Of a stretch of DNA of 64,000 nucleotides, positions 1-64,000 are shown in pieces. Positions within the stretch are counted from its first letter, which is position 1, and each line of letters opens with the position of its first letter. The notes below the pieces were generated by a model. It saw only the letters and a list, made by a program, of their open reading frames with translations, was not told where the DNA came from and did no database searches. The position numbers were made by a program, and so were the translations under genes. The DNA is from Clostridiales bacterium Firm_14. Lineage in GTDB: Bacteria; Bacillota; Clostridia; Saccharofermentanales; Saccharofermentanaceae. Location of the stretch: the NCBI GenBank assembly GCA_001604135.1, contig LVAT01000045.1, forward strand, positions 1-64,000. The letters are read 5' to 3'.

Positions 1-1029
1 TGGTATCTGAAAGGAACAGAAGTATATAAAGACGTTTCGTATGCGACATGCAGCCAGATATGCATACAGGAGAAATGCAGAGAGTGGAAGTCGTTCTACA
101 GGGCGACAGCAGAATATGGAAAAGATCCGAAGAAGTTTAAGGAACATCCGCATGTACCGGGGTATCTCAACCCAAAAACAGGAAGAGGTTCTCTTGTGAT
201 CACCAGTCAGAATTTTAAGGTTGATGAGGCTGGTAATGTTACTATGCCCAAGTTTCTTAGCGGCATACACATTCGTGCAAGACACGGAAACGTAAGGCAA
301 ATACGCATAAAGACTTTTAAGAACTCCATACTTATCAGTCTGATGTATGAGAAAGAAGAAAAGACTACAAATGGAACAAAGGTCATGGGGATAGACTTGG
401 GAGTAAACAATCTCTTAGCAGCCGCATGGGATTCTGAAGACAGGCCCGTGATAATCAACGGGAAACCGCTGAAATCGATAAACCAGTATTACAACAAGGC
501 AAGAGCACACATGCAGAAGGAGGCGAAAGTATCTAACGGAAAGAACAGGACAAAAAGACTGGATAAGCTTACGGCAAAAAGGAACCGCAAGATAAAAGAC
601 TACATGCATAAGGCCAGCAGAAAGATAGTGGAACTGGCAGTTTCTTCAGATGTAGGACTCATAGTGATAGGTGCCAATGAGGGATGGAAACAGAAGGTAC
701 ACATGGGAAACGTAACAAACCAGAATTTTGTATCCATACCATATAAGACACTTATCAACATGATTGAATACAAGGCAAAGCTTGAAGGGATAGAGGTCAG
801 GATTGTAAGCGAGAGTTATACGAGCGGCACAAGTTTTCTTGACGGGGAAAAACCTACGAAAGATTATTACGACAAATCACGAAGAGTTAAGCGCGGTCTG
901 TTCAGGAGCAACAACGGAATACTGATAAACGCAGATATAAATGCGGCATATCAGATGATTAAACTGGGCAGTACAAGAGCGATTCCCATCAAGGCAGGAG
1001 AACAGATAACCAAGATAAAAGCAGCCTGA
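1..1029 (+). CDS. tnpB: TnpB-family RNA-guided nuclease (IS200/IS605 group), 5' end outside window
   Basis: The frame is open from the first base, so this is the C-terminal 342 residues of a longer protein. It aligns throughout with the complete copy at 19201-20529, whose residue 101 corresponds to base 1. RuvC-I is seen as MGIDLGVNN and RuvC-III as INADINAAY. The usual RuvC-II position reads IGANEGWKQ, and a second glutamate lies in SESYTSG about 44 residues later. No CxxC zinc-finger pairs are present. The protein is a probable omega-RNA-guided endonuclease of an IS605-type element. No tnpA is visible, although the upstream side is cut off. The downstream 100 bp are shared with the second copy. 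Confidence 0.9.
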   Translation, partial: WYLKGTEVYKDVSYATCSQICIQEKCREWKSFYRATAEYGKDPKKFKEHPHVPGYLNPKTGRGSLVITSQNFKVDEAGNVTMPKFLSGIHIRARHGNVRQIRIKTFKNSILISLMYEKEEKTTNGTKVMGIDLGVNNLLAAAWDSEDRPVIINGKPLKSINQYYNKARAHMQKEAKVSNGKNRTKRLDKLTAKRNRKIKDYMHKASRKIVELAVSSDVGLIVIGANEGWKQKVHMGNVTNQNFVSIPYKTLINMIEYKAKLEGIEVRIVSESYTSGTSFLDGEKPTKDYYDKSRRVKRGLFRSNNGILINADINAAYQMIKLGSTRAIPIKAGEQITKIKAA

Positions 1030-1132
1030 ATTAGATCAGGTAGAGGCATCAGGCTAGTGCCATTAAAGAGCCGATATGATACTATTCATTTCGGAGATTT
1101 AAAAATATCAGTCACAAGCTGGTAAATAGCCA
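1030..1132 (+). ncRNA. Right end of tnpB element, probable omega-RNA 3' scaffold
   Basis: This noncoding stretch is almost identical to 20530-20632 after the second tnpB, and similarity stops abruptly after GGTAAATAGCCA. It can form small hairpins: GGCA...TGCC near 1046-1062 and CCGA...TCGG around 1071-1094. In IS605 elements the omega-RNA scaffold overlaps the tnpB 3' end and the right end, and the guide is the adjoining flank. Here the flank would start at 1133, just before the ribosome binding site of the fucosidase gene. The boundary is observed; the RNA function is inferred. Confidence 0.5.
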
Positions 1133-1156
1133 CAGGTAAAAAGCGGGGAAAACAAT

Positions 1157-2623
1157 ATGTCTGATGAGAAGGAATACTTAAAGCTCATAGACGACACTAT
1201 CGCTGCCGGTAATTATAAGGCTGACTGGTCTTCCTTGTCAGGTCATAAACTGCCTTCATGGTATTACGAAGGCAAGTTCGGTATCTTCATTCACTGGGGC
1301 ATTTACAGCGTGCCGGCTTATGCGTGCGAATGGTATCCGCGATGGATGTATGCGCCCGGTGCGCGAGAATACGAATACCATGTGAAGAACTTCGGCGACC
1401 CGTCCGTGTTCGGATATAAGGACTTTATTCCGATGTTTAAAGGCGAGAATTTCGATGCTTCTTCATGGGTCGATCTGTTTGCTGAAGCAGGCGCGAAATA
1501 TGTCATGCCGGTGTGCGAACACCACGACGGCTTTGCGATGTATGAGACTTCATTTAACCGCTGGAACGCCGCGAAAATGGGCCCCTGCAGGGATGTCGCA
1601 CTGGAGATAAAGCATGCGTGCGATAAGCGCGGCCTCGAATTCTGCGCATCGGATCACAGGGCCGAACACTATTTCTTCATGAACATGGGACGCACGATCG
1701 ACTGTGACGTTAACGATGAGGCTTACAGCGATTTCTACGGTCCTGCTTATCTTTGCCCGGAGCTTTCAGGCACGGAAGTTTTCAAGACTATAGATGATGT
1801 TGATGCGTGCCCGCCGGATAAGGATTTCCTTGACGACTGGCTTGTCCGCACATGCGAGATGATCGACCGCCTGAAGCCTTCAATTCTCTATTTCGATTCA
1901 TGGATACAGAACAATGCTTTCAAGCCTTATCTTAAAAAGGTCTGCGCATACTACTATAACCGCGCAGATGAATGGGGCAGGGAAGTAACAATAAATTTCA
2001 AGCACGATTCGATGCCTAAAGATGTCGCCACATACGATGTCGAGCGCGGCGCTCTTACCGGTATTGCACCTTCCCCGTGGCAGACTGATACTGCAATCGG
2101 GAGACTCTCGTGGGGATACATCAAAGACAATGAATTCAAGCCTTCGAGGCAGATCATCTGCGACCTCATAGATATCGTCAGCAAGAACGGAATGCTGCTC
2201 TTAAATGTCGGTCCCAAGCCTGACGGAACGATCACTGATGAAGAGACTTTGGTCCTTAAGGAGGTCGGAGCCTGGATGAAGATAAACGGCGAAGGCATTT
2301 ACGGAACAACGCCGTGGAAGGTCTTCGGCGAGGGCGAAGTAAATAACGTAGCCGGCTCTTTTATGGACAACGACGAGAAGGAATTTACTTCTTCAGATTA
2401 CAGATTCACCTGCAAAGACGGATATCTTTACGCTTTCTGCATGAAGCCTGCAGGTGTTGATTTCTGCATCAGGTCTTTGAAAGATGTTGATGTGATAAGC
2501 GCCGAAGTGCTTGGCGGTTATGAAGTGTCAGGCTTTTCGGGCACTGAGGAAGAACTCAGGATAAGGATAGATAAAGAGCCCGCAGAAGATAAACCGCTGT
2601 GCTTTAAGATCAGGCTTAGATAG
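1157..2623 (+). CDS. Alpha-L-fucosidase, GH29 family
   Basis: This 488-residue protein hydrolyses terminal alpha-L-fucose from glycans. The N-terminal GH29 barrel signature KFGIFIHWGIYSVPA is at about residues 40-55, followed by EHHDGFAMY near 122 and the strand LYFDSW, whose Asp247 is the likely nucleophile. A short C-terminal beta domain follows. No signal peptide is seen, so it probably acts in the cytoplasm on imported fucosides. The ATG is preceded by GCGGGG about 9 nt upstream. The gene begins only 25 bp after the end of the tnpB element, so its promoter may lie in or before that element. Confidence 0.9.
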   Translation: MSDEKEYLKLIDDTIAAGNYKADWSSLSGHKLPSWYYEGKFGIFIHWGIYSVPAYACEWYPRWMYAPGAREYEYHVKNFGDPSVFGYKDFIPMFKGENFDASSWVDLFAEAGAKYVMPVCEHHDGFAMYETSFNRWNAAKMGPCRDVALEIKHACDKRGLEFCASDHRAEHYFFMNMGRTIDCDVNDEAYSDFYGPAYLCPELSGTEVFKTIDDVDACPPDKDFLDDWLVRTCEMIDRLKPSILYFDSWIQNNAFKPYLKKVCAYYYNRADEWGREVTINFKHDSMPKDVATYDVERGALTGIAPSPWQTDTAIGRLSWGYIKDNEFKPSRQIICDLIDIVSKNGMLLLNVGPKPDGTITDEETLVLKEVGAWMKINGEGIYGTTPWKVFGEGEVNNVAGSFMDNDEKEFTSSDYRFTCKDGYLYAFCMKPAGVDFCIRSLKDVDVISAEVLGGYEVSGFSGTEEELRIRIDKEPAEDKPLCFKIRLR

Positions 2624-2708
2624 TACGGACAGAATAGTTTCGAAAATGACAGGAGAGAAGATCTTCCTGAAGTTATACTGACATCATCAAAGGAAGGAGG
2701 AACGGAAC

Positions 2709-3593
2709 GTGGAATGGCTCACAGGCATCAGGGCAGCGATAGATTATATCGAGAATAATCTTGAAGAAGACATCAGTGTACAGGATGTCGCCGGAAAGGT
2801 TTTCATCTCGCCGATCTTTCTGCAGCGCGGCTTCTCGTTCATGACGGGTTATAACGTCGGCGAATACATAAGGAATCGCAGGCTGTATCAGGCAGCAATC
2901 GACCTGAGAAGTACGGAAGATCCGGTCATCGACATCGCTTACCGCTATTGCTATGAGACACCCGAGAGCTTCACAAAGGCATTCTCGCGCTTCCACGGAT
3001 CAACGCCTTCGCAGGTCCGCGCGGGCTCGCCGTTCAATCAGTTCCTTCCCGTAAAGATCAATATAACTGTTCAAGGAGGAGACAAAATGGATTATAAGAT
3101 CACACCCAAGGATGGCTTAAAGGTAATAGGCTTTCAGAAGATCTTCGACAGCGAGACAGCTTATGCTGAGATCCCCAAGTTCTGGGGCGAGATGGTCGAG
3201 AAGTACATGTCGAATATCGAGGCAGGCAAAGAGCCCGCAAACGAGTATGAGAAGGCGGTCCTTGACAACCGCATCGGTGAGTTCGGCATCTGCATCGATG
3301 ACATCGGCTGCAGCAAGTTCAGATATCTTATCGCCGGCGAATACAAGGGCGGAGAGGTGCCTCTCGGCATGGAGCTTTATGAGTTCCCTGTAGGCGACTG
3401 GGCGGTTTTTGATATCACAGGTCCGTGCCCCGGCGCTCTGCAGTCAGCTAACACAAAGATCTTCACCGAGTGGCTTCCCGGCAATCCCGACTATGAGATC
3501 TCCGGCAACGCGAATGTCGAGTGGTACGCCGATGGCGACCCCGCTGCGGCAGATTACAAGAGCGCTATATGGATCCCGGTTAAGAAGAAATAA
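2709..3593 (+). CDS. AraC-family regulator with GyrI-like effector-binding domain
   Basis: This is a 294-residue protein. Residues 1-100 form an AraC/XylS double helix-turn-helix (ISVQDVAGKVFISPIFLQR and the PESFTKAFSRFHGSTPSQVR signature). Residues about 125-294 form a GyrI/SOUL-like effector-binding domain with the typical WIPVKK ending. Such proteins sense small amphipathic ligands and regulate nearby genes. The start is a GTG placed 8 nt after GGAGG (2696-2700). It lies 85 bp after the fucosidase in the same direction and may regulate it. An intrinsic terminator follows at 3603. Confidence 0.88.
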   Translation: MEWLTGIRAAIDYIENNLEEDISVQDVAGKVFISPIFLQRGFSFMTGYNVGEYIRNRRLYQAAIDLRSTEDPVIDIAYRYCYETPESFTKAFSRFHGSTPSQVRAGSPFNQFLPVKINITVQGGDKMDYKITPKDGLKVIGFQKIFDSETAYAEIPKFWGEMVEKYMSNIEAGKEPANEYEKAVLDNRIGEFGICIDDIGCSKFRYLIAGEYKGGEVPLGMELYEFPVGDWAVFDITGPCPGALQSANTKIFTEWLPGNPDYEISGNANVEWYADGDPAAADYKSAIWIPVKKK

Positions 3594-3602
3594 GATTTTA
3601 AG

Positions 3603-3631
3603 GAGGCTGCCTCTACGGCGGCCTCTTTTTT
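3603..3631 (+). terminator. Intrinsic terminator after AraC-family gene
   Basis: The arms GAGGCTGCC and GGCGGCCTC pair over 9 bp with one G-T wobble around the loop TCTAC, followed by six T residues. It separates the regulator gene from mnmA. Confidence 0.85.
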
Positions 3632-3702
3632 CGCGATTGCTCTTATTCTCCAAATGTGAAACAATATCAGGCGAAAATAAACCTTAGAAAAGAGTTATTG
3701 AA

Positions 3703-4764
3703 GTGACCAAAGTAATCGTCGGAATGTCAGGTGGTGTAGACAGCGCTGTTGCAGCTTATCTTCTGAAGCAACAGGGCATGGAAGTCATCGGCGTTACGCT
3801 CCGCGTCTGGGGCTCTGACGAAGACGGCGACAGCAGGTGCTGCGAAATCGATGAGGCAAGGCGCATCTGTGAGATCCTGGATATCAGATATCATCCGCAC
3901 AACTGCACTTCGCTCTTTAAGGAGAACGTCGTTAACCCCTTTGTTGATGCATACTTGGAAGGCCTTACGCCCAATCCCTGCATCGAGTGCAACCGCTATG
4001 TTAAGTGGGCAAAGCTCATGGAACTTTCAGATATCTTCGGTGCTGACTATGTTGCTACAGGCCACTACGCTTATATCGACAAACTCCCGAATGGAAGATA
4101 CGCAGTCCGCAAGGCTTCTCACATCGGCAAGGACCAGACTTACATGCTCTATAAGCTTACGCAGGAGCAGCTTGCGCGCACTCTGATGCCTCTTGGAAAG
4201 TACACAAAAGACGAGGTCCGGGCTATCGCTGAAGAGGCCGGTCTTCCTTGTGCGCATAAAGCTGAATCGCAGGAGATCTGCTTCGTCACCGAAGGAAGAT
4301 ATACTGATTTTATCGGTGAGCATACTGATAAAGCTCTTCCCGGCGAAGGCGACTTTGTAGATCTTGAAGGCAATGTTTTAGGTAAGCACAAGGGCATTCA
4401 CCAGTACACGGTAGGCCAGCGCAAAGGCTTGGGGATCGCTTTGGGCGTTCCTGCTTTTGTCGTTAAGATCTGCCCTGAGAATAACACTGTCGTGCTCGGC
4501 ACCGAAGATGACCTGTTGGTCGATACTTTCTGCTGCAGAGACGTTAATTTTCAAAGTGTTTCGGAGCCTTCTGAAGGTGAGAAGATCCGCTGTCTTGCCA
4601 AGGCAAGATACCATCAGACCGAGCGCCCTGCGACTGTTGAATATTTGGGCGGCGGCAAGGTCCGCATCGTTCTCGATGAGCCCGTAAAAGGCGTGTCGCC
4701 GGGGCAGTCTTCAGTATTCTATGATGAGAACGGGTGCGTAGTCGGCGGCGGAATAATCTGCTGA
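3703..4764 (+). CDS. mnmA: tRNA-specific 2-thiouridylase MnmA
   Basis: MnmA makes 2-thiouridine at the wobble position (U34) of Lys, Glu and Gln tRNAs, using ATP and a persulfide relay. The 353-residue protein has the N-terminal PP-loop SGGVDSAV (residues 8-15), the catalytic Cys93 in NPCIECN, the ATGHYA and KDQTYMLY motifs, and the second catalytic Cys193 in SQEICF, followed by the C-terminal tRNA-binding beta-barrel. Length is normal. Initiation is at GTG 3703, and the Shine-Dalgarno sequence is weak. It appears monocistronic, bounded by a terminator upstream and a palindromic repeat downstream. Confidence 0.96.
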   Translation: MTKVIVGMSGGVDSAVAAYLLKQQGMEVIGVTLRVWGSDEDGDSRCCEIDEARRICEILDIRYHPHNCTSLFKENVVNPFVDAYLEGLTPNPCIECNRYVKWAKLMELSDIFGADYVATGHYAYIDKLPNGRYAVRKASHIGKDQTYMLYKLTQEQLARTLMPLGKYTKDEVRAIAEEAGLPCAHKAESQEICFVTEGRYTDFIGEHTDKALPGEGDFVDLEGNVLGKHKGIHQYTVGQRKGLGIALGVPAFVVKICPENNTVVLGTEDDLLVDTFCCRDVNFQSVSEPSEGEKIRCLAKARYHQTERPATVEYLGGGKVRIVLDEPVKGVSPGQSSVFYDENGCVVGGGIIC

Positions 4765-4793
4765 TTATTTGCGCAAAAATCTATGCGAGAAAA

Positions 4794-4897
4794 TTCCGGA
4801 AAAAAGTCCGACTGTATCGGAACTATTTCCGGAATTACAGTTATGCAGATCCGGAATTCCGGATATTTGTCCGACATAGCCGGAACTTTTTCCGGAA
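4794..4897. repeat. 104-bp imperfect palindrome built from two TTCCGG terminator-like repeats
   Basis: The arms 4794-4836 and 4855-4897 are inverted copies, matching at 34 of 43 positions around an 18-nt centre. Each arm is itself a hairpin unit of the pattern TTCCGG-N17-CCGGAA-CTTTTT. Related units occur at 55063-55240, one of them matching the left arm at about 40 of 46 bases. The palindrome sits between mnmA and the next gene and could act as a bidirectional terminator. The repeat structure is read directly; the role is inferred. Confidence 0.8.
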
Positions 4898-5047
4898 AAA
4901 TATAAATCCCAAAACACCCGCAAACCCAAACTTGCCACACCTTTGCCGAAAAATAGTTTGACCGTCAAAGCAATTTCGTCGTATTATGCGGCTAGGAAGA
5001 CAGGGAAGGCTAAACATTTGATACCGCCATAATAGGAGGTACTGAAT

Positions 5048-5971
5048 ATGGATAATCAAACAAACTTTTTCGCTCCGGTGCAGCCGGAAGGCATGGTGCC
5101 TCCAAGACCGCAGATCGATATTGCTGCAAGGAAAAAGAGTGCGGGAAAGATTTGCTTCCTTTCATTAGGCTTTTTCACAATTACTGTGATGTTATTAGAA
5201 CTGTGCATAATTTCACTGATATGGATACCGGGTGAAGTGAAATTAGGCTTTATAAAAATCATCATTAGTGTGATAGTGTATCTCGTTGCCGTTTTCCTGC
5301 TTGCTGCATTTGTATTGAAGATCATTTCCAAAGTCAAGGGCAGAGAATGTGCGTGCGCAACAGTTCCCGTATGGGTGTGTATCAGCTTTATAGTGGTAAC
5401 AGTATTGTCTGTTGCCGTATCACAAATTGTTCATTCGTATGTACTTAAAGACAGCCCGTCAGGCAGGTACGGTCTGATCCGTTTTGCGGAAGAGAATTAT
5501 GGAGAATGTAAATATTTACGCGAGGAAGGCGTCGGAGGTTTATCCCGTACTGTATATCTGAGAGATATAGAAAGCGGTATCGAATACAGTGTTACTTCAG
5601 GAATGGAATCAGAATATGCCGATGTGTCATCCGAACATTCCTATGAGGTTATAAGCTCCGACTTCGATGAGGTCTATATCAGGCATGTTATGGACCTTTC
5701 CCGTGATGAGATAAATGAACTGATGAAGGACAACGGCTTGAAATACAGCAGTTCTGATGAGTACATTACCGCCAATACACACGTGTATATGAATTTAATT
5801 TCTGATGATTACATTGATGAAGAACCGGCGAAAAAACTGGCCGATGATATCTGCCTCATTATCAAGAAAAATGACTGCAAAGATCTGCTTGAGATCAAAT
5901 GCGGAATAGTAGCCGGCGATTCCCAAAATACCTGGACTGCCACCCGGAGCAGGCAGCGGACCGAGGACTAA
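5048..5971 (+). CDS. Membrane protein of unknown function, three to four TM segments
   Basis: I do not recognise a family for this 307-residue protein. A Pro/Gln-rich cytoplasmic N-terminus (residues 1-30) is followed by hydrophobic segments at about 33-58, 64-92 and 105-127, then a soluble acidic region of about 180 residues that ends in a basic tail. The ATG has a strong AGGAGG ribosome binding site (AATAGGAGGTACTGAAT). It lies alone between the 4.8-kb palindrome and the lipid operon. The last residues (TATRSRQRTED) look unlike the rest, so a late frameshift is possible. Confidence 0.7.
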   Translation: MDNQTNFFAPVQPEGMVPPRPQIDIAARKKSAGKICFLSLGFFTITVMLLELCIISLIWIPGEVKLGFIKIIISVIVYLVAVFLLAAFVLKIISKVKGRECACATVPVWVCISFIVVTVLSVAVSQIVHSYVLKDSPSGRYGLIRFAEENYGECKYLREEGVGGLSRTVYLRDIESGIEYSVTSGMESEYADVSSEHSYEVISSDFDEVYIRHVMDLSRDEINELMKDNGLKYSSSDEYITANTHVYMNLISDDYIDEEPAKKLADDICLIIKKNDCKDLLEIKCGIVAGDSQNTWTATRSRQRTED

Positions 5972-6031
5972 TATATTTATTATAATTTGGTGCTTCATGT
6001 TCGTTGTGGTACGATATCAGTGGAGGAAGTT

Positions 6032-6622
6032 ATGCTTAGAGTTATAGGGATGATGTACGTGACCCTTGTTCCGACCATTCTGGCAGGGGTGATGGTAATG
6101 TTATGGTGCAAGCTGCCTATCTTAAAGGCGATTGCTAAGCCAATAGATTTCGGTAAGAATTTCACAGACGGAAGAAGGATCTTCGGAGACAACAAGACCT
6201 GGAAAGGCATGCTCGGATATATCCTTTTTAATACGCTCTTTTCGGTATTGTGGGGATTTGCTTGTCAGGGCAAGGCTCTTCATGATCTGAACTTCTTTTA
6301 CCAGTATCACGAGAACACCATTCCTTTTAATCTTCTTATCGGCGTCCTTTTGGGACTCGGATATTCGCTTTTCGAGCTCCCGAACAGCTTTCTTAAAAGA
6401 AGGCTTGATATCACTCCGGGCAAATCAGTAAGCGGCTTCTGGAAAGTGTTCTTCATTTTCCTGGATCAGGCTGATTCCGTATTCGGAGTAGCTCTTGTCG
6501 TGTGGCTTTTCTATCCGCTCGGCATCGGTCTTTATCTTTTGTATGTACTTGTCGGTGCAGGAACGCATCTGCTCTTGAACATGATGCTCTACTTCATGCA
6601 CCTTCGTAAAAATATGTTTTAA
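6032..6622 (+). CDS. CDP-archaeol synthase-like cytidylyltransferase (CarS/DUF46 type)
   Basis: This 196-residue polytopic membrane protein has the CarS-family signatures GDNKTWKG (after helix 1) and PGKSVSGF followed by DQADSVFG. In archaea, CarS transfers CMP from CTP to an unsaturated diether phosphatidic acid, giving CDP-archaeol; the bacterial analogue is CdsA. The start at ATG 6032 is chosen because GGAGG lies 5 nt upstream. A TTG at 5987 is in frame but has no such site. A TATAAT box at 5981-5986 may promote the operon. It is the first gene of the operon and is separated from the next by 14 bp. Substrate unknown; a CDP-activated lipid is the likely product. Confidence 0.78.
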   Translation: MLRVIGMMYVTLVPTILAGVMVMLWCKLPILKAIAKPIDFGKNFTDGRRIFGDNKTWKGMLGYILFNTLFSVLWGFACQGKALHDLNFFYQYHENTIPFNLLIGVLLGLGYSLFELPNSFLKRRLDITPGKSVSGFWKVFFIFLDQADSVFGVALVVWLFYPLGIGLYLLYVLVGAGTHLLLNMMLYFMHLRKNMF

Positions 6623-6636
6623 GGAAATCCAAATTT

Positions 6637-9141
6637 ATGTTAGTAAGATTAAGCAGCAGGGAACAGGAAAACGGTAAGCTCGGAAATAAAGGTAAATTCC
6701 TTTTACTCATGAAGCAGAACGGGTTCAATGTTCCGGACGGTTTTGTCCTGGACAGCGATACTTACGATGAGACTGTTAAGGGCGAGCCGGAAAAAGTAAT
6801 TACAAAGACGCTGGAAGGCCTTAACAAGGACAACCTCAAAGAGACAGTTGCAAAGCTTCAGGCTCTTTTCGACGGGATCAAGCTTCCTGCAAAAACTGCG
6901 GATGAGATCAAGGCACTCGTAAAGACCGATAAGCTCTATGCCGTGCGAAGCAGCGGCACGAAGGAAGACCTGGATGAGTTCTCTTTCGCAGGACAGTATC
7001 AGACGTTCCTTAACACCAAGCCTGAAGACGTTGAGGCAAGAGTAATCGACTGCTACAAGTCGATGTTTTCTGAGATCATCTTAAGCTATCTTGTTAACCG
7101 CAAGATCGATACGAGCGAACTTAAGATGTCGGTCGTAGTCCAGGAGATGGTCGCTTCCGATAAAAGCGGTATCTGCTTTACGATCGATCCCGTTACGGGC
7201 AACGACAAGACGATGCTTATCGAAGTATCTGAAGGCCTTGGCGAAGATATCGTAAGCGGCAAGACGGTTCCTGAACAGTATCACTACAACTGGTATGATA
7301 ACAAAGAGACTGACAGAAAGCCTGATAACAAACTTATCTCGGAAGCAAACGTTGAGAAGTATGCGAAGGTTTTTGCTAAGATCCAGCAGCAGTTCGGATA
7401 CCCTTGCGATATCGAATTTGCGATAAAAGATGACGAGCTTTTTATCCTCCAGTCAAGAAGGATCACCAAGCTCAATTATTCAGGCATCAACGATATCTGG
7501 TCCACGGCAGACTTTAAGGACGGCGGTGTATCTGCCACTGTCTGCACACCTTACATGTGGAGCCTTTACGAATATATCTGGGAATACTCTCTCAGAAGAT
7601 TCATCGTGGATTCGAAGATCTTAAAAGATGAACAGCTCCCCAAGAAGTTGGGCGAGATGTATTACGGCAGATGCTACTGGAATCTTACCGCTGTAAAGAA
7701 AGCGATGGAGCAGATCGTCGGCTATAAGGAAAGAGAATTCGATAACGAATACGGTATCGTAGGTGACTACGAAGGCGACGGCAAGGTGACGGGCGCAACG
7801 CCCAAGGTCCTTTTCCACCTTATTCCTATCGTCATTGAGCAGAATAAGCTCCTTACAGACAGAAGGGAGAATTCCGAGCGCTATAAGCAGGAACTCTTAG
7901 ACCTTTACTACGGTTACAAGAAGCACCTTGATGAAGGTACGATTGATGACATCACAAAGGAATTCTACAAGATAACTCATGAGACTTACTTAAGATCCGA
8001 GACAACATATTTCCATCAGATCTTTATCAACACGATCCATCAGTCACTCTATAAGGACAGCCTTCTGAAGTATGTCTCAGAGAGCGAATATCTCTCGCTC
8101 CTTGCGAGCATTGATAACATCTCGCATCTGCTTCCTTTCTACGATATGTGGGATATCACAAGAAAGATAAGGAGCAATGAAGAGACCGCTAAGTATTGGA
8201 AAGATAATTCTGCAGAGGATATCGCGAAAGATCTTGACAGCGGCAAGTTCGAGCTCCCGCTTGTAAGAAAGCTGATCGATGATTACGGTTATCACTCCGA
8301 CAAGGAACTTGATATCACATATCCCTGCTACTACGAAGAGCCTCAGGTCATGATCTCAATGGTCAAGGATATGGCACTTCTGGACGACTCTTATTCGCCT
8401 GAGAGCGACAAGGAGAGAGGCGTCGCAGTATATACGGAGATCTTAAATAACCTGAAGAAAAATGTCTCCGCCGGAAAGTATAAGAAGATCGCATCCAAGG
8501 TCACCAACATGCGTAAGATGCTCTGGTGGCGCGAAGAGTTCCGCGACGTTTCCACAAGGTTCTACTACATGCTCCGTATGTATACGATCGAGTATGCGAA
8601 GAAGTTAGTTTCTGACGGCGTGCTCGAAAAGCTTGAAGACGTATGGTTCTTAAAGGTCGGAAATCTCTGGGATTACATCGCCGGTAATAAGACGAAAGGA
8701 GACCTTAATGACATTATCACGAGAAACAAGTTCTATTACAATGCTTACAGGAACTACATAAGCGACAACGAGATCGGACATAACTTCCGTGTGATCTCCG
8801 AGAGCGCTAATGCAAGCTCCATAAGAGGTCTTGGCGCAAACAACGGCAAGATCACAGGCACTGCAAGAGTCATTGAGGATTTCACGCAGATCGACAGACT
8901 TCAGGAAGGCGATATCCTGGTAACAAGATTTACGGATACCGGCTGGACACCTAAGTTTGCAATCCTGTCAGGAATCGTTACTGAGTACGGCGGAATCCTT
9001 TGTCACGCTGCGATCGTATCGAGAGAATACGGTATTCCTGCGATCGTCTGCTGCAAGGATGCGATGAGCAAGATCTCAGACGGACAGACGATCACGATCG
9101 ACGGAAGCACGGGAGTAGTAACAATTAACGGAGGATCTTAA
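6637..9141 (+). CDS. PEP synthase/rifampin phosphotransferase-like dikinase A
   Basis: This 834-residue protein has three parts. The N-terminal ATP-grasp domain (about 1-280) carries GNKGKFLLLMKQNGFNVPDGF, YAVRSSGTKEDLDEFSFAGQ and the ATP-binding strand DIEFAIKDDELFILQSRR. A long helical middle region (about 300-730) follows. The C-terminal swivelling phosphohistidine domain carries His790 in GGILCHAAIVSREYGIPAIV. This matches the rifampin-phosphotransferase order rather than a true PEP synthase, because the C-terminal PEP/pyruvate barrel is absent. Such enzymes split ATP to AMP plus Pi and pass the beta-phosphate to a small-molecule hydroxyl. In this operon a lipid-related alcohol is a plausible acceptor. 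Confidence 0.85.
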   Translation: MLVRLSSREQENGKLGNKGKFLLLMKQNGFNVPDGFVLDSDTYDETVKGEPEKVITKTLEGLNKDNLKETVAKLQALFDGIKLPAKTADEIKALVKTDKLYAVRSSGTKEDLDEFSFAGQYQTFLNTKPEDVEARVIDCYKSMFSEIILSYLVNRKIDTSELKMSVVVQEMVASDKSGICFTIDPVTGNDKTMLIEVSEGLGEDIVSGKTVPEQYHYNWYDNKETDRKPDNKLISEANVEKYAKVFAKIQQQFGYPCDIEFAIKDDELFILQSRRITKLNYSGINDIWSTADFKDGGVSATVCTPYMWSLYEYIWEYSLRRFIVDSKILKDEQLPKKLGEMYYGRCYWNLTAVKKAMEQIVGYKEREFDNEYGIVGDYEGDGKVTGATPKVLFHLIPIVIEQNKLLTDRRENSERYKQELLDLYYGYKKHLDEGTIDDITKEFYKITHETYLRSETTYFHQIFINTIHQSLYKDSLLKYVSESEYLSLLASIDNISHLLPFYDMWDITRKIRSNEETAKYWKDNSAEDIAKDLDSGKFELPLVRKLIDDYGYHSDKELDITYPCYYEEPQVMISMVKDMALLDDSYSPESDKERGVAVYTEILNNLKKNVSAGKYKKIASKVTNMRKMLWWREEFRDVSTRFYYMLRMYTIEYAKKLVSDGVLEKLEDVWFLKVGNLWDYIAGNKTKGDLNDIITRNKFYYNAYRNYISDNEIGHNFRVISESANASSIRGLGANNGKITGTARVIEDFTQIDRLQEGDILVTRFTDTGWTPKFAILSGIVTEYGGILCHAAIVSREYGIPAIVCCKDAMSKISDGQTITIDGSTGVVTINGGS

Positions 9142-9143
9142 CT

Positions 9144-9755
9144 GTGGTTATCGGCAAGTGGAATAAGTCAGTTATCTTAACCTATGCAGGACTCCTTACC
9201 GCAGTCCTCGGAATCTTTCTGGCGTTCACTCAGGAGAAGATAAATTATGCGTTCTGCTGCTTAATGGTTGCGGGAGTCTGTGACCTTTTCGACGGCATGG
9301 TCGCAAGAAGATGCAAGAGAACGGAAGAAGAGAAGATGTTCGGAATAGAGCTCGATTCCATTGTCGATACGATGAGCTTCATCGCACTCCCTATTTGTAT
9401 CTTCATTTCTATGGGCTTGGTGCAGCTTTGGGACGTGATCATCTTCATGCTCTTCGCTGTTGCAGGCGTTGCAAGACTTGCATACTTTAATATCGATACT
9501 GCAGACAGCGAGAAGGCCATAAAGTATTACACAGGTCTGCCGGTCACATATACTGCGCTGATATTCCCCTTGCTGTACTTATTAAAGCTCCCTTTGGAAG
9601 AGAATATCTTCCTCTGGATAGTAAGAGGTGTGATCGTTATCGTATCTGTCCTTCAGGTATTAAAGATCAAGGTCGTAAAGCCAAAGGGCGTCTGGTATGC
9701 GATATTCGGGATCATGGCTATAGCACTTCTTGTTGTTTATCTGGTTTTTATCTGA
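9144..9755 (+). CDS. pssA: CDP-alcohol phosphatidyltransferase, phosphatidylserine synthase-like
   Basis: This 203-residue membrane protein carries the CDP-alcohol phosphotransferase motif DG-x2-AR...G-x3-D-x3-D, visible as FDGMVARR and FGIELDSIVD, and has about six hydrophobic segments. Size and sequence fit the short Gram-positive PssA (CDP-diacylglycerol plus serine to phosphatidylserine), and the neighbouring psd gene supports serine as the head group. GTG start, with GGAGG 9 nt upstream inside the end of the dikinase gene; the genes are 2 bp apart. Archaetidylserine synthases belong to the same family, so the lipid part of the substrate remains open. Confidence 0.85.
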   Translation: MVIGKWNKSVILTYAGLLTAVLGIFLAFTQEKINYAFCCLMVAGVCDLFDGMVARRCKRTEEEKMFGIELDSIVDTMSFIALPICIFISMGLVQLWDVIIFMLFAVAGVARLAYFNIDTADSEKAIKYYTGLPVTYTALIFPLLYLLKLPLEENIFLWIVRGVIVIVSVLQVLKIKVVKPKGVWYAIFGIMAIALLVVYLVFI

Positions 9756-9761
9756 TTGCTT

Positions 9762-10616
9762 ATGAAAATCTACGACCGCAAAAATGATACTTACGAAGAG
9801 ATAGTCCAATACGGTGCAGGAAAGCTCGTTTTCCTGTATAACAACCCCTTGGGCAGGCTGCTTTTAGGGATCGCCGTATCGCCATTTGTATCGAATGTTT
9901 ATGCGTGGAAGAATTCAAGGAAGAGTTCTGCAAAAAAGATCCCCGCATTCATTAAAGAACACAACATCGACATGAGCGATTACGAAGACAGGGAATATAA
10001 GTCTTTCACTGATTTCTTCACGCGTAAGATCCGTTACGGAAAGCGCCCTGTCGATATGGCGCCTGAAGCACTGATAGCACCCGCTGATTCCAAGCTCCTT
10101 GTCTATGAGATCGAGAAGGATACGACGCTTAGGATCAAGGGCAGGACATATACGGCAGATGAGATCCTGGCAGATGCCGAGAACGCAAAAGAGTTTGCAG
10201 GCGGCTACGCACTTGTATTCAGACTTACAGTTGATGATTATCACAGATTCTGTTATCCGGACAGGGGATGCCTTATAAGCAGGCGCCTGATAAAGGGCAA
10301 GCTTCATACTGTGAGCCCGGTCTCAAAGGATCACAAGATCTATATGGAGAATACGAGAGTCGTAAATCTTTTGAAGACTGAGAACTTCGGAACCATTGCT
10401 TACATCGAAGTCGGCGCGATGCTCATAGGAAGGATCGTCGACAACGGTACCGATGTTTTCGAGAAGGGGCAGGAAAAAGGATATTTTGAACCCGGCGGTT
10501 CGACGGTGGTAATACTCGTCAAGAACGTTGAGATAGATAAAGACATTATGGAGCAGAGCGCTTCAGGGATAGAGACAAAGGTAAGATACGGAGAAAGGAT
10601 AGGCAGAGCTTTATGA
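9762..10616 (+). CDS. psd: Phosphatidylserine decarboxylase proenzyme
   Basis: Psd converts phosphatidylserine to phosphatidylethanolamine using a pyruvoyl group made by self-cleavage. The cleavage motif GGST is at residues 245-248 (EPGGSTVVILV), with Ser247 becoming the pyruvoyl. The conserved DYHRFCYPD motif lies near residues 153-161. The 284-residue length is normal. ATG 9762 is used in preference to the TTG at 9756. No strong ribosome binding site is seen, which suggests translational coupling to pssA. The last bases overlap the next gene as ATGA. Confidence 0.9.
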   Translation: MKIYDRKNDTYEEIVQYGAGKLVFLYNNPLGRLLLGIAVSPFVSNVYAWKNSRKSSAKKIPAFIKEHNIDMSDYEDREYKSFTDFFTRKIRYGKRPVDMAPEALIAPADSKLLVYEIEKDTTLRIKGRTYTADEILADAENAKEFAGGYALVFRLTVDDYHRFCYPDRGCLISRRLIKGKLHTVSPVSKDHKIYMENTRVVNLLKTENFGTIAYIEVGAMLIGRIVDNGTDVFEKGQEKGYFEPGGSTVVILVKNVEIDKDIMEQSASGIETKVRYGERIGRAL

Positions 10617-11521
10617 TCAAGCGAATCTACATTTACTATAAAGAGCGTTATCCGATAATACCGAGGATAGTTTTAGGAATAATTCTTTTCCTTGAGATCC
10701 ATTTCATCATACTCCTCAACATGGGCGTCACATGGAGCCAGGTCCGTCTCGGAGCGGCTGAAGCAACCGGCGCTTTTACGTGCTTTGCTTTCCTCTTATG
10801 GCTTCGTGTCGCTGACGACTTAAAAGATTTCGAGACTGATAAGAAACTGTTCCCGGACAGGCCCCTGCCGAGCGGAAGGGTACTTAAGAAGGACATCATC
10901 ATCTCATGCTCGATCGTTCAGGCGATCGCAATAGGCCTTAACATCGCCTTCATGCGAGAGAACCTGATCTTCCTTGCGATCCTTTATTTCTACGGGTTCC
11001 TGATGAGCAAATGGTTCTTCAAGAAAAAGAAGATCCAGCCGAGCCTTCCTCTGGCGCTCATTACGCATAATCCGGTCCAGGCATTCATCAACCTTTACAT
11101 CATTGCATTTACGATCCAGAAATATAATCTTCCGGCGTTCTCACTGACCAACATAATGGCATTGTGGACTCTTTATTTCCCGGCACTTATCTGGGAGGTA
11201 TCAAGAAAGATCAGGGCGCCGAAGGACGAGACGGAATACACGACTTATTCGAAGCTCTTCGGTTACAAGGATTCCACGAAGTTCGTGCTTATCCTTACGA
11301 TCATGGACATCATCACGAACTTCATCCTCGTATGGAATCTCAATAAGATCTCCGTAGGAGTCTTAGCGCTCCTCGTAGCTTGGATGACATGGAAGTTCGT
11401 CCAGTTCATGAAGAATCCGGAAAAGTTCGTCCTCGTAAACAAAGTCGAACTCTACACGTATCTCCAGGAATCGTCGATGCTCCTTACGATCGTCTGCTTC
11501 ATAATCTTCGGAAAGATCTGA
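10613..11521 (+). CDS. UbiA-family prenyltransferase
   Basis: This 302-residue protein has about eight to nine membrane helices. The first Asp-rich motif reads VADDLKDFETD, close to the family pattern NDxxDxxxD that binds the prenyl diphosphate through magnesium, followed by RPLPSGRV. A second acidic site, PKDETEYTTYSKLFGYKD, matches the later motif. UbiA enzymes attach isoprenoid chains to aromatic rings, haem, or (in archaea) geranylgeranylglyceryl phosphate. No quinone or haem genes are nearby, so lipid prenylation is the better guess given the neighbours. It overlaps psd by 4 bp. Confidence 0.82.
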   Translation: MIKRIYIYYKERYPIIPRIVLGIILFLEIHFIILLNMGVTWSQVRLGAAEATGAFTCFAFLLWLRVADDLKDFETDKKLFPDRPLPSGRVLKKDIIISCSIVQAIAIGLNIAFMRENLIFLAILYFYGFLMSKWFFKKKKIQPSLPLALITHNPVQAFINLYIIAFTIQKYNLPAFSLTNIMALWTLYFPALIWEVSRKIRAPKDETEYTTYSKLFGYKDSTKFVLILTIMDIITNFILVWNLNKISVGVLALLVAWMTWKFVQFMKNPEKFVLVNKVELYTYLQESSMLLTIVCFIIFGKI

Positions 11522-11522
11522 T

Positions 11523-13796
11523 ATGTACGGCTCTAAGATCGACAATCTCATTAAGCTTCGTGACAACGGATTTAATGTTCCGGCATTTACCGTTGTGCCT
11601 TACGAAGATGCGGTCAAAGATGACCTTCAGTTTGATATGCCTTCTTCGGGAAACCTCTTTTCCGTAAGAAGTTCGGCTAATGTTGAAGACGGCGAATTCC
11701 AGAGCTTTGCAGGACAGTTTGATACATTCCTCAATGTCGCGCGCGAAAACGTGAAGGACAAGATCAGGGAGATCATCTCATCGCTTAGCAGCGACGGTGT
11801 TAAGGCATATTGCGAAAAGAGCGGCACCGATATTTCTGACATCAGGATGAACATAATCGTTCAGGATATGATCGATTCTGAAGTGTCAGGCGTGCTCTTT
11901 ACTGCCAACCCGCAGGGCATCTTAAATGAGAGCGTTATAACCGTAGGAAGAGGCCTTGGCGAAGGCATTGTCTCGTCCAAAGTTGATACGACTTCTTACT
12001 ACTACAACCTCACTGATAAGATCTGTTATTTCGAGGGCAAAGAAGACCTGTTAGATCAGGAAAAGATCGAAGAACTGATTGGCATTTCTGATAAGATGAA
12101 GCCTATCTTCGGCGAATACTTAGACATCGAATTCGCGATCAAGGGAGGCGTTGTCTATATCCTTCAGGTACGTCCGATAACGACGCTTAAGACTGAAGAC
12201 CCGCTCATAATGGATAACAGCAATATTGTCGAGAGTTACCCGGGCATCTCATCGCCTCTTACGACTTCATTTGTCGATCTCGTATACAGCGGAGTCTTCA
12301 AAGGCGTCTGCGGAAGAGTGCTTAAGAACGACAAGGAACTGAATAAACACGAAGATGTCTTCCTTAACATGACAGGACACGTCAACGGCCGCGTTTATTA
12401 TAAGATCAGCAACTGGTACACGGTGATTAAATTTCTGCCGATGAGCAAGAAGATAATCCCTGTCTGGCAGGAGATGATGGGCGTCCGCAATAAGACCTAT
12501 AACGAAGACGATGTTAAGATAGGTTTCTTCACGCGTATCGCAACATATTTCAACTCAGTTTACGAGCTCTGTTCCGTTCCGAAGAACATGCGAAAACTGA
12601 ATGAGAAGTTCATCGTTATCAACGACGATTTCTATAAGAGATTCGATCCTTCGTTATCGCCTGAAGAACTTGTAAAACTCTTCAACGATGTGAAGGTAAA
12701 GCTCTTCGACTGCTGGGACGTAACGCTCCTTAACGACATGTATTCATTCATCTTCACGGGCCTTCTTAAGTCCAGGATGAAGAAGAAATACAAGAAGGAC
12801 GACAACGAGATCAATGACTACATCAGCGGCATCTCTGACATCGAGAGCATGAAGCCTGTTATCGAGATCACAAGACTCGCTCTTCAAAAAGACGATATGA
12901 GCGAAGAAGAATTCGCTAAAGCAAAGAAGGAATACATTAAGCTTTACGGCGACAGAAATCTCGAAGAATTAAAACTCGAGAGCAGGACATTCAGAAGTAA
13001 CCCCGAGCTTTTGGACTGGCGCATCAACCAGTACAGGAAAGACATGGACCGCCTTAAGGCAACATGGGACAGTTTTACCAGGAAAAAGAATACTGAAGAT
13101 AAATACGATGCACTCACGAGATTCTATGTTAAGAAGAGTTCTCTGGGCATCTATAACCGCGAGATCTCCAGACTTAACAGGAGCCGCATCTACGGCATCG
13201 TAAGACTCATCATAGACAGTTTGGGTGCCAAGTATAAAGAACAGGGCCTGATCGAAAAAGCACACGATATCTACTATATGAAGATAGATGAAGCACTGGG
13301 CCTTGCGACTGATCCTCATAACATGAGAAAGACTGTATCTGACCGCAAGGAACAGTATAAGCTCTATCGTGAACTGCCGCCTTATTCGAGACTGATCTTT
13401 TCTGAAGGTCCGTTCAACAAGCGCCATACAAACGTTAACCGGTATCACAAAAAGTTTAACGACAATGAACTTTCAGGCGTTCCGTGTTCTGGCGGCATCT
13501 GCGAAGGCGAAGCACTCGTAATAACAGACGTTAACGACACAGGCGATGTGAAGGATAAGATCCTGATCACTAAGATGACCGATCCCGGCTGGGTATTCCT
13601 TTTAACACAGGCAAAGGGAGTTATCTCAGAGAAGGGATCACTTTTGTCCCACACCGCGATAATCTCAAGAGAGATCGGTATTCCTTCGATCGTAGGTGTT
13701 AAAGATCTAATGGACACAGTGCAGTCAGGCGACATCATAAGGATGAACGGCGATAAGGGAACGATAGAGATACTAAAAAGGAGCAGCGATAAATGA
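11523..13796 (+). CDS. PEP synthase/rifampin phosphotransferase-like dikinase B
   Basis: This 757-residue protein is a diverged paralogue of the protein at 6637-9141 with the same order: ATP-grasp (about 1-225, with LFSVRSSANVEDGEFQSFAG and EFAIKGGVVYILQVRPI), a long helical acceptor region, and a C-terminal phosphohistidine domain with His710 in SLLSHTAIISREIGIPSIVG. Both catalytic halves look intact. It lacks the extreme N-terminal region seen in the first copy. Two such enzymes in one operon suggest two phosphorylation steps, or one hetero-oligomer. Start ATG follows the previous stop by 1 bp; the end overlaps the next gene as ATGA. Confidence 0.83.
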   Translation: MYGSKIDNLIKLRDNGFNVPAFTVVPYEDAVKDDLQFDMPSSGNLFSVRSSANVEDGEFQSFAGQFDTFLNVARENVKDKIREIISSLSSDGVKAYCEKSGTDISDIRMNIIVQDMIDSEVSGVLFTANPQGILNESVITVGRGLGEGIVSSKVDTTSYYYNLTDKICYFEGKEDLLDQEKIEELIGISDKMKPIFGEYLDIEFAIKGGVVYILQVRPITTLKTEDPLIMDNSNIVESYPGISSPLTTSFVDLVYSGVFKGVCGRVLKNDKELNKHEDVFLNMTGHVNGRVYYKISNWYTVIKFLPMSKKIIPVWQEMMGVRNKTYNEDDVKIGFFTRIATYFNSVYELCSVPKNMRKLNEKFIVINDDFYKRFDPSLSPEELVKLFNDVKVKLFDCWDVTLLNDMYSFIFTGLLKSRMKKKYKKDDNEINDYISGISDIESMKPVIEITRLALQKDDMSEEEFAKAKKEYIKLYGDRNLEELKLESRTFRSNPELLDWRINQYRKDMDRLKATWDSFTRKKNTEDKYDALTRFYVKKSSLGIYNREISRLNRSRIYGIVRLIIDSLGAKYKEQGLIEKAHDIYYMKIDEALGLATDPHNMRKTVSDRKEQYKLYRELPPYSRLIFSEGPFNKRHTNVNRYHKKFNDNELSGVPCSGGICEGEALVITDVNDTGDVKDKILITKMTDPGWVFLLTQAKGVISEKGSLLSHTAIISREIGIPSIVGVKDLMDTVQSGDIIRMNGDKGTIEILKRSSDK

Positions 13797-14863
13797 AGTT
13801 AGTTAAGTTCGACAGGGAAGAGAAGTATATCAAGGATTTTGTTAAGCTTGCGGAGAGACTCTACGATTTTTCTGACAACATGGAAGATCCTGATTCGATA
13901 AAGAAGATCCTCAAAGGTGAGCATCCTCTTAGCAAGTATTTCTCACTTGCAAAATTCCTTGTCTACGATGACGGCGGCAGCGTCAAAGGACGTTTCTGCA
14001 TCACGTCATATGAGGGCGATACTACTGCGTATCTGGGCTTCTTCGAGTGCGTGAACGACGCGGATGCTGCGAAGTTCCTGTTCGACAGTGCATATTCTTA
14101 TTGCAACGAAAATGGCTTTGAGAAGATCCAGGGTCCTGTCGATGCTTCCTTCTGGATAAAGTACAGACTTAAGATCAACAAGTTCGATGCGCCTTATACG
14201 GGCGAGCCTTACAACAAGGATTACTATCTGAAGCTATTTGAAGACAACGGATTCACCGTTGCTGAGCACTATACTTCACACGCTTTCAGAAGTGTCGGTG
14301 AAGAGTATAAGAATCCTAAGTTCGAAGAACATTACCAGGAGTTCCTTAACGCCGGTTATGAGATCAGGAGTCCCAAGGAAGAAGAGTTTTCGAGCGCTAT
14401 CGATGATGTATACAGACTCGTCACTGACCTTTACAGCGACTTCCCGATCTTCAAGGACGTTAAGCAGGAGGACTTCAGGGAAGTCTTCATGAGCTATAAG
14501 CAGATAATGAACATGAGCATGACCAAGCTCGCTTACTATAACGGCAAGGCTGTAGGCTTCTATGTATCGATCCCGGATTACGGCAATCTCGTTTATCACA
14601 CGGGCAATCCCGTTAATATCGCGAAGATCCTTATGACAAAGAAGAAGCCGAAGCGTTATGTAATGCTCTACATGGGTGTTGACCAGCAGCACAGAGGTCT
14701 CGGTAAAGCTCTTGTCTACGCGATCATGAAAGAGCTTATGGCATCAGGGCTCCCGAGCATCGGAGCTCTCATGAGAGACGGCAAATTAACACAGACATAT
14801 GCGAACGGTGATATCACCGGTGTTTACGAATATGTACTTTTGGAAAGGACGATAGAGAAATGA
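13793..14863 (+). CDS. GNAT-superfamily acyltransferase, two-lobed
   Basis: This 356-residue protein has two halves. The N-terminal half (about 1-180) resembles a divergent GNAT fold with a KIQGPVDASFW segment. The C-terminal half (about 190-356) has a recognisable acetyl/acyl-CoA loop, DQQHRGLGKALVYAIM. Such long GNAT proteins of the YghO type occur next to lipid or sphingolipid-like synthesis genes in other bacteria, but the substrate is unknown. It overlaps both neighbours by 4 bp, so it is an integral part of the operon and probably N- or O-acylates an intermediate. Confidence 0.75.
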   Translation: MKLVKFDREEKYIKDFVKLAERLYDFSDNMEDPDSIKKILKGEHPLSKYFSLAKFLVYDDGGSVKGRFCITSYEGDTTAYLGFFECVNDADAAKFLFDSAYSYCNENGFEKIQGPVDASFWIKYRLKINKFDAPYTGEPYNKDYYLKLFEDNGFTVAEHYTSHAFRSVGEEYKNPKFEEHYQEFLNAGYEIRSPKEEEFSSAIDDVYRLVTDLYSDFPIFKDVKQEDFREVFMSYKQIMNMSMTKLAYYNGKAVGFYVSIPDYGNLVYHTGNPVNIAKILMTKKKPKRYVMLYMGVDQQHRGLGKALVYAIMKELMASGLPSIGALMRDGKLTQTYANGDITGVYEYVLLERTIEK

Positions 14864-16317
14864 ATGAACTTGAGAAGTTTTTAAGAGCGGACTATGAGAA
14901 GTGGAAGGACAGAGATTATCTCCACGAGATGGTGGACGGCAAGTATGTAGGGATCACTTTCGGAGAATTCATAGAGAAGGTGAATTATCTTGCGACTTAT
15001 CTTATCTCAAAGGGCTACAAGGATAAGCACATCGGTATCTACAGCCCGAACTCCCTTGCCTGGATGATAGCTGACGTTGCAATCATGAACTATGTAGGTT
15101 TGAGTGTCGGACTTGCAAAGGATTGGATGGGCGATAACCTCGATTACGCGATCGCCAAGTGTGAGATCTCCTGCATGCTCTACAGCAAGGCTGTTGAGGA
15201 CAGACTTGAAGCCGTAAAGGCTAAATATACTGATGTTGAATTCATCTGCATCGAAGATAATTTCGATAAGATGATCGAAGAAGGAAAGGCACAGTGCAAA
15301 GAGATCTTCGCACTTGAACCCGTCGATGAAGATAAGCCTGCTAAGATCGTATTTACGAGCGGTTCTACATCCTTCCCGAAGGCAGTTATGCTCTCGATAA
15401 AGAACATCTATTCAAGCTATGAGGCACTCGGAAGAAGAATCCAGGTAGACACGAATGATGTCTGCTACCTGTTCCTGCCTTTGAACCATACATACGGATC
15501 AATCTTCAACTTTTTGTATTCTCTTGTGTTCGGCTACAGCATTTACCTTACCGGTGACATTAAGAATATGGCTCAGGAGATGATGATGGTAAAGCCTACA
15601 GTGTTCTGTGCTGTCCCTCTTGTTTGCGTTAAGTTCTGTGAGGGCGCAAAGGCAATGAATGTGCCTTTGAAGATGCTTTTGGGCGGCAGGATGAGGTATC
15701 TTTTCATCGGAGGTTCCTGCCTGCCTTATGACATCCGTCAGGCATTTATAGACCAGGGTATTAACCCGATGAATGCGTATGCATTATCTGAGACATCTTC
15801 AGGGTTCTCGATCGACTATCCTGACGTTACCGACATGGACAGCGCAGGCACACTCTTAGAGTATGTTGATGCGAAAGTAATCGATCCTGATGAGGACGGT
15901 GTAGGTGAGCTCGCGATCAAGGGACCCAATGTTTTCCACGGTTATCTCAATGATCCTGAAGCGACTGCAAGGGCATTTGATAAGGACGGATATTTCCTTA
16001 CAGGTGACCTCGGAAAGATCGTAGGCACCATGGTCTACGTAAAGGGAAGAAAGGACACAATGCTCGTCCTTCCCAACGGCGAAAATGTATCTGCCAAGAG
16101 GATCTGCGAGAAGGTTAAGTCTGCAGATCCCAGGATCGCTTCCGTAAAAGCATATATCCGTGACGGCTATCTCACATGCGATATATTCGTTAACGGCAAG
16201 GAGAACATCGAAGGCGACTGGCAGGCAGTCATCGATAAAGTGAATGCCGATCTGTCGAAGTTCGAGATGATCAGAAAATTCAATGTCGCAGACATCGGGT
16301 CACTGCTGAAGGGTTGA
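14860..16317 (+). CDS. AMP-forming acyl-CoA synthetase/ligase (ANL superfamily)
   Basis: This 485-residue adenylate-forming enzyme shows the P-loop VFTSGSTSFPKAVML (about residue 165), the acceptor motif YALSETSS near 305, the hinge-region aspartate in YFLTGDLGKI and GRKDTMLVLPNGENVSA. It activates a carboxylic acid as an acyl-adenylate for transfer to CoA or another carrier. It is the last gene of the operon and overlaps the GNAT gene by 4 bp, which suggests that it supplies the acyl donor that the GNAT protein uses. No adjacent carrier protein is present. Confidence 0.87.
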   Translation: MNELEKFLRADYEKWKDRDYLHEMVDGKYVGITFGEFIEKVNYLATYLISKGYKDKHIGIYSPNSLAWMIADVAIMNYVGLSVGLAKDWMGDNLDYAIAKCEISCMLYSKAVEDRLEAVKAKYTDVEFICIEDNFDKMIEEGKAQCKEIFALEPVDEDKPAKIVFTSGSTSFPKAVMLSIKNIYSSYEALGRRIQVDTNDVCYLFLPLNHTYGSIFNFLYSLVFGYSIYLTGDIKNMAQEMMMVKPTVFCAVPLVCVKFCEGAKAMNVPLKMLLGGRMRYLFIGGSCLPYDIRQAFIDQGINPMNAYALSETSSGFSIDYPDVTDMDSAGTLLEYVDAKVIDPDEDGVGELAIKGPNVFHGYLNDPEATARAFDKDGYFLTGDLGKIVGTMVYVKGRKDTMLVLPNGENVSAKRICEKVKSADPRIASVKAYIRDGYLTCDIFVNGKENIEGDWQAVIDKVNADLSKFEMIRKFNVADIGSLLKG

Positions 16318-16383
16318 TAATCATCGGACAGATATCATAAGATTGAATAAATAACGATTTCATTCTGTTGGGGAGAAATAGGT

Positions 16384-18789
16384 GTGAGACGTTTAATAAG
16401 TATTGTTCTGTGCGCAGGGGTGCTGCTTTCTGCAGCATCCTGCGGCAAAAGAGAGAAGGACCGGATCTATAAGGATTCGCCCTGGTATTCAGCCGTTAGT
16501 TTTAATGTAGCTGATCACCTTAATCACGGTGATAAGACCGTGAGCTATTATATGGCGTCATTTGCAGGATATGATGACGGCAGGATCTATTATATGGTTA
16601 CCGGAGATTATGAACTTCCTGAAGATGCGGATCCGGCAACTGTCAAAAGAAGTGACTATGAGTTTTCTTTCCTAGACGTGTATAGTCTGGACGGTACACT
16701 TGTTAAGAGTATCGATCTGAACAGGGATAAGGCGCTGCTTAAAGGCGTAACGGGAGGCGCAAGCGTTGAGGCTTTGCAGATACTTCCGAAGGATACCATG
16801 ATAAAGGACGGAAAGCTCAATCTTCATGCAAGTTATTTCAGTCTGTCCTCATATGAACTCACGGATTTTAATGTTGTATACGACGCTCTGAAAGACGAAG
16901 TCGTATCTGTTGAAGGTGATGAATGTGTATTATCGGAAATGGGGATCCATGATACATTCCGAGCCGGAGAATATGTTTTCGACGGAACAAAGATAAGTCT
17001 TTACGGAGTGAATTTTGCGGCAGATCCGCTTTATATGGAAATAGTTAATCCGGACGGCGGTTCAAGGGTGGTCAATGTCAAGCAGGAATGTCCCGGTCTT
17101 AAGAGTTATGAATTCAAGGATATGATCTACACCGGTGACGGGAAAGCACTTCTGAGTTTCTACAATACCGGTTCTGAAGACGAATACTGTCTTGCTGATC
17201 TGAAGACGGGAAAGCTTTCCTTATATGAAGAAGACACGGCTTGGTTCAGCATGTATTTCTCCCAATACAACCCGCAATATGTTGAGGGAAAGGGATATAT
17301 GTTCTCCGGCGGGAACTGCATTAAATATGTTGATTTCAAGAAGAAGGAAGTAAGCGAAGCATTCTCCTTTGACAACTGCAATATCAACAGAAGAGAGACC
17401 GAGGGACTGTCTGTCATCTCGATGACGGATGACCGGATCATCCTTTCAGGTGATAAGCCGGTTATGAACGATCTGGGCATGTATCTCGTTGATGCTTCTG
17501 TATTTGTCCTGACAAAGGAGAAGACAAATCCTAATGCAGGCAAGACCATACTCAGAGCAGCAACTGTACATTCATTTGATCATGCGTTCTGTGAAGCTGT
17601 TGTTAAGTTCAATGATACTGATCCTGACTACTTCATCACATTTGACACCAAGTATTCTCTTACCGAGAAGTATTACAACGGCGAGATGGAACTGTTTGAA
17701 GGGTATGATGCGGCCGGGCTTGACATCGAATCCAAAAACAGGAATCAGTTAATGATGGATCTGATGACCGGTGACGGCCCTGATATCATTCTCGATTCTT
17801 CCGATATTACGGGACTGAATAATGACGATTATCTTCTTGATATGAGTCAGGTTGTGGATACATCCGGTCTGTTTGAAAATGTTGTCAACTTATCCAAAAC
17901 TGACGGAAAGCTTTATCAAGTACCTCTCTCATTCTTTACATACGGGATCATAACCAATAAGAAGAATGTCCAAAGCGGACAGACCGGCTTTACATACGGT
18001 CAGTATAAAGATTTCGTTGATGTTACCTGCAACGGCAAAAATCCTCTTGGCAACAAGCAGATAGATGTGTTTATAGACTGTTTTGCTCCTGTCTATAAAA
18101 ACCACATTAACGGAAAGAATTTTGACTTTGGCGGCGATGATACCAAGGCTCTTGCAGATTATGTAAAAGATAATGTTTTCGAGACTTCGAAAAACAATGT
18201 GAATCAGGAGAATCAATTCGTTTATCAGATCAACGGCGGAAGGGCAGACAGTGTATCGTTAAGGTTGTTTGTGGAAACGTATTACGAACAGGATGTAAAT
18301 AACCTCACAATTCTCGGATATCCCACACCTGATGCACGCGGCCCCAGACTTGTAATCGGATCATCTTTTGCCATTTCCGCGAAAACAAAAGCGAAAGATG
18401 CACTGGCTGATTTTGTGAAGATACTGCTGTCAGACGAGATCCAGCTTATGTATGCCGGAGAGGATTATGCGACACCTGTAAATCTCTCCGCGTATGAGAC
18501 TTCTTCAAGAAACATAATCGACAGAAAAAACGATCAGATAAGAGCAATAAAGGAAAGCCAGAGAAAAGGCGGATACGAAGTTGAGGATACAGAGGAAGTG
18601 GATGCTTCGGTAATAGAAAACTACAAGAAGATCGTGGATTCCTGTTCATATGTATCTTATACGGATCCCGCGATCTCGATAATCATCTACGAAGAAATGC
18701 CTGCTTATTTCGCGGGCCAGAAGTCTTTCGATGAAGTTACAAAACTGATCAACAACAGGGCGACGACATATTTGAACGAGAGAGGATAA
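16384..18789 (+). CDS. Large lipoprotein with C-terminal extracellular solute-binding domain
   Basis: This is an 801-residue protein. The N-terminus is a lipoprotein signal peptide with lipobox LSAASC, so it is anchored outside the membrane. Residues about 30-380 form a beta-rich region with repeated strand patterns, possibly propeller-like. Residues about 390-790 resemble family-1 solute-binding proteins (MTGDGPDIILDSSD and KLYQVPLSFFTYGIITNK). No permease or ATPase genes adjoin it. GTG start with GGGGAG upstream. Only 66 bp separate it from the lipid operon and no terminator is seen between them, so co-transcription is possible. Confidence 0.8.
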   Translation: MRRLISIVLCAGVLLSAASCGKREKDRIYKDSPWYSAVSFNVADHLNHGDKTVSYYMASFAGYDDGRIYYMVTGDYELPEDADPATVKRSDYEFSFLDVYSLDGTLVKSIDLNRDKALLKGVTGGASVEALQILPKDTMIKDGKLNLHASYFSLSSYELTDFNVVYDALKDEVVSVEGDECVLSEMGIHDTFRAGEYVFDGTKISLYGVNFAADPLYMEIVNPDGGSRVVNVKQECPGLKSYEFKDMIYTGDGKALLSFYNTGSEDEYCLADLKTGKLSLYEEDTAWFSMYFSQYNPQYVEGKGYMFSGGNCIKYVDFKKKEVSEAFSFDNCNINRRETEGLSVISMTDDRIILSGDKPVMNDLGMYLVDASVFVLTKEKTNPNAGKTILRAATVHSFDHAFCEAVVKFNDTDPDYFITFDTKYSLTEKYYNGEMELFEGYDAAGLDIESKNRNQLMMDLMTGDGPDIILDSSDITGLNNDDYLLDMSQVVDTSGLFENVVNLSKTDGKLYQVPLSFFTYGIITNKKNVQSGQTGFTYGQYKDFVDVTCNGKNPLGNKQIDVFIDCFAPVYKNHINGKNFDFGGDDTKALADYVKDNVFETSKNNVNQENQFVYQINGGRADSVSLRLFVETYYEQDVNNLTILGYPTPDARGPRLVIGSSFAISAKTKAKDALADFVKILLSDEIQLMYAGEDYATPVNLSAYETSSRNIIDRKNDQIRAIKESQRKGGYEVEDTEEVDASVIENYKKIVDSCSYVSYTDPAISIIIYEEMPAYFAGQKSFDEVTKLINNRATTYLNERG

Positions 18790-18850
18790 ATGTCATAAAA
18801 GAATCGGCATCCTTTGGTTATAATCAGAAAGGCTCTTTTCAAATTTATAG

Positions 18851-18901
18851 TTGACAAACGTATGTTCTGGTTATAGGATATATGCAGAACATTTGTTTGT
18901 C
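18851..18901 (+). promoter_or_regulatory. Promoter overlapped by a 17-bp-arm inverted repeat
   Basis: TTGACA (18851-18856) and TAGGAT (18874-18879) are spaced by 17 bp. An inverted repeat with arms 18853-18869 and 18885-18901, matching at 15 of 17 positions, covers the -35 to just beyond the -10. It could be an operator or an RNA hairpin. The remainder of 18790-19200 holds no other gene besides the 17-codon frame below. Confidence 0.5.
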
Positions 18902-18919
18902 TCAGAAGGAGTCTGTACG

Positions 18920-18973
18920 ATGTCAGAGTTGATGGAAGTCTTTGCTTCATATAAGAAGTTTTCCTTATACTGA
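18920..18973 (+). CDS. Possible 17-residue small peptide
   Basis: ATG 18920 lies 8 nt after AAGGAG and encodes MSELMEVFASYKKFSLY. A TTTT run at codon 14 would allow a -1 shift into a frame that continues with the hydrophobic stretch FLILTVLCFIRPFSTK. This may be a decayed or frameshifted small membrane peptide, or chance. It lies directly behind the inverted-repeat promoter. Confidence 0.3.
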   Translation: MSELMEVFASYKKFSLY

Positions 18974-19200
18974 CCGTATTGTGTTTTATACGACCCTTTT
19001 CAACAAAGTAAATATTCACGGGGACAATCTTCGGGACTTACTTATTTAATCATATATTGCTGACGATAATTATTTATTTATTTGGAAAACTTAATCCTAA
19101 TGTTCATAACAATGTTGATCAGAAGACTGAATGTACTTAACAACTATATATCGGCAAGACCGCAGCTTTCATTTGTCACATGGAGATAGGGGTATGTAAC

Positions 19201-20529
19201 ATGATACTCTCGGAAGAACACAGGATAAAGAAACATAACAATAAGAAGCTTCTTCACGAGATAGACAATTACTGCTATAAAGTGAAGAACCTTTCCAACA
19301 GCGTCAACTACCTGATAAAGCAGTGCTACCGCATTCACACGAAGATAAAGAACGGTAAGACACTAGAAGAATGGGAAGATGAACTTATCAGAGCGATAAA
19401 CAGTGGCATCGCGGAATACAATTTGGGCCGCTCTGAAGTCAAGCGGATACGTTATATTGATGCCGATAACGGATACATAGCCGATGCATATTTTCTCAGT
19501 TGGTATCTGAAAGGAACAGAAGTATATAAAGACGTTCCGTATGCGACATGCAGTCAGATATGCATACAGGAGAAATGCAGAGAATGGAAATCTTTATACA
19601 GCGCTACAGCAGAATACCGGAAAGACCCAAAGAAATTTAAGGAACAACCGCATGTACCGGGATATCTTGATCCGAAGAAAGGAAGAGGTTCACTTGTAAT
19701 CACCAGCCAGAACTTCAAGGTGGATGAGGATGGTAAAGTCACCATGCCTAAGTTCCTTAGTGGGATACACATAAAAGCAAGACACGATAAAGTAAGACAG
19801 ATACGGATAAAGATGTATAAGAGCTCTGTTCTTATCAGTCTTATGTATGAGAAAAAAGAAAAGACAGTAAAAGGCACAAAAGTAATGGGTATAGACTTGG
19901 GTGTCAACAATCTCATAGCAGCGGCATGGGATTCCGAAGACAGGCCTGTATTGATCAACGGGAAACCAATCAAGTCCATAAACCAATACTACAACAAGGC
20001 AAGAGCACATATGCAAAAGGAGGCGAAGGTATATAACGGAAAGAACAGAACAAGAAGAATAGATAAACTTACGGCAAAAAGGAACCGCAAGATAAAAGAC
20101 TATATGCACAAGGCAAGCAGGAAACTAGTTAACCTGGCAGTCTCTTCGAATGTAGGGCTCATAGTTATAGGAGCCAATCAGGGATGGAAACAAAAAGTAC
20201 ACATGGGAAACGTAACAAACCAGAACTTTGTATCCATACCGTATAAGACGCTTATAAACATGATCGAATACAAAGCAAGACTTGAAGGCATTGAGGTAAA
20301 GACTGTACGAGAAAGCTACACGAGCGGAACGAGTTATCTTGACGGAGAAAAGCCCACGAGAGAATACTACAACAAAGAACGAAGAGAGGAACGCGGTCTG
20401 TTCAGGAGCAACAACGGGATACTGATAAACGCAGACATAAATGCTGCATATCAGATGATTAAACTGGGTAGTACAAGAGCAATTCCCATCAAGACAGGAG
20501 AACAGATAACCAAGATAAAAGCAGCCTGA
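19201..20529 (+). CDS. tnpB: TnpB-family RNA-guided nuclease, complete copy
   Basis: A 442-residue protein. The start at ATG 19201 is preferred over ATG 19180 because AGGGG lies about 8 nt upstream. It has an N-terminal helical/WED-like region, then RuvC-I Asp232 (MGIDLGVNN) and RuvC-III Asp412 (INADINAAY). The canonical RuvC-II glutamate is Gln327 (IGANQGWKQ), while Glu371 in RESYTSG, 44 residues on, is kept in both copies. This fits TnpB groups with a relocated glutamate. The CxxC zinc finger is missing. No tnpA is adjacent. It is closely related to the copy at 1-1029, in the same orientation. Confidence 0.92.
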   Translation: MILSEEHRIKKHNNKKLLHEIDNYCYKVKNLSNSVNYLIKQCYRIHTKIKNGKTLEEWEDELIRAINSGIAEYNLGRSEVKRIRYIDADNGYIADAYFLSWYLKGTEVYKDVPYATCSQICIQEKCREWKSLYSATAEYRKDPKKFKEQPHVPGYLDPKKGRGSLVITSQNFKVDEDGKVTMPKFLSGIHIKARHDKVRQIRIKMYKSSVLISLMYEKKEKTVKGTKVMGIDLGVNNLIAAAWDSEDRPVLINGKPIKSINQYYNKARAHMQKEAKVYNGKNRTRRIDKLTAKRNRKIKDYMHKASRKLVNLAVSSNVGLIVIGANQGWKQKVHMGNVTNQNFVSIPYKTLINMIEYKARLEGIEVKTVRESYTSGTSYLDGEKPTREYYNKERREERGLFRSNNGILINADINAAYQMIKLGSTRAIPIKTGEQITKIKAA

Positions 20530-20632
20530 ATTAGATCAGGTAGAGGCATCAGGCTAGTGCCATTAAAGATCCGATATGGTACTATTCATTTCGGAGATTT
20601 ATAAATATCAGTCACGAATTGGTAAATAGCCA
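20530..20632 (+). ncRNA. Right end of second tnpB element, probable omega-RNA 3' scaffold
   Basis: It matches 1030-1132 with only a handful of differences; similarity ends after GGTAAATAGCCA. A hairpin TCCGA...TCGGA (about 20570-20595) is kept. The presumed guide segment starts at 20633, upstream of dcd. Confidence 0.5.
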
Positions 20633-20668
20633 TCAGAAATACGACTACATTCAAAGGGGATAAAGATC

Positions 20669-21205
20669 ATGATTCTTTCCGACAAGACAATACTTAAGAT
20701 GCTCGAAGAAAAGACTCTCACAATAGAGCCTGTTACACCTGAGCAGATCCAGCCTGCAAGCGTTGACATCCGCCTGGGAACTACTTTCTCAGTTGTTGAC
20801 GACACCCCTTCAAGCGTCATCACATTGGAGAACGAGATCAAGTATAAGACTATTACAACAGATACTTTTCTCATCATGCCGGGCCAGTTCGTGCTCGCTA
20901 CGACGATGGAATATTTCGAGCTTCCCAATAACCTTACTGCATTCGTTGAAGGCAGAAGCTCTTTGGGCAGAATGGGCCTCTTTATCCAGAACGCCGGATG
21001 GGTCGATCCTGGCTTCAAGGGCGAGATCACATTGGAGCTTTATAACGCCAACAGATGCGCGATCGAACTTAAGGCGGGAAGAAGAGTCGGCCAGCTGGTT
21101 TTCGCGAAGATGGATGACTATGCTTTGAATCCCTACAACGGCAAATACCAGGGCCAGAAGGGCGCTACAGGATCCAGAGTATTTAAGGATAAAGAAAATA
21201 ACTGA
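20669..21205 (+). CDS. dcd: dCTP deaminase
   Basis: Dcd deaminates dCTP to dUTP for thymidylate synthesis, or in bifunctional members directly to dUMP. The 178-residue sequence shows [11 protein letters not shown] near the N-terminus, the nucleotide loop [10 protein letters not shown] and the catalytic segment [14 protein letters not shown] with its glutamate. Length is normal for the trimeric family. AGGGG lies upstream of the ATG. The gene is 37 bp after the tnpB element, so the insertion may have separated it from its own promoter. Confidence 0.93.
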
Positions 21206-21300
21206 ACCTTATGTGACATGCCGCATCCGCAAACTTGATTTGACTGCCCGCGAGTGTTAGCATTTTGCAGGAAAAATCAGATTAGAAATCAGGTATCATA

Positions 21301-22068
21301 ATGGGCTTTTTATATGAGACGCATCTTCATACATGTGAGGCAAGTGCATGCGGCAAAGTGCACGGCGAGGATTACATCCCCTACATGATGGAGAAGGGCT
21401 ATGCCGGAATAATCGTTACGGATCATTTCTTCAACGGCAACACCTGCGTTCCCGAAGACCTTCCTTGGAAGGAGAGAGTCGAGATCTACTGCTCAGGTTA
21501 CGAGCGCGCTTTGAAGGCTGCTGAGGGCAAGGATTTCAATGTCATGTTCGGCGTCGAATTCAATTTCTGGAAGGATGAATATCTTCTCTACGGAATCGAT
21601 AAGCAGTGGCTCCTTGATAACGAATGCATCATGGACATGACAAGGCATGAGCTTCTTGAAGCCGTTCACAAGGCAGGCGGCATCATGATCCAGGCTCACC
21701 CTTATAGGGAAAGAGATTATCTCGAAGATATCAAGCTCGCGCCGACTGCGTGCGACGGCGTCGAAGTCTATAACGCAGCAAACAGCGCAAACATGAATGC
21801 ATTAGGATATGAATACTGTCAGAAGCTGGGTCTTCCCATGACTGCAGGTTCAGATATCCATTACTTTAACGACAAGAGCATGGGTGCCATGCTTTTCGAG
21901 AAGAAGATAGAGTCAGTAAAAGACTATGCTGCTGCAGTTAAGGCAGGCCTCGGAACGCCTGTGTCACTGACACCCGAAGGCAAGATCATTCCTGTATCAG
22001 AGATCCCTGAGCAGACTGTATCCGTTGAGCTTCCGACACTCCCTGTTATCTATCCCGAAGGACAGTAA
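21301..22068 (+). CDS. PHP-domain phosphoesterase
   Basis: This 255-residue protein has the PHP metal-binding motifs ETHLHT (residues 6-11), VTDHFF, a later AHPYRE and GSDIHY, consistent with a trinuclear metal centre. Relatives include histidinol phosphatase and nucleoside-3',5'-bisphosphate phosphatases; the substrate cannot be told from sequence. Start ATG 21301 has only a weak AGG upstream. It lies 95 bp after dcd. Confidence 0.85.
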   Translation: MGFLYETHLHTCEASACGKVHGEDYIPYMMEKGYAGIIVTDHFFNGNTCVPEDLPWKERVEIYCSGYERALKAAEGKDFNVMFGVEFNFWKDEYLLYGIDKQWLLDNECIMDMTRHELLEAVHKAGGIMIQAHPYRERDYLEDIKLAPTACDGVEVYNAANSANMNALGYEYCQKLGLPMTAGSDIHYFNDKSMGAMLFEKKIESVKDYAAAVKAGLGTPVSLTPEGKIIPVSEIPEQTVSVELPTLPVIYPEGQ

Positions 22069-22112
22069 GTTATACCTATTACCGGCTATAGTTTTTGTTT
22101 ATTATAAACCTA

Positions 22113-22141
22113 TTGACATAGCAGGTAATTGATGATAAATT
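22113..22141 (+). promoter_or_regulatory. Promoter of the ECF S-component attenuator leader
   Basis: TTGACA (22113-22118) and TAAATT (22136-22141) with a 17-bp spacer; transcription would begin near 22148. Confidence 0.65.
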
Positions 22142-22173
22142 CTTCGCAAATCAAACGGAAGGAGAGACCAAAC

Positions 22174-22254
22174 ATGAACAGCATTACTACAACTACGATG
22201 TATCATAAATGTTGTTTTGAAGTCACTCTCCCGCGAATGACCGGCATCTGTTGA
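22174..22254 (+). CDS. 26-residue leader peptide rich in threonine
   Basis: GGAAGGAG lies 9 nt before ATG 22174. The peptide begins MNSITTTTMYHKCC and ends at TGA 22254. Four consecutive Thr codons follow an Ile codon, as in threonine-operon leaders. The segment CTCCCGC (22228-22234), within its later codons, can pair with the 5' arm of the downstream terminator. It is thus a likely regulatory leader rather than a functional protein. Confidence 0.6.
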   Translation: MNSITTTTMYHKCCFEVTLPRMTGIC

Positions 22255-22292
22255 ATGCCAGCTTGATCTAAAACTAATAAATCAGGTTATCT

Positions 22293-22322
22293 GCGGGAGT
22301 TCATATAAGAGCTCCCGTTTTT
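22293..22322 (+). terminator. Attenuator terminator before ECF S component
   Basis: CGGGAG (22294-22299) and CTCCCG (22312-22317) form a hairpin followed by five T residues, only 20 bp before the start codon. The 5' arm, extended as GCGGGAG, can instead pair perfectly over 7 bp with 22228-22234, giving an antiterminator. Confidence 0.75.
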
Positions 22323-22341
22323 GATAAGAAAGGACATGACA

Positions 22342-22890
22342 ATGAGCAGTAAAGAAAACAACAGAAACAACTTAAAGAAAATAGCATACGCAGGCGTGCT
22401 TGCAGCACTGGTATTTATCGGCACGGAGCTTCACATCCCGACCGCGATCGGCCACATCAACTTAGGCGACCTCGTTATACTCGTAAGTTCATATATCTTA
22501 GGCCCTCTGGCATTCTTCCCGGCAGCGATCGGTTCTACACTTGCCGACCTCCTTGCAGGATACCCGCAGTACGCAGTCGCAACATTCATCATTAAAGGCG
22601 TAATGGGTATCGTTGCAGGAATCCTTCTTAAGAGAAATGCTGAAGGAAAGACGCATCTCGTAAGAAAACTCTCCGTCTCAGTTGTCACGGAACTCATCAT
22701 GATCGCAGGCTATTTCGCATTCGAATCATTGCCGTTTATGTATGGTGTTGAAGCCGCTTTAGGATCAGTAATTCCCAACGGCATTCAGGCAAGCGCAGCT
22801 GTCGTCGGCGCAGTACCTCTTATGTACGTCAAGCTCTTTGACAAGTACCAGTTATCTCAGCAAAGGAAGGAGGTTTCTGATATAATCTGA
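22342..22890 (+). CDS. ECF transporter S component, substrate unknown
   Basis: This 182-residue membrane protein has five to six helices and the family pattern of a hydrophobic first helix (AYAGVLAALVFIGTEL), then NLGDLVILVSSYILGPLAF and GSTLADLLAGYPQYAVATFIIKG. It binds a vitamin or similar micronutrient and works with EcfA/EcfT energizing proteins, which are not in the window. ATG 22342 lies 7 nt after AAGGA. Expression is probably controlled by the leader peptide and terminator upstream. Confidence 0.85.
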   Translation: MSSKENNRNNLKKIAYAGVLAALVFIGTELHIPTAIGHINLGDLVILVSSYILGPLAFFPAAIGSTLADLLAGYPQYAVATFIIKGVMGIVAGILLKRNAEGKTHLVRKLSVSVVTELIMIAGYFAFESLPFMYGVEAALGSVIPNGIQASAAVVGAVPLMYVKLFDKYQLSQQRKEVSDII

Positions 22891-22929
22891 TTGTTGTAAA
22901 ACAACTTTTTGGAATAAAGGAGTTTTAGT

Positions 22930-23340
22930 ATGGATAACAATCAGTATCAGCAGCCTCAGTACCAGCAGCCGCAGTATCAGCAGGCGCAACCCGTTTACCA
23001 GTATCAGACACCGGTGCAGCAACAGCAGCCCGTTGATCCCAACTATGCTGCAGTTGCAAAGGAATTCCTGACACAGGCGATCATTTCCTGCGCTATCAGC
23101 ACGCTTCCTGTCGGCAGCATCATTGCCATCAGCATGGCAACCAAGAACAGAAAAGCTCTTCTTGATTACCTGTCGCGCGGAGGTCTTCATACAGACAGGA
23201 TTAAACTAAGCTCGGCGCTCAGCAGAGCCGGCCGTTACACCGGCATCGGCTTTACGATCTTCTGGGCAGTCTGGCTCCTCTACTACGCGCTCGTGATGGT
23301 CTTGCTGTTCTTCGGAATAGCAACACAGATCGGCCGTTAA
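22930..23340 (+). CDS. Small membrane protein with glutamine-rich tail
   Basis: This 136-residue protein of unknown function begins with about 35 residues of Gln/Tyr/Pro-rich repeats (QYQQPQYQQ), then has two hydrophobic regions at about 50-70 and 105-130. AAGGAG precedes the ATG. It is 39 bp after the ECF gene and ends at a bidirectional terminator. No family recognised. Confidence 0.7.
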   Translation: MDNNQYQQPQYQQPQYQQAQPVYQYQTPVQQQQPVDPNYAAVAKEFLTQAIISCAISTLPVGSIIAISMATKNRKALLDYLSRGGLHTDRIKLSSALSRAGRYTGIGFTIFWAVWLLYYALVMVLLFFGIATQIGR

Positions 23341-23364
23341 TGATCTGAAAACTGCAAATAAAGG

Positions 23365-23397
23365 GGCGGTATCTTTATGTGAAGATACCGCCTCTTT
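23365..23397. terminator. Bidirectional intrinsic terminator
   Basis: GGCGGTATCTT and AAGATACCGCC form a perfect 11-bp stem with a 6-nt loop, with T-rich sequence on the right and A-rich on the left. It serves the two convergent genes at 22930 and pheA. Confidence 0.9.
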
Positions 23398-23436
23398 TAT
23401 GTGCTATCTGAAATTTACAAATGCAGACAAATCTAA

Positions 23437-24567
23437 TCAGATATATGTTCCGAGATAAGCGAATTCCGTGGGCTCAGCGTCGAGCTCGCAGAGAAGCGCG
23501 ATGACTTCTTCCGAATATACCGAAGCCTCGAAATCAAGGTAGAACATGAATTCGAAATCCTTTCCTGCAATAGGACGTGATTCGATCTTCGTGAGGTTTA
23601 AGCCAAGTGAAGAGAACTTCGCAAGAGTATCGGCAAGCGCGCCCGGTGTGTGGCCCAAAGCGAGCATTACTGAAGTCTTTGATGCGCCGGGGAAGATCAT
23701 GAGCTCTTTTGTGATGCAGATGAATCTCGTGTAGTTATTGTCTGTGTTCTGAATGTCATCTCTTACAGCTTCCAATCCGTAGAGCTGCTGGCAGTCGGAA
23801 GATGAGATCGCTGCAACGTCCTTGCGTCCTGAATCTGCAACGCTCTTAGCTGCGACTGCAGTGTTCTCAACGATATTCACCTTGATATCCGGGTGTTCCT
23901 TGAGGAACTGGCTGCACTGGCCGATCGCCTGGTTGTGCGAATAAACTTCGCGGATATCATCGAATCTCGTTCCGTGATTGGCGAGGAGCTTGTGGCTGAT
24001 CCTTAATTTGTAGTCTTTTACGATATGGAATTTGTGGTCGACCATGAGGTCATAAACCTGTGTAACTGAACCGAATGAACTGTTCTCGATAGGGAGGATG
24101 CCGAATTTGCAAAGGCCGGATTCAACTGCCTGGAAAACGCCGTCGAACGTCCTGAAATACATGATGTTAGCGTGACGGAAGATCTTATCTGTTGCGATCT
24201 GCGAATAAGCGCCCTCAATGCCCTGGCACGCGACCATGGGTGACTTGGGAAGCTCCTGCGGCGTAGTCTCCAGCGCCTTCTTGATCTGGTCGGCAAGCTC
24301 CGTCCTTGCGCCGTACTCTGTATTCCTGTAAGAGTGGCTGAGATTAAACATTGTGGAGAAAAGAACGCGCTCGTAATTATCGATCAACTGGTTTGATGTC
24401 TCGAGTCCCGCAAGGTAGCTCCGCTCATAGCGTCTGCTCTTCAGAGCGATCTCTGATTTTGTGAGCGTCTCATTTGCCATCTTGCTCGCTTCGAGTCTCT
24501 CCGCGAAAAGCTCCCTGATCTGCTCATCGATCTCTTCAATTCGTTTTCCGGCCTGTTTCTGTGTCAT
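23437..24567 (-). CDS. pheA: Bifunctional chorismate mutase/prephenate dehydratase
   Basis: PheA converts chorismate to prephenate and then to phenylpyruvate for phenylalanine synthesis. The 376-residue protein has an AroQ chorismate mutase domain (about 1-85), a prephenate dehydratase domain (about 105-285, CQGIEGAYSQIA, LPIENSSFGSV and the NYTRFICI motif), and a C-terminal ACT domain with the phenylalanine-binding ESRP motif. The ATG at 24567 is chosen because AGGAGG lies 8 nt upstream; an ATG 6 nt earlier is too close. A terminator and a Phe-rich leader peptide precede it, so it is attenuation-controlled. Confidence 0.95.
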   Translation of the reverse strand: MTQKQAGKRIEEIDEQIRELFAERLEASKMANETLTKSEIALKSRRYERSYLAGLETSNQLIDNYERVLFSTMFNLSHSYRNTEYGARTELADQIKKALETTPQELPKSPMVACQGIEGAYSQIATDKIFRHANIMYFRTFDGVFQAVESGLCKFGILPIENSSFGSVTQVYDLMVDHKFHIVKDYKLRISHKLLANHGTRFDDIREVYSHNQAIGQCSQFLKEHPDIKVNIVENTAVAAKSVADSGRKDVAAISSSDCQQLYGLEAVRDDIQNTDNNYTRFICITKELMIFPGASKTSVMLALGHTPGALADTLAKFSSLGLNLTKIESRPIAGKDFEFMFYLDFEASVYSEEVIALLCELDAEPTEFAYLGTYI

Positions 24568-24584
24568 GTTCATTTCCTCCTGAC

Positions 24585-24620
24585 AAATTAAAAGCCCCAC
24601 AGTCTTGTTCACTGCGGGGC
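24585..24620 (-). terminator. pheA attenuator terminator
   Basis: On the minus strand GCCCCGCAGT and ACTGTGGGGC pair over 10 bp with one G-U, followed by TTTTAATTT. The segment GCAGTGAAC (24607-24615) can instead pair perfectly over 9 bp with GTTCACTGC at 24657-24665, just behind the leader stop codon. Confidence 0.88.
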
Positions 24621-24664
24621 CCTATAATCTACGTAAATCAAGCTATTTATTTACATGCAGTGAA

Positions 24665-24730
24665 CTAATTACCCCTATTCATAAAGGCAAAAAATGAAAA
24701 CTCACGCCATGTAAATGCAAAATTAGTCAT
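24665..24730 (-). CDS. Phenylalanine-rich leader peptide of pheA
   Basis: The 21-residue frame reads MTNFAFTWREFSFFAFMNRGN and has six Phe codons. Its stop codon abuts the antiterminator strand. Ribosome stalling at Phe codons would leave that strand free and allow read-through into pheA, as in enterobacterial pheA control. There is no ribosome binding site, and the -10 box is only 7 nt before the ATG, so it may be translated leaderless. Confidence 0.85.
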   Translation of the reverse strand: MTNFAFTWREFSFFAFMNRGN

Positions 24731-24736
24731 GCCGAA

Positions 24737-24764
24737 ATTATATACCAAGTTTTCGGATTGTAAA
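24737..24764 (-). promoter_or_regulatory. pheA leader promoter
   Basis: On the minus strand TTTACA (24759-24764) and TATAAT (24737-24742) are spaced by 16 bp. The predicted transcription start is at or within a base or two of the leader ATG. Confidence 0.75.
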
Positions 24765-24829
24765 CACTTTTGTTCAAATCTGTTCGAAAAATTTGGCGCT
24801 GTGCTCCCGATTATTACCACGCACTAAAA

Positions 24830-25300
24830 AATTGCCCCGCACCCGATGCTCGGACTTATATATTTTATTGCGATGTTTTTCAGTGCTTTTTGGCGCTTTT
24901 CTGTCGGTTTCTTGCAGGCTTTTGCAAGTTTCTGAACTGCTTTGCCGGCTTTTTGGTTATCCTTTCAGAGGAATCAATGCGTGCTTTGTAATGTTTTGTC
25001 GGGTGTGATCCGGCTTGCGACAGTTGGAAGCAGTCTGGTAAGAAAATTGGCAGCCGGCGGCAAAAAATAGCCGTAAAACCGGTAACGTGCGGATCAGAAG
25101 CATTTTGGAAGCCGGGAGACCTTTAAAGATAAATGCACCCGACAAAACATGTGAAATCTACACGGGTTTCCGCTAAAGGAGGCGGCAAAAGCCTGCAAGG
25201 ATCTTACAAAAGCCTGCAGGCAGTCTGCAAAACTTACTAAGAAAACCGACAATCACCCGACAAAAGGCGGCAATCGACCGACAAGGAATTATATGAAAAG
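24830..25300. repeat. Gene-free region with nested and dispersed inverted repeats
   Basis: The 640 bp between the pheA leader and murT hold no convincing gene. A perfect 15-bp inverted repeat (24991-25005 and 25136-25150, core TTTTGTCGGG) encloses a second one, TGATCCG/CGGATCA (25006-25012 and about 25090-25096). Copies related to CTTGCAGGCTTTTGCAAG (24911-24928) recur inverted near 25185-25225, followed by GTCGG/CCGAC-containing pieces. The pattern suggests a structured RNA, terminators or remnants of small mobile repeats. Confidence 0.6.
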
Positions 25301-25334
25301 TATGGGTGATTTTGCGGCTCTATAAATAAATTTA

Positions 25335-25363
25335 TTAAAAGATATGTCTTCGCGTGATATAAT
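25335..25363 (+). promoter_or_regulatory. murT promoter
   Basis: TTAAAA (25335-25340) and TATAAT (25358-25363) are spaced by 17 bp. The -10 ends 9 nt before the murT ATG and no ribosome binding site fits between, suggesting a leaderless transcript. Confidence 0.55.
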
Positions 25364-25372
25364 TGCAACGCT

Positions 25373-26719
25373 ATGAAGATAAGAGTGTTTACAGCTATTG
25401 TTGTTTGTAAGATCGTCAGATGCCTTGCCAAGCTTTTCGGACGCGGCTCGAGCCTGCCCGGCAAGTATGCCCTGAAGATCTGCCCGGACATCCTCTCGAA
25501 CTTAAAGCTGCCGGAGCTTTCTATTGCCGTTACAGGTTCTAACGGTAAGACTTCGACGGTCGAGATGATCGCGCACGTTCTTAAGAGCAACGGCCTTAAG
25601 GTCGCTTATAACAAAGAGGGTTCCAACCAGATCGAAGGCGTTGTTACTTTCCTTGTAGGCGACTGCACAATGGGCGGCAAGGTCAAGAGCGACGTTATCC
25701 TCCTGGAGGCTGACGAGAGATATTCGAGATATATTTTCAAGTACTTCCATCCGAAGTATTTTGTTATCAATAACCTTTACAGGGACCAGATGACCAGGAA
25801 CGGCCATCCGGAGTTCATTAAAAGCGTTATCGGCCAGGCTGTCTACGATGACATGACCTTGATCCTTAATGCGGACGATCCGCTTGTTTCGAGCTTCGGC
25901 AAGGACAGGGAAGGAACGATCTATTTCGGCGCGGACAAGCTCCCGACGGATAAGGCAGAGCACGAGGGGATCTATAACGACGGCAAGTACTGCCCGGTCT
26001 GCAAGAAGCCGATGGAATACGAGTATTATCACTACAATCATATCGGAAAGTTCAAGTGCACGGAGTGCGGTTTTGAAAGGCATGATACAGACCATACGCT
26101 GACTTCCACGAAGGAAGAGAACGGCAAGGCTTCGATCGTGATCGACGGCAAATACGATATTCCGGTTTTCTTTACGGGTATCTACCATTGCTACAATATT
26201 CTCGCTGCATTTACTGCGGCTGTTACTGCAGGGATAGATCCTAACAAGGCTGCTGAGTCGCTCGGAGGTTATATCCTTAAGTCAGGAAGGATCTCTGACT
26301 TTACGCTCGGCAAGCTCGACGGAAGACTGCTTCTTTCCAAGCATGAGAATTCTGTATCGTACGACAGGTCGATCGACGTCGTTGTATCCGATAACCGCAG
26401 GAAGAGCGTCATGTTTATCGTTGATGCGATAAGCCGCAAGTACTACACTTCGGATTCGAGCTGGCTCTGGGATATTAATTTCGAGAAGCTCAAGGGAGCT
26501 AATATCGACAAGATAATCCTTGCGGGACAGTATTGCGATGACCTGGCGGTCAGATTCGAGCTGGCAGGTGCTGATGAGAGCAAGATCGAGATTTTCGAGC
26601 AGGTGCCTGACGCGGCAGAATACTGCGCGCACAACCTCGACTCATTCTTATACGTGATCACATGCTTCTCTGATAAGGAGAAGATCTTATCGATCGTCAC
26701 AAGGAGGGAACTCGCATGA
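25373..26719 (+). CDS. murT: MurT-type Mur ligase (lipid II isoglutaminyl synthase subunit)
   Basis: MurT activates the alpha-carboxyl of D-Glu in lipid II for amidation, with ammonia normally supplied by GatD. The 448-residue protein has the Mur ligase P-loop TGSNGKTST (about residues 56-64), a four-cysteine ribbon inserted at about 205-235 (CPVC...CTEC) typical of MurT, and a C-terminal MurT domain. A hydrophobic N-terminus may touch the membrane. It overlaps the downstream gatD-like gene by 4 bp. Function of the complex is uncertain because the partner appears inactive (see next entry). Confidence 0.92.
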   Translation: MKIRVFTAIVVCKIVRCLAKLFGRGSSLPGKYALKICPDILSNLKLPELSIAVTGSNGKTSTVEMIAHVLKSNGLKVAYNKEGSNQIEGVVTFLVGDCTMGGKVKSDVILLEADERYSRYIFKYFHPKYFVINNLYRDQMTRNGHPEFIKSVIGQAVYDDMTLILNADDPLVSSFGKDREGTIYFGADKLPTDKAEHEGIYNDGKYCPVCKKPMEYEYYHYNHIGKFKCTECGFERHDTDHTLTSTKEENGKASIVIDGKYDIPVFFTGIYHCYNILAAFTAAVTAGIDPNKAAESLGGYILKSGRISDFTLGKLDGRLLLSKHENSVSYDRSIDVVVSDNRRKSVMFIVDAISRKYYTSDSSWLWDINFEKLKGANIDKIILAGQYCDDLAVRFELAGADESKIEIFEQVPDAAEYCAHNLDSFLYVITCFSDKEKILSIVTRRELA

Positions 26720-27438
26720 ACGTGAATATCCTTTTCTTGTATCCGGATTTCATGAGCCTTTACGGTGACAACGGCAACGTCAGGATTATGCAGAAGAGAC
26801 TGGAAGACCAGGGCTTCGAAGTTGCGGTCATCAAGCGGACGATAACTGACAACGACATAAGTTTTGAAGGCATTGATTTTGTTTATATGGGTTCGGGTTT
26901 TGAGTCGAACAGGAATCTCGCGGCAAAGCACCTGGCGCAGTTTAAAGACGGCCTTGCAAAAGCGATCGACGACTGCGTTCCGATGCTCTTTACAGGCAAC
27001 AGTTATGACATCCTGGGCAAGGGCATTACGACCGCTGACGGAAGCTTTACGGACGGCCTCGGAATCTTCAATTACACATTCAAGGAGCAGCTTGAGAAGC
27101 GCTATACAGGCGACGTTATTCTGGCTGATAAAGAGACCGGTGACCGCTACGTCGGATTCGTCAACAGGGCGGGCGTTCCTGACAAGGAAGACGACCTTGC
27201 GTATGACGTTCTTAAGGTGATCGGAAACATTCCGCTTAAGAAAGATTCGGTTAAGAAAAACAATCTTCTCGGCATAAGCCTGATCGGTCCGGTACTTCTT
27301 AAAAATCCCAAGATCGCCGATTCTTTTGTTAAGATAATATGTGAACGCAGGGGAACGGAATTTAAAGAAATCGAATATCCTCATTCGCTTAAGAGTCACG
27401 TTAAGACATTGAAGGCGCTGCTGGATACCGATATCTGA
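26716..27438 (+). CDS. gatD: GatD-like class I glutaminase homologue lacking catalytic Cys and His
   Basis: This 240-residue protein sits in the fixed murT-gatD order and has the GatD architecture (YGDNGNVRIMQKR near the N-terminus, then an elbow and a C-terminal LLGISLIGPVLLKNP). In S. aureus GatD the nucleophile lies in CGGYQFLG and the catalytic His in YLHGPIL. Here the elbow reads FTGNSYDILG (residues 92-101) and the His position is Ile190 in SLIGPVL. Both residues of the glutaminase triad are therefore gone. The protein may be structural, may let MurT use free ammonia, or may have another role. Confidence 0.85.
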   Translation: MNVNILFLYPDFMSLYGDNGNVRIMQKRLEDQGFEVAVIKRTITDNDISFEGIDFVYMGSGFESNRNLAAKHLAQFKDGLAKAIDDCVPMLFTGNSYDILGKGITTADGSFTDGLGIFNYTFKEQLEKRYTGDVILADKETGDRYVGFVNRAGVPDKEDDLAYDVLKVIGNIPLKKDSVKKNNLLGISLIGPVLLKNPKIADSFVKIICERRGTEFKEIEYPHSLKSHVKTLKALLDTDI

Positions 27439-27485
27439 ATTGCATAAGCGATTTATGATATAATTTTTTAGATAGGAGGGATAGT

Positions 27486-28610
27486 ATGGCTGATACAATT
27501 AAATGCCCGAATTGCGGGTCCAATCTCACACTTAACGCTGATACTCAGAAACTTGAGTGCCCCAGCTGCGGAGCATCTTTTGATCCGACAGAACTTAACG
27601 ACATAACTGTAGGTGAGCTTGAAGCTAAGCCCGCTGAACCGACGGATCCTGCCAAGGAATATGCCGAGGCTCAGGCTGCACAGGCAGCGCAGGAAGCTGC
27701 ACAGCAGCAGCCGGCACAGGCAGCACAGCAGCCCGAACAGACTGAATTTGTCTGCAATGCCTGTGGTGCGAAGATCGTAACAGACAGCCATACGGCTGCA
27801 ACGTTCTGCGCATTCTGCGGATCTCCGGCTCTCGTAGGAAAGAGACTTACCGAGCAGTTCCAGCCTCAGTACATGATCCCGTTCAAGTACTCCAGAAAGT
27901 CTGCCGAGGAAGCTTTCATCAAGTGGGCAGGCAAGGGTAAGTGGACACCTTTCGGATTCGTATCAAAGAAGAACGTTGCGAAGATGTCTGGTCTCTATGT
28001 ACCGTTCTGGCTCTTCAATATCAAGGCTACGATCGATGCTCACGGTACGGGCGATAAGATCAGATACAGCGGCAACGACGAGATCGTCGAGACATTCAGC
28101 TTCGACAGAAATGCGGAGCTCTCTTGGACACATGTTCCGCTTGACGGTGAGACGAGGATCGATGACTCGCTCATGGAAGCTATCGAACCTTTCGATTTCG
28201 ATGCACTTATTCCTTACGATTACAGATATCTTCCGGGATTCTATGCTGACAGGTATGACCAGTCACCGCAGGATCTCGCTGCACGTGCGACAAAGCGCGG
28301 AATGGACGGTATCGACAGGGCTCTGAAGGGTTCACTGAAGGGTTCTTTCGACAGATTCACGATAAAGCAGAACTTGAGCAGGATCGATTCGATGGAAGCA
28401 AATTATGCGCTTCTTCCGATCTGGTTCCTGTCTTACAAGTACCGCAACAAGTATTACTATTTCGCAATGAACGGACAGACAGGCGAAGTTGCCGGACAGC
28501 TTCCGGTAAGCCCTGTTAAGAAGATGATGTTCTTCTTCATCGTCCTTGGTATTTTGGCCGTAATAACAAGAATTATTCTCGGCATTATCATGAGGGGGTT
28601 CTGGGGATGA
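27486..28610 (+). CDS. Zinc-ribbon membrane-anchored protein
   Basis: This 374-residue protein starts with a TFIIB-like zinc ribbon (CPNCGSNL...CPSCGASF, residues 7-30), has an Ala/Gln-rich linker at about 55-80, a second ribbon (CNACGAKI...CAFCGSP, about 88-115), a conserved soluble region, and one C-terminal membrane helix (about 345-370). Proteins of this layout accompany TPM-domain proteins, as here: the stop overlaps the next start as ATGA. Biochemical function is unknown. AGGAGGG precedes the ATG. Confidence 0.8.
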   Translation: MADTIKCPNCGSNLTLNADTQKLECPSCGASFDPTELNDITVGELEAKPAEPTDPAKEYAEAQAAQAAQEAAQQQPAQAAQQPEQTEFVCNACGAKIVTDSHTAATFCAFCGSPALVGKRLTEQFQPQYMIPFKYSRKSAEEAFIKWAGKGKWTPFGFVSKKNVAKMSGLYVPFWLFNIKATIDAHGTGDKIRYSGNDEIVETFSFDRNAELSWTHVPLDGETRIDDSLMEAIEPFDFDALIPYDYRYLPGFYADRYDQSPQDLAARATKRGMDGIDRALKGSLKGSFDRFTIKQNLSRIDSMEANYALLPIWFLSYKYRNKYYYFAMNGQTGEVAGQLPVSPVKKMMFFFIVLGILAVITRIILGIIMRGFWG

Positions 28611-29491
28611 GCGAAAACGTTGAATATAACGAACTGAATCAGGATCAGGGAAAGGGCCCCAAGCTCTCGGTTCTTTCTGAGCTTAACGGTGCATCAATAG
28701 GTGTAGGAATCGCGCTTATCTGCATTATCATTGCGAGCGTTGTTTTCTATATCTTCATGAACCTGTCACCTAAGAAGACCGTCAAGGTCGTAGATGATGC
28801 CGACCTTTTCACTAGTGAAGAGATCGATAACATCGAAGATGCGGCAAAGAAGCTCTCCAAGGAAAAGGACATCAACGTTGTCATCGTCACCACAAATGAC
28901 AAGGGCGCGAAGTATTCCAATTCTGATGAGGATGAGAAGAGATTTGCTGAAGATTACTACATGAAGAGCGTTAAGACCGTGCCTCTTCAGAACAACTCAG
29001 GTGTCTGCATCCTTATCGATGTCACACTGGATTATCAGGGCGGAAGATTCTTCTGGCTCTACACATACGGAACCGCGCATTTCGCAGTATCTGACGATGA
29101 GTGCATGTCACTTTTCAGAAGATATCTGAGCCAGCTCGGAGACGGCCGCTATGGTGAGGCAGTAGAGAACATCACGAATGATCTGAACGGATATTCATAT
29201 CAGAGTTATGCCGCTATTGTTTTCTTTACGATCATTATTCCTATCGGACTGTCCTTCCTTTCAATGGGCGTTGCAACTCCGAAGAGAAGACTCGACAAGC
29301 TTCCGGCAATAAGCACATATTCGATCCCCGGCAGCAATATCGTTGCCAAGAATGACGCTTTCTTAAGCAAGAAGGTTATCCACCATGAGTCTTCAAGCAG
29401 CGGCGGAGGCGGATTCTCCGGCGGCGGTGGCGGCGGATTCTCCGGTGGCGGCGGAGGCGGATTCTCCGGCGGTGGCGGCGGACGCTTCTGA
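28607..29491 (+). CDS. TPM-domain membrane protein with Gly/Ser-rich tail
   Basis: This 294-residue protein has a membrane helix at about 25-50, a TPM domain at about 60-190 (VVDDADLFTSEEIDNIEDAA, then GVCILIDV), a second helix near 200-222, and a C-terminal low-complexity tail of repeated GGGGFSGG units. TPM domains occur in YgcG-type proteins and in photosystem II repair phosphatases. The tail of Phe-Ser-Gly repeats is typical of bacterial YgcG members. Coupled to the zinc-ribbon gene by a 4-bp overlap. Confidence 0.85.
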   Translation: MSENVEYNELNQDQGKGPKLSVLSELNGASIGVGIALICIIIASVVFYIFMNLSPKKTVKVVDDADLFTSEEIDNIEDAAKKLSKEKDINVVIVTTNDKGAKYSNSDEDEKRFAEDYYMKSVKTVPLQNNSGVCILIDVTLDYQGGRFFWLYTYGTAHFAVSDDECMSLFRRYLSQLGDGRYGEAVENITNDLNGYSYQSYAAIVFFTIIIPIGLSFLSMGVATPKRRLDKLPAISTYSIPGSNIVAKNDAFLSKKVIHHESSSSGGGGFSGGGGGGFSGGGGGGFSGGGGGRF

Positions 29492-29533
29492 TGTGCTAAA
29501 ATATCGCGTAAATTTCTAAAGCAAAGGATAACC

Positions 29534-30259
29534 ATGCTCAGCATCGTCGTGCCTGCCTATAACGAAGGCGAACACATCTACGATAATCTCATGACAATTG
29601 ACAAGGCGCTTAAGGCGTTTTGTTCTGACTACGAGATAATCGCTGTTAACGACGGCAGCAAAGACAATACCGGTGCTGAAGTTGCGCGTGCCGCGAAGGA
29701 TAATCCCAATATCAAGGACTTTGGCTACGAGGCAAACCGCGGCAAGGGCGGTGCAGTCACCTGGGGCGCCATAAACAGCAAGGGCGATATCGTCGGCTTT
29801 ATCGATGCCGACTTGGATCTCTCACCCGAGTTCATCAAAATGTACTTTGAGGAGATGAATGCTTCCGGTGCCGATATCGTCATCGGCTCCAAGATGCATA
29901 AGGATTCCAAGCTCGAGTATCCTTTCGCAAGAAAGGTGTTTTCCATTTGCTATTACATAATGCTCAAGGTCCTGTTCGGTCTCAAGTGCCACGATACCCA
30001 GACAGGACTTAAGCTTTACAGAGGTTCCATCATAAGAGAGATCGCGCCCTTAAGAAGGATCGACGGTTATGCATTCGATATTGAGCTTCTGGCCCTGGCT
30101 TCGAAAAAGAAGGCCAAGCTTATTGAAATGCCCGTGGAACTGAATTACACCAGGGGAGAATCGTTCGGCAGGATCAGGATGGGTGATGTCTGGAAGATGT
30201 TTACGGACACCTGGAGGATCTGGTGGAATCTGAAGGTGAAGAAATCGTACTTTAAGTGA
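29534..30259 (+). CDS. Family 2 glycosyltransferase, dolichyl/polyprenyl-phosphate sugar type
   Basis: This 241-residue GT-A enzyme starts with SIVVPAYNEGEHI, has VNDGSKDNT, the metal-binding FIDADLDLSPEF and the RKVFSICYYIM/DTQTGLKLY segments seen in polyprenyl-phosphate glucose or mannose synthases (ALG5/DPM1-like). It lacks C-terminal membrane helices. It probably makes a polyprenyl-phosphate sugar for cell-surface glycans. Start ATG 29534 with AAGGA upstream; a hairpin terminator follows at 30342. Confidence 0.87.
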   Translation: MLSIVVPAYNEGEHIYDNLMTIDKALKAFCSDYEIIAVNDGSKDNTGAEVARAAKDNPNIKDFGYEANRGKGGAVTWGAINSKGDIVGFIDADLDLSPEFIKMYFEEMNASGADIVIGSKMHKDSKLEYPFARKVFSICYYIMLKVLFGLKCHDTQTGLKLYRGSIIREIAPLRRIDGYAFDIELLALASKKKAKLIEMPVELNYTRGESFGRIRMGDVWKMFTDTWRIWWNLKVKKSYFK

Positions 30260-30300
30260 GTTTCCTCCGGTTTCAGCGCGGCCGTTTCAGCTCAGTCATT

Positions 30301-30401
30301 TTTCAGCTTTGAATATGTGGCAAAAAACATGTCCAAAATGTTGACTTTTCGAGAAAGTCAGCTTTTTAGACAGCAAAATGTCCGCAAAATCAAAGCTGAA
30401 A
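30301..30401 (+). terminator. Nested hairpin with terminator core
   Basis: The inner stem TGACTTT/AAAGTCA (30342-30348 and 30354-30360) followed by GC and five T residues is a good intrinsic terminator for the glycosyltransferase gene. An outer perfect 12-bp inverted repeat TTTCAGCTTTGA (30301-30312) and its complement (30390-30401) encloses it, making a larger structured element. Confidence 0.7.
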
Positions 30402-30548
30402 GTTGTCCTCTTTTTTAGCCTCGCAAAAGGATTTTAGGCTGCTCGCATATTGCCTCACTTTTCTATGCAATAAGACATAAAAATGTTACGAATTTCATAG
30501 GGTAAAAACGGACCTCTTGGGTTATACTTATCAAGGTGTGAAAAATCG

Positions 30549-30565
30549 CCTTTGATAATATCAAA
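30549..30565. promoter_or_regulatory. Perfect 17-bp palindrome before HD hydrolase
   Basis: CTTTGATAATATCAAAG is a perfect palindrome around one central base, 17 bp upstream of the start codon and just downstream of a TATACT box (30523-30528). It may be an operator or an RNA hairpin. Confidence 0.4.
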
Positions 30566-30581
30566 GCATAAGGGGATTAAA

Positions 30582-31166
30582 TTGGCTTTACATTTTGCTA
30601 AACGCATAACGGAATATAAACTCGCGAAGGAATTATTCACCCGCGGCAAGGACATTATCTTAAGTCCCGAAGCGCAGGTTTTGAAGACATTTACACAGCA
30701 CGGAGAGACTACTGTTTTCGAGCACTGCCTGTCAGTTGCAAAGTTCAGTCTCCTTATGGCTCATTTCCTTGAGAGAACGCTCAAGATACACATCGATAAG
30801 GACAGCCTTGTAAGAGGAGCGCTCCTTCACGATTATTTCCTTTACGACTGGCACGACAAGACTGTAAAGGGCAGAAGGATTCACGGCTTCACACATCCTA
30901 CTACTGCAAGGAGGAATGCAGAGAGGGATTTCAAACTCAACGATCTTGAGAAAGACATCATCTCCAAGCACATGTTCCCCGTTACGCCTTTCCCGCCCAT
31001 GCACCGCGAGAGTATTATCGTTAACCTCGCTGACAAGTGGTGCGCTCTCTGCGAGACATTCAGAGTAGACGTATCTTCTTACATCATCTACCGCGTTAAC
31101 TTCAATATCGCACTTGCTGAGGGCGAATATTCCATCGATTACGGCGAGACTAAAGCAGAATATTAA
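30582..31166 (+). CDS. HD-domain phosphohydrolase
   Basis: This 194-residue protein has the HD metal-binding pattern: His in VFEHCLSVAKF, the HD pair in ALLHDYFLYDWH, then HGFTHP, and the distal Asp in NLADKWCAL. Substrate unknown; such proteins cleave nucleotides or related phosphoesters. TTG 30582, six nt after AAGGGG, is the likely start; an in-frame TTG at 30552 lies inside the palindrome. The NUDIX gene follows after 14 bp. Confidence 0.82.
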   Translation: MALHFAKRITEYKLAKELFTRGKDIILSPEAQVLKTFTQHGETTVFEHCLSVAKFSLLMAHFLERTLKIHIDKDSLVRGALLHDYFLYDWHDKTVKGRRIHGFTHPTTARRNAERDFKLNDLEKDIISKHMFPVTPFPPMHRESIIVNLADKWCALCETFRVDVSSYIIYRVNFNIALAEGEYSIDYGETKAEY

Positions 31167-31180
31167 TATATAATTCTGCC

Positions 31181-31672
31181 ATGCGCGTAGATAATCTCAC
31201 AACACTGATCTATATCACGAGGGGCACTGACTGCCTCTTTATCCGCAAGACCAGAAAAGGCGACATGAACCTGGATAAATATCTGGGTATAGGCGGCCAT
31301 TTCGAGTCTGATGAGACGGCTGAAGAATGCGTTCTTCGCGAGCTCTCAGAGGAAGCTTCGATCTCTTCCGGTGCGCTCGAAAAGTTCTCTTACAGGGGTC
31401 TCATTACCTTTATCTCATCTGAATACCCGACTGAATATATGCATGTGTTCACGGCTGAGCTTCCCGCTGGTTTCGAGCTTCCGGAAAATGCTTGCGACGA
31501 AGGCGAGCTTTGCTGGGTACCGCTTTCTGAGATCAGGGAGCTGCCGGTCTGGGAAGGCGATAAGATCATGTTCGACTATCTATTTGGCTCCATGAAAGAC
31601 TCAGGCTTTTTTACCATGAAGTTCCGCTATGAGGGCGACAGGCTCGCTGAGCATACCGAGACGAGTTGGTAA
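31181..31672 (+). CDS. NUDIX hydrolase
   Basis: This 163-residue protein carries the Nudix box G-x5-E-x7-REL-x-EE as GHFESDETAEECVLRELSEEASI split across residues about 38-60. It hydrolyses a nucleoside diphosphate linked to another moiety; sequence resembles the 8-oxo-dGTP diphosphatase-like group but the substrate is not certain. No ribosome binding site is seen. A TATAAT box at 31169-31174 ends 6 nt before the ATG, so a leaderless transcript is possible in addition to read-through from the HD gene. Confidence 0.88.
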   Translation: MRVDNLTTLIYITRGTDCLFIRKTRKGDMNLDKYLGIGGHFESDETAEECVLRELSEEASISSGALEKFSYRGLITFISSEYPTEYMHVFTAELPAGFELPENACDEGELCWVPLSEIRELPVWEGDKIMFDYLFGSMKDSGFFTMKFRYEGDRLAEHTETSW

Positions 31673-31685
31673 GTGTTCCCGCAGA

Positions 31686-31774
31686 CTATCGCAAGTGCCT
31701 GTTTTTGGGGTGCTTTGAGATAGAAAAAGGCGTTTTTCTATCGTAAATGGATTATTTTCAGCTGTTTGCGATAG
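31686..31774. repeat. Nested hairpin between NUDIX and MFS leader
   Basis: The outer arms CTATCGCAA (31686-31694) and TTGCGATAG (31766-31774) enclose a 10-bp perfect hairpin, GATAGAAAAA/TTTTTCTATC (31719-31728 and 31733-31742). All arms share the GATAG core. A run of eight G residues follows at 31778-31785. Confidence 0.55.
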
Positions 31775-31795
31775 CACGGGGGGGGAACGTATCTA

Positions 31796-31824
31796 TTGCC
31801 AGCATAAAACTGATGTGTTATATT
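31796..31824 (+). promoter_or_regulatory. Promoter of MFS attenuator leader
   Basis: TTGCCA (31796-31801) and TATATT (31819-31824) are spaced by 17 bp. The predicted start is about 30 nt before the leader peptide ATG. Confidence 0.65.
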
Positions 31825-31861
31825 TCACCTGATAAAAATCTTAAAGAAAGGCAGATCTCAT

Positions 31862-31948
31862 ATGCATTGGATAACACCCAACATTCAGCTTATGTTCGGT
31901 TCCATCAAGGTGTCCTGTGGGAGAAGTCTGCCTATTTATAGGAAATAA
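31862..31948 (+). CDS. 28-residue regulatory leader peptide upstream of MFS gene
   Basis: GAAAGG lies 10 nt before ATG 31862. The peptide starts MHWITPNIQLMFG and ends LPIYRK. Codons 20-22 contain GGAGAAG (31920-31926), which is perfectly complementary to CTTCTCC (31977-31983) in the downstream terminator. This is the layout of antibiotic-responsive leader peptides, where a stalled ribosome releases the antiterminator strand. Confidence 0.65.
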   Translation: MHWITPNIQLMFGSIKVSCGRSLPIYRK

Positions 31949-31976
31949 CACCTAATTTCAACCGATAAATTGATGG

Positions 31977-32014
31977 CTTCTCCTTTGTTCTAATGAAGAA
32001 AAAGGAGATTTTTT
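31977..32014 (+). terminator. Attenuator terminator sequestering the MFS ribosome binding site
   Basis: TCTCCTTT (31979-31986) and AAAGGAGA (32001-32008) form an 8-bp hairpin followed by six T residues. The 3' arm contains the AAGGAG ribosome binding site of the MFS gene, so hairpin formation would block both transcription and translation. An alternative pairing of 31977-31983 with 31920-31926 would relieve both. Confidence 0.75.
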
Positions 32015-32018
32015 ATTT

Positions 32019-33119
32019 ATGTCAGAATCAAAACTTAATATCCGGAAGCAGCTCGGTCTGCTTTATATATCCAACTTTCTGTTTAACAGTTCGATAGCCG
32101 GCGCCGCCTGGGTCCTCCTGCTCGTATCAGACGGTTATTCTCTTATACAGGTCGGATTTGCAGAGACCGTTTTCCACGTCGTAAGCCTGATGGCGGAGAT
32201 CCCGTCCGGCATGTTTGCTGACGTCTTCGGGCGTAAGAAAAGCCTTGTCTTAAGCTGCGTCATGACGATGTGCTCGGCGCTCATAAGAGGCTTTGTTCCG
32301 GGGTTTGCTGCTGTATGCGTATCAGTCGGATTCTCGGCGCTCTCATATAACTTCATCTCAGGAAGCGACAGTGCGATCGCTTACGATTCGCTGAAGGAGG
32401 AAGGGCAGGAGAGCAGGTACGACAAGTACATTTCGAACCAGACAATGGTCTACAGGATATCTAACGGTCTTGCGACTCTCTTTGCCGGCGCGGCTGTTAT
32501 TATGGGCAACAGGAATGCCCAGATCTTGTCGGTCGGTATATCGGCCGTTAACATGGTCTGTCTTCTTTTCCTGCGCGAAAACAAGGTCATTCTAAAGAAA
32601 TTCGGCAACACTTTAAGCAAGCGTATTACAGACGTTTTTAAGGGCAGCCTGAATTTCCTTAAGGGAAACAAGAAGGTGGCAGGCCTCATATTCAGGAATG
32701 CTTTGGTAGGCGGCATTGACGTGCTGCTGCTGTTCTTCCTTCAGGCCAAGCTCCCGATGACGGGAATTCCCGACTGGACTTTGGGGCCGCTCCTCTTCAT
32801 TATGTCATTAGGCGGCATTCTGGGCGCTCTCGCTGCGCCTAAGATGAAGAAGGCTACGCTTACCAAGCTGTTTATATTCTGCATTTCGCTTGCGCTCATA
32901 GGACTTGTGAGCGAGTTTACGGGCGTATGGTATCTGATGACCATCGGAGGCTTTTTAACTGCCTTCGCGGATGACCTTATCCAGATCAGGTCCGATGTTG
33001 CCCTGAATGAGATGGTCCCTGCCGAGCAGAGGGCTACGCTCATGTCGGTCAATTCGTTCTGCTTCTCGTGCATCATGATCGTCATGTCGCCTCTTGCGGG
33101 GTTCATTTTCTCAATTTAA
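32019..33119 (+). CDS. MFS transporter, probable drug exporter
   Basis: This 366-residue protein has about ten to twelve helices and the MFS motif A ADVFGRKKS between helices 2 and 3. It resembles drug:H+ antiporters of Bacillota, but the substrate is not recognisable. The ribosome binding site AAGGAG is 11 nt from the ATG and lies in the terminator arm described above, so expression likely depends on leader peptide translation. This mode of control is typical of genes induced by ribosome-targeting antibiotics. Confidence 0.85.
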   Translation: MSESKLNIRKQLGLLYISNFLFNSSIAGAAWVLLLVSDGYSLIQVGFAETVFHVVSLMAEIPSGMFADVFGRKKSLVLSCVMTMCSALIRGFVPGFAAVCVSVGFSALSYNFISGSDSAIAYDSLKEEGQESRYDKYISNQTMVYRISNGLATLFAGAAVIMGNRNAQILSVGISAVNMVCLLFLRENKVILKKFGNTLSKRITDVFKGSLNFLKGNKKVAGLIFRNALVGGIDVLLLFFLQAKLPMTGIPDWTLGPLLFIMSLGGILGALAAPKMKKATLTKLFIFCISLALIGLVSEFTGVWYLMTIGGFLTAFADDLIQIRSDVALNEMVPAEQRATLMSVNSFCFSCIMIVMSPLAGFIFSI

Positions 33120-33170
33120 TCAAAAGATGTTATAATTTTTTGAGGAGATATTGGGAAGGAAGAACACATC

Positions 33171-34049
33171 ATGAGATTCGACCCTGAAGATAAACAGTTT
33201 TATTTCAGTACTCAGATGATCCCGAATGATGCGGAAAATGAGGCCTCTTTCGCGAGCTTTAAGGCATATCAGCAAATGTGCCTTGATAACCCCGGCGCCT
33301 GGATCAGGAACATGGTCAACTCTGAAGGCGATGAGCAGAGTCCTCTGATGAAGGTCTTCAGCATAATTGCCGGCATAGTGATATTCGGCGGTATTTTCGC
33401 TACGATCCTTTGCCTTCCGGTAAAGAAATATGAGAATATCCCTTGGATTATGGGCACGCTAATGCTTGTACTGGGCATATTCTCAATAGTTGGTGCGAAG
33501 CTTCAGGGTTCGAAGGTCTTTGCAGAGAGCGTCCTCTGCCAGCGCATAGAGGGCATCATAGGCGTTCTCGGAGCGTTCGGTCTTCTTGCAATCAAGTTCC
33601 TGTTCCCGAGGGATGATATCGGGAAGTTCGTCATGACTGTATTCTGCGAGATCGCATTTGTACTTTTTCTGGTCATGGCGGTTAAGCTGATTGGCTATGT
33701 CAGAGCTCCGAAAAGCGTCTATACGGAAGAAGTTCTAGCAACATGCATCGGTTATGTCAGGACTTATGTGTCAAGTAATTCCGGCGATGAAATCCCGACT
33801 TATACTGCTCTCAATTCACCGGTTTTCGAGTATTATTATGGTGGAAGCAAGTATCAGGCATACTACGATGTCATGGACAGCGGCAAAGACGGTAAGATCC
33901 GCGTAGGTTCGGGTCAGGTCATCAGGATCAATCCTGAAGATCCGTCACACATTCTGGGCAGTATCAAAAGCCGTATTGAGGGGCCTTTGTTCTTTGCCAT
34001 TGCCTCATTTATTGCAACGATCGTACTGCTTGTTTTGATCCTGATCTGA
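33171..34049 (+). CDS. Membrane protein of unknown function with DUF3592-like tail
   Basis: In this 292-residue protein hydrophobic segments lie at about residues 60-83, 92-110, 120-140, 153-172 and 268-291. Between the last two is a soluble domain of about 90 residues (TALNSPVFEYYYGGSKYQAYYDV) that resembles DUF3592-type proteins, which are predicted surface sensors or transport-associated. A TATAAT box lies about 35 bp upstream. Function unknown. Confidence 0.72.
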   Translation: MRFDPEDKQFYFSTQMIPNDAENEASFASFKAYQQMCLDNPGAWIRNMVNSEGDEQSPLMKVFSIIAGIVIFGGIFATILCLPVKKYENIPWIMGTLMLVLGIFSIVGAKLQGSKVFAESVLCQRIEGIIGVLGAFGLLAIKFLFPRDDIGKFVMTVFCEIAFVLFLVMAVKLIGYVRAPKSVYTEEVLATCIGYVRTYVSSNSGDEIPTYTALNSPVFEYYYGGSKYQAYYDVMDSGKDGKIRVGSGQVIRINPEDPSHILGSIKSRIEGPLFFAIASFIATIVLLVLILI

Positions 34050-34109
34050 AAGAAACGGCCGGTTTAAGTTTCAAAAGACAGGCTGGCAAAAGCCTTATAA
34101 ATAAAGCGC

Positions 34110-34124
34110 TGTAACATTGTTACA
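34110..34124. promoter_or_regulatory. Perfect 15-bp palindromic operator candidate
   Basis: TGTAACATTGTTACA is a perfect inverted repeat around one central base, 31 bp before the cyclase-family gene. Its form suits a dimeric repressor of the GntR or BlaI type. Confidence 0.45.
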
Positions 34125-34155
34125 AGACAAATAATACAAAACGGAGGAGACGAAC

Positions 34156-34761
34156 ATGAAGATCTACGACATCTCACAGGAAGTTTTCGGATGTGCTGTC
34201 TATCCCGGAGATCCGTCTCCCGAGCGGACGGTCCTGCTCAGCATCGAAGCCGGCAATGTCTGCAACCTGACGGCGATAAACATGTGCGCCCACAACGGCA
34301 CACATGTAGATGCTCCTTACCACTTCATTGCTGACGGCAAGACGATCGACCAGCTCGATATCAAGCGTTATGTCGGCTATGCCTATGTCGCTTCCCACAA
34401 GGGCGACATCACCGCTGAAGATGCAAAGAACATAATAAATAAAGCCAAAGAGGCTTCTGAGAAGACAGGATTTGACTGCCACAAGAGAATACTCGTAAAG
34501 GGCAATGCCACAATGACGGAAGAAGGCGCCAAGGTCTTTGCCAGGAATAAGATATATCTGTTCGGCAACGAGTCACAGACCGTAGGACCCATTGATGCTC
34601 CTATGGCTGTGCACCTCGTCATGCTCGGCGCAGGCATCATTCTCCTGGAAGGCATAAGGCTCTCTAAGGTCGAAGATGGTGTATACTTGCTTAATTCAGC
34701 ACCGATCAATCTCGGAGGTTCCGACGGAGCTCCCTGCAGGGCGGTCCTGATGACTATATAA
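34156..34761 (+). CDS. Cyclase family metal-dependent hydrolase (kynurenine formamidase-like)
   Basis: This 201-residue protein shows the signature HNGTHVDAPYHF (HxGTHxDxPxH) that binds the catalytic metal ions, then FGNESQTVGPID, as in bacterial KynB-type formamidases and related cyclases. The natural substrate is uncertain; other tryptophan-degradation genes are absent. CGGAGGAG precedes the ATG. A GNAT gene follows after 21 bp. Confidence 0.87.
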   Translation: MKIYDISQEVFGCAVYPGDPSPERTVLLSIEAGNVCNLTAINMCAHNGTHVDAPYHFIADGKTIDQLDIKRYVGYAYVASHKGDITAEDAKNIINKAKEASEKTGFDCHKRILVKGNATMTEEGAKVFARNKIYLFGNESQTVGPIDAPMAVHLVMLGAGIILLEGIRLSKVEDGVYLLNSAPINLGGSDGAPCRAVLMTI

Positions 34762-34782
34762 ACTTCTCGAAAAGAGCAATGC

Positions 34783-35208
34783 ATGACCGATTACGAAGTA
34801 ACACATTCGATCACACCAGAAGAATATATGAAGATGCGCGAGATAGTCGGCTGGGGACTTTTTCCGCTCGAGCAGGCAGAGCAGGGACTTAAGAATTCAT
34901 TTATCCTCATCTGCCTTAGAAAAGAAGGCAAGCCCATAGCGGTAGGAAGGGCCGTCAGCGACCACGGGTACGTGGTATACATAGCTGATGTCATCGTCTG
35001 CCCGGAGTACCAGGGACAGGGTCTTGGCAGGGTAATAATGGAGAAGCTGTTAGAAGAGATCAAGGCATCCTTAAAGCCCGGTTATAAGGTCATGATCAGT
35101 CTCCTCGCTGCTAAGGGCAAAGAGGAATTCTATAAGAAGTTCGGCTTTGTGGACAGACCTAATGATGCATTCGGGTGCGGAATGCATCAATGGTATCTGG
35201 CTGAATGA
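34783..35208 (+). CDS. GNAT acetyltransferase
   Basis: This 141-residue, single GNAT domain has the acetyl-CoA loop VCPEYQGQGLGRVIMEKL and a C-terminal FYKKFGFVDRP segment. Substrate unknown. The stop lies 12 bp from the end of a convergent gene and no terminator is seen. Confidence 0.85.
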   Translation: MTDYEVTHSITPEEYMKMREIVGWGLFPLEQAEQGLKNSFILICLRKEGKPIAVGRAVSDHGYVVYIADVIVCPEYQGQGLGRVIMEKLLEEIKASLKPGYKVMISLLAAKGKEEFYKKFGFVDRPNDAFGCGMHQWYLAE

Positions 35209-35220
35209 CTTAAATGCTGA

Positions 35221-35718
35221 TTACGTAAAAGGGGTCAGCTCCCATTTCATCGGTAAGAACTTGCCTTCGCCGTCGATTATGGTGAAGGCATTATCTTTTT
35301 GATTCCAGCGCATGTACTCACGGTCGCTGCCTGTGGAATCCATGCAGAGGACTCCGTCATAGCAAAGATAGATCTCGCCTGAGAGGAGACAATAAGGACC
35401 GAGATCAGTGTGGCACACGACGACATTGGTGAACTTGGTTGTCGGTGCATCGTCGTCGATTATGCCGATGAGAAGTTCATTTGTTCCGTCTTTGTCCAGA
35501 TCCGTAAGGAGATAACCGATCTTGTTGTTCTTATCCTCGAGTTCGGCAGGGACTCTGAGGTTCGCATACTTTTCAGTAAAACCGTTTTTGATTCCGTTGC
35601 CGTAATACTCGAGCGTGCTCTGATACCAATCCTTGGGAATGATCTTGCAGCTTGTCACACCAGGCACGAGTGCTGCCAAAAATACTACCGTTAAGATAGC
35701 TGCTAATGTTCTTTTCAT
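35221..35718 (-). CDS. Lipoprotein of unknown function
   Basis: This 165-residue protein has a signal peptide with lipobox GVTSC (about residues 20-24). The mature part has LTDLDKDGTNELLIG, a pattern also found in the lipoprotein at 58011-58829 (YDMDKDGTDELFIG) and in FG-GAP/VCBS-like calcium-binding repeats. AAGGGGT precedes the ATG. Probably surface-exposed; role unknown. Confidence 0.75.
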   Translation of the reverse strand: MKRTLAAILTVVFLAALVPGVTSCKIIPKDWYQSTLEYYGNGIKNGFTEKYANLRVPAELEDKNNKIGYLLTDLDKDGTNELLIGIIDDDAPTTKFTNVVVCHTDLGPYCLLSGEIYLCYDGVLCMDSTGSDREYMRWNQKDNAFTIIDGEGKFLPMKWELTPFT

Positions 35719-35759
35719 AGTTTTTACCCCTTATCCGTAGATATAAGAAATATTTTACA

Positions 35760-38348
35760 TTAATTCCTGAATTTTTCCATCCTGACGATATGCTCTTCGT
35801 CAGGCTCGGTTATGCCGTTCTTGTAGTCGTAGCCCATCTTAAGATAGAAGGGAATGCCGGTGACCGAAGCGGGGATCTCAACGCGCTTGGCTCTTGAGAA
35901 GAACTCATCTTTTTCCAGGGTCCCGACAATGAGCTTTCCGATACCCTTGCCCTGATAATCGGGGTTTACGAAAATCGTGAACAGTGAGCTCTCGTCTTCT
36001 TTGCCCCAGTAGGGACCGATGGCGCCGCAGCCTATGATCGAACCTTCAGATTCGGCAACATAGAAATGTGTCCATGAAGCCCTCTCGAGAACGTGTTCAG
36101 GAGACTCTGATGCGATCAGCTGATCTATCAGTTCTTCCGGATAATCTTTCCTGTTGGAGATGCTTATGGTCTTTCTTATCAGCTCTGATACTGCTTCAGC
36201 ATCCTTATCTTCCAAACGTCTTATTGTAACTTCAGGTTCTGACATATCTTTGTTGTCCGTATCTTCCTTCTTTTCTTCCTGTGCGGGCTGTTCTTTTCCA
36301 ATCTGCGCAGGCATGCCCATTCTGGCCTCATATTCTTCCTTGGGCATCGGCTTGGAGTAATAGTAGCCCTGGATCATGTTGCAGCCTTCTGCGGCGAGGA
36401 AATCCACCTGATGCTGTTCGTCGACGCCTTCTGCGACTGTCGTCATGTTGAGCTTCTTTGCGAGATGTAAGATCTCGGAGACGACTATCTCGGCTCTCTC
36501 ATTGTCGTTCTCGCCTCTGAAGAAGCCTGCGTCGAGCTTTAAGATGTTAAGAGGCATATCCTTAAGGGAGTTAAGTGAAGAGTAGCCTGACCCGAAGTCG
36601 TCCATGGATACGAGGAAGCCGTATTCCTTGAGCTTCGTGATGGTCGAGAGCATGAGCTTCTGGTCGTCGAAGAATGCGCTCTCGGTAAGCTCGATCTCGA
36701 TGAGTTCGTGAGGAGCGCCTTCCTTGTCGATTATTTCCTTGATCTGGTCAGCGAGGTTTACCTCAGCAAAATGCGCGCGTGATACGTTGACTGATACCGG
36801 TACGCACTTTCTGCCTTCGTCGAGCCAGGTCTTCTGGTCTCTTGCTACATGGGCGAGCATATAATGGTCGATCTCCGTAATGAAACCGCTGTTCTCAAAT
36901 ATCGGAATGAACCTTCCGGGAGGTACGAATCCCATCTCATCAGAGACCCATCTGATAAGGGCTTCTGCGCCGAGCTGCTCGTTGGTGCGGGGATCGTACT
37001 TGGGCTGGTAATAGACCTTGAATTCTTCCTTTTCGAGAGCATCCTTCTGGTGCTCTGTTACAAGATCGATCCACTTCTCATCTTCAACGAGCTTGTCATC
37101 AAAGAAAGCGATGCCGGAATCGTCAGTGGATTCCAATGTCATTCGCGCAGCAGACGCGTTGTTGTAGAGAAGATCGATATCGGCGTTTTTCCTTACGCTG
37201 GAAGGGATCATGTAAACGCCTGCCTGGAACTTGAAGTCGTGTTCAGTGCTGATCGCTTCGAGGCTCTTGATGATGCGCTCGAGCTTTGTTCTGGCTTCTT
37301 CCTCGCTGTTTGCCTTCAAGAGGAGCTGGAAGTTATTGATCGTGCCGTGAGAACAGATCTCGTTCTTATCGAGGAAAGCACATATATTCTTCCAGACCAG
37401 GCGGAGTGTCTGCTCGCCCATGTCGACGGAGTGGCAGAGTACGTAATTGCGGTACCTTACGAAGATAAGGCTTACGACAGCGTAATTGACGCCGGCCTTT
37501 CTTTTCTTAAGGATCTCCTTGCTCTTCATTGCGAACCAGAACCAGTTGCGGTTTACGGTGATATTGTCTCTTAGGACAAGATTTCTCATCCTTCTGTTGC
37601 TTGAGTGGGTCCTTATGAGATTAGTGACGAGAAGTATGAAGATGAGCACAGTAAGGATATAGCTTACTGCATCGTAAAGTATGCCGAATGCGAGGTCACT
37701 GTATGTGAATGAGAAATTGGTCTTGAACGCGATTATCTCAGATCTGTTCCTGACATAGTATGAAGTCCAGTATTCGTATTTCGTATCCATGCTGATGGTT
37801 TTCTCGAAAACTCCATTTAAGATGTTCCAGATGTTAGGCGTAATGCGCGTGTCATCAACATTAATAAAAGGATTGTTCTTATCAGGCAGCAAGAAGAAAT
37901 CCTCGATCAGTTCATCGTCATAAGTCTCGTTTAACAAACCGAATCCATTGGATTTTATATCGCTTGTCGGCAGGAGCTCGAAAAAAGTCCTGTGCTCTTT
38001 ATCGTTATCGTCACGCTCATCCCTCTCGAGCACGGCCGTTATCTTACCGTTCTTTCTAAGGATATTCAGATTGTTGTCAGATACGAAGATGGAGTATCCG
38101 GACTCTTCGAAAGACTCGAAAACAGAATCAAGCTCATCTTCAGATGCCTTATCATAGATCCTGGCATATCTTGCAGTGTTCTCGACTTCATTGAGCGCCT
38201 TGAGCTTTGTAATATAAGTCGCTATGAGATCGCCTGACAGCGATATGATCCCGCAGGCGATGATGAAGACCAGCGTATATAAGATAAGCGGTACTATTAT
38301 CCTGTTCTTGGGTAACTGGTATCTTTTGTCTCTCTTAACTCTTGCCAT
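35760..38348 (-). CDS. Membrane c-di-GMP phosphodiesterase (degenerate GGDEF-EAL) fused to a GNAT domain
   Basis: This is an 862-residue protein. Two membrane helices (about 18-40 and 225-248) bracket an extracellular sensor. A degenerate GGDEF region (about 275-415) has no GGDEF motif. The EAL domain (about 435-690) has Glu462 in AEALIRW, ELTESAFF and the DDFGSGYSS loop (Asp583-Asp584), so it should hydrolyse c-di-GMP. After an acidic linker, residues about 705-862 form a full GNAT domain (VTIRRLEDKDAEAV, VNPDYQGKGIGKLIV, FYLKMGY). EAL-GNAT fusion is unusual and continuous in one frame. Upstream AAGGAACAATGG supplies a ribosome binding site. Confidence 0.9.
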   Translation of the reverse strand: MARVKRDKRYQLPKNRIIVPLILYTLVFIIACGIISLSGDLIATYITKLKALNEVENTARYARIYDKASEDELDSVFESFEESGYSIFVSDNNLNILRKNGKITAVLERDERDDNDKEHRTFFELLPTSDIKSNGFGLLNETYDDELIEDFFLLPDKNNPFINVDDTRITPNIWNILNGVFEKTISMDTKYEYWTSYYVRNRSEIIAFKTNFSFTYSDLAFGILYDAVSYILTVLIFILLVTNLIRTHSSNRRMRNLVLRDNITVNRNWFWFAMKSKEILKKRKAGVNYAVVSLIFVRYRNYVLCHSVDMGEQTLRLVWKNICAFLDKNEICSHGTINNFQLLLKANSEEEARTKLERIIKSLEAISTEHDFKFQAGVYMIPSSVRKNADIDLLYNNASAARMTLESTDDSGIAFFDDKLVEDEKWIDLVTEHQKDALEKEEFKVYYQPKYDPRTNEQLGAEALIRWVSDEMGFVPPGRFIPIFENSGFITEIDHYMLAHVARDQKTWLDEGRKCVPVSVNVSRAHFAEVNLADQIKEIIDKEGAPHELIEIELTESAFFDDQKLMLSTITKLKEYGFLVSMDDFGSGYSSLNSLKDMPLNILKLDAGFFRGENDNERAEIVVSEILHLAKKLNMTTVAEGVDEQHQVDFLAAEGCNMIQGYYYSKPMPKEEYEARMGMPAQIGKEQPAQEEKKEDTDNKDMSEPEVTIRRLEDKDAEAVSELIRKTISISNRKDYPEELIDQLIASESPEHVLERASWTHFYVAESEGSIIGCGAIGPYWGKEDESSLFTIFVNPDYQGKGIGKLIVGTLEKDEFFSRAKRVEIPASVTGIPFYLKMGYDYKNGITEPDEEHIVRMEKFRN

Positions 38349-38543
38349 TGTTCCTTGTTCCTTATTCCTTATTCCGTTTTGCTAGGGAACTGCCCGAATT
38401 ATAACACGCTGAAAACCCGTTTTTAATCGGTATAGAAATATTTAAGGGATAATTAAGATATTTGATATAGGGAAGATATATAGAACGCATATTATCAGGC
38501 CGTTGGGGGATGCCTTGAAAATGCCGCAGGCGAAAACATCGGT

Positions 38544-38603
38544 TTAAGGTTAAGTTAAGGTTGGCATGATTGTGAGTTAAGGTTGCTTTTGTAAAATTAT
38601 GAT
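38544..38603 (+). promoter_or_regulatory. Three phased TTAAGGTT direct repeats and promoter
   Basis: TTAAGGTT occurs at 38544-38551, 38555-38562 and 38577-38584, that is, spaced 11 and 22 bp, on one face of the helix. A TATGAT -10 box lies at 38598-38603, with its -35 position inside the third repeat. This layout fits activation by an OmpR/PhoB-type response regulator. Confidence 0.65.
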
Positions 38604-38633
38604 GCAAATAACGAACAAAGGGGAGACAGGAGT

Positions 38634-40637
38634 ATGAAAAAAGTTGCAGCAATAGTACTTGCTACTGCAATGACGGTGCCGCTTATTACGGGGTGCGGCG
38701 CTGTAACAGTACCCGAAGAGAGTACTGCTGAGACTACCGTAAAAGAATTAGGACCTGCTAGAGCCCAGGATGACTACTACAGGTTCGTAAACCAGGAACG
38801 CTTTGACACGTCAGAATTCGAATACGGAAGCTCAACCGTTGAGATAGCTTTCAAAACTGATCTTATCGATGAACAGATCGAGAAGATCATTGATGACTGC
38901 GTGGCAGGTTCAGGTTATGCCAAGGGTTCCGAAGAGGATATCATCAAGACGGCTTATGAATATTACCAGGCATACGACTATAAGAATGAGCCGATCCCAG
39001 AAGATCTCATGGCCATGATCGAAGCGATCGATGGCGTTAAATCGCTTGATGAACTTCTTAAACTTGACGCAAAGCTCGTTACAGATTACGGCACAACTGG
39101 ATTCTTTGAACTGAACGCCGGAGTTAATCCTCTTAAGCCCACAGAGAGAGTAATCCAGTTTAACCAGCTCAGCGGTGTCCTCAAGACATCTTTTGAAGAG
39201 ATCGAAGAAGGCAACTACGTTATCAACAATATCAGTAAAGATGCACAGATGATATTGATCACAAGAGGATACGACAAGGAGACAGCAGAGAAGCACGGCA
39301 AAGCGCTTGCGCTGCTCGCCCTTGATGTCTATGGCGGTACTGATATAGATATCACCAAAGAAGGGATGCCCTTTAAATACCAGAAGATCCTTTCGACTTC
39401 AGAAATGAAGGAGCTTTTGAGCAATGTAGATCTGGACAGTTACCTTACGGAACTCGGAATCGACAAGAGCAAAGTAAATAAGTACCTGATAACTGATGAG
39501 GGCCAGCTCAAGGCGCTTAACAAGGTTTTTACAGAAGAGAATCTTGATGCTCTGAAGACCTGGGAGCTCGGTATGCTCTATGGCCAGTACGTCAGATACA
39601 TTGCGCCACACTATCAGCAGTATGAGACATATGTAGGGAAGAGCTATAAGTCTGAACACGATCAGGCAATAGATGAGATCTCCGAGAAGTTCTATAAAGA
39701 GACTGACCCTATCTATGTTGAGCGTCACTATGCTCCTGAGACTGACAAAGCATTAAGAAGCATGTGCGATGACATCAAGAGCGGCTACAGAAAACTCATC
39801 AGCGGTGCCACATGGCTCAGTGACGGGACAAGAGCAGAGCTTCTCCAGAAACTCGAAAATATCGTCTACGTAACAGGCACAGACCTTAAGAGACATAACA
39901 ATGCCGAGTATGCAAATATCTACGGCAAGAATTACTATGAACTTACATTGAATTACACAAGGCTCTCACGCAAAAAGATCATTGATGAGTTTAATAATGA
40001 TGATCCCATTTCAAGAAAAGATGTCGGAATGCCCATGCAGATGATGAATGCATGCTACGATCCCGGTTACAACAACATCACGATCACGGCAGCCATTACA
40101 AATGAACCTTTCTTCAGCACAAAGTCCGATTACTACACGAACTTAGGCGGTCTGGGTGCGGTAATCGCACACGAGATCGGACATGCTTTTGACAGCAACT
40201 GCATCGTGTTCAATTCAAAGGGCGAATACGATCCTTCGTGGATCCCGGAAAAGGACATGAAGATCCTTGAAGAGAGAAATGAGAAGGCGAAAAAATACTT
40301 TGAGGATAATTTCACTGTCTTTGGTGTTTACCACGTCGACGGTGACCAGACATTAGGCGAGAACTATGCTGACTTAGGCGGCGTGGAGTGCATCACTTCG
40401 CTCTGCAAGACGAAGGAAGACAGGATCAAGCTTTTCGAGAGCTATGCAACCATATGGTGCGGAATGTGCACTGATGAAACGATAATCAATCAGGTTGCAT
40501 TCGACGTTCACAGCCCGTCTTATATCAGAGTAAATGCCATTCTCTCAACTATGGATGCTTTCTATGAGACTTACGATATCAAGGAGGGCGACGGCATGTA
40601 CATCGCTCCCGAGAAGCGTATCTCAAGATGGTACTGA
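38634..40637 (+). CDS. M13-family metallopeptidase lipoprotein (PepO/neprilysin-like)
   Basis: A 667-residue protein. The signal peptide carries lipobox LITGC (cysteine at about 21), so the enzyme is membrane-anchored outside. M13 features include MNACYDPGYNNITI, the zinc motif HEIGH in VIAHEIGHAFDSN and ENYADLGGVE with the third zinc ligand. It would cleave small peptides. The ABC exporter genes follow within 15 bp, so the module may process or remove peptides. GGGAGACAGGAG lies before the ATG. Confidence 0.93.
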   Translation: MKKVAAIVLATAMTVPLITGCGAVTVPEESTAETTVKELGPARAQDDYYRFVNQERFDTSEFEYGSSTVEIAFKTDLIDEQIEKIIDDCVAGSGYAKGSEEDIIKTAYEYYQAYDYKNEPIPEDLMAMIEAIDGVKSLDELLKLDAKLVTDYGTTGFFELNAGVNPLKPTERVIQFNQLSGVLKTSFEEIEEGNYVINNISKDAQMILITRGYDKETAEKHGKALALLALDVYGGTDIDITKEGMPFKYQKILSTSEMKELLSNVDLDSYLTELGIDKSKVNKYLITDEGQLKALNKVFTEENLDALKTWELGMLYGQYVRYIAPHYQQYETYVGKSYKSEHDQAIDEISEKFYKETDPIYVERHYAPETDKALRSMCDDIKSGYRKLISGATWLSDGTRAELLQKLENIVYVTGTDLKRHNNAEYANIYGKNYYELTLNYTRLSRKKIIDEFNNDDPISRKDVGMPMQMMNACYDPGYNNITITAAITNEPFFSTKSDYYTNLGGLGAVIAHEIGHAFDSNCIVFNSKGEYDPSWIPEKDMKILEERNEKAKKYFEDNFTVFGVYHVDGDQTLGENYADLGGVECITSLCKTKEDRIKLFESYATIWCGMCTDETIINQVAFDVHSPSYIRVNAILSTMDAFYETYDIKEGDGMYIAPEKRISRWY

Positions 40638-40652
40638 TGGAGGGGATAGAAG

Positions 40653-43112
40653 ATGAATATTGTATTTAAAAACTCACTAAAAAATATATTCTGCAAGCCT
40701 TTAAGGACATTGCTCGTGGTCTTCGCGATCTTTGTCTGCTGCCTCTGCGCATTGCTCTGCTTTGACTTGAGTGAGAGCATCACTACAGTTCTTACAAGCT
40801 ATATGGGCAACATTTCCAGGGCTGACTTTATCGTCATTGCCACGGGAAGCGATGTTTCCACGCTTCCTGAAGGTTTCCCTGAAGCAGATACAATGACCCT
40901 CGTTGGCGACAGCGAAATGCTCTACAAGAAGATCGACGGCGAATACTGCTATGTAACAACAGATTCCCTGAGGATCTTCGGCCTTAACGTAGATGAAGCT
41001 GTTGACATGAATTTCATTGCTCCAATCGACCTTAAGGATGACGAGATCTATCTGACAACAAAGTTTGCTGAAGATTTCGGATATAAGGTTGGCGATAAGA
41101 TCACCATTCATGACAGGGCCCTGGAAGAACTCGAACTTACGGTAGGAGGTCTTCTTCCCAGCGATACGAAGAACCCGCTTATCGTGGCTCATTCCGGCGT
41201 TGTCAATCTTAATACAAGCACCAGGATCAGCTGCGGCCAGTTGAATGCCGACATGCTCATGATCGATCTTAAGGATAACAGCAAGATCGAAGAAGCAAAG
41301 AAGATACTTGAAGCAAGATATCCTGATGCTTCCATCCAAGATCTCTATTTAACAGATTCAGACATGCAGATGATCAACGAACTGAAGGCTGTTTTCTATC
41401 TTCTGTTCGCGATCACATTCCTTCTCGTTATCTTTGTAACGGCTTCAATCTGCAACAGGATCGTAAGCGAGAGAATGTCCTTCATCGGAACTCTCAGAAG
41501 CCTTGGCATGAGCACAGCACGCACAGGAAGGATACTCCTTCTTGAGAACGTTCTTTATGCTCTCTTGGGAAGCATACCTGCAACGGCATTGTATTCACTT
41601 ATAAGAAACCCTATTCTGGACTTCCTGTTCACGGCTAAGGACGGCTCAGGCAATGCTATCCAGCTTGATATGCCTCCGTATCCGCTTGCACTTGTGATCG
41701 GCGTTATCTTAGGCGCTGTGCTTATCGAATGTCTGATCCCTTTGAAGGCTATTCTTAAGGCTCTTAAGACATCCATTAGAGATATCATCTTCGATAACAG
41801 GGATACTGAGTATAAGTACAGCAAGTCAACACTCATCATGGGAATCATCTTCCTCGCAGTTGCTGTTCTGACATTCTTCTTCAGAAAGAATATCATCCTT
41901 GCAACAGTCTGCATGCTTTCCACGGTAGCTGCGCTTGCAATGCTCTTCCCGAGGATCTTGAAGCTCGTTGCAACGCTCATCAAGAATATCGCTGATAAGA
42001 CAGACAAGCCTACATGGGGTCTTGCAGCCGTTGAGGCAGTCTCAAGAAAGAGCACAGTCGGAAGCGGCGTCCTTTGTACAACTGCTGCTGCAATGTGCGT
42101 TATAGTTTACGCACTCTCCGGCGCTATGTCCGGCAACATGAACCAGGTTCCTTACAGCTGCGATGTTGTTTTCGAACCCAACAAAGAGGCAAAGTATTAT
42201 ACATATATTGAGCATCTCGAAAACGTAACCGATGTGGAGATGGTCTATGAGCAGATCGAAGTAATCAGCCTTAACGATGCTCCCGTTACATACGCTTACT
42301 TTTTCGCTTTGCCTGAGAACGGATATAAGTATCTCACGGCATTCGAGAGCATACCTGAAAGCCTAGAGGAAGGAACTGTTGCTGTAGACAACGGATTTGC
42401 GAAGCGTAAAGGCATTAAGGTCGGCGATACGATCAAGGTAACACTTAACCCTGAAGGCGTAGTTCCCGTAGACAGAACTTATACGGTCGCTGAGATCATT
42501 AAGAGCAACACCGACAGCATATCTGACGTCATCATGGTAAACATGGATGAATATCAGCTCCTCGAACGTGACATGCCCGGCAGGATCCTGATCAAGTCTG
42601 ATGATCCCAATGGAACAAAGCAGCTTCTTGAGACATATGCCAAGGGATCTTACGAACAATTAAAGACATATGATGAGGTAATCGAAGATCAGAAGTCCAG
42701 CAATGCAAAGGCCATTGCGATCATTGGTGCGATCATCGTCATTGCTCTCGGCATGACAGCGATCGGCATGATCTCCAACCAGCTCTTGGGCTTCGAAGGA
42801 AGAAAGAAAGAATGCGCCGTTATGCTCTCAACAGCAATGGGCAAGGGCAAGCTCTCCGGAATCCTTCTGAAGGAAGTTCTTATCACATCCTTTACTGCTT
42901 CCGGTATCGGTACGATCGTAGGAACCTTACTGACAAACGTAATTAATACTGCACTGGCAAGCGGACAGACGATATCTATGGACATCACCATAAATCCTGT
43001 TCATATCATCCTGTTCTTCATTGCAATGACAGTCGTATTTACAGGAACAGTACTCTTCCCGATAAGGAACTTAAGGAAGATGAAGATCTCAGAGCAGATC
43101 AAGTATGAGTAA
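40653..43112 (+). CDS. FtsX-like ABC transporter permease
   Basis: This 819-residue protein has an N-terminal helix (about 17-38), a MacB-like periplasmic/extracellular domain, FtsX domain helices at about 245-400, a second extracellular domain, and C-terminal helices at about 685-810. This is the two-FtsX-domain layout of peptide or lipoprotein exporters such as BceB/MacB-type proteins. The stop codon is just before the ATPase gene. GGAGGGG lies upstream of the ATG. Confidence 0.92.
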   Translation: MNIVFKNSLKNIFCKPLRTLLVVFAIFVCCLCALLCFDLSESITTVLTSYMGNISRADFIVIATGSDVSTLPEGFPEADTMTLVGDSEMLYKKIDGEYCYVTTDSLRIFGLNVDEAVDMNFIAPIDLKDDEIYLTTKFAEDFGYKVGDKITIHDRALEELELTVGGLLPSDTKNPLIVAHSGVVNLNTSTRISCGQLNADMLMIDLKDNSKIEEAKKILEARYPDASIQDLYLTDSDMQMINELKAVFYLLFAITFLLVIFVTASICNRIVSERMSFIGTLRSLGMSTARTGRILLLENVLYALLGSIPATALYSLIRNPILDFLFTAKDGSGNAIQLDMPPYPLALVIGVILGAVLIECLIPLKAILKALKTSIRDIIFDNRDTEYKYSKSTLIMGIIFLAVAVLTFFFRKNIILATVCMLSTVAALAMLFPRILKLVATLIKNIADKTDKPTWGLAAVEAVSRKSTVGSGVLCTTAAAMCVIVYALSGAMSGNMNQVPYSCDVVFEPNKEAKYYTYIEHLENVTDVEMVYEQIEVISLNDAPVTYAYFFALPENGYKYLTAFESIPESLEEGTVAVDNGFAKRKGIKVGDTIKVTLNPEGVVPVDRTYTVAEIIKSNTDSISDVIMVNMDEYQLLERDMPGRILIKSDDPNGTKQLLETYAKGSYEQLKTYDEVIEDQKSSNAKAIAIIGAIIVIALGMTAIGMISNQLLGFEGRKKECAVMLSTAMGKGKLSGILLKEVLITSFTASGIGTIVGTLLTNVINTALASGQTISMDITINPVHIILFFIAMTVVFTGTVLFPIRNLRKMKISEQIKYE

Positions 43113-43131
43113 TAATTTGGAGGATAATAAA

Positions 43132-43806
43132 ATGAGCAAGATTATTGAAGTTAAAAACGTAAGCAAGACATTCGGCAAGGGAGAGAACCTCAACCAGGTC
43201 TTGAAGGGCGCTGACATGAGCGTTGAGCAGGGTGAATTCGTATCCCTGATGGGCGCTTCCGGTTCAGGTAAATCAACACTCCTTTACCTGGTCGGCGGCC
43301 TCGACAGAAAGTTCGAAGGCAACATCTCCGTATGCGGAAAGGACATCGGTTCTTTAAAGGATAAAGAGCTTTCCGACTTAAGACTCAAGAACATGGGATT
43401 CGTATTCCAGTTCTATAACCTCGTAATGAATCTGAATGTCGCTGATAATATCCTCCTTCCACAGACTATGGCAGGCAAGAAGAAGTCAGAGCTTAAGCCC
43501 GCACTCGATGAGATCTTGGAGATCACAGGACTTACTGAAAAGCGCAAAGCAATGCCGAATACATTGTCAGGCGGTCAGCAGCAGAGAGTTGCTATCGCAA
43601 GAGCAGTATTAGGCAATCCTCAGATCATCCTCGCAGACGAGCCCACAGGTAACCTTGATGCACAGTCCACAAAGGAGATCATGGAGCTCTTTGCAAAGCT
43701 CAACAAAGAAAAGGGACTTACCATCCTTCAGGTAACACACTCTGAGCAGTGCGCTTCATATGGCACACGTACGGTAAGACTTGAAGACGGTAAGACAATA
43801 GGATAA
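43132..43806 (+). CDS. ABC transporter ATP-binding protein (MacB/LolD type)
   Basis: This 224-residue ATPase has Walker A GASGSGKST, Q-loop FVFQFYN, signature LSGGQQQR and Walker B IILADEPTGNLD, all intact. The start at ATG 43132 is preferred because GGAGG is 9 nt upstream; an ATG at 43105 overlaps the permease end. It energises the permease at 40653. A terminator follows at 43841. Confidence 0.94.
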   Translation: MSKIIEVKNVSKTFGKGENLNQVLKGADMSVEQGEFVSLMGASGSGKSTLLYLVGGLDRKFEGNISVCGKDIGSLKDKELSDLRLKNMGFVFQFYNLVMNLNVADNILLPQTMAGKKKSELKPALDEILEITGLTEKRKAMPNTLSGGQQQRVAIARAVLGNPQIILADEPTGNLDAQSTKEIMELFAKLNKEKGLTILQVTHSEQCASYGTRTVRLEDGKTIG

Positions 43807-43840
43807 GCCCCCTCTTACAACCCCGAGAATATAGATGCAG

Positions 43841-43875
43841 AAAGCAGCTTGTGCGTAAAACGCGGCTGCTTTTTG
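43841..43875 (+). terminator. Intrinsic terminator after ABC ATPase
   Basis: AAAGCAGC and GCTGCTTT (from 43865) pair around a secondary GCG/CGC stem, followed by a T-rich stretch. Confidence 0.85.
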
Positions 43876-43882
43876 TTTTAAC

Positions 43883-43910
43883 TTGACAATGTAAAGATAC
43901 CCGCTATAAT
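43883..43910 (+). promoter_or_regulatory. Strong promoter for the hydrolase-TetR-GNAT-S41 genes
   Basis: Consensus TTGACA (43883-43888) and TATAAT (43905-43910) are spaced by 16 bp. A TTCGAA-centred imperfect palindrome lies directly downstream and may be the site of the TetR regulator encoded in the operon. Confidence 0.85.
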
Positions 43911-43946
43911 CTTCGAATATAGACAGTGTCAAGATTGGAGAGGAAT

Positions 43947-45023
43947 GTGAGAAAAAAGATCATGGTAACAGCCTTATGCATACTTGCCGTACCCGTAATC
44001 ATTCTGATCGTCTGGGCAATAATGAGCCCGGGCAAGATCAGGACGTATGATTTTCCTGACAGCATTTCCGAGAAGTTCGTCATGGACATAAACGGAGCAC
44101 CGAACGGGTTCTTTATAAACGGAAAGAACAAGGATAATCCGGTCCTGCTCCTGGTATCGAGCGGTCCCGGCACTGATGATTATTTCCTGACTGACAAATA
44201 TAAGGATATGAGGATCGAAGAAGACTTCACGGTTGTCTACTGGGATTACCGTTACATGGGTATTGCATATGCCAAAAATGCTGAAATTGACAGTATAAAT
44301 ATTGATAACCTGATCGAAGATGCAGCTGCCGTAACAGAATATCTGAAGGAACGCTTCAATAAGGATAAGATCTACATAATGGGCTTCTCGGGCGGCACGC
44401 ACATTGCTCTCCGCACAGCAGAGAGATATCCGGAAAACTACTATGCTTACATCGGAATGGCCCAGGTGGTAACAAAATCTGAAGAGAACGATACTCTGAT
44501 TTATAACTTCATGAAGCAGGTATTCACTGAACGCGGGGATAAGAAGAGGCTTAAGAAACTGGAAGACAGCGTCGATCATCTTGACGGCGGTAACATTAAG
44601 TGCAAGGATTGGTATAATTACGTTAAGCTGCTTCACGAATCCGGTGGCGGTACGATCTATAACAAGACTGAGTTCGAGGGCATAGATCTGCCGATAATTA
44701 CCTGCGGGTGCTATACGGTAAGAGAGAAGATCAACTATATAGCAGGCATGAAGATGTACAGGAACACTCCTCTTGCAAGAGAGCTTGAAGAGGTTGATTA
44801 CAGAAAGAGCATAAGAGATATCAGGGTTCCTGTTTTCTTCATAAGCGGAGAGTACGATTATAACTGTCCGTGGGAACTTGTAGAGGAATATTGTGATACA
44901 GTAAATAGTCCGAAGAAGGGCTTTTATAAGATCTCAGGATCAGCACACAGCCCGCTCTGGGAGAATCCCGGATCTTCGTGCGAAGCGTTAAGACAGATAA
45001 AGGAGATGACGATAAATGGCTGA
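43947..45023 (+). CDS. Membrane-anchored alpha/beta hydrolase, proline-iminopeptidase-like
   Basis: This 358-residue protein has an N-terminal membrane anchor (about 5-27) and an alpha/beta hydrolase fold: oxyanion region SSGPGTDDYFL, DYRYMG, the nucleophile elbow MGFSGGTHIAL, then FFISGEYDYNCPWELV and SGSAHSPLWE for the Asp and His. Start GTG 43947 follows GGAG by 6 nt. The 3' end overlaps the TetR gene by 8 bp. It may inactivate a compound sensed by the regulator. Confidence 0.85.
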   Translation: MRKKIMVTALCILAVPVIILIVWAIMSPGKIRTYDFPDSISEKFVMDINGAPNGFFINGKNKDNPVLLLVSSGPGTDDYFLTDKYKDMRIEEDFTVVYWDYRYMGIAYAKNAEIDSINIDNLIEDAAAVTEYLKERFNKDKIYIMGFSGGTHIALRTAERYPENYYAYIGMAQVVTKSEENDTLIYNFMKQVFTERGDKKRLKKLEDSVDHLDGGNIKCKDWYNYVKLLHESGGGTIYNKTEFEGIDLPIITCGCYTVREKINYIAGMKMYRNTPLARELEEVDYRKSIRDIRVPVFFISGEYDYNCPWELVEEYCDTVNSPKKGFYKISGSAHSPLWENPGSSCEALRQIKEMTING

Positions 45024-45591
45024 CAGTTATCATCACGGCAATCTCAGGGAGGCCCTGATCGATGCCGGAATCAAGATAATCAATGAGAATGGTGAAGAGA
45101 ATCTCTCACTCCGTAAAGTTGCGGCAGCTTGCGGCGTATCACATGCGGCGCCTTATGCCCACTTTAAGGATAAGGAAGAGCTGATCGATGCCATAAAGGC
45201 GAATGTTACCGATAAGTTCATGGAAAAGCTTATAGAGGCAGTCGAAGGCAAGCCTTCTGCTGATGCTGCGATAATTGCGATGGGCAGGGCTTATGTTACG
45301 TTCTTCAGTAAGAATCCCGACTACTTCATATTCCTCTTCGGCAAGCAGAATATAACTGCGCATCTTAAGATGAGCAAGGAATATAAAGGCGATTATCCGC
45401 CGTTCCTTCTGCTCCGCAGAATGTATCTTCTGCATCTTGAAGAGAACGGACTTGAGAAGACTGTTGAAGAGCAGGAGATAGATCTCATCAAGATATGGTC
45501 CATCGTTCACGGCATGACATCGATCGCATGCATGAAGGGCGTTAAATCATCATTTAACTGGAATGATATTGATGAAAGGTTGCTTACTTGA
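45016..45591 (+). CDS. TetR-family transcriptional regulator
   Basis: A 191-residue protein. The helix-turn-helix is at about residues 20-60 (NLSLRKVAAACGVSHAAPYAHFKDKEEL split over two helices); the C-terminal part is a TetR WHG-type ligand domain. It probably represses its own operon at the 43883 promoter. AGGAG lies upstream of the ATG, inside the hydrolase gene. Confidence 0.92.
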   Translation: MADSYHHGNLREALIDAGIKIINENGEENLSLRKVAAACGVSHAAPYAHFKDKEELIDAIKANVTDKFMEKLIEAVEGKPSADAAIIAMGRAYVTFFSKNPDYFIFLFGKQNITAHLKMSKEYKGDYPPFLLLRRMYLLHLEENGLEKTVEEQEIDLIKIWSIVHGMTSIACMKGVKSSFNWNDIDERLLT

Positions 45592-45593
45592 TA

Positions 45594-45998
45594 ATGGATA
45601 TTGATTACAGCGAACAGCATGAATTCGAGAGCGGTGAACTCGAGAGACTCTTCCTCTCAGTGGACTGGTCATCCGGGCATTTCCCTGACAAGCTTGTAGT
45701 GGCAATGAGAAACTATAAGGCCGTTTATTCTGCATGGGACGGAGATAAGCTCGTGGGACTCATTGCTGCAATGGATGACGGGATAATGAATGCATATGTG
45801 CATTATCTTCTCGTTGATCCGGAGTATCACGGAGCTGGTATCGGCAAAGAACTCGTTGAAATGGTAAAGGATTACTATAAAGATTACATGCGCATCTGCG
45901 TTATCGCATATGACACGGCAATCGAATTCTATAAGCACTGCGGATTTGAGGTAAGTGAAGGCGCATCACCGATGTGCATAACGACACTCTGGACATAA
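45594..45998 (+). CDS. GNAT acetyltransferase
   Basis: This 134-residue protein has the loop VDPEYHGAGIGKELVEMVKD and an FYKHCGFEVSEG ending. It belongs to the small sialic-acid/puromycin acetyltransferase-like group; substrate unknown. ATG 45594 is 2 bp after the TetR stop; the S41 gene follows after 14 bp. Confidence 0.86.
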   Translation: MDIDYSEQHEFESGELERLFLSVDWSSGHFPDKLVVAMRNYKAVYSAWDGDKLVGLIAAMDDGIMNAYVHYLLVDPEYHGAGIGKELVEMVKDYYKDYMRICVIAYDTAIEFYKHCGFEVSEGASPMCITTLWT

Positions 45999-46012
45999 GC
46001 GGAGGATAACTT

Positions 46013-47782
46013 ATGGAGATCTTTCTCGATATATTAGGCGAGATCGCAGAGATGTTAAAGCTGGTTGACGGCCCGACTGATTACATGATGTCGTTTACGG
46101 TCGACTGGTTTCTGGTGCTGGTTATTTTCGCGATCATTGCAAAAAAGAAGAGAAAGGTGATCTTCAGGATCCTGGCTCCTGTTCCGCTTATTAATTTCGC
46201 TGTCTTTTATCTCATTAACTTCACTAAGGGAGCGCAGCTTATCGGATTCTTAAGGTACGGCCCGGGGCTTGCTGCAGCGATCATCTATCTGCTGATCTCT
46301 CTTTGGATCTCCAAGGGAAAGAGAAGGGTCCTGCCTCTCATCATCAACGGTATCCTGACAGCACTTATCGGTGCGTGGATGGTGTTCTATGTGCTGGGTC
46401 TGGGCGCTTCATATCATTTCGGGAACTTCTCGCATCAGGGCTACAAGAAGTCCATGTCAAAGCTTATCGATGAGCTTGAAGCAAATTACGTGTTAAGAGA
46501 TTACAAGGAGATCGACTTCGAAGCCTTAAGGGCAGAGTATATTCCGATGGCTGCCGAAGCCCAGAAGAATAAGGATGAGGAAGCATTTGCTGAGGCAGTT
46601 GCAAAGCTTTGTTATGAGTTCCATGACGGTCATCTCTCGATAAACATCACAGATGATGAACTTGCTTCCAAAGTCAGCGAAAAGATGGCGGGCAACGATT
46701 ACGGTTTCTCGATGATAAGGAAGGATGACGGCAAGACGGTCGTAATTCTTGCCGACGAGAGTTCTGATGCGTATGCCAAGGGTATCAGAAATGATTATGT
46801 TATTACTTCCTGGGATGGCGTTGCGATCGATGAAGCGATCGATAACACACGCTGCGTTCAGTTCTCCATATACATGGTAGCTTACCCTATTGCAGAGAAT
46901 GAAGAAGTCGTAAAACCGATCTTCCTTGCAGGCAAGGGCGGTGATACGGTGAAGGTCGGATTCATAGATGAGAACGGAACACAAAAGGAAGTAACCGTTA
47001 AGAGCATCGGGAGCTACATTAACAGACTTAATTCAGCTTTAATGCCACTGACTGATAAATGGTGCTATGAATTTGCCGAGGCAAAGATGCTTGACGAACA
47101 CTGCGGTTATCTTTGTATTCCCTGGGAATCTTTCAATCCCACTAACGACATATCTGCTGCACTGATGGATGAATATCCGGAATTAAAAGAACTTCTGGTC
47201 TCAAAGATCGAAGGCTTGAAAGCTCAGGGAATGGACAGACTCATTTTAGATATAAGAGGCAATGACGGCGGAATCGATGTTGTATATGAAGAGGTCGTAT
47301 CGCTTTTTACCAACGAAAAGATGGTTGCCTATGGCGGAGCATATGAGAACAACGTATTCCGTAAGAGCGATAAGTGGGCATGGACAGTAGAGCCTGATGG
47401 AAGGTACAGCGACATACCTGTCGTAGTGCTCGTAAATGCGGGCACGGCAAGTTCCGGAGATATGCTGGCTTACCGCCTTTCCAACTGCCCCAATGTCACC
47501 ATGATGGGATTGACTACGACATGGGGATCGGCACAGAGCCTTGGCGGCACATGCCTTCTCAGCGGCGGAAAGATACAGGTAAGGTATCCTTTGATCGCGA
47601 CAATGGGAGAGAATGATGAGATCCTCGTTGATGCAGGAAAGGACAGAAAAGCTTCCATAACGCTTGATGAGAAGATTCCGTTGGATGACAAAGCCGTATA
47701 TTGCATCTACACGCTTGATGGTGATTACGATCTGGCATATGCAAGACACTATATCAACGGAACGCTCAACAAAGACGAATGA
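46013..47782 (+). CDS. Membrane S41-family peptidase
   Basis: A 589-residue protein. Four hydrophobic segments fill residues about 25-145. An extracellular part follows, with an N-terminal helical S41 region (about 150-230), a PDZ-like segment, and the catalytic domain with LILDIRGNDGG and VNAGTASSGDML, where Ser480 aligns with the catalytic Ser of tail-specific proteases. The usual lysine cannot be assigned with certainty. GGAGG precedes the ATG. It closes the TetR operon. Confidence 0.88.
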   Translation: MEIFLDILGEIAEMLKLVDGPTDYMMSFTVDWFLVLVIFAIIAKKKRKVIFRILAPVPLINFAVFYLINFTKGAQLIGFLRYGPGLAAAIIYLLISLWISKGKRRVLPLIINGILTALIGAWMVFYVLGLGASYHFGNFSHQGYKKSMSKLIDELEANYVLRDYKEIDFEALRAEYIPMAAEAQKNKDEEAFAEAVAKLCYEFHDGHLSINITDDELASKVSEKMAGNDYGFSMIRKDDGKTVVILADESSDAYAKGIRNDYVITSWDGVAIDEAIDNTRCVQFSIYMVAYPIAENEEVVKPIFLAGKGGDTVKVGFIDENGTQKEVTVKSIGSYINRLNSALMPLTDKWCYEFAEAKMLDEHCGYLCIPWESFNPTNDISAALMDEYPELKELLVSKIEGLKAQGMDRLILDIRGNDGGIDVVYEEVVSLFTNEKMVAYGGAYENNVFRKSDKWAWTVEPDGRYSDIPVVVLVNAGTASSGDMLAYRLSNCPNVTMMGLTTTWGSAQSLGGTCLLSGGKIQVRYPLIATMGENDEILVDAGKDRKASITLDEKIPLDDKAVYCIYTLDGDYDLAYARHYINGTLNKDE

Positions 47783-47892
47783 TATGAGCGTCAGCTTACC
47801 ACTGCAGTATTATTTAACAGTTTTGATGCCGTTTTGATTTTTCAGGGTGCTAAACTTAGCCATCTCTTGGAGAGGATAATTAGGAGATGACT

Positions 47893-48954
47893 ATGAAAAA
47901 TAAGAAGATATTCAGCGGCCTGATCGCTCTTGCTATCCTGATCTCGGGCTGCAGCGCGAATATAAATACTACGGAAACCCAAGCTTCAGAGACTCCTGAA
48001 GTGACGGCTGAAAGCACTTCTGTAGAGGCCGCAACAACATCTGAGACCACCATAGAAGCTGAGCCGTTCAAGTTCAATCCGCATGTGCACACGAACCTGA
48101 TCTCCGAAGTCTTTAAGGATGAATGGTGGGAATCGTTCTATAACATGTGCGATGCAATGCGTGAAGGCAAAGATTCTTTCGAGTGCATTGATGAAGAATG
48201 CTTCAAGGCCTGCACACACGAAGTGTTTATTGGAAGCCTTTTCCCTGCGGCCTGTTCGGTCGTAGTAGGTGACGGTTATGAGAACGGTACCGGCAGATTA
48301 AAGTACAAGATGGATAAGGATAAGTTCCTGGAAAGACAGGCAGCCTTTGAGAAAGAGATCGAGAGGATGCTGAATGAAGCGATCCGCACGGATTACTCCG
48401 AATTCGAGAAGGTTATGGGCCTTTATGATCATATGTGCAAGAACTTCAGATACGATTATGAGCCGTTGGACGGCCAGGGAATAGACGATTTCAGTGATTA
48501 TGCTTGTCTTACCAAGAAGAACGGCATCTGCTGCGAATTTGCCGGAGCATATTCATATCTGCTGCTTCAGGCCGGAGTCGATGCAACACCTTTTGAAGGC
48601 GACGGCGAGGCAGGTTATCACGGCTGGACATATGTTGTTGTCGGAGGCAAGGGCTATCACTGCGATGCTACATGGGGAGCTCACGGCGAGAATCCTGATA
48701 CCAGACTGACCCTGCAGTATTTTATGATGACTGAAGAGGAACGCATCAAAGACAGCTTTAATAAGGAAACGCTCCGGCCGGATCTGATATGGCCTTTTGT
48801 AGAAAAGATCACGGGTGATTTTTCCGCGACAGATGAGACATTCAAGCCTTTTCACAATTATCTGTATTTCGTGGAAATGGACACCGTGAGAAATGTCGTT
48901 GTTTTCGAAGAATTCGGAGGCGAACGGTTCGAATTAAATTATGGGAACCTTTGA
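47893..48954 (+). CDS. Lipoprotein with transglutaminase-like domain
   Basis: A 353-residue protein. ATG 47893 is favoured since AGGAG is 6 nt upstream, whereas ATG 47887 has none. Lipobox ISGC lies at the N-terminus, followed by a Thr/Ser/Glu-rich linker (about 20-55). The transglutaminase-like core has Cys213 (GICCEFAGAYSYLL), His243 (YHGWTYVV) and Asp258 (CDATWG), an intact triad. Such secreted proteins often act as peptidases or in cell-wall modification. Confidence 0.88.
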   Translation: MKNKKIFSGLIALAILISGCSANINTTETQASETPEVTAESTSVEAATTSETTIEAEPFKFNPHVHTNLISEVFKDEWWESFYNMCDAMREGKDSFECIDEECFKACTHEVFIGSLFPAACSVVVGDGYENGTGRLKYKMDKDKFLERQAAFEKEIERMLNEAIRTDYSEFEKVMGLYDHMCKNFRYDYEPLDGQGIDDFSDYACLTKKNGICCEFAGAYSYLLLQAGVDATPFEGDGEAGYHGWTYVVVGGKGYHCDATWGAHGENPDTRLTLQYFMMTEEERIKDSFNKETLRPDLIWPFVEKITGDFSATDETFKPFHNYLYFVEMDTVRNVVVFEEFGGERFELNYGNL

Positions 48955-48961
48955 TCAATAT

Positions 48962-48990
48962 AAGCCGGCCGGTTTTGAGCCGGCTTTTTT
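48962..48990 (+). terminator. Intrinsic terminator
   Basis: AAGCCGGC (48962-48969) and GCCGGCTT (48979-48986) form an 8-bp stem with a run of T residues to 48990. Confidence 0.9.
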
Positions 48991-49047
48991 GTATGCAAAT
49001 ATAAGTCTCTATGATAAAATTTCTTTGAATTTTTCGAGGGGGCATAT

Positions 49048-49494
49048 ATGAACATTACTAAGGCTGAATTAAAGGATCTTCAGGTGATCTTGGATCTCCA
49101 GTATCTTGCTTACCAGAGTGAGGCTGCGTTATTTAACAATAAGGATATCCCTCCGCTCAAAGAGACTCTCGAAGAATTAACCGAAGAGTTCAACAAGGGC
49201 ATTATCCTGAAGATGACTGACGGCGATAAGATCATAGGTTCCGTCAGAGCTTATGAGAAGCGCCGCACTGCTTATATCGGCAAGCTTATGGTGCATCCTG
49301 ATTACAGGAATCAGGGCTACGGCACCATGCTCTTAAAGGCGATCGAAAAGTTTTACTTCGAGTGCAGGCTTGAACTTTTTACCAGCACGAAGAGCGTCGA
49401 TAACATAAGGCTTTACGAGTCTTTAGGTTACAGGAAGTTCAAAGAGCAGAAGATCGACGACGAACTGACATTCGTATATTTGGCAAAAGACTGA
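49048..49494 (+). CDS. GNAT acetyltransferase
   Basis: This 148-residue protein has the motif VHPDYRNQGYGTMLLKAIEKF and a C-terminal RLYESLGYRKF. GAGGGGG precedes the ATG. A gene for an Ntn hydrolase follows after 16 bp in the same direction. Substrate unknown. Confidence 0.87.
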   Translation: MNITKAELKDLQVILDLQYLAYQSEAALFNNKDIPPLKETLEELTEEFNKGIILKMTDGDKIIGSVRAYEKRRTAYIGKLMVHPDYRNQGYGTMLLKAIEKFYFECRLELFTSTKSVDNIRLYESLGYRKFKEQKIDDELTFVYLAKD

Positions 49495-49510
49495 TCAAAG
49501 AGGGGTTTAT

Positions 49511-51187
49511 ATGGGAAAGAAGATCGCACTTATCATCGCATCAGTAATCGCGGTTGCCGGCATCGGAACATGCATTGCCGGATTCGTTTCGGAGAAGGCT
49601 GACAGCACCGGCGGAAAAGAAATCGACATCAACGATCCTTCTTCTTTTGTGCCCGGCGTATCAGGCAGAGTCCATCTTTACAGCGAAGATCTTTTCGAAG
49701 TCGAGAAAGGCTTAAGCACCTACACTCCTTATGAACTTGAAGAATATGAATACTCATACATCGTGAGCGGTATCGATACCAACCCTTTTGCGATAGGGCG
49801 CTATCTTGTACCCAAAGATGACCAGGGAAGGCTCATATACAATGTAAAGGTAATGGAATGTCCGGATGAGACATGGCAGAAGGTCTATGACTTCATCATC
49901 GCTTATTACGAGAGGCTTTATGCGATCGTGAGCGAAGATCCGGAAGCTAATCCCGAATACTTAGAGTCCCTGACTGCGACGCTTTCAGATGAGGGCCGAG
50001 AGGCATTGAGGAATTCGATCTCACACACGATGTGTGAAGTAACTCCTTCAGTTAATTATGCGGGGATCAAGCTCACTGGAATCATCATTGCAGCTGTGGG
50101 GCTTCTTGCGGTCTTAAGCATCCTTTTGTCATATAAGCTCAAGGCAAGAAAGATCGTATTGGGATATGTTGTCTTAGTGATCGCAGGCCTGCTGGTCATG
50201 CTTTTCGCAGTAAGAAAACAGATTGCAACTATCCTTTCTTTTAAGGAATATCAACCGGGTGCTTATACCATTAAGTACACGGCAGATTATAAGCTTGACG
50301 ATATGCTGGAAGCCGGAGTTACCGATGAAGCCGGGCTCCTCTCTTGGGCCGGCGATAAACTGTTCTACGGACTGCCGGTATCGATGAACGGAAACACATT
50401 CGGATGTGCGGCGTTCCTGGTAACTGATGAGAACGGCAATCACCTTATGGGACGCAATCTGGATTATCCTGAGGCTGACTGTCTCATGATCTACTGCGAC
50501 CCTAAAGACGGTTACGATTCGATCGCGATGGTCGACTTATCGATCGTTAATATCGGTAGCGGTGAAGGGCAGATGTCACCCACATCTCTTACAGGCAAGG
50601 CCGCTGCTCTTGCTGCGCCCTATTTCGTAGTTGAAGGAATGAATGAGACCGGACTTGGTGTATCGATCCTTGAGCTTGAGACTGAAGAGATCCATCAGGA
50701 TACGGGCAAACAGGACATCCTCATCAATGTCGCCGTAAGAGCCGTCCTCGACAAGTGCGCAACAGTCGATGAGGCTGTCGCTTTCTTTGATAAATACGAT
50801 ATGAATACAATGCTTGGCACATCGTTCCATCTCTTCGTCTGTGATAAGACAGGCAAGAGCGTTGTAGTCGAATGGTTCGGCGACAAGATGTATGTCAAAG
50901 AGAACCCTGCAGTTACAAATTACGTTGTCTGCACAACTGATGCTTACATCGATCCCGGCAACGACACGCGCTATGAAGACCTCATGAAGGAGCTTGATTC
51001 ATGCAGCCGTGTAGCTGACCCTAAGAAGGCAATGAGTTTCCTTGAGATGGTCGGTTACGACAACAAGAAGGGCAGCATAGGCACCGAGTGGTCCTGCGTT
51101 TACGATCTTGATAACTTCACTGTGACTGTATGCTTCGACGTAAAGTACGGAGAGCCCGTATTCATTACGAAGGATACTTTTAAGTAA
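49511..51187 (+). CDS. Membrane Ntn hydrolase of the choloylglycine/acyltransferase family
   Basis: A 558-residue protein. Membrane helices lie at about 7-25, 188-208 and 217-235. The C-terminal half (about 290-558) is a choloylglycine-hydrolase/penicillin-acylase-like domain: TFGCAAFLVTDENGNHLMGRNLDYP, with Cys299 as expected nucleophile, then an Asn/Asp pattern and VVEWFGDKMYV. Cys299 directly follows Gly298, as at the self-cleavage site of fungal isopenicillin N acyltransferase, so autoproteolysis between these residues would release the extracellular domain with a free N-terminal Cys. Linear amides or acylated amino acids are likely substrates. Confidence 0.85.
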   Translation: MGKKIALIIASVIAVAGIGTCIAGFVSEKADSTGGKEIDINDPSSFVPGVSGRVHLYSEDLFEVEKGLSTYTPYELEEYEYSYIVSGIDTNPFAIGRYLVPKDDQGRLIYNVKVMECPDETWQKVYDFIIAYYERLYAIVSEDPEANPEYLESLTATLSDEGREALRNSISHTMCEVTPSVNYAGIKLTGIIIAAVGLLAVLSILLSYKLKARKIVLGYVVLVIAGLLVMLFAVRKQIATILSFKEYQPGAYTIKYTADYKLDDMLEAGVTDEAGLLSWAGDKLFYGLPVSMNGNTFGCAAFLVTDENGNHLMGRNLDYPEADCLMIYCDPKDGYDSIAMVDLSIVNIGSGEGQMSPTSLTGKAAALAAPYFVVEGMNETGLGVSILELETEEIHQDTGKQDILINVAVRAVLDKCATVDEAVAFFDKYDMNTMLGTSFHLFVCDKTGKSVVVEWFGDKMYVKENPAVTNYVVCTTDAYIDPGNDTRYEDLMKELDSCSRVADPKKAMSFLEMVGYDNKKGSIGTEWSCVYDLDNFTVTVCFDVKYGEPVFITKDTFK

Positions 51188-51192
51188 GCACC

Positions 51193-51369
51193 TTACATCG
51201 GTGAAGTAAACCAGAGCCATCCCATAGCTATTGTTCCCAAGAAGCATATAACTGAGATTATTATGCCTATGGCGATCTTCTTTTTGATGAATGCGAAAAC
51301 CGCAAGCCCTATCAGGACCATGTAAACAAGAGCTATCAAGCCCGTAAAACCGATGTTTCCCGTTTGCAT
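51193..51369 (-). CDS. Small membrane protein, 58 residues
   Basis: ATG 51369 follows AAAGGAG with a 10-nt gap on the minus strand. The peptide has two hydrophobic segments, LIALVYMVLIGLAVFAF and IGIIISVICFLGTIAM, separated by a short KKK-containing turn. It would be a two-helix membrane protein. It shares a strand with the three lipoproteins that follow in map order and is 15 bp from the nearest, so it may be in their operon. Confidence 0.65.
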   Translation of the reverse strand: MQTGNIGFTGLIALVYMVLIGLAVFAFIKKKIAIGIIISVICFLGTIAMGWLWFTSPM

Positions 51370-51384
51370 ATTGCGTTCGCTCCT

Positions 51385-51957
51385 TTAAATCAAATCTATG
51401 TATACGGAATACCAGTTGTCACTCAATTTATAAAAGCGCTGGTATTCCTGTGAGCACCATTTGTTCTTTACCGTCTTATCAATGGGGCCGTCTTTGGAAT
51501 AGATCATGCATCCGTAATATCCGTCTTCTGCAAAGATGACGTAATCCTCAGTTACAAAGATGAGGTTGGGACCGCTCCTGTGTGTGACCTCGTAGAATGT
51601 TTCCCTCAGTTCATCAAGCTTGGAACTGATTGCAGTTTCTTGCTCGAGATCAAGCGCTGTGAAATCCTCATCTTCGCTCCTGATGCTTAAGCGGTAAGTG
51701 CCATTCTCATCGTCATAATGAAGGTAGAATTCAGCACCGCCACCCGTGATGTCCTGCAAATATACTGCAAGTTCCGTCAATGATTCCCCATGCTTCGAAA
51801 AACGCTCTTCGAACTTTTTGCTGTCGGAACATGATGTGACCATGAAGAGCGAAGATAAGAGAAGAACTGCTGAAATAAGACAAACGGTTTTCTTCGTGCC
51901 CGGAACTGCTGCTCTGTGCATGATTACATATCTGTTCATTCTGCTGCTTCCCTTCAT
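51385..51957 (-). CDS. Lipoprotein of unknown function
   Basis: This 190-residue frame has lipobox MVTSC at about residues 38-42, after a rather long N-terminus; translation may instead start at the Met at 51939, giving a normal signal peptide length. The mature part is acidic with no recognised family. It lies in a cluster of minus-strand lipoprotein genes. Confidence 0.7.
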   Translation of the reverse strand: MKGSSRMNRYVIMHRAAVPGTKKTVCLISAVLLLSSLFMVTSCSDSKKFEERFSKHGESLTELAVYLQDITGGGAEFYLHYDDENGTYRLSIRSEDEDFTALDLEQETAISSKLDELRETFYEVTHRSGPNLIFVTEDYVIFAEDGYYGCMIYSKDGPIDKTVKNKWCSQEYQRFYKLSDNWYSVYIDLI

Positions 51958-51978
51958 GCTGTTTTCGATGCCTTGTAA

Positions 51979-52770
51979 TCAGTTCACGACAAGATAGTAT
52001 CCTTGCGATTCATCGTAATGGACTTCGAGTTGGCGAAAATATCCGCCGAGCATCATGTCGTGTGTGAATTCGCCGTTGACCTCTACCGTCTGTCCGTCCT
52101 TTTGGATAACGGATAAAGTTACTCTGACATTAAACGGCTTATCAGGTTCTGAGTGCTTGATGACGCTTCTTTCAAGGATCTCGATCGTTAAGAGATCGCC
52201 ATGTTTAAGAACGCCCATGTTGCCATAGCGGACTCCGCCGATGTTAGAATGCTCGCCATTAATGTCGATTGAATAGCCGATCTCTATGATATTATCCGCT
52301 TCACAGACAACGCCGATCACGGCTGTTCTCTCCTCATAGTGAAGACCCGAAGAACCCCAGGATTCATAGCCTAAGGATTCGATGTAGGAAGGCGTAAGGA
52401 TATCCTTGTTCTTTGTATCCGTGGCTCTGTAGAAGCCCGGCTGATCCATGACTCCGTTTGTGTTTTTGACCATGATGTAGTTGTCGAATGTATCTTCCGT
52501 CAGCGTGTAGATTCTCTCGTTCTTATCATCGCCTACGTATCCTATGCATTCTCTTAATGAATCGTTGCTCATGCTGTTCTTAAGAGTTCCGAAGAATGCA
52601 TATTCTCTTCCGTTGTAGCTGATCACTGCTTCACCCGTTCCGTTGCTTTCCTGAGTGAAGGATGGAGCACCGGCCGGCAGATCCGGCGCGGGAGTCCTGT
52701 TCATCAGAGAGCATCCGGACATAAGGAATGCTCCGCTTAAGATAAGTGCCAATATTTTCGTATTCATCAT
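51979..52770 (-). CDS. Lipoprotein, paralogue 1
   Basis: This 263-residue protein has lipobox LMSGC near residue 19. It aligns over its length with the next gene: shared landmarks include RIYTLTEDTFDNYIMVKN, FYRATDT, TPSYIESLGYE and GEFTHDMMLGGY. Tandem duplication is clear. No enzymatic motif is seen; a surface or binding role is likely. Confidence 0.78.
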   Translation of the reverse strand: MMNTKILALILSGAFLMSGCSLMNRTPAPDLPAGAPSFTQESNGTGEAVISYNGREYAFFGTLKNSMSNDSLRECIGYVGDDKNERIYTLTEDTFDNYIMVKNTNGVMDQPGFYRATDTKNKDILTPSYIESLGYESWGSSGLHYEERTAVIGVVCEADNIIEIGYSIDINGEHSNIGGVRYGNMGVLKHGDLLTIEILERSVIKHSEPDKPFNVRVTLSVIQKDGQTVEVNGEFTHDMMLGGYFRQLEVHYDESQGYYLVVN

Positions 52771-52782
52771 ATAAGTCTCCGG

Positions 52783-53598
52783 TTAAATATCTTCTTTAAG
52801 GCAGAAGCCGTTTGCTCCGTCCTGCTCGATCGACAGACCGACCAGGTATGCGCCGAGCATCATCTCACGGTCGTAAGAGCCGTTGACCTCATAAACATTG
52901 TCATTTGCGTCCGTGACCTTGAATGTAATGCTTAAGTTAAATGGTGCATTCTTATCTGCCTTGTCACCGAGTTCGACCTCTGTAATTCCGATCTTTATGA
53001 GTTCACCCTTCTTGTAAGGTGTTCCGCTGACATAGCCTGTATCTCCGCCGCCTGCAAATTCGCCGTTGATCTGATATTCATAGCTCAGCATCTTAATGTT
53101 ATCTGCGTTAAGGATCAGTCCGACGGTTGCTGCGGGCTGCTCACTGTGGCGTCCTGAATCGCACCAGCATTCAAAGCCCAAAGGTTCGATATATACCGGT
53201 GTATAGATATCCTGCCTCATCGTATCGACCGCTCTGAAGAACCTGGTGTCGCCCGAATAACTGTAGATATTCTTTACAAGGATATAGTTGTCATAAGGGT
53301 CTTCAGCAAGCGTATAAACGCGCCTGTTCTCGTAATCTTCCAAATGTCCGACGCAGTCTCTGATCGAGTAATCCTTATATTCATCAGAGATATATCCGTA
53401 ATCGACATAATGCCTGCCGTTGAAGTCGACGGACATCTCACTGCAGCTGTCATCATAGACATACTTAAAGATCTCCGGGTTAGCGGGCAGGTCGAAGTTG
53501 TTATTCTTATTGCCCATGTTCTTTTGCGGCTTGCAGCCTGTGAAAAGAATGGCTGTGCCTAATACTATTGCTATGGTCTTTACTTTTTTCATTTCCAT
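52783..53598 (-). CDS. Lipoprotein, paralogue 2
   Basis: A 271-residue protein. The start MEMKKVK at 53598 follows AAAGGGG by 4 nt; a longer frame to 53631 lacks a ribosome binding site. Lipobox LFTGC. Paralogous to the gene at 51979-52770 (RVYTLAEDPYDNYILVKN, FFRAVDT, TPVYIEPLGFE, GSYDREMMLGAY). The two genes are 12 bp apart and share the promoter at 53623-53651. Confidence 0.78.
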   Translation of the reverse strand: MEMKKVKTIAIVLGTAILFTGCKPQKNMGNKNNNFDLPANPEIFKYVYDDSCSEMSVDFNGRHYVDYGYISDEYKDYSIRDCVGHLEDYENRRVYTLAEDPYDNYILVKNIYSYSGDTRFFRAVDTMRQDIYTPVYIEPLGFECWCDSGRHSEQPAATVGLILNADNIKMLSYEYQINGEFAGGGDTGYVSGTPYKKGELIKIGITEVELGDKADKNAPFNLSITFKVTDANDNVYEVNGSYDREMMLGAYLVGLSIEQDGANGFCLKEDI

Positions 53599-53622
53599 AA
53601 ATCCCCTTTCATGGTTGGGGCT

Positions 53623-53651
53623 ATAATACACCCTGCGAACTCGAAATGCAA
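53623..53651 (-). promoter_or_regulatory. Promoter for the minus-strand lipoprotein operon
   Basis: On the minus strand TTGCAT (53646-53651) and TATTAT (53623-53628) are spaced by 17 bp. Confidence 0.65.
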
Positions 53652-53861
53652 CAATTATTTATTGTAATTCGATAAAAGCGTATCGAAAGTTAATCTGTTT
53701 TTATTGTTTTGCGAGCGCGAAAACCTTGCGGCACAAGGGATATTCCGATTTTGGGTCAAGGACAAAAAATGATAGGTATTTTACAAAAATGCCCAAGTAA
53801 AAATATAACTGTTAAATAATATGTGCTAACCTGATTAAAAGGAATTTCAGGGAGATATTTT

Positions 53862-55049
53862 ATGCAGTACAGAAACGGTTATTCCATCCTCGGATACGGA
53901 TGCATGAGGTTCACCAGGAACGGCAATACGATAGATTTTGACAAGGCCGAGAAGGAATTCATGCGTGCCTATGAGAACGGTGTCAATTATTTCGATACCG
54001 CATACATTTATCCCGGCAGCGAAGAGCTCGTCGGACGCATAATAGAGAAGAACGGCATCAGGGACAAGATCCGCCTTGCCACAAAGCTCCCGCAGTATCT
54101 CATCAGGAACCGCGCAGGTCTCGATAAGTATTTCGACGAGGAGTTAAAGCGCCTCCGCACAGATTATGTCGATAATTACCTTATGCACCACATGACTGAT
54201 ATCAACCAGTGGGAGAAGCTTAAGGCATTAGGCATTGAAGAATGGATCGCAGGGAAAAAGAAGAGCGGCCAGATAAGGAACATCGGCTTCTCTTTCCACG
54301 GCAACACGAATTCATTCAAGGCTATCCTGAACGCATACGACTGGGATTTTTGCCTTGTCCAGTATAACTATTTCGATGAGTTCACACAGGCGGGAAGAGA
54401 GGGCATCAAGGCAGCTAATGAGAAGGGCCTTTCCGTATTCATCATGGAGCCATTAAGAGGCGGCAAGCTTGTAGATCTCCTGCCTGAGAAAGCCAAGCGC
54501 GAGATAGCAGAAGATCCGCACGGCTGGACGTCCGCAGAATGGGCATTCAGGTGGCTCTGGGACCAGCCCGAGATCACATGCGTACTATCCGGCATGAACT
54601 CCATCGACATGGTCGAAGAGAACTGCCGCATCGCTTCGGAGGCTAAGGCCGGCGGCTACGGCCCTGCAGAGAAGGAATTCATATCAAAGATCAAGTCATA
54701 CATTATCGAGAGCACGAAGGTAAACTGCACCGGCTGCAGATACTGCATGCCGTGCCCCAAGGGCGTCGACATTCCGGCGATCTTCTCGTGCTATAACCAC
54801 ATGTATTCCGAGAATAAGAGTTCCGGCCGTCTGGAGTATTTCCAGACCGTGGCACTGCGCATAACACCCGCCGATGCCTCGCTCTGCGTCAAGTGCGGCA
54901 AGTGTGAGCAGCACTGCCCTCAGGAGATCCCGATCAGGGAGAAGCTCGTTGAGGCCGACAAAGCGCTGCGCCCGTGGTGGCAGAAGATCTATCTTAAGCT
55001 CGCCAGAAGAGTCATGGTCGGCAAGAAGCGCAAGGAAACCCAAGATTAA
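53862..55049 (+). CDS. Aldo/keto reductase with C-terminal 4Fe-4S ferredoxin domain
   Basis: This 395-residue protein has an N-terminal aldo/keto reductase barrel: GYGCMRFTR, NYFDTAYIYPGSEELVG with the catalytic Tyr, ATKLPQYLI and LMHHM. Residues about 285-360 carry two cysteine groups, CTGCRYCMPCPKGVDIP and CVKCGKCEQHCPQEIPI, for two 4Fe-4S clusters. Such fusions are common in anaerobes and probably use ferredoxin-type electrons; the substrate is unknown. A terminator hairpin follows at 55067. Confidence 0.9.
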   Translation: MQYRNGYSILGYGCMRFTRNGNTIDFDKAEKEFMRAYENGVNYFDTAYIYPGSEELVGRIIEKNGIRDKIRLATKLPQYLIRNRAGLDKYFDEELKRLRTDYVDNYLMHHMTDINQWEKLKALGIEEWIAGKKKSGQIRNIGFSFHGNTNSFKAILNAYDWDFCLVQYNYFDEFTQAGREGIKAANEKGLSVFIMEPLRGGKLVDLLPEKAKREIAEDPHGWTSAEWAFRWLWDQPEITCVLSGMNSIDMVEENCRIASEAKAGGYGPAEKEFISKIKSYIIESTKVNCTGCRYCMPCPKGVDIPAIFSCYNHMYSENKSSGRLEYFQTVALRITPADASLCVKCGKCEQHCPQEIPIREKLVEADKALRPWWQKIYLKLARRVMVGKKRKETQD

Positions 55050-55062
55050 TTTAATTATTTAT

Positions 55063-55240
55063 AATTCCGGCTTTCCCTGGCAGCGCCTGGGTTTAGCCGG
55101 TTTTTTCTGAACTTTTTAGGGACCGTCTGTAATTCCGGAATTTTCCCGGTATAGTCGGACTTTTTTCTGGATTTTTGAAAAAACTATCTGAAATTCCGGA
55201 AATAGTTCCGAAATAGCCGGACTTTTTTCTGGACTTTTTG
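55063..55240. repeat. Tandem TTCCGG terminator-like repeats
   Basis: Three diverged direct units begin with AATTCCGG at 55063, 55131 and 55192 and end in (G)CCGG(A)C-TTTTTTCTG. Units two and three closely match, in the opposite orientation, the left arm of the palindrome at 4794-4897. Each unit can fold as TCCGG...CCGGA followed by T residues. Confidence 0.75.
55067..55106 (+). terminator. Intrinsic terminator after aldo/keto reductase
   Basis: CCGGCT (55067-55072) and AGCCGG (55095-55100), with an internal CCC/GGG helix, are followed by six T residues. It coincides with the first of the tandem repeats. Confidence 0.8.
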
Positions 55241-55536
55241 GGGGTACCGCTTGTTACTGCTCATGTCCGGCTATACCGAACAGATGTAGTAACAGACTAG
55301 GTAGAGGCAGGGGCCGCCGATACACGCTTCTTATAGGAAACAATCCATAATTCTTATGAAAAGTGACTTCTTTTTGAATAGCAGGCAACGCCGATTGCTT
55401 TTAAACATCTGAGGTGATACTTTATCCTTAACAGTTCTGAACGCGGAAGGTTCGTCCTGACGCAGAAGGCTTTAAGTAAATCTACATGCTTATTTGCTTC
55501 AGAACCTTATTTGCTCGGATGAGTAAAGGAGGTCTT
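55241..55536 (+). other. Untranslated region before the hydE locus
   Basis: No gene of appreciable length is seen. The stretch contains CTAGGTAGAGGCAGGGGCC at about 55297 and a GCGG...CGC hairpin near 55440-55470, so it may be a structured leader, but no known riboswitch class can be matched with confidence. Confidence 0.35.
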
Positions 55537-55629
55537 ATGGAGATTAAAGTTGCTGCTATCGGCAATATTGCCGGGAATCCCTTTTCAGTCGCACAAGACG
55601 AAGATGCTTTAGGATGTTGCCCGGTATGA
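55537..55629 (+). CDS. 30-residue reading frame coupled to hydE
   Basis: A strong AAAGGAGG lies 6 nt before ATG 55537. The peptide begins MEIKVAAIGNIAGNPFSV and its stop overlaps the hydE ATG as ATGA. The start loosely recalls the N-terminus of small TM1266-type hydrogenase-system regulators, so it may be a decayed copy, or a leader that supplies ribosomes to hydE. Confidence 0.5.
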   Translation: MEIKVAAIGNIAGNPFSVAQDEDALGCCPV

Positions 55630-56699
55630 AAGATATTCAAGACATAATCCATAAACTTTGTGATACAGGCAGTTTAACGCGTGAAGAGATTGTTAAGCTC
55701 CTCGAGTGCCGTGACTCTGAGACACAGGCATATTTAGCAGAGAAGGCATCGGCTAAGGCGCAAGAACATTACGGAAACAAAGTCTTTATACGTGGCCTTA
55801 TCGAGTTCACGAACTACTGCAGAAACGACTGCTATTACTGCGGCATCAGGTGCGGCAACAAGAATGCCGACCGCTACAGGCTGAGCATGGAAGAGATAAT
55901 CGGATGTGCTTCATACGGCTATGATCTGGGCTTCAGGACCATTGTCCTTCAGGGAGGCGAAGATGCCTTCTACACTGATGAGATGATGGTGGACATCATA
56001 AAGTCGATCAAGAAAGAGCACCCTGACTGCGCAGTCACGCTGTCGATAGGCGAGAAGAGCTATGAATCTTACAAGGCCTTTTTCGATGCGGGTGCCGACA
56101 GATATCTGTTAAGGCACGAGACCGCGGATTTCGACCACTACGCAAAGCTCCATCCGAAGAATCTGTCGCCGGCCAACAGGCAGCAGTGCCTTTATAACCT
56201 GAAGGAGATCGGTTTCCAGACCGGCGCGGGATTTATGGTGGGCTCGCCTTATCAGACAATGGAGAACATCGCAGACGACCTCCTGTTCCTTAAAAAGCTC
56301 GATCCCGAGATGATCGGCATAGGTCCGTTTATACCGCATAAGGATACGATTTTCGCGAACGAGAAGGCAGGAGACCTTGACCTCGCGCTGTTCCTCTTAA
56401 GTATAATCAGACTCATGATCCCAACGGTCCTGCTTCCTGCAACCACCGCTCTGGGAACTGTCGATCCGAGAGGCAGGGAGAAGGGCATCTTAGCGGGCGC
56501 TAATGTAATTATGCCGAACCTGTCGCCTGTCGGAGTCAGGAAGAAATATGCCCTGTACGACAACAAGATCTGCACCGGCGAGGAAGCAGCCGAATGCATG
56601 AATTGCCTGAAGCGCAGGATGGACAGCATAGGCTATGAGATCGTCACCGCAAGAGGTGACAATGTAAAATATCTGGACTGGATCAAGATGACGAGGTAA
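55626..56699 (+). CDS. hydE: [FeFe]-hydrogenase maturase HydE (radical SAM)
   Basis: This 357-residue radical SAM enzyme helps build the dithiomethylamine-containing 2Fe subcluster of [FeFe]-hydrogenase. The cluster-binding motif CRNDCYYCG is at about residue 65, followed by LQGGEDAF and SIGEKSYE; the closing Cys-rich segment is CMNCLKRR. Length and motifs fit HydE rather than biotin synthase. Start at ATG 55626 is chosen because of the ATGA overlap with the small frame upstream; ATG 55614 is also possible. hydF follows after 3 bp. Confidence 0.92.
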   Translation: MKDIQDIIHKLCDTGSLTREEIVKLLECRDSETQAYLAEKASAKAQEHYGNKVFIRGLIEFTNYCRNDCYYCGIRCGNKNADRYRLSMEEIIGCASYGYDLGFRTIVLQGGEDAFYTDEMMVDIIKSIKKEHPDCAVTLSIGEKSYESYKAFFDAGADRYLLRHETADFDHYAKLHPKNLSPANRQQCLYNLKEIGFQTGAGFMVGSPYQTMENIADDLLFLKKLDPEMIGIGPFIPHKDTIFANEKAGDLDLALFLLSIIRLMIPTVLLPATTALGTVDPRGREKGILAGANVIMPNLSPVGVRKKYALYDNKICTGEEAAECMNCLKRRMDSIGYEIVTARGDNVKYLDWIKMTR

Positions 56700-56702
56700 A
56701 CC

Positions 56703-57845
56703 ATGGAACGTACACACATTGCATTTTTCGGACGCCGCAACGCAGGCAAATCAAGCCTTGTAAACAGGTTCACATCTCAGGAGCTCTCTATAGTCTCCGA
56801 TGTGGCCGGCACGACGACTGACCCTGTCAGAAAGACGATGGAACTGCTCCCTTTGGGCCCTGTTGTGATAATCGACACACCCGGCATAGATGATGAGGGC
56901 GCATTAGGCAATCAGCGTATCGAGCGGAGCCTCAGAGTCATCGATGAGACCGATATAGCGATCCTCGTAATTGACGGCAGCATCGGCATGGGCGACGACG
57001 AGAAGGCGCTTCTGGCTGAATTCAAAAAGCGTAAGATACCTCATCTCGTGGTCGTAAATAAGAGTGATCTCGGCACTGCCGAAGTGCCCGAAGATGCAAT
57101 GGTCGTAAGCGCTCTCAAGGGCGAAGGTATCGAGGAGCTTAAAGAGAAGGTCGCTGTCATTATCAGCCAACGCAAATCCCGTCCTCTGGTATCAGATCTG
57201 GTCGAAGAAGGCGATCTGGTCGTACTCGTCGTGCCCATCGACAAGTCAGCTCCCAAGGACCGCCTGATCCTTCCCCAGCAGATGGTCATAAGAGATCTCT
57301 TAGGCAAGGGTGCGATCCCCGTTGTGGTTAAGGATACTGAGCTAGCCATAGCGCTCGAGAAGGTCGGCAAAGTCAGAATGGTCATTACCGACAGCCAGGC
57401 TTTTGCCAAGGTCTCGAAAATCGTCCCCAACGAGATCCCGCTCACGTCTTTTTCCATCCTGATGGCAAGATTCAAGGGCATCCTTGACCAGTCCATAGAA
57501 GGTGCCAACATGCTCGATAAGCTTCATGACGGCGCGAAGATCCTGATAAGCGAAGGCTGCACTCATCACCGCCAGTGCGAGGACATCGGAACGGTAAAGC
57601 TCCCCGGCTGGATCAGGGAATATACCGGAGTCGATTTTGACTTTAAGTTCACGTCTGGTCTGGAGTTCCCGAAGGACCTTACTGAGTACGATCTGATAAT
57701 CCACTGCGGTGCCTGCATGTTAGGTGAGACTGAGGTCAATAGCCGCTATCAGAAGGCGAAGGACCAGGGGATTCCCATGACTAATTACGGTATCGCCATA
57801 GGCAAGATGAAGGGCATTCTGGACCGCGTTATCAGGTTTAATTAG
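56703..57845 (+). CDS. hydF: [FeFe]-hydrogenase maturation GTPase HydF
   Basis: HydF is the GTPase scaffold that carries the 2Fe precursor to the hydrogenase. The 380-residue protein has Walker A GRRNAGKSS, switch TTTDPV, DTPGIDD and NKSD in the N-terminal Era-like G domain, a dimerisation domain in the middle, and the cluster ligands CTHH...HCGAC at about residues 287-340. The third maturase gene hydG and the hydrogenase structural genes are not in this window. Confidence 0.95.
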   Translation: MERTHIAFFGRRNAGKSSLVNRFTSQELSIVSDVAGTTTDPVRKTMELLPLGPVVIIDTPGIDDEGALGNQRIERSLRVIDETDIAILVIDGSIGMGDDEKALLAEFKKRKIPHLVVVNKSDLGTAEVPEDAMVVSALKGEGIEELKEKVAVIISQRKSRPLVSDLVEEGDLVVLVVPIDKSAPKDRLILPQQMVIRDLLGKGAIPVVVKDTELAIALEKVGKVRMVITDSQAFAKVSKIVPNEIPLTSFSILMARFKGILDQSIEGANMLDKLHDGAKILISEGCTHHRQCEDIGTVKLPGWIREYTGVDFDFKFTSGLEFPKDLTEYDLIIHCGACMLGETEVNSRYQKAKDQGIPMTNYGIAIGKMKGILDRVIRFN

Positions 57846-58010
57846 TAAAGATTTTTGGTTAAAACAGAACGGTTTTTAGGCATGTGGACGATTAACGCAG
57901 TTTTGCTCAAAGAATGCCTATGTTGTGAATTGTTTTAATTCTCGCGCCGCGCATAATGTGTTGAAGTGTCTTGTGGGGAGGCACGAAAACATTTTTAAGA
58001 GGTGATGATA

Positions 58011-58829
58011 ATGAAAAATACGATTTACACCAAAACCGCTTCCGCAGCACTTTGTCTGGCTGCAGCAGCTTCCCTGGCATCATGCGGTCTTCCGCTGAAG
58101 CAGCCGGTCTACACGGCTCCGAGCACGGCACCTGCTCCTGCAACCGAGGCAACAGAGGCGCCGGCCACAACTCCTGCTGCGACTGAAGATACAGATGCTG
58201 TATCGACCGGCAACCCGTACGAAGGCTTCATCGACGGCTTTAAGAAGGCTGTAAATGAAAAACAGGGTGCATGGTACTACGGTCCGGATGTTGATTCCTC
58301 AAGCGTTTCTGACGATACTGCAGGTATCCCTGCCACAGAAATCTTGGGCGACTCATTCTCTTATATCCTTTACGACATGGATAAGGACGGTACTGACGAG
58401 CTCTTCATCGGCGGAGAAGTGACTGACCAGGGAGAACCCCGCATCAATATCTTTGGTGTCGTAACAGTCGCAGACGGCAAATACAAGATCATTGCATCAG
58501 GCTGGGAGAGATCCGAGCTTACATATCTCGGAGGCACAAGCTTCTATGAGGCGGGTTCCAGCGGAGCCAATCTGCATGGTGCTTCCCTCTATGCCTACAA
58601 CAGCAGCAAAAAATCACTGGATCTCATCTGTTCAATAGAGTATGTGACAAAGGAAGACAGTACGACCTCGATCGAACTTTTCGAAGGCGAGAACGGAAAG
58701 ATCAAGTCTAATGTCGCATCCGCTAAAGATAAGGAAGCCGAGACAAAGTTCGAACAGGCAAAGAAAGATGCTTCCAAAGACAAGAACGAGCTCCTCGGCA
58801 AAGAGTGGACCAAGGTCTCATTCAAGTAA
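58011..58829 (+). CDS. Lipoprotein with Ala/Pro/Thr-rich linker
   Basis: This 272-residue protein has lipobox SLASC (cysteine about 25), a low-complexity Thr/Ala/Pro linker at about 35-65, and a globular part with YDMDKDGTDELFIGG. That motif is shared with the lipoprotein at 35221-35718 (DLDKDGTNELLIG), marking a surface protein family. AGAGG lies 8 nt before ATG 58011. Confidence 0.8.
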   Translation: MKNTIYTKTASAALCLAAAASLASCGLPLKQPVYTAPSTAPAPATEATEAPATTPAATEDTDAVSTGNPYEGFIDGFKKAVNEKQGAWYYGPDVDSSSVSDDTAGIPATEILGDSFSYILYDMDKDGTDELFIGGEVTDQGEPRINIFGVVTVADGKYKIIASGWERSELTYLGGTSFYEAGSSGANLHGASLYAYNSSKKSLDLICSIEYVTKEDSTTSIELFEGENGKIKSNVASAKDKEAETKFEQAKKDASKDKNELLGKEWTKVSFK

Positions 58830-58853
58830 TCAGTAAATGATCTGAGTTTTTAT

Positions 58854-58888
58854 GGGGTTGTCCCGCGAGGGATGCCCCCTTATTTTTT
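58854..58888. terminator. Terminator between convergent genes
   Basis: GGGG-TTG-TCCC-GCGA-GGGA-TG-CCCC is a two-step hairpin (58854-58878) followed by a T-rich run. Confidence 0.8.
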
Positions 58889-59584
58889 TGAGATCCTGTT
58901 TATGACAAGGCAGACCGAATACACGATCAGGAGCATCAGGGTGATAAGTACGAGGAGCCCTGCAAGGTAGAACTTCTCACCCGTGAGGTTATATATCAAT
59001 TCCAGAGGCGAATCCTTCGTGGGATACATCAGGAAAAAGTAGTTCCGGCCAAGCCTGCTGTCGAGGATATAGATCGGAGGTGTGACCAGTGCGAGGAACA
59101 GGTAAGGGTACCAGAAATGCTTAAAGCTTACCCGGACTTCTTTCCTGACCAGGAATATGAGCGGGATGAAGACGATCAGCGTGTGCGTGAAGAAGCACAG
59201 CATGGAAACACCTGACCAGAACGGCCTGTAGGTCCAGTCAGGGAACAGCAGCGCGCCGATCGAACCAGGCATTATCAGAACAAGTGACACTTCGGCAAAG
59301 AAAGCTCTTACCTTGCCGCGCGTGAGCGACGCCAGCAGGTTTACGAATATTCCGAGATTACAGAGGTGTAGCGGCAGGAAATCCAGGATGTTGCCGCCGT
59401 CTCGTACCAGCAATATGTCCTGTACCGCTTCGCCCGTGAGGGTCAGGATGGAGAGGATCAGCGCAGCCGTCAGGGCATTTTTGGAACTGCTCCTTCTGAC
59501 TGGAAGAAGACCTGTGGTGATCGCTATCGCAATGAATACGAGCATACCGGTATGCTCGGGGCAGAAATGCGAGAATGTGGTCAT
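58880..59584 (-). CDS. YwaF-family integral membrane protein
   Basis: This 234-residue protein has about six to seven helices. It carries the family markers LPLHLCNLGIF (near residue 70) and NYFFLMYPTKDSPLE of the TIGR02206/YwaF group, related to animal TMEM164. Function in bacteria is unknown, although TMEM164 handles acyl chains for ether lipids. The start at 59584 lacks a clear ribosome binding site. Confidence 0.82.
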   Translation of the reverse strand: MTTFSHFCPEHTGMLVFIAIAITTGLLPVRRSSSKNALTAALILSILTLTGEAVQDILLVRDGGNILDFLPLHLCNLGIFVNLLASLTRGKVRAFFAEVSLVLIMPGSIGALLFPDWTYRPFWSGVSMLCFFTHTLIVFIPLIFLVRKEVRVSFKHFWYPYLFLALVTPPIYILDSRLGRNYFFLMYPTKDSPLELIYNLTGEKFYLAGLLVLITLMLLIVYSVCLVINRISKK

Positions 59585-59772
59585 CTTAAGCTGGCGCTTT
59601 CTTTAGGTTGTCTTCATTGTAGCACTTCGAAAAGAGCGGCCACGCCCGGATTTTGGATGTAGTTGCCTATCGGGCCACTCACTGACAGGTCTCTTTTGTG
59701 CAGTAGTGCAGATTGAACTCTTCTTGTTTTATAATAATATTGTCTCGGTGGTCGATTTGTTTAGAGGGCTTT

Positions 59773-62325
59773 ATGCATAACAACAGAAAAACGCTTTCGC
59801 TGACACTTACAGCGACATTTATTCTCATGGCTTTGCTTGTAACCTATACAACAGGGCTTATGTATAAGTCGTCTTATTCCCATACTTATGAGCTCGGAAA
59901 CGATAAGGCGGCTGCCGTTACCGCTGACATTGAGAATTACCTTGAGACCGCCAGGTCAGTTCTCTGGGTGGCTGCGGATACCGTTGACCACATGGTCGCA
60001 AATGGTGCCACTTATGAAGAGATCGTAGAATACATTACCCGTGAATCAACAAATACAGCGTCGCAGTTCGATGAGAGCTACACGGGCATATACGGATACA
60101 TCAACGGCCGTTATGTCGACGGCGTCGGCTGGACACCGCCGGAAGATTACGATCCTACGGTTAGAGACTGGTATAAGGAAGCAGTTGCGGCAGGCGGTGA
60201 GCCTCTGGTCGTAAATCCTTATGTCGATGCCCAGACCGGAAATGTCATCATCTCGGTATGTAAGGCTCTTTCCAACAAAAATGACGTATTGGGTCTGGAC
60301 CTTACGCTTTCAGGCGTTCAGGAGACAGTGGAAGGCATTCAGATCAGCGGAAGCGGATATGGCTTTATCCTGAACTATGACGGAACCGTCATTGCCCACA
60401 AGGATGCGAATGAGAAGGGCAAGAACTACAGCGAGGACGCTGACAAGAAAGAGCTCTATCAGAAGATGATGAGCGTCGACAAGGGTAATTTCGATATGGA
60501 GATCGACGGCAAAAAGTGCACCGTCTTTGTCGATGCAGTTCTCGGCCAGTGGCATTTGGCGATAGTCGTCGAGAAGAGTGCACTCCTTAAGAATACGTGG
60601 AGTGTTCTGTTTGTGAGCGTTCAGGTCGGACTGATCGTTTTCGCGCTCATATCAGTGTTCTACATCATCGGCTACAGGCATGAGCGCAAAGTCAATAAGC
60701 GCATGGAAGAGATGAAGGCCAATGAGCAGAAGAGAGAATATGAGGCTAAGATCCTCCAGCTCGAAAAGACGGCGGCCGACACAGCCAACAAGGCGAAGAG
60801 CGACTTCCTGGCTGACATGTCACATGAGATCAGAACGCCTATTAACGCCGTGCTCGGCATGAATGAGATGATCTTAAGAGAGTCCAAAGACGATCAGATC
60901 CTGGAGTATTCATCCAATATCAAGAGCGCCGGAAATACGCTCCTGTCGATCATCAACAACATCCTCGATTTCTCCAAGATCGAAGACGGCAAGATGACGC
61001 TGGTCCCTGTCGAATTCGATACTGCCGAGTTTATAAACAACCTCGTTAATTCCATCAGCGAGCGTGCGCGTGCAAAGGATCTGGAATTCAATGTCGAAGT
61101 CGACGAATCCGTTCCTTCGAAGCTCTACGGCGATGACGTAAGGCTCTCGCAGATCCTGATGAACCTTCTTACCAACGCCGTTAAGTACACGGAGAGCGGC
61201 AGCGTTACTCTGCGCGTTAAAAACAACGGAATAACAGACGGCAATGCCAGGCTGCGCTTTGACGTTATTGATACGGGCATCGGAATCAAGGACGAAGACC
61301 TGGGCAAGCTTTATGAATCGTTCAAGCGTATCGAGGAAAAGCGCAACCGCCATATCGAAGGCACCGGCCTTGGGATCTCGATCGTCTGCAAGCTCCTTGC
61401 CATGATGGATAGCGAGCTTGAAGTAGAGAGCCAATATGCGATCGGTTCGACATTCGGATTTGACTTAAAGATCCGTGCAGCAGATCCTGAGCCTGTCGGC
61501 AAGTACGATGAGAAGAGGAAGACGGTATCCGGCATCGGCGAAGAAGTACATATCCATGCTCCTGCCGCGAAGATCCTCGTGACTGACGATAACGGCATGA
61601 ACCTGAAGGTCGCAGAGAACTTCATGAAGATCTTCGGAATCACGCCCGTCACATGTTCTTCAGGCAAAGAGACGATCGAACTGATGAAGATGAATAAGTT
61701 CGACATCTTGTTCCTGGATCACATGATGCCTCACATGGACGGAATTGAGACCCTTAAGGTGCTTAAGGATGAAGATCTCCTTAACGGCGCGGTTGTAATT
61801 GCTCTTACCGCAAATGCGGTCGTAGGCGCTGAGGAACAGTACTTAAGCGCAGGCTTTGACGGTTATCTCTCCAAGCCGATAACAGTTCAGGATCTTGAGA
61901 GAGCGCTCAAGAAATATCTGCCTTCTGAAGTTGTTGAGAATAATGAATCGGAGGTGCCGGAGGAGAAGGCATCTTCGCTCTCGATCGGCAAATTGCGTGA
62001 GCTGGGACTTAATGTCGATGCCGGTCTCATGTACACATGCAACGATGAGGCATTCTATATGGAGCTCCTTTCTGACTATGCAAACAGCGCTTCTGACAAG
62101 TGTTCTGACTTGTCTTCATTCCTCGAAAACAATGACCTTAAGAATTATGAGATACTTGTACATTCTTTAAAGAGCGCTTCGAAGACTGTCGGTGCTGATG
62201 AAGTTTCCGAACAGGCAAAGGCTCTCGAAGAGGCTGCAAGGAACGGGGATGCTGATTTCGTAAAGGCAAATCACGATGCCTTTGTCACAATCTTTAGGGA
62301 GCTCTCCGGCAAGATCTTAGGATAA
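59773..62325 (+). CDS. Hybrid sensor histidine kinase (dCACHE-HK-REC-Hpt)
   Basis: An 850-residue protein. Two membrane helices (about 12-33 and 275-300) flank a dCACHE sensor domain with WTPPEDYDPTVRDWYKEA and a DLTLSGVQETV segment. A coiled coil leads to HisKA with His351 (MSHEIRTPINAVLG), an HATPase domain (DTGIGIKDEDL, GTGLGISIV), a receiver domain with Asp649 (LFLDHMMPHMDG), and a C-terminal Hpt domain with His797 (VHSLKSASKTVGA). All phosphorelay residues are present. ATG 59773 follows GAGGG; a longer frame from 59713 lacks a ribosome binding site. Confidence 0.93.
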   Translation: MHNNRKTLSLTLTATFILMALLVTYTTGLMYKSSYSHTYELGNDKAAAVTADIENYLETARSVLWVAADTVDHMVANGATYEEIVEYITRESTNTASQFDESYTGIYGYINGRYVDGVGWTPPEDYDPTVRDWYKEAVAAGGEPLVVNPYVDAQTGNVIISVCKALSNKNDVLGLDLTLSGVQETVEGIQISGSGYGFILNYDGTVIAHKDANEKGKNYSEDADKKELYQKMMSVDKGNFDMEIDGKKCTVFVDAVLGQWHLAIVVEKSALLKNTWSVLFVSVQVGLIVFALISVFYIIGYRHERKVNKRMEEMKANEQKREYEAKILQLEKTAADTANKAKSDFLADMSHEIRTPINAVLGMNEMILRESKDDQILEYSSNIKSAGNTLLSIINNILDFSKIEDGKMTLVPVEFDTAEFINNLVNSISERARAKDLEFNVEVDESVPSKLYGDDVRLSQILMNLLTNAVKYTESGSVTLRVKNNGITDGNARLRFDVIDTGIGIKDEDLGKLYESFKRIEEKRNRHIEGTGLGISIVCKLLAMMDSELEVESQYAIGSTFGFDLKIRAADPEPVGKYDEKRKTVSGIGEEVHIHAPAAKILVTDDNGMNLKVAENFMKIFGITPVTCSSGKETIELMKMNKFDILFLDHMMPHMDGIETLKVLKDEDLLNGAVVIALTANAVVGAEEQYLSAGFDGYLSKPITVQDLERALKKYLPSEVVENNESEVPEEKASSLSIGKLRELGLNVDAGLMYTCNDEAFYMELLSDYANSASDKCSDLSSFLENNDLKNYEILVHSLKSASKTVGADEVSEQAKALEEAARNGDADFVKANHDAFVTIFRELSGKILG

Positions 62326-62418
62326 CCCGTATATCTCAAGGGATTCACAGGGAAACTTTTCTTTCCATCTGATATAATAAAAATGTAGTAATTCCTTTAG
62401 GGATAGGGGGGATTTATT

Positions 62419-64000
62419 ATGTTCGTAAATAAACTCAATCAGTTGTACAAGCCTTTCAGACGTCTGTATTATTCAGAATCAACACCTGAACAGATCGAAG
62501 CGTTCCGCAAAGGAGTGCCTTTTGATCCCGTAAGCAAGTTTGAAAATGCTTTCGGTACATACGATCATGTAGGCGTCTTCTATGTGAAGCAGTTAGACAG
62601 ATTCGTAATCGGAATCGAATTCAGAGTGGGAGATGACAGGGTCCATTATCCGGACGACCTTAAGTACATCGAACTCGAAGGCACTTTCTTCTACTCTGTT
62701 GAGATCGATGACGGCATTGCGGCAGACAAGAATGCCATTAAGGAGATCTTCGAAAAGATCGCTTTGGATGACGATGCCCACAGAGCTTATTCCGATCTCT
62801 CGATCAAGGAAGAGACTGAAGTGATCGGCATTTTCACTAGCGAGAATAAAGAGAGGATCCTCTACGAATGGAAGGTCGATATCGACCGTGCAGCAGCCAT
62901 CATCAATGATGACATGGATGCGCTGAAGAAAAAGACTCTTTACAAGCAGTCTTTCTTTGATCCGATCACAAAACACTACAACTGGAACCACCTCCAGGCC
63001 TTCCTCGAGATGCCTATGGACTATGGAATTAACGACTATGCATTTGTCCATTTCGACATCAAGGAGTTCAGGGTCATAAATGAGGTATATGGCCACATTG
63101 CCGCCAATAAAGTGCTTTGTAACATTGTTAAAGCGATGAATGAGGCCGATTTTGTCTATGCGAGCGCCAGATGCCACAACGACAATTTCGCCATGATGAT
63201 CGAAGATATGCCCGAGAAGGAAATGGTCGAGCGTCTGCAGGAATTCTTTGAAGATCTGTCACATTTGGAGGGAGATCCTAACTATAAGATCTACTACAGA
63301 GTCGGTGTTGTTCCGATGCAGAGAACGATCCTGAACGGCAACCGTGTGGCTGATGCTGCAAAGCTTGCCCAGTCATTAGGCCAGAATATGTATAAGACAG
63401 AGATCACCATATTCACGGACAAGATGCATAATGACATCTCCTGGGGTAATTACATCAAGGCTTCTATAGACAAGGCAGTTTCAAATGATGAGTTCATGGT
63501 CTTCTTCCAGCCAAAGTTCGATATTACAGGCGATACGGCTGTCCTGAAGGGCATCGAAGCACTTGTAAGATGGAATTACAGAGAAGAGGAATTTTTATCT
63601 CCTGTTAAGTTCGTCCCATTCTTCGAGAAGGATGGCTCCATCGGCAAGATCGATGACCTTGTATTAAGCAAATCATGTGAGACGCTTGCCAAATGGAAGA
63701 GGGAAGGCAAGAAGCTCTATACGGTATCCGTTAACCTCTCCAGGAGCAGGTTCTACTTTGAGAACCTCGTCGAGCACCTGATATCTATAGTCGACAGATA
63801 TCATGTAGATCACCAGTACATCGAGTTCGAGCTTACAGAGAGCGCGACATACGAAGACAGGGAGCACATGATCGGAATCCTTGATGAATTGCGCGAAAAA
63901 GGTTTCCAGATCTCAATGGACGACTTCGGAACCGGTTATTCATCTCTGTCGCTTCTTACCGAGATGCCGCTTGATACGTTGAAGATCGACAAGAGCTTTG
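62419..64000 (+). CDS. Degenerate GGDEF-EAL protein, 3' end outside window
   Basis: The first 527 residues are visible. After about 170 residues of no known fold, a GGDEF domain (about 170-335) has lost its motif: the position reads CHNDNFAMMI. The EAL domain begins near 345 with QPKFDI, has Glu in GIEALVRW, ELTESATYED and MDDFGTGYSSLSLL, so phosphodiesterase activity is likely. No membrane segment is seen. It follows the hybrid kinase by 93 bp and a TATAAT box lies near 62377. Confidence 0.9.
   Translation, partial: MFVNKLNQLYKPFRRLYYSESTPEQIEAFRKGVPFDPVSKFENAFGTYDHVGVFYVKQLDRFVIGIEFRVGDDRVHYPDDLKYIELEGTFFYSVEIDDGIAADKNAIKEIFEKIALDDDAHRAYSDLSIKEETEVIGIFTSENKERILYEWKVDIDRAAAIINDDMDALKKKTLYKQSFFDPITKHYNWNHLQAFLEMPMDYGINDYAFVHFDIKEFRVINEVYGHIAANKVLCNIVKAMNEADFVYASARCHNDNFAMMIEDMPEKEMVERLQEFFEDLSHLEGDPNYKIYYRVGVVPMQRTILNGNRVADAAKLAQSLGQNMYKTEITIFTDKMHNDISWGNYIKASIDKAVSNDEFMVFFQPKFDITGDTAVLKGIEALVRWNYREEEFLSPVKFVPFFEKDGSIGKIDDLVLSKSCETLAKWKREGKKLYTVSVNLSRSRFYFENLVEHLISIVDRYHVDHQYIEFELTESATYEDREHMIGILDELREKGFQISMDDFGTGYSSLSLLTEMPLDTLKIDKSF

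Follow-up and report, generated by a model that had tools for sequence, protein, structure and literature searches.

The window analysed here is a stretch of 64,000 nucleotides of Clostridiales bacterium Firm_14 (assembly GCA_001604135.1, contig LVAT01000045.1, positions 1 to 64,000). Eight genes on the + strand between positions 6032 and 16317 formed one operon-like block. All eight open reading frames were confirmed with Pfam and NCBIfam profile scans, and their families were as named in a preliminary description of this DNA; among the NCBIfam matches that were listed (25 for each of three proteins), not one reached its cut-off. The genes are:

6032..6622, + strand: CarS-like CTP:lipid-phosphate cytidylyltransferase (PF01864, 71.2 bits, cut-off 22)
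6637..9141, + strand: dikinase A, with ATP-grasp and phosphohistidine domain (PPDK_N and PEP-utilizers)
9144..9755, + strand: PssA-like CDP-alcohol:serine phosphatidyltransferase (CDP-OH_P_transf, PF01066, 50.3 bits)
9756..10616, + strand: Psd-like decarboxylase (PS_Dcarbxylase, PF02666, 174.3 bits, cut-off 22)
10613..11521, + strand: UbiA-family membrane transferase (PF01040, 33.2 bits, just below the Pfam cut-off of 34.2)
11523..13796, + strand: dikinase B (PPDK_N and PEP-utilizers)
13793..14863, + strand: tandem-GNAT acyltransferase (Acetyltransf_1, 21.7 bits, a weak match)
14860..16317, + strand: AMP-forming ligase (AMP-binding, PF00501, 188.2 bits)

The CarS gene starts with the ATG at 6032, with GGAGG 5 nt upstream. 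The gaps are 14 bp between CarS and dikinase A, 2 bp between dikinase A and pssA, 0 bp between pssA and psd if psd starts at TTG (6 bp if at the ATG at 9762) and 1 bp between UbiA and dikinase B. ATGA overlaps were read from the sequence at three junctions (psd/UbiA, dikinase B/GNAT and GNAT/AMP-ligase), one fewer than was counted before. Promoter-like sites showed no excess over chance (20 versus a mean of 19.6, sd 4.1), and terminator-like sites were near chance level (13 versus a mean of 9.2, sd 2.9).

Co-occurrence of the eight families in relatives had been named beforehand as a test of the operon, and it was clearly found. We took the 80 best-matching relatives of UbiA in named genomes and scored a gene only if the flank of the locus sufficed. 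CarS was present in 60/60 informative loci, dikinase A in 59/60, psd in 58/60 and pssA in 49/60 (missing from 11), while dikinase B and GNAT were each present in 56/56 and the AMP-ligase in 52/56 (missing from 4). The identical gene order was found again in dozens of other genomes, so the grouping goes beyond chance. All eight genes were detected in four carriers whose record titles resemble those of cultured isolates, namely Lachnospiraceae bacteria P6A3 (L053) and AC2028 (L068), Butyrivibrio sp. XPD2006 (L069) and Ruminococcaceae bacterium YRB3002 (L058); in a fifth, Butyrivibrio sp. INlla14 (L057), dikinase A was matched in part and the AMP-ligase was absent from the vicinity. The eight genes also diverge in concert (r 0.65-0.93, 40 loci), and the maximum r in 200 label permutations of one gene pair was 0.23. 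Conservation, recurring gene order and co-divergence together rule out that these genes are chance neighbours. The genes flanking the operon differ between loci, and no further conserved neighbour from which the product could be read was found among the 80 loci; the commonest flanking cluster occurs at 19 of the 80 in variable position, and its scanned member is an ABC transporter. In a phylum-wide survey the family was found in the genome of the window only (1/398).

Three of the genes, CarS, pssA and psd, would act in head-group synthesis. The CarS profile matches the structure of CDP-archaeol synthase (5guf, E 5.6e-6), and the protein scored 77.8 against an NCBIfam equivalog cut-off of 148. 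PssA had archaetidylserine synthase as its best NCBIfam match (72.6 bits, below cut-off) and reached 69.2 bits with the equivalog TIGR00473, whose cut-off is 107. The operon Psd is the sole PF02666 match in its own genome, of which the completeness is 99.25%. CTP activation, serine transfer and decarboxylation are common to this operon and bacterial PE synthesis (CdsA-PssA-Psd), but the operon has CarS instead of CdsA, its own kinase and an extra core set of genes. Since a separate CdsA and a strong CDP-alcohol transferase, which we read as PgsA, are present in the genome outside these genes, the operon CarS and PssA need not serve bulk phospholipid. Where an operon is without psd or pssA, another copy is often present elsewhere: genome G028 has another psd copy, and a second, low-scoring CDP-alcohol transferase was detected in 12 of the 15 genomes checked whose operon lacks pssA and in none of the other 3.

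Both dikinases carry a catalytic-type His, at codon 790 in dikinase A (9004-9006, invariant in 12 aligned rows) and at codon 710 in dikinase B (13650-13652, invariant in 14 aligned rows). The closest PDB structures of dikinase A were 5hv2, 5fbs and 5hv1 (E about 1e-97). The ATP-grasp domain, middle domain and C-terminal phosphohistidine domain are shared with dikinases of the rifampin phosphotransferase and prodigiosin ligase type, but the operon proteins are located in a lipid operon and are far under the cut-off of the rifampin phosphotransferase family NF041857 (999 bits; dikinase A 321.8, dikinase B 209.8). Dikinase B is common to all three operon types that we distinguished (I, II and III). 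In seven genomes (type II) the operon is without dikinase A, and a DgkA-family lipid kinase adjoins CarS; the family was confirmed by Pfam PF01219 (76-90 bits) in L089, L110, L197, L249, L250 and L252, while L253 was identified by tblastn only. This exchange makes it probable that dikinase A phosphorylates a lipid alcohol and so supplies CarS, PssA and Psd.

A second exchange was found in a sister operon (type III): UbiA, dikinase B, GNAT and AMP-ligase are retained, and BtaA takes the place of the kinase, CarS, PssA and Psd. By tblastn, the BtaA family lies beside the homologous core in 16/16 type III loci examined, which come from 15 of the 20 genomes found of this type and one locus from a separate search, and PF11899 (BtaA) was confirmed in all three loci tested (L199, L201 and L240). 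The two cores are homologous by HHalign, for UbiA (99.4%, E 4e-21) as well as for GNAT (98.8%, E 8e-17). The operon of the window itself has no BtaA family gene, as PF11899 matched none of the ten proteins of the window that were scanned. In betaine-lipid synthesis (BtaA/BtaB), according to PMC10685587, BtaA converts diacylglycerol and SAM to diacylglycerol-O-homoserine. Because BtaA acts on diacylglycerol, its acceptor in type III operons would be a lipid alcohol, and its presence on the shared core suggests that the core builds a lipid alcohol whose head group seems to be exchangeable.

The predicted structure of the GNAT protein (pLDDT 79.9) matches the tandem GNAT 7q3a (Z 18.1, rmsd 4.1, 290 aligned), and HHalign showed it to be a distant homologue of E. 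coli K-12 YghO (97.7%, E 2e-12, 305 columns). Sequence search of the PDB returned for it an antibody chain alone (E 0.062). The AMP-ligase is a probable acyl activator; in type I its sole match is PF00501, with no recognised C-terminal ligase domain. Four related loci carry an inserted second GNAT, which is uninformative on the product.

According to PMC9386255, the YghO family supplies the acyl-CoA N-acyltransferase step in dihydroceramide synthesis. A ceramide-like phosphoethanolamine lipid, in which GNAT would serve as ceramide synthase for a long-chain amine while the other genes add the head group, would match this homology. It would also match the presence of an acyl activator beside GNAT, as is the case for the aca/aasR/acpR genes of sphingolipid producers in the same paper, and the carrier-protein matches in the second ligase of type III (PF00550; 32.4, 26.9 and 19.5 bits, the last below the cut-off of 20.8). 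However, the Pfam scan of the operon found no serine palmitoyltransferase-type gene, and UbiA and the dikinases have no counterpart in the ceramide set (SPT, AasR, AcpR, YghO/aca) as given in that paper; UbiA and dikinase B would be left unexplained, and we regard this product as very unlikely.

A YghO-type N-acyltransferase would also agree with ordinary diacylglycerol chemistry. Dikinase A would then be a diacylglycerol kinase, CarS-PssA-Psd would produce plain PE, GNAT and AMP-ligase would N-acylate the amine of the head group (giving N-acyl-PE, or an N-acyl-homoserine lipid in type III), and UbiA and dikinase B would decorate the lipid further. A primary amine is present in both alternative head groups, and the genome has no Psd other than that of the operon. 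But CdsA is already present, so that another CTP-using enzyme acting on its substrate would be redundant, and a second full psd lies outside the operon in at least 8 of the 41 operon-bearing genomes of the family. UbiA and dikinase B have no explanation in this chemistry, though dikinase B is in all 56 informative loci. We consider it rather improbable.

The UbiA protein is the sole PF01040 match in its genome and scored 384.7 bits with NCBIfam NF010118 (cut-off 443). Its nearest fold is DGGGP synthase 7bpu (Z 17.0, rmsd 3.6, 258 aligned), with a sequence match of E 0.94. Sequence similarity to known prenyltransferases is weak and somewhat closer for the type III UbiA; HHalign with E. coli UbiA covered only 38 columns for the protein of the window and 62 for the type III one. 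Two motifs were located:

10814..10840, + strand: UbiA motif 1, DDLKDFETD, intact (DDxKDxxxD in 79/79 type I/II rows)
11195..11215, + strand: UbiA motif 2, EVSRKIR, with Lys where the usual Asp-rich motif has its first Asp

Motif 2 reads E[VI][SA]RKI[RK] in 78/79 type I/II rows, the exception being EVSRKTK in L089. Aligned with UbiA of E. coli and with DGGGP synthase, 79/79 type I/II rows have Lys at the first Asp, and this Lys is also found in the 5 type III rows shown. The replacement makes the use of an ordinary prenyl-diphosphate doubtful, and the donor is uncertain. A function in quinone synthesis was considered and found unsupported: the gene, the only PF01040 match, sits in the operon, and there is a single polyprenyl synthase in the genome.

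The archaeal polar-lipid pathway (DGGGP synthase, CarS, archaetidylserine synthase, decarboxylase) has four enzyme families in common with the operon and supplies the nearest solved structures for UbiA and CarS. It is conceivable that bacteria acquired the classical ether-lipid pathway as a whole, with glycerol-1-phosphate and GGGP synthase, as archaeal-lipid enzymes are among the nearest matches of CarS, UbiA and PssA. Strongly against this, GGGP synthase (PcrB, PF01884) had no match in the 99.25% complete genome, and in 22/115 genomes of the family there were weak pieces only, of about 36-60 residues. In addition, motif 2 is unlike that of DGGGP synthase, the archaeal equivalog cut-offs were missed, and the operon adds two dikinases, a GNAT and an AMP-ligase. 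The classical route is therefore extremely unlikely.

We propose instead that these genes form a route dedicated to a phosphoethanolamine lipid whose hydrophobic core would be non-standard. This reading is tentative, and we give it a probability of about 0.45. In the core half, the AMP-ligase would activate an acyl chain, GNAT would move it onto the amine (or hydroxyl) of a precursor, and dikinase B with UbiA would activate and attach a second chain to give a lipid alcohol, X-OH. In the head-group half, dikinase A would use ATP to convert X-OH to X-P, CarS would form CDP-X, PssA would put serine in the place of CMP, and Psd would decarboxylate serine to ethanolamine. The head-group half would be exchangeable in evolution, with DgkA for dikinase A, or BtaA (giving a homoserine ether) for the entire phosphate branch. 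Gene content, conservation, swaps and catalytic motifs are read directly from the DNA; all substrates, and the order of the steps in the core half, are what we infer, and the head-group half is better supported than the core half. Of the polar lipid suggested in the preliminary description, the phosphoethanolamine head is supported by the enzyme families (a kinase-CTP-serine-decarboxylase chain) and by the two natural gene swaps, the acylated part is plausible given the distant homology of GNAT to the N-acyltransferase family member YghO, and an isoprenoid part may be present. Weighing against the dedicated route, pssA and the AMP-ligase are missing from some loci, 3 of 15 genomes showed no second CDP-alcohol transferase, the listed NCBIfam matches all stay below their cut-offs, the type I ligase has no recognised C-terminal domain, and UbiA motif 2 is changed.

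Type III operons also encode a 450-aa membrane protein with kinase-like motifs, which from its motifs we take to be CTP-kinase-like. It had no Pfam match at 0.01 and no PDB match, one of five members had a weak DUF92 match (E 0.062), and HHalign with CdsA and CarS was negative. A kinase-like protein beside BtaA, which needs no phosphate, speaks against the dedicated route and fits better with prenol salvage. Under this reading, an alcohol such as phytol or another prenol would be phosphorylated in succession by the kinase that varies between operon types (dikinase A, DgkA or the 450-aa protein) and by dikinase B. UbiA would load the chain onto an acceptor that carries a phosphate, and the phosphorylated product would go straight to CarS-PssA-Psd. 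The loci read of all three types do have one variable kinase-like gene besides dikinase B, and in DGGGP synthase, the nearest fold of UbiA, acceptor and product are both phosphorylated. Plant phytol salvage (VTE5-VTE6-VTE2) likewise combines kinases with a UbiA-family transferase, but its kinases are from other families and the operon UbiA differs in motif 2. By hand count, the samples named in 31/80 record titles are from a ruminant, horse, reindeer or rabbit, and chlorophyll-derived phytol should be available there; however, the MAG collections concerned sample the rumen heavily. The Lys of motif 2 makes diphosphate use doubtful, the 450-aa protein is without a Pfam family and is not aligned with CdsA or CarS, BtaA would require a dephosphorylated product, and the genome's own polyprenyl synthase makes salvage unnecessary for a prenyl donor. 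We judge prenol salvage to be unlikely.

Returning to the dedicated route, the gene set is conserved in many gut Clostridia and most likely makes an unusual ethanolamine-headed membrane lipid. The preliminary description knew of no pathway with this set, and we found no description of the set or the pathway in openly licensed PMC papers. A bolder and improbable form is a transferable pathway of gut Clostridia in which the dikinases phosphate-activate an alcohol chain (possibly phytol or another prenol), the UbiA with the altered metal site joins it to an acylated backbone, and the lipid alcohol receives phosphoethanolamine as its head in one lineage and homoserine in another. If true, it would represent a new class of bacterial membrane lipid with exchangeable core and head-group modules. 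If the dedicated-route reading is right, it would add a lipid type and its likely gene set for mostly uncultured gut bacteria and would show clearly how head groups are exchanged while the core stays the same. Dikinases resembling rifampin phosphotransferase would then have a role in lipid synthesis, and this branch of UbiA might accept another donor. Some carriers seem by record title to be cultured isolates, so lipid analysis is already possible.

The operon is a compact block on the forward strand:

6032-16317, + strand: eight open reading frames, read from the sequence

The eight proteins belong to the Pfam families CarS-like, PPDK_N/PEP-utilizers (dikinase A), CDP-alcohol transferase (pssA), PS decarboxylase (psd), UbiA, PPDK-type dikinase B, GNAT and AMP-binding (AMP-ligase), which bears out the preliminary description of eight tightly packed genes of these families. 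The UbiA score was 33.2 bits against a cut-off of 34.2 in the scan of window proteins and 35.1 bits in the whole-genome search, and the GNAT match was weak (21.7 bits). The junctions in gene order are 14, 2, 0 (or 6), -4, 1, -4 and -4 bp, so three ATGA overlaps were counted instead of the four first described. Gaps of 60 bp on the upstream side and 66 bp on the downstream side separate the block from the nearest neighbouring ORFs. Promoter and terminator scans of the operon region were uninformative. Two IS605 OrfB/TnpB-like genes (PF01385, PF07282) in the same orientation, 196-1029 and 19180-20529, flank the region, the first being shorter (277 vs 449 aa). At 49511-51187 there is a linear amide C-N hydrolase with choloylglycine-hydrolase/AAT similarity, and the stretch before its domain looks membrane-bound by eye.

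The preliminary description had proposed a search for co-occurrence in relatives, and the families did recur together. Loci were collected with UbiA as the query, which makes its presence a given; the other genes were scored only where the flank sufficed. In loci with enough flank (in brackets, all 80 loci with short ones counted), CarS was found in 60/60 (73), dikinase A in 59/60 (73), pssA in 49/60 (64), psd in 58/60 (75), dikinase B in 56/56 (78), GNAT in 56/56 (74) and AMP-ligase in 52/56 (63). Matches were split into two pieces in a few loci (GNAT in L096 and L097, dikinase A in L085, dikinase B in L105), and pssA-psd had moved to the operon end in L103, L105 and L255. Among 15 searched genomes without pssA beside psd, 12 encoded an additional CDP-alcohol transferase with a low score of 42-64 bits, compared with 54 bits for pssA of the window; in L046 this gene lies 8 kb downstream. 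The other three genomes had none. Locus L052 is without psd, and genome G028 of the host's family has psd on a contig separate from G028:C28. Flanking genes were not conserved across the set, except mnmA in close relatives. Distance matrices of the eight genes correlated at 0.65-0.93 in 40 loci with all eight genes full-length, and 200 label permutations gave at most 0.23 (one gene pair tested). This conservation and these correlated distances indicate that the gene set behaves as one inherited unit. Four related loci (L050, L052, L058, L086) carry an extra two-domain GNAT gene between GNAT and AMP-ligase. Locus L198 is strongly diverged and rearranged (dikinase A in two frames, dikinase B, GNAT, psd, UbiA at 31%, pssA, CarS), with no adjacent AMP-ligase match.

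The host's own genome (3.1 Mb, 45 contigs, 99.25% complete) contains outside the operon one CdsA-family match and a single strong match to the CDP-alcohol transferases, which we interpret as PgsA. Its sole Psd and sole UbiA-family match are the operon copies, and it has one polyprenyl synthase. The complete classical archaeal route is very unlikely, because no match to GGGP synthase was found in this genome.

Two kinds of swap point to the function of the parts. In loci L089 and L110 dikinase A is missing, CarS is more distant (42%) and is preceded by a DgkA-family kinase (PF01219, 90 and 82.7 bits). Searches of the family and the order to which L089's genome belongs, with 33 regions read, led to the type III operons below and to five more genomes of this DgkA type, type II (L197, L249, L250, L252, L253), seven in total, with the kinase confirmed by Pfam in six and by tblastn only in L253. 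DgkA enzymes phosphorylate lipid alcohols. The simplest reading is that dikinase A probably also phosphorylates a lipid alcohol, feeding CarS.

The head group is swapped in the type III sister operon of other Clostridia:

L199-L203, L208, L240-L248, L259: type III loci

These 16 loci comprise 15 of 20 such genomes from one search and one from another in the same family and order. The order is BtaA, a 450-aa membrane protein, GNAT, AMP-ligase 1, UbiA and dikinase B, followed in some loci by a final AMP-ligase 2 with carrier-protein domain. BtaA was found in 16/16 loci by tblastn, and PF11899 in three of three tested by Pfam. To our knowledge, no BtaA-type sister operon is known from the literature. 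UbiA and GNAT are homologous between both operon types. In the UbiA tree (42 rows) type III forms a single group (100/100). Type II is poorly resolved there and requires two changes, and some rows have long branches. According to a passage in PMC10685587, BtaA converts diacylglycerol to diacylglycerol-O-homoserine. A lipid alcohol should therefore be the product of the homologous common core (UbiA, dikinase B, GNAT, AMP-ligase), and the replaceable part should then supply the head group. Type III appears to make a homoserine lipid with this same core. The conserved 450-aa protein (L199 3724-5070 and counterparts) had no Pfam family; by its motifs RKxxH / ADxxA / KSxEGS we take it to be CTP-kinase-like. 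This extra kinase-like gene is better accounted for by prenol salvage, one of two chief rival explanations.

Neither dikinase has lost its phosphohistidine (His 790 in A, His 710 in B). Their nearest solved relatives, PDB 5hv2, 5hv1 and 5fbs, are labelled PEP synthase and known as rifampin phosphotransferases; the operon's dikinases score far under that family's cut-off. A structure model (pLDDT 81.6) of the UbiA of L002, which shares 76% identity with that of the window, came closest to DGGGP synthase (Foldseek E 5.6e-5; Z 17.0, rmsd 3.6, 258 residues), against Z about 12.5 for soluble prenyl synthases. Motif 1 is intact. In motif 2 the first Asp is changed to Lys; E[VI][SA]RKI[RK] occurs in 78/79 type I (window-like) and II rows, L089 (EVSRKTK) being the sole exception, and type III agrees in 5/5 rows. 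We speculate that the altered motif may reflect a different donor, e.g. a monophosphate. Of six AMP-ligase members scanned, five lacked any recognised C-terminal domain; L089/L204 had one. The GNAT model is a tandem GNAT (pLDDT 79.9) aligning with E. coli K-12 YghO (HHalign 97.7%, E 2e-12), annotated as putative regulator. PMC9386255 lists the E. coli B counterpart as the N-acyltransferase that uses acyl-CoA in dihydroceramide synthesis. The other chief rival is ordinary PE whose head group is N-acylated.

In the head-group half a kinase would act first, followed by CTP activation, addition of serine and decarboxylation; on its own this half is likely. We give a probability of roughly 0.45 to the whole model, in which this half and a more tentative core half would form a dedicated route to a phosphoethanolamine lipid with non-standard core. 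The enzyme families are already known, and the proposed pathway is one of lipid head-group biosynthesis. In the literature searched (openly licensed PMC only) no description of the gene combination, swaps or product was found, consistent with the initial statement that no described pathway with this set was known.

UbiA (NF010118) was found in 41/115 genomes of the host's family and in only 1/398 genomes sampled across the phylum, that one being the host's. In the family psd was present in 40/41 UbiA carriers vs 23/74 non-carriers. A further full psd lies outside the operon in at least eight carriers, which indicates that the operon psd is not simply the housekeeping gene. In the survey of named genomes, the best 80 of 249 encoding stretches were analysed (L036-L115). 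By record title, the eight-gene set occurs in Lachnospiraceae and Saccharofermentans-type genomes; titles such as Fibrobacter and Saccharibacteria are probably mislabelled bins. By hand count of visible titles, 31/80 refer to a sample from a ruminant, horse, reindeer or rabbit ('Lapin'), and 19 further have RUG-type isolate names, which we take as rumen. Human is named in none of the visible titles, and the remaining titles give no source. Five of the 80 titles look like cultured isolates.
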